NCBI GenBank assembly: GCA_024400715.1
Contig: JAKSMH010000007.1
Location: forward strand, 1-18,013
Direction: 5' to 3'
DNA length: 18,013 nucleotides
DNA from: Bacteroidales bacterium
Lineage (GTDB): Bacteria; Bacteroidota; Bacteroidia; Bacteroidales; WCHB1-69
Shown here in pieces: positions 1 to 18,013 of the stretch (position 1 is its first letter; each line of letters starts with the position of its first letter). A program made the translations under genes and the position numbers. The notes below the pieces were generated by a model. It was not told the DNA's origin and did not search any database. It saw only the letters and a list, made by a program, of their open reading frames with translations.

Positions 1-294
1 CACTACCAGGGCAACCAAAAGGAAAGAGATTCGGCCTACCATCAGGGCACCTGTTGGCCGTGGCTCCTGGCTCCATTCAGCGACGGAATGTTGGCCGTTT
101 ATGGCAAATCTGCCGTCCCGTTTTTGGAAAACATCTTTTACAAATTTGACAGCTGTATGAAGGACTACGGCATTTCCAGCATTTGTGAAATCACCGACGG
201 AGATCCACCTTTCAAACCCAACGGATGCATTTCTCAGGCCTGGAGCGTGGCCGCCTTATTATACCTGAAATGGCAGGTAGATAGAATGAAATAG
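1..294 (+). CDS. Glycogen debranching enzyme, C-terminal fragment (5' end outside window)
   Basis: This is the last 97 codons of a gene that enters from the left; the frame is open from base 1 and ends at TAG 292-294. Residues 13-26 of the fragment read YHQGTCWPWLLAPF, the hallmark of the C-terminal (alpha/alpha)6 barrel of bacterial amylo-alpha-1,6-glucosidases, usually YHQGTVWPWLLGPF. The segment after it, around NGCISQAWSVAALL, fits the family's last helices. The family removes alpha-1,6 branch points of glycogen in the cytoplasm. An internal ATG at 88 is not the start, because the conserved motif lies upstream of it. The next gene begins 24 bases on, and the debranching enzyme / glycosyltransferase / GH57 order is the Bacteroides glycogen operon as I recall it. 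It is the only gene here whose natural end is TAG. Confidence 0.9.
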   Translation, partial: HYQGNQKERDSAYHQGTCWPWLLAPFSDGMLAVYGKSAVPFLENIFYKFDSCMKDYGISSICEITDGDPPFKPNGCISQAWSVAALLYLKWQVDRMK

Positions 295-318
295 AATATT
301 AACCAAGAACTAACAACG

Positions 319-1596
319 ATGAGAGTATTAATGTTTGGATGGGAGTTTCCCCCGCATATCGCAGGCGGATTAGGCACGGCTTGTTACGGCTTAACCAAAG
401 GTTTAGCTCAAAACGATGTCGATGTTACTTTCGTAATGCCCAAAGCATCGGGAGATGAAGATCAAAGTATGATTAAAATCATCAATGCGAGTGACGTAGA
501 AATCGATCCAAGATTCTCCGCCTATTTTCATTATTTCCACGATGCATCCTTCATCCAAGTCAACTCTCAACTGATACCTTACGTCGGATTAGACGATTAT
601 TATCTTGTCGTCAACCAAATTGAAAGCGGCATTTTTGAACATTCTTCTTCAAACGGAAAAATCAAATATCAATTTTCCGGCAAATACGGAGAAAATTTGA
701 TGCAGGAAGTGGAACGTTATGCCCAAATTGCCGCGGAAATTGCCCAAAACGAACAATTTGACATCATTCACGCCCACGATTGGCTTACTTACAAAGCCGG
801 AGTCGCCGCCAAGAAAGTCAGCGGGAAGCCCTTAGTTGTCCACATCCACGCTACCGAATTTGACCGTTCAGGAGAAAACAACATCAACGATATCGTTTAC
901 GGCCTTGAAAAATACGGTATGAGCGAAGCCGACAAAGTGTGTGCCGTGAGTGACCTCACTCGCAAAATCGTCATCGAAAAATACCACATTCCCGCAGAAA
1001 AAGTCGTCACGCTGCACAATGCCGTCATTCCCAATAATAAAACGGTATCACGAGAAAAACACGTCAAGGAAAAGATTGTCACATTCTTAGGTCGCGTCAC
1101 CTTTCAAAAAGGACCTGACTATTTTGTTGAAACCGCACGAAAAGTGCTTGAAAAAGACTCCAACGTGCGCTTCGTATTGGCTGGCGACGGCGATATGATG
1201 CCGCATATCATCGACCGAGTGGCCGAACTGCACATTGCAGACCGCTTCCATTTCACGGGATTTTTACGTGGAGATGATATCGACAAGATGTTCGGCATGA
1301 GCGACGTTTACGTAATGCCGTCCATTTCGGAACCATTCGGCATTTCACCTTTGGAAGCTATGCGGGCCAATGTGCCGGTCGTCATTTCCAAGCAGTCGGG
1401 CGTTGCCGAAGTGCTGCAACACGCCATCAAAGTCGATTTCTGGGATATTGACGCCACCGCGGATGCCATTTACGGACTGCTGCACTACCCAGCCCTTTCC
1501 AAACTCTTTGTCCAAAACGGAAAAGAAGAAGTAGATAACCTCAAATGGGAATATGTGGCCCGGAAACTCAAAAACATCTATCAATCTCTTATTTAA
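319..1596 (+). CDS. Glycogen-synthase-like glycosyltransferase (GT4/GT5 type, GT-B fold)
   Basis: A 425-residue cytoplasmic glycosyltransferase, probably the alpha-1,4-glucan synthase of this glycogen operon. The N-terminus carries GWEFPPHIAGGLGT (7-20), the glycine-rich acceptor/donor loop of GT-B starch and glycogen synthases. HAHDW (151-155) is the usual mid-domain motif. In the C-terminal Rossmann domain FLGRVTFQKGPD holds the Arg259/Lys264 pair that binds the nucleotide diphosphate, and SEPFGISPLEAM gives the E-x7-E motif (Glu338, Glu346). The length is shorter than classical GlgA (about 470-490) and typical of the Bacteroidetes and archaeal type. The sugar donor (UDP- or ADP-glucose) cannot be read from sequence. 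The start at 319 follows an A-rich leader, and the protein begins directly with the first beta strand. It sits between debranching enzyme and GH57 genes, 24 and 56 bases apart. Confidence 0.88.
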   Translation: MRVLMFGWEFPPHIAGGLGTACYGLTKGLAQNDVDVTFVMPKASGDEDQSMIKIINASDVEIDPRFSAYFHYFHDASFIQVNSQLIPYVGLDDYYLVVNQIESGIFEHSSSNGKIKYQFSGKYGENLMQEVERYAQIAAEIAQNEQFDIIHAHDWLTYKAGVAAKKVSGKPLVVHIHATEFDRSGENNINDIVYGLEKYGMSEADKVCAVSDLTRKIVIEKYHIPAEKVVTLHNAVIPNNKTVSREKHVKEKIVTFLGRVTFQKGPDYFVETARKVLEKDSNVRFVLAGDGDMMPHIIDRVAELHIADRFHFTGFLRGDDIDKMFGMSDVYVMPSISEPFGISPLEAMRANVPVVISKQSGVAEVLQHAIKVDFWDIDATADAIYGLLHYPALSKLFVQNGKEEVDNLKWEYVARKLKNIYQSLI

Positions 1597-1652
1597 ACTC
1601 ATCAAAACTTCAAATATCAATATGAATAATCATCGGAATTAAAATTAAGACA

Positions 1653-2843
1653 ATGCATAAAATCTGTTTTCATTTTCAAATCAGTCAACCCTTTCGTCTA
1701 AGAACATACCGTTTCTTCGACATCAATCAAAACCACCATTATTTTGATGATTATCAGAATAGTTACTTGGCTAATCGTCTGGCTGAGAGATGCTATCTTC
1801 CTGCCAATGCGATGTTCCTTGAGCTGATCAGGAAATACGGAGAACAAATACATTTAAGTTTCAGCATATCTGGAAGTTCCATTAAATTATTTCAAGAATA
1901 TTGTCCCGATGTCATTCAAAGTTTCAAGGAACTGATTGCCACTGGCAATGTTGAAATTACAGGAAGTACCTTCACCCACAGTATTGCTTCTTTGTATAAC
2001 AAAAGCTGTTTTTTGGAACAAGTTCATCTTCAAGAAAAGTTATTAAAAGAAGTCTTCGGCATTCGCCCCACGACTTTTTGCAACACCGAAATCATCTATT
2101 CAGATGAGATTGGCGAATGGCTGCACGAAGCCGGTTATGATACGGTGCTCACCGAAGGCGCAAGACATATTTTGGGTTGGAAAAGCCCTTGCTTCCTCTA
2201 TTGCAATCCATTTCAAACCGACTTGAAATTATTACTGAGAAGTTATCAGCTCTGCGATGACATCACCTCTCGTTTCGAAGAACAGGGTGCTGACGGTATG
2301 GGACTGACGGCGGAAAAATACATTCAAAAATTGGATACGATTTCCGAAGAATCTCCTTTCATCAATCTTTATTTTGATTACGAAATCATTGGGGAATACC
2401 ATACAGCCGAGAGCGGAATTTTTGAATTTTTCAAGGCATTATTTTCACAATTAGCTGAATCTAAGCAATATCAGTTTATGATGCCTAAGGAAGTCACCCA
2501 ACACAAGATTCCTTGCTCCACGATGCACGCCCCGTGGCCCATATCCTATTCTGGCGACGAAAAAGACACTGCCGAATGGTTAGGCAACGATTTGCAAAAC
2601 GAAGCCTTCCAGCAATTGTTCCAATTGGAAGAACTTTACAAAAAATCCCATAACGAAACCGCGAAGTTGAATTGGCTTCGACTACAAGCGGCCGACCACT
2701 TTAACTTTATGGGCACCAAGTGGTTCGCACACAATACCGTTCGCCGAAACTTTGACGTATATCCATCTCCTTATCAAGCATTCATCAATTTTATGAATGT
2801 ACTTAACGATGTTAAATTACAATTAGAAGAAAGTTCCAAATAA
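1653..2843 (+). CDS. GH57 family glycoside hydrolase (alpha-amylase-like)
   Basis: A 396-residue protein of glycoside hydrolase family 57, which acts on alpha-glucans with retention of configuration. All the family's conserved regions can be located: region 1 as HFQISQP (7-13, variant of HQP), region 2 as GNVEITGSTFTHS (98-110), region 3 as FCNTEIIYSDE with Glu146 as the expected nucleophile, region 4 as YFDYEIIGEYH with Asp242 as the expected acid/base, and region 5 around WLRLQAADHF (341-350). There is no signal peptide, so it should act in the cytoplasm on stored glycogen with the two genes before it. The length matches the short alpha-amylase-like branch of GH57 rather than the 600-700 residue branching enzymes or amylopullulanases. 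Exact activity (amylase, glucanotransferase or branching) is not settled. Its TAA stop shares one base with the ATG of the following peptidase gene. Confidence 0.9.
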   Translation: MHKICFHFQISQPFRLRTYRFFDINQNHHYFDDYQNSYLANRLAERCYLPANAMFLELIRKYGEQIHLSFSISGSSIKLFQEYCPDVIQSFKELIATGNVEITGSTFTHSIASLYNKSCFLEQVHLQEKLLKEVFGIRPTTFCNTEIIYSDEIGEWLHEAGYDTVLTEGARHILGWKSPCFLYCNPFQTDLKLLLRSYQLCDDITSRFEEQGADGMGLTAEKYIQKLDTISEESPFINLYFDYEIIGEYHTAESGIFEFFKALFSQLAESKQYQFMMPKEVTQHKIPCSTMHAPWPISYSGDEKDTAEWLGNDLQNEAFQQLFQLEELYKKSHNETAKLNWLRLQAADHFNFMGTKWFAHNTVRRNFDVYPSPYQAFINFMNVLNDVKLQLEESSK

Positions 2844-5287
2844 TGTTCAAGTCAAAGCGTTGTTTTCTACTTGTTTTCCTAATATTTCTTGCGGTAACGG
2901 GAGCGGCCTCCCCCATCGACAGTAGTTACGCCAAGCGAATTGCCAGCCGTTTCCTTCAACAGACAAGAGGTTCCGTCTGCCCGGAATTGACATATCTTCA
3001 CTTACATCCCGACAACCCTTCGTCCTATTACATCTTCAATTATGATAATGGGTTCATCATTGTTGCCGGGGACAACAACCAATCACCCATATTGGGTTAT
3101 TCAACAGAAACGCACTTTCAGGAAAATAACCTTCCCCTACTTCTAAAAAAGACCCTTCAAGTCCAACCTCGACAAAGTCGAAGTACAGAAAATAACATAG
3201 AAAATCCTGATGCTCACCTATTGTGGCAAACCTTGGAATCTGGAAACGCCACTTCCAACGACATCATCTCCGTAGATCCCATTATACAAACCACTTGGGG
3301 ACAAGACCCCTATTACAATCTGCTTTGTCCCACCGACAACAATTCCACATCCGGACGTGCGGTAGCGGGCTGCATTTCCGTAGCAATGGCACAAATCATA
3401 AACCACCACCAGTTTCCGCAAAACGGATTTGGTTCTCACGAATATACCAGTGCCCTTTACGGGCACCTTTCCGCCGACTTTGGCAATACCACCTACGATT
3501 ACGACAATATGCCCAATGCCTTGACCGAATATTCCTCTATGCAGGAGAAAATGTCGGTGGCGACCTTGATTTACCATTGCGGTGTAGCCATCGAAACCGA
3601 CTACGGTCCTGAAAGCAGTTCGGCTTATCCCATTGGCAACGCACCCAGCGGTTTTCACGCCTTGAAAACCTATTTTGGTTACGATGACGCCATCAGTCTG
3701 CGAAAAAACTATTTTAGCACCACGCAAGAATGGGAAGACACGCTCCGTCGCCAACTGGATGCCGGGCTTCCTTTTATCTTGTCCGGCCAGGGAAGCGACT
3801 CCCACACTTTTCTTTGTGACGGTTATCAAATCATTGACGGACAAACCTTTTTTCATATCAACTGGGGTTGGAAAGGCAACAACGACGGCTATTTTTCACT
3901 CACCCATCTAAATCCGGAATCCTATGATTATACTTATCAACAGAAGGCCATTATCAACTTATATCCAGTCCAACACACTTGTATCAATGTAAGTCCAAAC
4001 AGCTTAAATTTAATGGGCAACAACAGCATTGATTCCATCAATATATCGGGATCTATGATTAGCGGGAACATCTTGGTCAACAGCAACGACAACTTCCTGC
4101 TATCCACGGATAAAAACATTTGGCAAAACAGTTGCGCATTAGATAGTTCTGGTGGTAAGATATACGTTCAGTACGTGTCATCCGGCAACAACACCGACAG
4201 CATCGACATCAGCATTACAGCCAATGGTGCCGACAGCAAGACCGTCATTGTGCAGGGCTACACGGACGTGGATACTATTTACGCCCAAGCGATGGGAGGC
4301 GGACGCATAGAACCCGCTGGAATCATTCTTGCGCCACGACACGGAAATATTGAATTTCGCCACAACAGTTTGGATCCACAACACGCCTTTTCCGCATTGG
4401 TCATAGACGGGGACACATCCACCATAAATACTGGAAGCTATACCTTTGAAAACATAAATGGAAATCATTCCATCACCGCCATATACCATTGGATATCACC
4501 GCATCTTCAGATTGACTCCTCGGTACTTCACTTTTCCGCCAGATTACACAGCAACAGCACCTCGCAACTTATCCATGTACGGCAGATAGATTTCAGAGGA
4601 AGTGTCACGGCACGGGTTGGAAACCACTTTGAGCTCTCTCCTGACAACCAAAACTGGTTTCAAGAATATGAATTCAATCAAGAAAACAGCTCCATATTTC
4701 TGCGTTATACGGCCAATGACAGTTTGCCAGCAGAGGATTTTCTTATTCTAAGTGTTGATGAACCTGCCATTTGCGACAGTTTGCCCTTGTATGGACAACT
4801 CAGTCCATACAACATTTACCTATACGGCAGCATTGGAGGGCATTTTGAACCGGCGACAGATGTGGTTTCCGTGGCCTACGGAGCAGACACCACGATTTAC
4901 TTCATTGCGGATGACAATTATGAAGTTTTAAGAGTAATTTTGGACGACAACGACTTACACCAAATTGACAGTCTTCGATTAAGGCATATCACGCAAGACC
5001 ACAGTATTTTTGTTCAATATCAAGCACATAGTGTTGGCATTGAAATCAATTCCGAGGATCGAATTTTCCTTTATCCCAATCCGGCCAGCAACCATATAAC
5101 ACCCCAATTGGGTGTTGACTTAGCGGTGGCCTTTTTGACCATCTACGACATCCACGGCCAGATTGTTGAAAAAATGGAAATTAAAAATAGCGAACCGATA
5201 AATATAAGCCATTTATCCAAAGGAAGCTATATTTTCGTCATTGAGAAACAGGATAAAATCTTTATTGAAAAAGTTATAAAGAACTGA
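2843..5287 (+). CDS. C10 family (streptopain/SpeB-like) cysteine peptidase with T9SS sorting domain
   Basis: An 814-residue secreted protease. Residues 1-22 are a signal peptide. Residues 25-110 resemble the inhibitory Spi propeptide of PrtT, interpain and SpeB. The peptidase domain (about 140-375) has GCISVAMAQI with Cys177 as nucleophile, SHTFLCDGYQ with His321, and FHINWGW with Asn340/Trp341, matching the order in streptopain. Next come two alternating module pairs: an Ig/BACON-like sandwich (376-472) and a GGGRIEPAG module ending in NHSITAIY (473-548), then a second sandwich (553-655) and a second such module (656-727). The tail FLYPNPASN to the C-terminus (742-814) is a type A T9SS sorting domain, so the product should be exported, processed and held at the cell surface or released. 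ATG 2843 overlaps the upstream GH57 stop (TAATG). Stop is TGA. Role is probably extracellular protein degradation; targets are unknown. Confidence 0.92.
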   Translation: MFKSKRCFLLVFLIFLAVTGAASPIDSSYAKRIASRFLQQTRGSVCPELTYLHLHPDNPSSYYIFNYDNGFIIVAGDNNQSPILGYSTETHFQENNLPLLLKKTLQVQPRQSRSTENNIENPDAHLLWQTLESGNATSNDIISVDPIIQTTWGQDPYYNLLCPTDNNSTSGRAVAGCISVAMAQIINHHQFPQNGFGSHEYTSALYGHLSADFGNTTYDYDNMPNALTEYSSMQEKMSVATLIYHCGVAIETDYGPESSSAYPIGNAPSGFHALKTYFGYDDAISLRKNYFSTTQEWEDTLRRQLDAGLPFILSGQGSDSHTFLCDGYQIIDGQTFFHINWGWKGNNDGYFSLTHLNPESYDYTYQQKAIINLYPVQHTCINVSPNSLNLMGNNSIDSINISGSMISGNILVNSNDNFLLSTDKNIWQNSCALDSSGGKIYVQYVSSGNNTDSIDISITANGADSKTVIVQGYTDVDTIYAQAMGGGRIEPAGIILAPRHGNIEFRHNSLDPQHAFSALVIDGDTSTINTGSYTFENINGNHSITAIYHWISPHLQIDSSVLHFSARLHSNSTSQLIHVRQIDFRGSVTARVGNHFELSPDNQNWFQEYEFNQENSSIFLRYTANDSLPAEDFLILSVDEPAICDSLPLYGQLSPYNIYLYGSIGGHFEPATDVVSVAYGADTTIYFIADDNYEVLRVILDDNDLHQIDSLRLRHITQDHSIFVQYQAHSVGIEINSEDRIFLYPNPASNHITPQLGVDLAVAFLTIYDIHGQIVEKMEIKNSEPINISHLSKGSYIFVIEKQDKIFIEKVIKN

Positions 5288-5363
5288 TTATCAATTATTT
5301 GAAAATTACTTACCGAACTTTTTAAAAAAAACTCTTGCGAGTATGTTTTTGGTATTGATTTTT

Positions 5364-5391
5364 TTTGTATTTTCGTAAACTAATATTTTTG
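5364..5391 (+). promoter_or_regulatory. Candidate Bacteroidetes-type promoter of the 2-oxoacid oxidoreductase operon
   Basis: A perfect TAnnTTTG -7 box (TATTTTTG, 5384-5391) lies 16 bases after a TTTG (5364-5367) that can serve as the -33 box; this spacing is at the short end for the phylum. A weaker alternative, TATTTTCG (5368-5375) with TTTG at 5348-5351, overlaps it. It would give a leader of about 45 bases before the first gene at 5444. The poly-T background makes chance matches likely, so this is a candidate only. Confidence 0.5.
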
Positions 5392-5443
5392 ACAAGAAAA
5401 GAAATTTACAAACCTAATTACTAACACATAAAAATTAAAGATT

Positions 5444-5665
5444 ATGGCATTTAAAGGAGCATTAGTCATTAACACTGAAAAGTGCAAAGGTTGCGAAGTG
5501 TGTATCACCGGTTGTCCAAACGGTTGTATCGCGCTTTCAAAAAAAGTAAATGCAAAAGGTTACAATTATCTTGAAGTAGTAAACGAAGACGCATGCGTTG
5601 GCTGTGCCAATTGTGCGGTAATTTGTCCTGATGGCGTTATTGAAGTTTACCGTGCCAAGGAGTAA
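5444..5665 (+). CDS. korD: 2-oxoacid:ferredoxin oxidoreductase delta subunit (2[4Fe-4S] ferredoxin-like)
   Basis: A 73-residue protein made almost entirely of two [4Fe-4S] binding motifs: Cys14, 17, 20, 24 (CKGCEVCITGCP) and Cys51, 54, 57, 61 (CVGCANCAVICP). It is the small electron-carrying subunit that passes electrons from the TPP-dependent catalytic core to ferredoxin. It is first in a four-gene operon, 55 bases ahead of the alpha subunit, which is the usual order in Bacteroidales. The same small fold is found in many ferredoxins; the assignment as delta subunit rests on the neighbours. It begins MAFKGALVINTEKCKGC, so little sequence precedes the first cluster, and no earlier start is plausible. 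Confidence 0.9.
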   Translation: MAFKGALVINTEKCKGCEVCITGCPNGCIALSKKVNAKGYNYLEVVNEDACVGCANCAVICPDGVIEVYRAKE

Positions 5666-5720
5666 CCAACACGCAAAACAAGAAACAACAAAAACAATTA
5701 ACAACTAAACATTTTACAAA

Positions 5721-6800
5721 ATGGCAAAAGAATTGAAATTAATGAAGGGTAACCAAGCCATTGCCGAGGCTGCCATTCGTATGGGTTGCGACGGTTATTT
5801 CGGCTATCCTATTACCCCTCAGAGCGAAGTATTGGAAACATTGATGCAGGAACGTCCTTACCTGACAACGGGTATGGTTGTGCTGCAGGCTGAAAGCGAG
5901 TTGGCATCTATCAATATGGTATATGCCGGTGCAGCGGCTGGCAAACGCGTTATGACTTCATCTTCCTCACCTGGATTTTCATTGATGCAAGAAGGTCTTT
6001 CATATATTGCCGGTGCTGAACTTCCGGCATTGTGTGTAAACGTTGTTCGTGGCGGTCCAGGCCTTGGCACCATCCAACCTTCACAATCCGACTATTTCCA
6101 GACCACCAAGGGTGGTGGACACGGTGACTACAGACTGATCACCTTGGCACCGGCATCGGTACAGGAAATGTATGATTTCGTAGAACTTGGTTTTGACTTG
6201 GCATTCAAGTACAGAAACCCAGCTGCCATCCTTTCCGACGGTGTTATCGGCCAGGTGATGGAAAAAGTCATGGTTGACGACTACAAGCCACGTTGGACCA
6301 ACGAATACATTGAAAAGAATTGTCCATGGGCTGCCACGGGACACCGTTCAACGGGCAAGCACCGTATTGTGACATCTCTTGAATTGGAAGCTTTGAAACA
6401 AGAAGCCATCAACGAAAGAATCCAGGCCAAATACAGAAAATGCGAAGAAGAAGACGCCCGTTACGAAGCCATCAACTGCGAAGACGCAGACTACGTTTTC
6501 GTAGCTTACGGTTCTGCCGCACGTATTTGCATGAAGTCTATGGAACTCGCACGTGCCGAAGGCATCAAAGTGGGTTTGATTCGTCCTATTACCTTGTGGC
6601 CATTCCCAACTAAAGCCGTTGCTGAAATTGGCGGTCGCATGAAGAAGATCTTAAGTGTTGAAATGAATGCCGGTCAAATGATCGAAGACGTCAAGTTAGC
6701 CGTTGACTGCAAGGTTCCTGTTGAACACTACGGCCGTTATGGTGGCGTCATTCCAACCCCGGTTGAAATTTTCGATGCGTTGAAACAAATGGTTAAATAA
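5721..6800 (+). CDS. korA: 2-oxoacid:ferredoxin oxidoreductase alpha subunit (VorB/KorA type)
   Basis: A 359-residue alpha subunit of a CoA-dependent 2-oxoacid:ferredoxin oxidoreductase, which decarboxylates a 2-oxoacid to its acyl-CoA and reduces ferredoxin. The N-terminal pyrimidine-binding domain (about 15-240) begins with LMKGNQAIAEAAIRMGCDGYFGYPITPQSE split over residues 7-36, and includes the RGGPGLGTIQPSQSD loop (109-123). The C-terminal transketolase-like domain covers about 255-350. The protein corresponds to what many Bacteroides annotations call VorB (3-methyl-2-oxobutanoate dehydrogenase subunit) and others call KorA; the sequence does not tell me whether 2-oxoglutarate or branched-chain 2-oxoacids are the substrate. 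No signal peptide; cytoplasmic. It is followed by the beta subunit after 17 bases. Confidence 0.9.
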   Translation: MAKELKLMKGNQAIAEAAIRMGCDGYFGYPITPQSEVLETLMQERPYLTTGMVVLQAESELASINMVYAGAAAGKRVMTSSSSPGFSLMQEGLSYIAGAELPALCVNVVRGGPGLGTIQPSQSDYFQTTKGGGHGDYRLITLAPASVQEMYDFVELGFDLAFKYRNPAAILSDGVIGQVMEKVMVDDYKPRWTNEYIEKNCPWAATGHRSTGKHRIVTSLELEALKQEAINERIQAKYRKCEEEDARYEAINCEDADYVFVAYGSAARICMKSMELARAEGIKVGLIRPITLWPFPTKAVAEIGGRMKKILSVEMNAGQMIEDVKLAVDCKVPVEHYGRYGGVIPTPVEIFDALKQMVK

Positions 6801-6817
6801 ATTAATTCGTTGAAATT

Positions 6818-7660
6818 ATGACAAGAGAAGATATAATTAAACCCGAAAACTTAGTGTATAAACGTACGCCGGTTCTCACAGACAACGTTATGCACTATTG
6901 CCCAGGCTGCGGACATGGTACAGTTCACAGAATCAGTGCCGAAGTTATCGAGGAAATGGGCATCCAGGACAACGTCATCGGTATTTCACCAGTAGGTTGC
7001 TCTGTATTAGCTTACAACTATTTTGATGTTGACTTTGTTGAAGCAGCTCACGGCCGTGCTCCTGCCTGCGCTGCCGCCATCAAGCGTCTCCGTCCCGAAA
7101 CCTTCGTTTTCTCCTATCAAGGTGATGGCGACTTGGCTTCTATCGGCGCTGCCGAAGTGTTGCACGCCTGCAACCGTGGTGAAAACATCACCATGATCTT
7201 CATCAACAACGGTATTTACGGTATGACTGGTGGTCAGATGGCGCCTACTACCCTCGAAGGTATGGAAACCGTCACCTGCCCTTACGGTCGTGACCCCGAA
7301 ATCATGGGACATACCATGAGAATGACCGAAATGCTGGCTCAACTTCCCGGCACTTACTATGTAACCCGTCAGGCCGTTTATACTCCTGCCTTGGCTCGCA
7401 AATGCAAGAAAGCCATCCGTCAGGCCTTTGAAAACCAGAAACTCAACAAGGGCGTTTCTTTCGTAGAAGTTATCTCTAACTGTAATTCCGGCTGGAAGAT
7501 GACGGCGGTTCAAGCCAACAAGTGGATGGAAGAAAACACATTGAAATATTTCCCACTGGGAGATATGAAAGTGGATGGCAAATTCGATCCTAAATTCATC
7601 GAACGCGTGGCCACATTCGACCAACCCAATGAGACTTTATTCTCACTGAGAAAAAAATAA
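6818..7660 (+). CDS. korB: 2-oxoacid:ferredoxin oxidoreductase beta subunit (TPP-binding)
   Basis: A 280-residue catalytic beta subunit. The thiamine diphosphate/Mg2+ motif is clear: GDGDLASIGAAEV from 102, ending in INNGIYGMTGGQ (129-140). Four cysteines, Cys28 and Cys31 (CPGCGH), Cys61 and Cys222 (NCNSGW), have about the spacing of the proximal [4Fe-4S] cluster ligands in two-subunit archaeal 2-oxoacid oxidoreductases, as I recall. It pairs with the alpha subunit to form the active site and passes electrons to the delta subunit. Spacing to its neighbours is 17 bases upstream and 22 downstream, consistent with one transcript. The start at 6818 is preceded by an AT-rich leader without a Shine-Dalgarno, normal for this phylum. 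Confidence 0.93.
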   Translation: MTREDIIKPENLVYKRTPVLTDNVMHYCPGCGHGTVHRISAEVIEEMGIQDNVIGISPVGCSVLAYNYFDVDFVEAAHGRAPACAAAIKRLRPETFVFSYQGDGDLASIGAAEVLHACNRGENITMIFINNGIYGMTGGQMAPTTLEGMETVTCPYGRDPEIMGHTMRMTEMLAQLPGTYYVTRQAVYTPALARKCKKAIRQAFENQKLNKGVSFVEVISNCNSGWKMTAVQANKWMEENTLKYFPLGDMKVDGKFDPKFIERVATFDQPNETLFSLRKK

Positions 7661-7682
7661 TTAATCCTAAAATTCACAAGAA

Positions 7683-8234
7683 ATGACAGAAGAAATAATT
7701 ATAGCAGGTTTCGGCGGTCAAGGTGTTCTCTCAATGGGTAAAATCCTGGCCTACGCCGGCATTATGCAAGACAAGGAAGTTAGCTGGCTTCCTTCATACG
7801 GTCCTGAAATGCGTGGTGGTACATCTAACGTTACGGTAATCTTGAGCGACGAACGTATTTGCTCTCCTTACCTCAACCAATTCGATACCGCCATCATCCT
7901 CAACCAACAGTCTATGGACAAATTCGAAAAGGCAGTTAAACCTGGCGGTTTATTGATTTACGATCCCAACGGTATCAGCAACCACCCCACTCGTAAAGAC
8001 ATCAACATCTACCAAGTGGAAGCTACCGACAAAGCCAGCGAACTGGGTATTTCAAAATTGTTCAATATGATTATCCTCGGTGGTTTCCTCGCCGTTAAAC
8101 CTTTGGTAACTCCCGAAATGCTTCACAAAGGTTTGGAAAAATCCCTTCCCGAACGTCACCACCACCTCATTCCTAAGAATGAAGAGGCCGTTGAAATCGG
8201 CAAGAGCTTGTTGAAACCTTATCACACGCTGTAA
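7683..8234 (+). CDS. korC: 2-oxoacid:ferredoxin oxidoreductase gamma subunit
   Basis: A 183-residue gamma subunit of the same complex (2-oxoacid:acceptor oxidoreductase gamma family). The glycine-rich GFGGQGVLSMGKILAYAG (9-26) and the following WLPSYGPEMRGGTSN (35-49) are family signatures; this domain takes part in CoA binding and assembly. The length is as expected. It closes the operon: a strong terminator starts about 20 bases after its TAA stop. Together the four genes form a complete complex as separate subunits rather than the fused alpha/gamma form that many Bacteroidetes also have. Confidence 0.92.
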   Translation: MTEEIIIAGFGGQGVLSMGKILAYAGIMQDKEVSWLPSYGPEMRGGTSNVTVILSDERICSPYLNQFDTAIILNQQSMDKFEKAVKPGGLLIYDPNGISNHPTRKDINIYQVEATDKASELGISKLFNMIILGGFLAVKPLVTPEMLHKGLEKSLPERHHHLIPKNEEAVEIGKSLLKPYHTL

Positions 8235-8256
8235 TCATTATTTTGATTTTTCATAA

Positions 8257-8286
8257 AAAAACGGCGACCATTCGGTCGCCGTTTTT
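8257..8286 (+). terminator. Rho-independent terminator of the 2-oxoacid oxidoreductase operon
   Basis: A 13-bp perfect stem (8257-8269 with 8274-8286) with an ATTC loop; the core arm is ACGGCGACC. The stem begins with A residues that pair with the T-run after the GC core, so it could work in both directions. It starts 22 bases after the gamma-subunit stop codon. Confidence 0.92.
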
Positions 8287-8531
8287 CGTTTAGGCCTCCA
8301 TTAACGACTGTCATTCTTTTTCAGGAAAACAAATCGTCATCCAAAGCCTCCGACGTGATACTGTCCCCAAAAGTTAAGGGAATTATCCCCTTCCGCCTTG
8401 CAAAGAGATTCCGACTTCGCTACGCTTCATCGTAATCTCAACAAGATTAATCGGATAATCCAAAAAGTGAATAATTTTCTTGCATTTTTTCTTAATATTT
8501 TTTTTTACTAGTTATCAATAAAAAAATATTG
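8287..8531. other. Non-coding gap with weak repeat remnants
   Basis: The gap between the terminator and the next promoter has no frame I can support. It holds a small stem AAGGG/CCCTT (8376-8380 with 8388-8392), an inverted GAGATT/AATCTC pair (8405-8410 with 8434-8439) around a CTTCGCTACGCTTC segment, and TGTCCCCAAAAGTTA (8362-8376), which looks like the end of some insertion sequences. From about 8460 the DNA becomes AT-rich promoter-like sequence. None of this gives a firm identity. Confidence 0.4.
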
Positions 8532-8539
8532 TATCTTTG
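8532..8539 (+). promoter_or_regulatory. Candidate -7 box (TATCTTTG) for the adhesin gene
   Basis: A perfect TAnnTTTG match at 8532-8539, followed by GC and an AT-rich leader of about 40 bases before ATG 8583. No good TTTG is visible at the -33 position; the region there is T-rich. The exact form TATCTTTGC recurs on the minus strand at 17743-17750, which supports its use as a real promoter element in this genome. Confidence 0.6.
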
Positions 8540-8582
8540 CAAGATAGAATTTTTATTTTAAACCTTAATATATTTTAAGCCT

Positions 8583-9521
8583 ATGAAAAAATTATTACTA
8601 TTAAGCTTGTGTGCTTTGTCATTGTTTTGCGCTCAAATACAAACAATCAATGCACAAACTGTTTGGGACGGAACAGCCGACGTCTCCTGGTATGACGAAT
8701 CTCAAACCGATTTCTACATCTATACAGCCGAAGAATTGGCAGGTTTGGCTTCCTTGGTCAACAACAGCACTTCCAATTTTTCAGGTAAGACCATCCATTT
8801 GGAAGCCGACATTTGGCTTAATTCGGACAACGACAACACCAACAATTGGATTAAGATTGGCGGCTGTACCCAGTCCTCCGGTGAAATATCGGGAACCATC
8901 AAAGCTTTCAGCGGCACCTTCCATGGTGGTGGACACATCATTTACAATATGTACTGCAACAACAGCGGCTATTTCCAAGCCGGTTTGTTTGGCAACCTTC
9001 AATATCCCGGCTCCATCGACTCTCTGATTTTGATAAATCCCGTAACCATTTCCAACGGTATGATGGGTGCTTTGGTTGCTTTTATCGGCAACAACAGCAA
9101 TTCAGGCAACGGCATTGTCAACATCAGCGAATGTATGGTCATCAACGAACAAGTGCAAGGTGTCAACACATCATCCAACAATAATGTCGGCGGTTTGGTG
9201 GGAGCAGCATATCCCAACAAACAGAGCGGTGGATATTGTACAACCAACATTCAACATTGCCTTGTCACAGGATCCATTACCGGACAATATGTCGGAGGCA
9301 TCTGTGGAAACAGCCAAGGTGCCGCCTGCTCCAACTGCTATTTTGCAGGCACTATCAGTAGCAGTTACGCCACAGGAGGCATCTGCGGTTATAGCGGCAC
9401 GGTCAGCAACTGTTTCTCCACCTTTTCAGGAAGCAACTCATCGGGTAATGGCACCACGAAAACCCTTGCCTATATGCAAAGCAACGCATTTCTCAGCGAC
9501 CTTGACAACCATTTCAAATAG
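8583..9521 (+). CDS. Adhesin 5' part: signal peptide and GLUG-like region, ends at premature TAG
   Basis: A 312-residue piece. Residues 1-25 form a signal peptide (MKKLLLLSLCALSLF, cleavage probably after NAQ). Residues 47-77 (YTAEELAGLASLVN and the following GKTIHLEADI) are the entry segment seen in many Bacteroidetes GLUG-motif surface proteins. Three GLUG-like turns follow: VGGLVGAAYP (202-211), VGGICGNSQGAACSNCYFAG (237-256) and GGICGYSGTVSNCF (265-278), which should form a right-handed beta-solenoid. Such regions are used in surface adhesins. Alone it lacks any anchor or sorting signal and ends abruptly after FLSDLDNHFK, just before the conserved NDGLPVL motif found beyond the stop. It is best read as the front of the split gene. 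Confidence 0.75.
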   Translation: MKKLLLLSLCALSLFCAQIQTINAQTVWDGTADVSWYDESQTDFYIYTAEELAGLASLVNNSTSNFSGKTIHLEADIWLNSDNDNTNNWIKIGGCTQSSGEISGTIKAFSGTFHGGGHIIYNMYCNNSGYFQAGLFGNLQYPGSIDSLILINPVTISNGMMGALVAFIGNNSNSGNGIVNISECMVINEQVQGVNTSSNNNVGGLVGAAYPNKQSGGYCTTNIQHCLVTGSITGQYVGGICGNSQGAACSNCYFAGTISSSYATGGICGYSGTVSNCFSTFSGSNSSGNGTTKTLAYMQSNAFLSDLDNHFK

Positions 9522-9638
9522 GACTTCTGCGACTATAACGACGGACTGCCCGTATTAACCTGGCTTCCCTGTGAAAACGACCCAGATTGCGGAACGGTAA
9601 GTGAAATTCAATTCACCAATATCACGGGTTCTTCCGCT

Positions 9639-12600
9639 ATGGTTTCTTGGTCCGCAAGTCCATACGGAACCCCAATGGAATTCATCTTGGAATACACTAT
9701 TGCCGGAGAAGAGAACTGGGAAAGTGTCTATGCGGAAAGCAACAGTTACCTGTTAAGCGGACTTGAGCCCAGCACAGAATACGAAATTCGCATTATGACC
9801 AACTGCGAGGAAGGCAGCAGCGATTATCAGACCAGCGGTTTTACCACGCGTTGTCTGGTGGATGAAGAATTTGCTATTGGCAATGGCACAGGCACAAATT
9901 ATCAATTCCCTGTCAACAATTATTACAACTACACTTACAGCCAACAGATTTTCACTGCCGAAGAATTGGGAAACACCGCCAACAACATATCGGGTATTAG
10001 TTTCCAATATGGCTATTCTTCCCCATCTACCGCAAAAAATGACGTTAATATATATCTGGGGCACACTTCTAAAAGCAGTTTCGCCAGCGGAAGCGACTAC
10101 GAGTTGTTTGACAGTCTGCAACTGGTATATTCCGGTGCCTTAAACTGCACCCAGGGATGGAATCGTTTTGACTTTGACACTCCTTTTGAATACAACGGCA
10201 TCAACAACCTCATCGTGGCCGTGGATGACAATTCGGGACATTACAACAACAGTTCCTACGTGTTTAATACCCATAGCACTTCCGGCTATATGACCATTTC
10301 CCATTTTTCTGACTCAGACAATCAAGATCCAGCAAATCCTTCCTATGCCGGCAGCAATTACAGCAACCGCAACAATGTCAAGATTCACTATTGCGCTGAA
10401 GGTACTTGTGCCGCACCCACTTTAATTGTCACCAACACCGATGCCAACAGTGTCGAGATAGAATGGACTCCCGGCTATCAGGAAAGCACTTGGGAACTGC
10501 GCTATAAGGCAACGAGTGAGACAGACTGGATTGATGAAGGATATGTTTATGGAAATTCCTACTCGCTCTATTCACTTAGTCCAAACACTCATTACACCGT
10601 TCAACTACGTGCCATCTGCGACGAAGGATATGAAAGTTCTTGGACTTCCGCCAACTTCAAGACCGAATGCGGTCCTATTTCATCCAGCGACCTTCCCTGG
10701 TCCACCAATTTTGACGAAGAAGATTATTCAAGTTTACCTGATATTGAAAAATTTCCAGACTGCTGGAATAAACTCACCTCTGACGCTTCTCATTTTCCAT
10801 ACGTCTATTCCGGTTCTTACCACAGTGCTCCCAATTCATTGGATTTCCATTACACACCCAACTGCTATGACGTGGCTATTTTGCCTGCCTTGGGCGACGA
10901 TGTAGATGCAAACAGTTTAATGCTGACTTTCTACCTGATTAAATCCTCCACCTCCGCCATTATGGAAATTGGAGTTATGGATGACAAGGATGACATTACC
11001 ACTTTCGAAGTATTAGACACGTTGAACACGAATGAACTGGAAAGCTGGGAATATATTATGTACCCGCTGTCAAACTACACCGGTTACGGCAAATACATCG
11101 CCTTCCGCGTTTCCAACGGCAACAGCAGCACATACAGAATTGACGATCTTACTATGGACTTCATTCCAAGTTGTTTACAACCTCTCAATGTCACCATTAG
11201 CAATATCGATGCCAATTCTGCTACCATTGCATGGACAGATGCCAATGATGCCAGCAGTTGGATTATCGAATATGACACTACCGGATTCACACCCGGTACA
11301 GGCATTACTGTCACAGCCACGAGCAATCCATTCGAATTAACCGGACTTGACAATAGTTACACATACGACATCTATGTAATTGCGAACTGTGGGGGTTCTG
11401 ACTACAGCGACTACAGCGAAGTTCGTACATTCACCACGGAAATTTGTAGTCTCAGCGACCAATGCGAATACACTTTCAACCTGCACGACAGCTATGGTGA
11501 TGGCTGGAACGGAAACTCCATCAGTGTTTACAGCAACAATATTTTAGTAGGCACTTACACAATACCAAGTGGCAATGACGAGGCAAGCTATAGTGTTGGT
11601 CTTTGCGACATGAGCAACGTTAGTTTAGTTTGGACCAGCGGTTCCTACGCTTACGAAACCTCATTTGAAATCCTTGATCCATCTGAAGAAACAATTTACA
11701 GCTGCACAGACGGCAGCACCCTTACTTCTGGTGTTTCCTTTACCAACTTTACCATCTCTTGCTCGGCACAAACCTGCTTGAAACCAACAGATTTGGCAGC
11801 CACCAACATCACAACCAATTCTATGGACTTGTCTTGGACTGCCCGTAATGGCGAAAGTTCCTGGGATGTTGTTTATGGTCCTGCCAATTTTGATCCAGAA
11901 ACCTCAGGCACTACCGTCAATGTTACCAATACCCCCAATACCACGCTCGGCGGATTGAATTCCAATACCACTTACGACATTTATGTAAAAGCCTATTGTG
12001 ATAATGATGCCGAGAGTATTTGGAGCAACAAAATCACTGTTACCACTGAATGCGAGCTTACTACTTATCCTTTCTCTGAGAATTTTGATGGAGGCACTAT
12101 GCCCAATTGCTGGACACAAAACATCATTTCCAACACGCATGTATGGGAAGTTGTCATTCCGTCTTCCAATCCTTCAAGTGCCTACTCAGGCAGTTATGCC
12201 GCCCGTTTCAAAACCTCTGACCGCGGCTCTGAAACAGATTTTATAAGCCCAATGGTTGATATGACTTCTGCCACCTCACCCGTACTTTCATTTTGGTATG
12301 TCAACCAAATATGGAGTGGCGACCAAGACCAACTCTCCGTTTATTACAGAGCTTCCTTTGAAGACAGCTGGACCCTATTGGCTCAATACAACAGCAACAT
12401 CACATCTTGGACAAATGTAACTCTTCCCCTCCCCGAAGGCTTAAGCTCTTGCCAGATATGCTTCCGCGGATTGTCGGATTACGGCTACGGTATTTATTTG
12501 GATAACATTTCCATTAACGAAAATGGTGCTCCAGAGCCAGAAGAATGCGATGTTCCCACGGGTCTGACTGCCAGCAATGTTGAATACAATTCTGTCCTCA

Positions 12601-13340
12601 TTTCTTGGAATGCCGGAAATGCCAACGAATGGAATCTGCAATACAAAGCACAAGATGGCAGCTGGATTGCCGTTAACCACTTGACAAGCCCAAGCTACAA
12701 CCTGACAGGCCTGACCGCTCAAACATCCTACGAAGTACAGGTTCAGGCGGTCTGCACCGACAACGTAAGTGACTGGACAACCTCCATCAGTTTCACTACG
12801 TCGGCCGCTCCCGTTGACCCCTGTGAAGCTCCAACAGATTTACAGATTGGCGGTATTAGCGAAACTTCAGCCGTGGCCAGCTGGAATGCCAACGGTGGCA
12901 CCAACTGGAAAATCGGTTACAAACAACAAAGTGCTTCTGATTGGCAGGAGTTCACCATTTCCACCACTTCCTATAACATTGAAGGTTTAAGTGCCAACAC
13001 CACTTACGATTTCCGCGTAAAAACCGTCTGTGAAGAGAACGAAAGCGAATTTGTAAGCACAAGCTTCACGACAACTGGCGTAGGCATTGACAACAATCTG
13101 TTGTCCAACAGTATCAGTCTGATGCCCAACCCTGCCGACAACCACATCAGCTTCTCCATTGAGGCCAATATCAACGTAAAAGAAGCAGCTATTTTCAATG
13201 CTTTTGGTCAATTAATCCAGACCATTACGCTGTCGGACAACCACTGCACAATAAATCTTGAGAATTACGCATCCGGAATGTATTTCATCCGCATTGCTAA
13301 CGACAATGCCGTTGCCACAAAGAAATTCATCAAGAAATAA
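9639..13340 (+). CDS. Adhesin 3' part: fibronectin III and jelly-roll domains with T9SS sorting domain
   Basis: Counted from ATG 9639 this is 1,233 residues, but that ATG is probably not a start: the first strand of its first fibronectin domain (EIQFTNITGSS, from 9604) lies upstream in the same open frame. Fibronectin III domains lie at about 1-70, 257-342, 511-600, 712-803, 970-1054 and 1061-1146, most ending in a Y-x-V-x-A-x-C strand. Two MAM/cleaved-adhesin-like jelly rolls (343-509, and 804-962 starting FSENFDGGTMPNCW) separate them. Residues 602-708 hold DSYGDGWNGNSISVYSNN, a module common in T9SS cargo. The T9SS type A tail begins at SLMPNPADNH (1160) and ends ATKKFIKK. The protein is probably a surface adhesin. 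Without the 5' part it has no signal peptide. murD follows after 30 bases. Confidence 0.8.
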   Translation: MVSWSASPYGTPMEFILEYTIAGEENWESVYAESNSYLLSGLEPSTEYEIRIMTNCEEGSSDYQTSGFTTRCLVDEEFAIGNGTGTNYQFPVNNYYNYTYSQQIFTAEELGNTANNISGISFQYGYSSPSTAKNDVNIYLGHTSKSSFASGSDYELFDSLQLVYSGALNCTQGWNRFDFDTPFEYNGINNLIVAVDDNSGHYNNSSYVFNTHSTSGYMTISHFSDSDNQDPANPSYAGSNYSNRNNVKIHYCAEGTCAAPTLIVTNTDANSVEIEWTPGYQESTWELRYKATSETDWIDEGYVYGNSYSLYSLSPNTHYTVQLRAICDEGYESSWTSANFKTECGPISSSDLPWSTNFDEEDYSSLPDIEKFPDCWNKLTSDASHFPYVYSGSYHSAPNSLDFHYTPNCYDVAILPALGDDVDANSLMLTFYLIKSSTSAIMEIGVMDDKDDITTFEVLDTLNTNELESWEYIMYPLSNYTGYGKYIAFRVSNGNSSTYRIDDLTMDFIPSCLQPLNVTISNIDANSATIAWTDANDASSWIIEYDTTGFTPGTGITVTATSNPFELTGLDNSYTYDIYVIANCGGSDYSDYSEVRTFTTEICSLSDQCEYTFNLHDSYGDGWNGNSISVYSNNILVGTYTIPSGNDEASYSVGLCDMSNVSLVWTSGSYAYETSFEILDPSEETIYSCTDGSTLTSGVSFTNFTISCSAQTCLKPTDLAATNITTNSMDLSWTARNGESSWDVVYGPANFDPETSGTTVNVTNTPNTTLGGLNSNTTYDIYVKAYCDNDAESIWSNKITVTTECELTTYPFSENFDGGTMPNCWTQNIISNTHVWEVVIPSSNPSSAYSGSYAARFKTSDRGSETDFISPMVDMTSATSPVLSFWYVNQIWSGDQDQLSVYYRASFEDSWTLLAQYNSNITSWTNVTLPLPEGLSSCQICFRGLSDYGYGIYLDNISINENGAPEPEECDVPTGLTASNVEYNSVLISWNAGNANEWNLQYKAQDGSWIAVNHLTSPSYNLTGLTAQTSYEVQVQAVCTDNVSDWTTSISFTTSAAPVDPCEAPTDLQIGGISETSAVASWNANGGTNWKIGYKQQSASDWQEFTISTTSYNIEGLSANTTYDFRVKTVCEENESEFVSTSFTTTGVGIDNNLLSNSISLMPNPADNHISFSIEANINVKEAAIFNAFGQLIQTITLSDNHCTINLENYASGMYFIRIANDNAVATKKFIKK

Positions 13341-13343
13341 TAT

Positions 13344-13351
13344 TACTTTTG
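13344..13351 (+). promoter_or_regulatory. Possible internal -7 box (TACTTTTG) ahead of the MurD-like gene
   Basis: A perfect TAnnTTTG match lies in the 30-base gap between adhesin and ligase genes, 19 bases before ATG 13371. No TTTG stands at a fitting distance upstream, so it may be chance. If real, it would let the ligase and the genes after it be expressed independently of the adhesin. Confidence 0.3.
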
Positions 13352-13370
13352 ACCACGATATTACAGAATT

Positions 13371-14747
13371 ATGGTAGATGTCATTTTAGAACAAATCAAA
13401 AACAAGAAAATTGTCATTTTAGGCTTCGGAAGAGAAGGCGTTTCCACATACCAGTTCATCAGAAAGCATTTTCCCACTATGGACATTGTGGCCGCCGACC
13501 GTAGCGAAGCCCTCAATATTGAAGAATTTAAAAATGACAAGCACTTGCGATTTGTCATTGGCAGCGAATATGCACAAAATCTCAACGACTACGACCTCAT
13601 TTTCAAGACACCTGGGGTGAACTTGAACAACATCAACTATTTTATCCATCCTTATCGCATTACTTCGCAAACCGAATTGTTTTTACAAGGATTCCGCCAA
13701 CAGGTCATCGGCGTTACTGGAACCAAAGGTAAAAGTACCACATCATCACTGATTTATCACCTGCTTTCCAATAGTCGAGGCAACACGTTTTTGGCTGGCA
13801 ATATCGGCATCCCATTTTTCAATATTATCGATGATCTGGACGAAAATTCCATCATTGTCGCAGAATTGTCCGCCCATCAACTGGAATTTTCCGAGACTTC
13901 CCCACACATTGCCGTTCTGCTGAATATGTTCCAGGAACATCTCGACCATTTTCAATCCTTGAGCAACTACCAACTCGCCAAAATGAACATCACCAAATTT
14001 CAGCAAGAAAGTGACACGCTCATTTACAACAACGAAGACGAACACATTCCACATCAGATAAAAAGCCACAATTATAAACGCAACTTTTTAAAATTCAGTA
14101 GTTTGCAAAGCATTGACACGGGATGTTACTGTATGGACGACAATATTATGTATGTTCGTAACGGCGAGTTGTTAGGCGAATACGACCTTCGACACTACTA
14201 TAATCTGCCTGGCCGCCATAATTACAACAACATTATGGCAGCCATCTTGGCTGTAAAGAATTATGGCATAAGCGATGAAGACATCCTTAAATACTTAGCC
14301 ACATTCAACGGTCTGGAACACCGCATTGAGTATGTCGGCACGTATAAGGATATCAAATTTTACAACGACAGCATTTCCACCATTCCCGAAGCCGCCATTG
14401 CCGCCCTTAAAGCCATCAAGAACGTCAATACGCTTATCCTGGGTGGATTTGACAGAGGCATTGCCTACGATCTTCTCATCGACTATTTGCACGACAACCC
14501 CGTAGGCAATGTCGTCTTTACTGGTCCAGCAGGCCTCCGCATCAAACAAGAATGGGAAAGTAAATATCCACTGCCGGATTCCGTTTTGGTGGAAGACAAC
14601 TTTACCAAGATTGTCGATTACTGTTTTCAAGTAACGGGAAAAGGGAAAAGCTGCCTGCTGTCTCCGGCTGCGTCCAGCTACGACCAATTCAAGAATTTTG
14701 AATTTCGAGGAAGAAAATTTAAGGACGAGATCCTTCGTCACAAATAA
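13371..14747 (+). CDS. murD: MurD-type UDP-MurNAc-L-alanine:glutamate ligase, divergent
   Basis: A 458-residue cytoplasmic Mur ligase. The N-terminal Rossmann domain has ILGFGREGVSTYQFI (16-30) and FKTPGV (78-83). The ATP-binding loop is GVTGTKGKSTTSSLI (114-128), followed by AELSAHQLE (164-172), EHLDHF (189-194), GRHNYNNIMAA (281-291), GLEHRIE (314-320) and LLSPAASSYDQF (429-440), the MurD order throughout. The family joins glutamate to UDP-MurNAc-L-Ala in peptidoglycan synthesis. Two motifs differ from standard MurD as I know it: GTKGKSTT instead of GSNGKTTT, and YNDSISTIPE (331-340) instead of NDSKATN, so the lysine there is isoleucine. The gene is not next to other dcw cluster genes. It may be the cell's only MurD, a second paralogue, or a MurD2-like enzyme with different glutamate stereochemistry. 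Confidence 0.82.
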   Translation: MVDVILEQIKNKKIVILGFGREGVSTYQFIRKHFPTMDIVAADRSEALNIEEFKNDKHLRFVIGSEYAQNLNDYDLIFKTPGVNLNNINYFIHPYRITSQTELFLQGFRQQVIGVTGTKGKSTTSSLIYHLLSNSRGNTFLAGNIGIPFFNIIDDLDENSIIVAELSAHQLEFSETSPHIAVLLNMFQEHLDHFQSLSNYQLAKMNITKFQQESDTLIYNNEDEHIPHQIKSHNYKRNFLKFSSLQSIDTGCYCMDDNIMYVRNGELLGEYDLRHYYNLPGRHNYNNIMAAILAVKNYGISDEDILKYLATFNGLEHRIEYVGTYKDIKFYNDSISTIPEAAIAALKAIKNVNTLILGGFDRGIAYDLLIDYLHDNPVGNVVFTGPAGLRIKQEWESKYPLPDSVLVEDNFTKIVDYCFQVTGKGKSCLLSPAASSYDQFKNFEFRGRKFKDEILRHK

Positions 14748-14771
14748 GATTCAATCTAATTTCATCACAAA

Positions 14772-15317
14772 ATGAAGAAAAACATTTTCTTTTTAATTTT
14801 ATCTTCTTTATTATTAATAAGTTGCAACACTAAGCAAAACGATGAAGAAGATCTTAGCTTTGAAACAGAAGAAGTCATCTCGATGACTATGGACGACCCG
14901 CGTTTTACGCAAACGCCCACCGTTGAAAAGCAAGTTGTTGAAGAAGACCTTTCTGGAAAAATCATTTTTTTGGATGACGAGGAATTTGCTGCCAGAATCA
15001 CTGATATTGACAACGACAAGGGCTTCCAATACAAAGGAAACACACCTTGCATCGTGGATTTTTATGCCGATTGGTGCCGACCTTGCAGTGCCCTGCATCC
15101 CATTTTAGTGGAATTGGCCAAAGAATACCGGGGACGACTTATCATTTATAAAGTCAACACCGACAAATGCGGCAAGACGGCGGCGGCTTTCAACATCTAC
15201 TGCATTCCAACGATGCTGCTCTTCAAACGCAACAGCCAGCCAGGCATCATCAACGGAGGGATTTCTAAAGTTGAATTGAAGAAGGTGATTGATAAATTTT
15301 TGGAAGAAGAAGATTAA
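14772..15317 (+). CDS. Thioredoxin-fold lipoprotein
   Basis: A 181-residue exported protein. Residues 1-17 are a lipoprotein signal and LLISC ends at the lipidated Cys18. An acidic linker (19-65) separates it from a thioredoxin domain (about 66-180) with the active site WCRPC (101-105) and the cis-proline loop CIPTMLLF (144-151, Pro146). It should sit on a membrane facing the periplasm and act as a thiol:disulfide reductase, or possibly an oxidase; the CRPC pair does not decide which. Two more cysteines (Cys133 and Cys144) lie in the domain. The gene is 24 bases after the MurD-like gene and 5 bases before the next one, so one transcript is likely. Confidence 0.88.
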   Translation: MKKNIFFLILSSLLLISCNTKQNDEEDLSFETEEVISMTMDDPRFTQTPTVEKQVVEEDLSGKIIFLDDEEFAARITDIDNDKGFQYKGNTPCIVDFYADWCRPCSALHPILVELAKEYRGRLIIYKVNTDKCGKTAAAFNIYCIPTMLLFKRNSQPGIINGGISKVELKKVIDKFLEEED

Positions 15318-15322
15318 CTTTT

Positions 15323-16180
15323 GTGAGAAAAACCGCCTTTATTTTGCTGTTTCTGCTATGCCTTGGGCATTTTTGCCACGCCCAATGGTCCGATGCCTAC
15401 ACGACTACTCAGGCACAACTGGAAAATATCCAGCAGCGACTTTCTACACTCGACAGCGAAGACCCGGAACTAATCACTTTACACTACTATTTCCTCCAAG
15501 ATTGCATCAAAGAACTTCAAGATTTGAAAGAAAATGGAGATGAGCGACTTTTTTATTGCAAAGACAAGCAAAAATTAGAAAGACAAGGGGAAAAGTTGCT
15601 TTCTCAAGCCGATTCTCTACTGGCAATTTTTACGGAGCAAATCCAAATCGTAGATGAACTTTTTTACAGCAAAGCCCGCATCGACTACATTTTTGCCGAC
15701 AACGAAAAAGCCGACTACTACCTATCACGGGCACTTCAATACAATAAGCACAATGTTGACGCCCTCTTGCTCAAAGCACAAATTAAATTTGAAGCGGAAG
15801 AATACGCAGAGTGCATTCCCCTCATCAAAGCTTTATTCAACAACAATGAACTCAGTGAAGAACAAGAAAACGAAATCTATCGTTTTTCGTCCGAATATTA
15901 TTACAAAGTATATCAAACAGGAGATTCGTTAGTCAAGATTGACAAAGGCGCATATGCCATTGACTTGTTTCAACTTTTGGAAGACTTCTGTCACGACATT
16001 CCCTCGTCCTATTGCAACGATGATTATTACCACGGCATTATGCGTTCAAAGACAGGCATTTACGACTCGTACATTGCCATTGCCAAAGCAGCCCACCAAC
16101 GCAAGAACTATGAATTGGAGAAAAAATATCTCCAATATGCGGAAGAGTATTTAAAGGAAAACGGTTTAGAAGTGGAATAA
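15323..16180 (+). CDS. Exported TPR-like protein of unknown function
   Basis: A 285-residue protein starting at GTG 15323; no ATG in frame lies upstream, and from this GTG a clean signal peptide is read (MRKTAFILLFLLCLGHFCHA, cleavage before QW). The mature part is almost all helical. Helical pairs such as FADNEKADYYLSRALQYN (around 124-141) and AEEYAECIPLIKALF look like tetratricopeptide repeats, and the last 40 residues (IAIAKAAHQRKNYELEKKYL and on) fit another. No catalytic motif is visible, so it probably serves as a periplasmic protein-binding scaffold. It follows the thioredoxin lipoprotein by 5 bases and probably shares its transcript. It converges on the minus-strand gene 15 bases away. 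Confidence 0.75.
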   Translation: MRKTAFILLFLLCLGHFCHAQWSDAYTTTQAQLENIQQRLSTLDSEDPELITLHYYFLQDCIKELQDLKENGDERLFYCKDKQKLERQGEKLLSQADSLLAIFTEQIQIVDELFYSKARIDYIFADNEKADYYLSRALQYNKHNVDALLLKAQIKFEAEEYAECIPLIKALFNNNELSEEQENEIYRFSSEYYYKVYQTGDSLVKIDKGAYAIDLFQLLEDFCHDIPSSYCNDDYYHGIMRSKTGIYDSYIAIAKAAHQRKNYELEKKYLQYAEEYLKENGLEVE

Positions 16181-16195
16181 TAATTTACAGAAATT

Positions 16196-16834
16196 TTACT
16201 TGAGCGTCACAGCCGGACCGAGCTTTTGAAAACTCTCGTTGTTTTCCAACAAATAATATTGTCCGCCATAATTTAAATAATAATGGTGATCATAGCATAC
16301 AACAGTGATTTTATCAATAGATAAACCCTTGATTTGAAGCATACTATTGTCGCGATGATAGGAAATTCTATTTTTGATAGGTGTATTCCACTGTTGAACT
16401 TCAAAATGGATAATGTCAATATCAGAAGCGGGGACATCGTTAAAATCGGCATCCTTAAACTGTACTTTCAAGGTTTTCTTGTCTATAATTTTATCAACAA
16501 CAACCACATTGTCTTCGGTCAATGCTTCGTCATCCATATAAAATTCAGCTTCGTCCAGATCATCTGCTTCGGCTGCCAAACGCAACGAATCTTTGATACG
16601 AGCGGCGTTTTTTTCTTCGGCAGATGTTTTTTTTACGTAATTTACATATTTCACAAGCGTATCATTGGACGATTCGTGATGATAAATATGCTTAATGGTT
16701 TGCGTAAGAGATTTAGACTTATCGTGCATCATCTGGTTAATGAGCGAATAAGCACCACAAATTACAAATCCCGCTACTAGACCTAACGCGAAATACAACC
16801 ACTTTTTTTCTTTTTTCAACTGATTTTCAGACAT
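16196..16834 (-). CDS. Membrane-anchored protein of unknown function
   Basis: A 212-residue protein I do not recognise. A basic N-terminus (KKEKKW, 7-12) is followed by one hydrophobic helix (about 13-33, LYFALGLVAGFVICGAYSL), without a cleavage site or lipobox, so it is probably an N-in signal anchor with the rest outside the inner membrane. Residues 70-110 are charged and likely helical, rich in Asp/Glu. Residues 115-212 look beta-rich (VQFKDADFND, ISYHRDNSMLQIKGL, YYLNYGGQYYLLEN), perhaps a small folded domain. A -7 box is placed 35-42 bases before the start codon. It is convergent with the TPR-like gene and in line with the coiled-coil gene upstream, but 127 bases separate them and it probably has its own promoter. 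Confidence 0.72.
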   Translation of the reverse strand: MSENQLKKEKKWLYFALGLVAGFVICGAYSLINQMMHDKSKSLTQTIKHIYHHESSNDTLVKYVNYVKKTSAEEKNAARIKDSLRLAAEADDLDEAEFYMDDEALTEDNVVVVDKIIDKKTLKVQFKDADFNDVPASDIDIIHFEVQQWNTPIKNRISYHRDNSMLQIKGLSIDKITVVCYDHHYYLNYGGQYYLLENNESFQKLGPAVTLK

Positions 16835-16868
16835 TTAATATATTGACAGATGAATTAATATCATTAAG

Positions 16869-16895
16869 CAAAAATAATCAATATTTAATATCAAA
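16869..16895 (-). promoter_or_regulatory. Candidate promoter of the minus-strand membrane protein gene
   Basis: On the minus strand TATTTTTG (16869-16876) is a perfect TAnnTTTG -7 box, with TTTG at 16892-16895, 15 bases further upstream; that spacing is short. It stands about 35 bases before the start codon at 16834. The AT-rich context makes a chance match possible. Confidence 0.45.
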
Positions 16896-16961
16896 TGTCA
16901 TATTTAGATTTTTTTAGAATAAAATGGTAAATGTTAGCGTTGTCGGCAAATTACAATACAA

Positions 16962-17699
16962 TCAGAAGCGTTTCAGCTTTTCCCGGTCGATGGGTTCGAC
17001 GGTCAACACGTCGTCGCTGACGTGGATGAGGATGATCCCATTCTCGCGGGCATAGTCCTCCGCCTCCTTCGTGTAATTCAGGGCCGCCATCGCCACATAG
17101 ACATCCATATCCGCAAATCGCGGGTACAGCAGCTTGAAGTTCCGCATCTGCTTCAGGAAGTGGTTGATCTTGGCCTTGGTGCAGTGGGTCTTGACCTCCA
17201 CCGCGATGGCCTCCGTGGTATCCGCGTAGAGCAGGTCTATCTCCATGTTGAGGCCCAGTTCGCTGTTCGAGCCGGTCATCCCCTTGAAGCTCTGCTCCAC
17301 CTTGAAGCCCGCCTTCTGCAGTGCCCGCAGCGCCGAGCGCTTGGTGAGCCCTTCCAGGATGTGGCCTGTCTGCGAGACAAACTGGTCGCCCAGTGCCCTG
17401 ATCTTCCGGTCGGTTTCCTTCATTTGCCTGTCGGTCTCCTGCATACGTCGGTCGGTCTCCTGCATACGTCGGTCGGTCTCCTGCATTTGCCGTTCGGTTT
17501 CTATGCGAGATGCCTCAATACGCCTGTCGGTCTCAATGCGAGACGCTTCTATGCGCTTATCGGTCTCTATTCGTGATGCTTCTATACGCTTATCGGTCTC
17601 CTGCATCTGGACCGAGATGGCAGAAATGTATTCTTTCAGCTCCGCCCACGACATCCGGTGCGGATCCTGATTCAATATCGGGTTAACTGTAGGTTCCAT
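16962..17699 (-). CDS. Coiled-coil protein with PD-(D/E)XK nuclease-like domain (DUF3782-like)
   Basis: A 245-residue protein with no signal peptide. Residues 18-105 form a long coiled coil made of three 11-residue units (ETDKRIEASRI, 34-66) and five 7-residue units (ETDRRMQ type, 67-101). The C-terminal part (about 106-240) looks like a restriction-endonuclease fold: NMEIDLLYADTTEAIAVEVKTH gives Asp155 and Glu168-x-Lys170 as the PD-(D/E)XK residues, with Glu118 a possible fourth. Proteins of this type are common in Bacteroidales and cyanobacteria, often annotated DUF3782, with no established function as far as I know. A hand count of 17041-17100 gives 36 G+C in 60, against 20 in 60 at 15841-15900, so base composition differs strongly from neighbouring genes. 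It starts at 17699; a TATCTTTG box lies 44 bases upstream. Confidence 0.82.
   Translation of the reverse strand: MEPTVNPILNQDPHRMSWAELKEYISAISVQMQETDKRIEASRIETDKRIEASRIETDRRIEASRIETERQMQETDRRMQETDRRMQETDRQMKETDRKIRALGDQFVSQTGHILEGLTKRSALRALQKAGFKVEQSFKGMTGSNSELGLNMEIDLLYADTTEAIAVEVKTHCTKAKINHFLKQMRNFKLLYPRFADMDVYVAMAALNYTKEAEDYARENGIILIHVSDDVLTVEPIDREKLKRF
17397..17600 (-). repeat. In-gene tandem repeats: three 33-bp units then five 21-bp units
   Basis: Within the coiled-coil gene, 17502-17600 is three 33-bp units (11 codons, ETDKRIEASRI) and 17397-17501 is five 21-bp units (7 codons, ETDRRMQ). The copies 17428-17448 and 17449-17469 differ at one base in 21. All units are multiples of three, so copy-number changes would keep the frame and only alter coiled-coil length. 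Confidence 0.9.
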
Positions 17700-17742
17700 T
17701 CTTCAATTTAGTTTTGTAATAGTCAACGTTTTAATTCGGTTG

Positions 17743-17750
17743 CAAAGATA
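17743..17750 (-). promoter_or_regulatory. Candidate -7 box (TATCTTTG) of the coiled-coil gene
   Basis: Read on the minus strand, 17750-17743 is TATCTTTG followed by C, the same nine bases as in front of the adhesin gene. A TTTG at 17773-17776 is 22 bases further upstream, slightly long. The leader would be about 36 bases. Confidence 0.58.
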
Positions 17751-17879
17751 GTATAAATTTTTTATCAATCTGCAAAAATCGCAAAAATTTATTTCAATCA
17801 ATATCAATCTGTTACAAAATTATAACTTTATATATTAACAATTAATAGTTAATTTATGGATTTGAAATGGAAGGATTTA
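17751..17879. other. AT-rich non-coding DNA
   Basis: Together with the repeats after it, the last 300 bases of the window have no supportable gene. This stretch is very AT-rich and probably includes upstream promoter sequence of the minus-strand coiled-coil gene. No hairpin or RNA gene is visible in it. Confidence 0.5.
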
Positions 17880-17943
17880 GGGGTGAGGGTTGAGGGTTGA
17901 GGGGTGAGGGTTAAGGGGGTAGGGTTAAGGGTTGAGGGTTTGT
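17880..17943 (+). repeat. G-rich 7-bp tandem array (GGGTTGA/GGGTTAA)
   Basis: About nine degenerate units of GGGTTGA, GGGTTAA and GGGGTGA stand in a row. Each carries a run of three or more G on the plus strand, so the array could fold as a G-quadruplex. It resembles telomere-like simple repeats but lies in intergenic DNA of a bacterial chromosome. It ends directly at an inverted repeat. Confidence 0.85.
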
Positions 17944-17967
17944 AGAGACGTGGCGGTGGGTCTCTAC
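17942..17967. repeat. Inverted repeat GTAGAGAC / GTCTCTAC
   Basis: An 8-bp perfect inverted repeat (17942-17949 with 17960-17967) around a 10-base GC-rich loop. Its arms match the ends of a dispersed intergenic palindrome (GTAGAGACGC...GCGTCTCTAC) that I recall from Bacteroidetes and cyanobacterial genomes; here the centre is degenerate. It could be a miniature repeat or a small hairpin in a transcript. No promoter or T-run accompanies it. Confidence 0.65.
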
Positions 17968-18013
17968 GGAATGAATCACGTTGGGTTTTGTGGGGAGTTT
18001 TCAAAAATCTGTG

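What the first reader, a model, noticed from the sequence alone, without database searches (positions are those of the whole stretch)
9519..9521. Single in-frame TAG splits an otherwise intact T9SS adhesin of about 1,585 codons
The sequence shows one frame from 8583 to 13340 with no other stop than TAG 9519-9521 and no frameshift. Conserved sequence continues directly after it, and signal peptide and sorting domain lie on opposite sides. There is no second defect in 3.8 kb downstream, so any nonsense event is recent or the stop is sometimes read through. TAG is one base away from Trp, Gln, Lys, Glu, Tyr, Leu and Ser codons. If genuine, it could be an on/off variant of a surface antigen.
Basis: partly seen in the sequence, partly recalled or inferred. 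Interest (0 to 1): 0.7.

Follow-up and report, generated by a model that had tools for sequence, protein, structure and literature searches.

The report
Recent stop codon in surface-protein gene
One stop codon cuts short an otherwise intact large secreted surface-protein gene of a gut Bacteroidales bacterium; close relatives have the gene whole, so this is most likely a fresh, ordinary knock-out mutation or a sequence error.

Summary
In detail: frame 8583-13340 (1,585 codons) has one internal stop, TAG 9519-9521, and no frameshift. Searched as two separate pieces, the halves match single uninterrupted proteins elsewhere: P0001 (1,585 aa, 97% over the C piece) and a gene in a horse-faeces MAG (L086, 1,585 aa, 94.6% DNA identity). 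Five of five close relatives inspected have a sense codon at the site. The downstream part is still constrained (pairwise dN/dS 0.22 against L086), and amino-acid changes on the window side show no clear excess (17 versus 11), so the stop is recent. TAG is a working stop here: it ends the window's first gene, at or within one codon of where seven relatives' genes end, and release factor 1 is present in relatives. No repeat at the site suggests a switch. Best reading: a recent null allele of a fibronectin-III/T9SS surface protein; a base-calling or assembly error cannot be excluded without reads. Side result: a near-identical intact copy sits at another site, with gene-exact boundaries, in a more distant species; its synonymous divergence (0.15-0.20) is far below that of three housekeeping genes between the same two genomes (0.78-1.06), which points to gene-sized transfer.

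The parts
8258..8285 (+). hairpin-forming inverted repeat ending in T residues after the korC-like gene, possible terminator
   Evidence: seen by eye in the sequence; the terminator scan did not list it
8532..8539 (+). TATCTTTG, resembles the TAnnTTTG -7 element of Bacteroidetes promoters (consensus recalled), 44 bases before the start codon
   Evidence: position; the sigma-70 scan does not cover this promoter type
8583..9518 (+). N piece, 312 codons: signal-peptide-like start (by eye) and a GLUG-like module
9519..9521 (+). in-frame TAG, the only internal stop of the 1,585-codon frame
   Evidence: sense codon in 5 of 5 close relatives inspected
9522..13337 (+). C piece, 1,272 codons: six fn3 stretches and a C-terminal Por_Secre_tail sorting domain
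13338..13340 (+). natural stop TAA of the frame
8571..13343 (+). stretch alignable at 94.6% to the intact copy at another site in another species; the alignment ends just outside the gene on both sides
292..294 (+). TAG serving as the natural stop of the first gene in the window (control that TAG terminates)

Best explanation
A recent point mutation made a premature TAG in a normally single, 1,585-codon gene for a secreted, surface-attached fibronectin-III protein that leaves the cell by the type IX route. Translation stops after 312 codons (inferred). The short product would keep its signal peptide but lack the C-terminal sorting domain, so it should stay in the periplasm or be degraded; the rest would not be exported, because the next start (9639) encodes no signal peptide (by eye). 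The allele is a null variant in a group of strains and species that also holds intact copies. Shown: the stop, intact relatives, kept constraint, TAG as a working stop. Inferred: that the stop is real in the cells, and its effect on export.
For: Intact relatives of the same length: P0001, a cluster of 17 sequences, 97% over the C piece, and the L086 gene. The site is a sense codon in 5 of 5 close relatives inspected, and the sequence continues on both sides. Pairwise dN/dS against L086 is 0.074 for the N piece and 0.221 for the C piece; 157 of 260 substitutions are at third positions. Polarised amino-acid changes in the C piece: 17 on the window side, 11 on the P0001 side, 6 ambiguous. 130 unselected substitutions would give 4.4 stops on average. 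TAG ends the first gene of the window; the seven relatives of that gene held here end at that codon (1 of 7, TAG) or one codon later (6 of 7; five TAA, one TAG). Release factor 1 scores over its cut-off in 4 of 5 genomes. Premature stops are reported as frequent in gut B. fragilis within hosts: 28 of 325 nonsynonymous mutations (PMC11379459, passages seen).
Against: No reads are available, so a base or assembly error would look the same. dN/dS is higher in the C than in the N piece (0.22 against 0.07), and window-side changes are somewhat more numerous (17 against 11); both could be read as mild relaxation, though fn3 tracts often evolve fast (recalled) and a pairwise dN/dS covers both lineages. 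No second assembly with the same stop was identified; truncated forms could be hidden inside the P0001 cluster. Selection for the loss was not tested.
Confidence: 0.67

Rival explanations
1. The TAG is a sequencing, polishing or strain-mixing error in the record, and the gene is intact.
For: No second defect, and intact near-identical relatives. Errors do occur in such records: in genome G050 a relative of this gene has a TAG and then an apparent frameshift, and its release factor 1 is split in two. A 99%-identical N end (P0121) stops at 188 aa, which may be an assembly break (contig end not verified).
Against: The record does not look noisy: five neighbouring genes (korC-like, murD-like and the three after it) have the same length as in L001 within 11 aa, and the window's korA-, korB- and korC-like frames are open.
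Confidence: 0.25
2. The TAG is read through, by a suppressor tRNA or a changed code, and a full protein is made.
For: Both flanks are under constraint.
Against: TAG ends the first gene of the window at or within one codon of where seven relatives' genes end; release factor 1 is over cut-off in 4 of 5 relatives' genomes, and split in the fifth; no tRNA gene in the window; five close relatives have a sense codon, so no conserved recoding site. A suppressor tRNA in the window's own genome could not be looked for.
Confidence: 0.03
3. A phase-variable switch turns this surface protein off and on.
For: Invertible promoters are known in Bacteroides (PMC11379459, passages).
Against: The change is a single codon; no tandem repeat lies at the site (nearest array 9064-9082), and direct or inverted repeats touching it are short 14-16 base partial matches. 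Runs of one base at the site were judged by eye.
Confidence: 0.04
4. Two separate genes, the second with its own start.
For: An ATG lies at 9639.
Against: The close relatives carry one uninterrupted gene; the downstream start has no signal peptide by eye.
Confidence: 0.01

Closest known systems
T9SS-exported fn3 surface proteins of uncultured Bacteroidales (Por_Secre_tail, fn3, GLUG-like N end)
   Same: Frame length equal to P0001 and the L086 gene; all 9 of 9 genomes in the genus set of G002 hold relatives of the C piece.
   Different: This copy is interrupted by a stop after 312 codons.
Premature-stop alleles of gut Bacteroides under local adaptation and reversion (Torrillo and Lieberman, authors recalled; PMC11379459, passages seen)
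   Same: Single nonsense change in a gene that is otherwise constrained.
   Different: One record, no time series, no proof of selection; TTA and TCA codons are not enriched here.

Membership tests
T9SS cargo protein | C-terminal sorting domain (Por_Secre_tail, PF18962) | tested here: met
   C piece residues 1202-1270, 47.7 bits, cut-off 27
T9SS cargo protein | N-terminal signal peptide | not tested
   the start of the N piece looks like one by eye only
T9SS cargo protein | signal peptide and sorting domain in one translated chain | tested here: not met
   TAG 9519-9521 separates them in the window; N module and tail are in one chain in P0001 and L086
T9SS cargo protein | secretion machinery in the same genome | not testable with these tools
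   no genome held for the window; not looked for in relatives
recent nonsense allele (early pseudogene) | intact close relatives with a sense codon at the site | tested here: met
   5 of 5 inspected: P0001-P0004 and L086
recent nonsense allele (early pseudogene) | little or no further decay downstream | tested here: met
   no gap or second stop in 1,272 codons; dN/dS 0.22; 17 versus 11 changes
recent nonsense allele (early pseudogene) | stop present in the sequenced cells | not testable with these tools
   no reads
recoded or suppressed TAG | TAG not used as a normal stop; release factor 1 lost | tested here: not met
   TAG is a natural stop at 292-294; release factor 1 over cut-off in 4 of 5 relatives' genomes; window's own genome not held
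phase-variable gene | slippage tract or invertible repeat at the switch | tested here: not met

The most novel reading that the evidence does not exclude
The stop is a locally selected, readily reverting loss of a surface protein (for instance under phage or immune pressure), in a gene that also moves between species as an exact gene-sized unit, so that the community keeps both silent and working copies at more than one chromosomal site.
Probability: 0.12. Interest if true: 0.5.

Novelty: new member of a known kind. Interest (0 to 1): 0.22.

Why it matters
If the stop is real it is one more example of a short-lived null allele in a gut Bacteroidales gene that is conserved over longer times, the pattern discussed in PMC11379459 (passages). 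The gene-exact copy at another site in another species is the more informative part: it suggests that whole T9SS surface genes can pass between species as units.

Tried and rejected
Read-through and recoding were rejected on TAG use and release factor 1. Phase variation was rejected for lack of repeats. Stops in the wider family were looked for: of 47 N-piece matches in 29 of 104 family genomes (E <= 1e-20), 46 have no stop in the matched stretch and one (G050) has a TAG at residue 35 of its frame, then seems to lose its frame; its release factor 1 is split too, so the record looks error-ridden. 39 of the 47 matches reach query residue 306 or further; none covers codon 313 itself, because the query ends at 312. 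G044 carries a frameshift further on. The short open frames in G057:C90 and G045:C144 run into contig ends. Enrichment of stop-adjacent TTA and TCA codons was not found. The glmM-like protein of the L086 contig gave no test, since G001 has no match; Tsf was used instead. A 21-base start-region pattern gave no sign of a dispersed cassette start in 9 genomes (one exact site in G002, the gene itself, and one two-mismatch site in G013). Two paper searches were run; of their hits one paper was seen in passages, none in full. The promoter and terminator scan of 8200-9700 gave one promoter-like site (3.1 expected) and three terminator-like sites (1.4 expected), none used in the argument.

Full report
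What is there. The frame from 8583 to 13340 is open over 1,585 codons except for TAG 9519-9521. The N piece (312 codons) has a signal-peptide-like start (by eye) and a weak GLUG motif (16.8 bits, cut-off 20.5); the C piece (1,272 codons) has six fn3 stretches and a Por_Secre_tail domain. The neighbours are a peptidase C10 gene with its own sorting tail (2843-5287) and ferredoxin oxidoreductase genes (5721-8234) upstream (the middle one was not scanned), and a murD-like gene (name recalled from its sequence) downstream. No tRNA gene is in the window.

Relatives. Searching the halves apart, the C piece finds P0001 (1,585 aa, 97%, a cluster of 17 sequences), P0002 (75%), P0003 (67%) and P0004 (66%), all single proteins with the N module and the sorting tail in one chain. 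The genome scan with the korA-like neighbour kept 80 loci out of 404 relatives. The nearest, L001 from a horse-faeces MAG, is collinear on both sides at 86.7% and 83.0% DNA identity and has at the same site a different, shorter fn3/T9SS protein of 936 aa without a GLUG match. The genome of L015 (G002, also a horse-faeces MAG) holds an intact copy of the window's gene: 1,585 aa, 94.6% DNA identity over window 8571-13343.

Age of the stop. In five of five close relatives inspected (P0001-P0004, L086) the site is a sense codon, and the sequence around it aligns without a gap. Against L086, pairwise dN/dS is 0.074 (N piece) and 0.221 (C piece), and substitutions by codon position are 48, 55 and 157. 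With L086 as outgroup, the C piece has 17 changes on the window side, 11 on the P0001 side and 6 ambiguous; the N piece has 1, 0 and 1. With P0002 as outgroup, unique changes in the C piece are 8 (window), 6 (P0001) and 23 (L086). Random substitution would give 0.33 stops per 10 changes and 4.4 per 130. One stop and no other defect fits a very recent event, or an error in the record. The N piece is more constrained than the C piece, and the window side has slightly more changes; this does not amount to clear decay.

Is TAG a stop here? Of 14 gene ends checked in the window, TAG ends the first gene at 292-294 and the broken one at 9519; the other 12 use TAA or TGA. Of the seven relatives of the first gene held here, one (L001) ends at the same codon, with TAG, and six end one codon later, one of these with TAG. 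Release factor 1 matches over its cut-off in 4 of 5 genomes of relatives; in the fifth, G050, it is split. Read-through is therefore unlikely, but the window's own genome is not held, so a suppressor tRNA cannot be excluded.

How common are broken copies? In 104 genomes of the family of G002, 29 hold 47 matches to the N piece at E <= 1e-20; 46 of 47 have no stop inside the match. 39 of 47 reach query residue 306 or beyond; codon 313 itself is outside the query. The exception, G050, has a TAG at residue 35 of its frame, after which the same frame later loses all likeness and fills with stops, an apparent frameshift (the other frames were not printed). G044 has a frameshift further downstream. 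G050's split release factor 1 suggests assembly errors in that record.

Gene-sized transfer. The copy in G002 lies in a different neighbourhood. The alignment to the window starts 12 bases before the start codon and ends 3 bases after the stop. Synonymous divergence of the gene is 0.20 (N) and 0.15 (C), while that of the korA-, korB- and korC-like genes between the window and L015 of the same genome is 1.06, 0.92 and 0.78; between the window and L001 these are 0.27, 0.24 and 0.18. The Tsf protein on the contig with the G002 copy is only 79% identical to that of G001, the genome of L001, and 80% to four others, so the contig is unlikely to be a stray piece from the window's near kin. A transfer of about one gene between species is the simplest reading; direction and route are unknown. 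At its other site the gene lies behind a 105-base repeat that has 14 further copies at 70-82% identity in 3 of 4 genomes searched; 11 of these 14 have an ATG frame of at least 60 aa starting within 200 bases, a loose criterion.

Mechanism and known context. Inferred: translation ends after 312 codons; a product with a signal peptide but no sorting domain would not be attached outside. PMC11379459 (passages seen) reports that 28 of 325 nonsynonymous within-host mutations of B. fragilis in the data it re-used were premature stops, and argues that such changes are often locally adaptive and revert. That fits this case but is not tested by it; stop-adjacent codons are not enriched in this gene (TTA 18 of 96 Leu and TCA 19 of 199 Ser, against 47 of 260 and 22 of 170 in ten other window genes). 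The finding is a recent null allele of a known kind of gene, or an error, and of modest interest.

Noticed in passing
L086 (G002:C36) 8743-13515 against window 8571-13343: An intact near-identical copy of the gene sits at a different chromosomal site in a more distant species, with the alignment ending within a few bases of the gene's ends.
   Followed up: partly
L086:13521-13625 and 13754-13858: A 105-base repeat, twice here (79% alike) and dispersed in G001, G002 and G007, often ends shortly before an open frame; it may be a shared promoter or leader.
   Followed up: partly
L001:12654-16445: At the same site the nearest relative found has a shorter fn3/T9SS protein of 936 aa and an extra 284-aa gene without a Pfam match: the site is variable.
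   Followed up: partly
genomes G007 (C75), G008 (C36), G009 (C23), G012 (C3): Several large relatives of the C piece lie close together on single contigs, as if in arrays.
   Followed up: no
window 2843-5287: A peptidase C10 gene with a Spi inhibitor domain and a T9SS tail.
   Followed up: no
window 16962-17699 (-): A protein with a repetitive ETDRR-like stretch and a DUF3782-like part below the cut-off.
   Followed up: no
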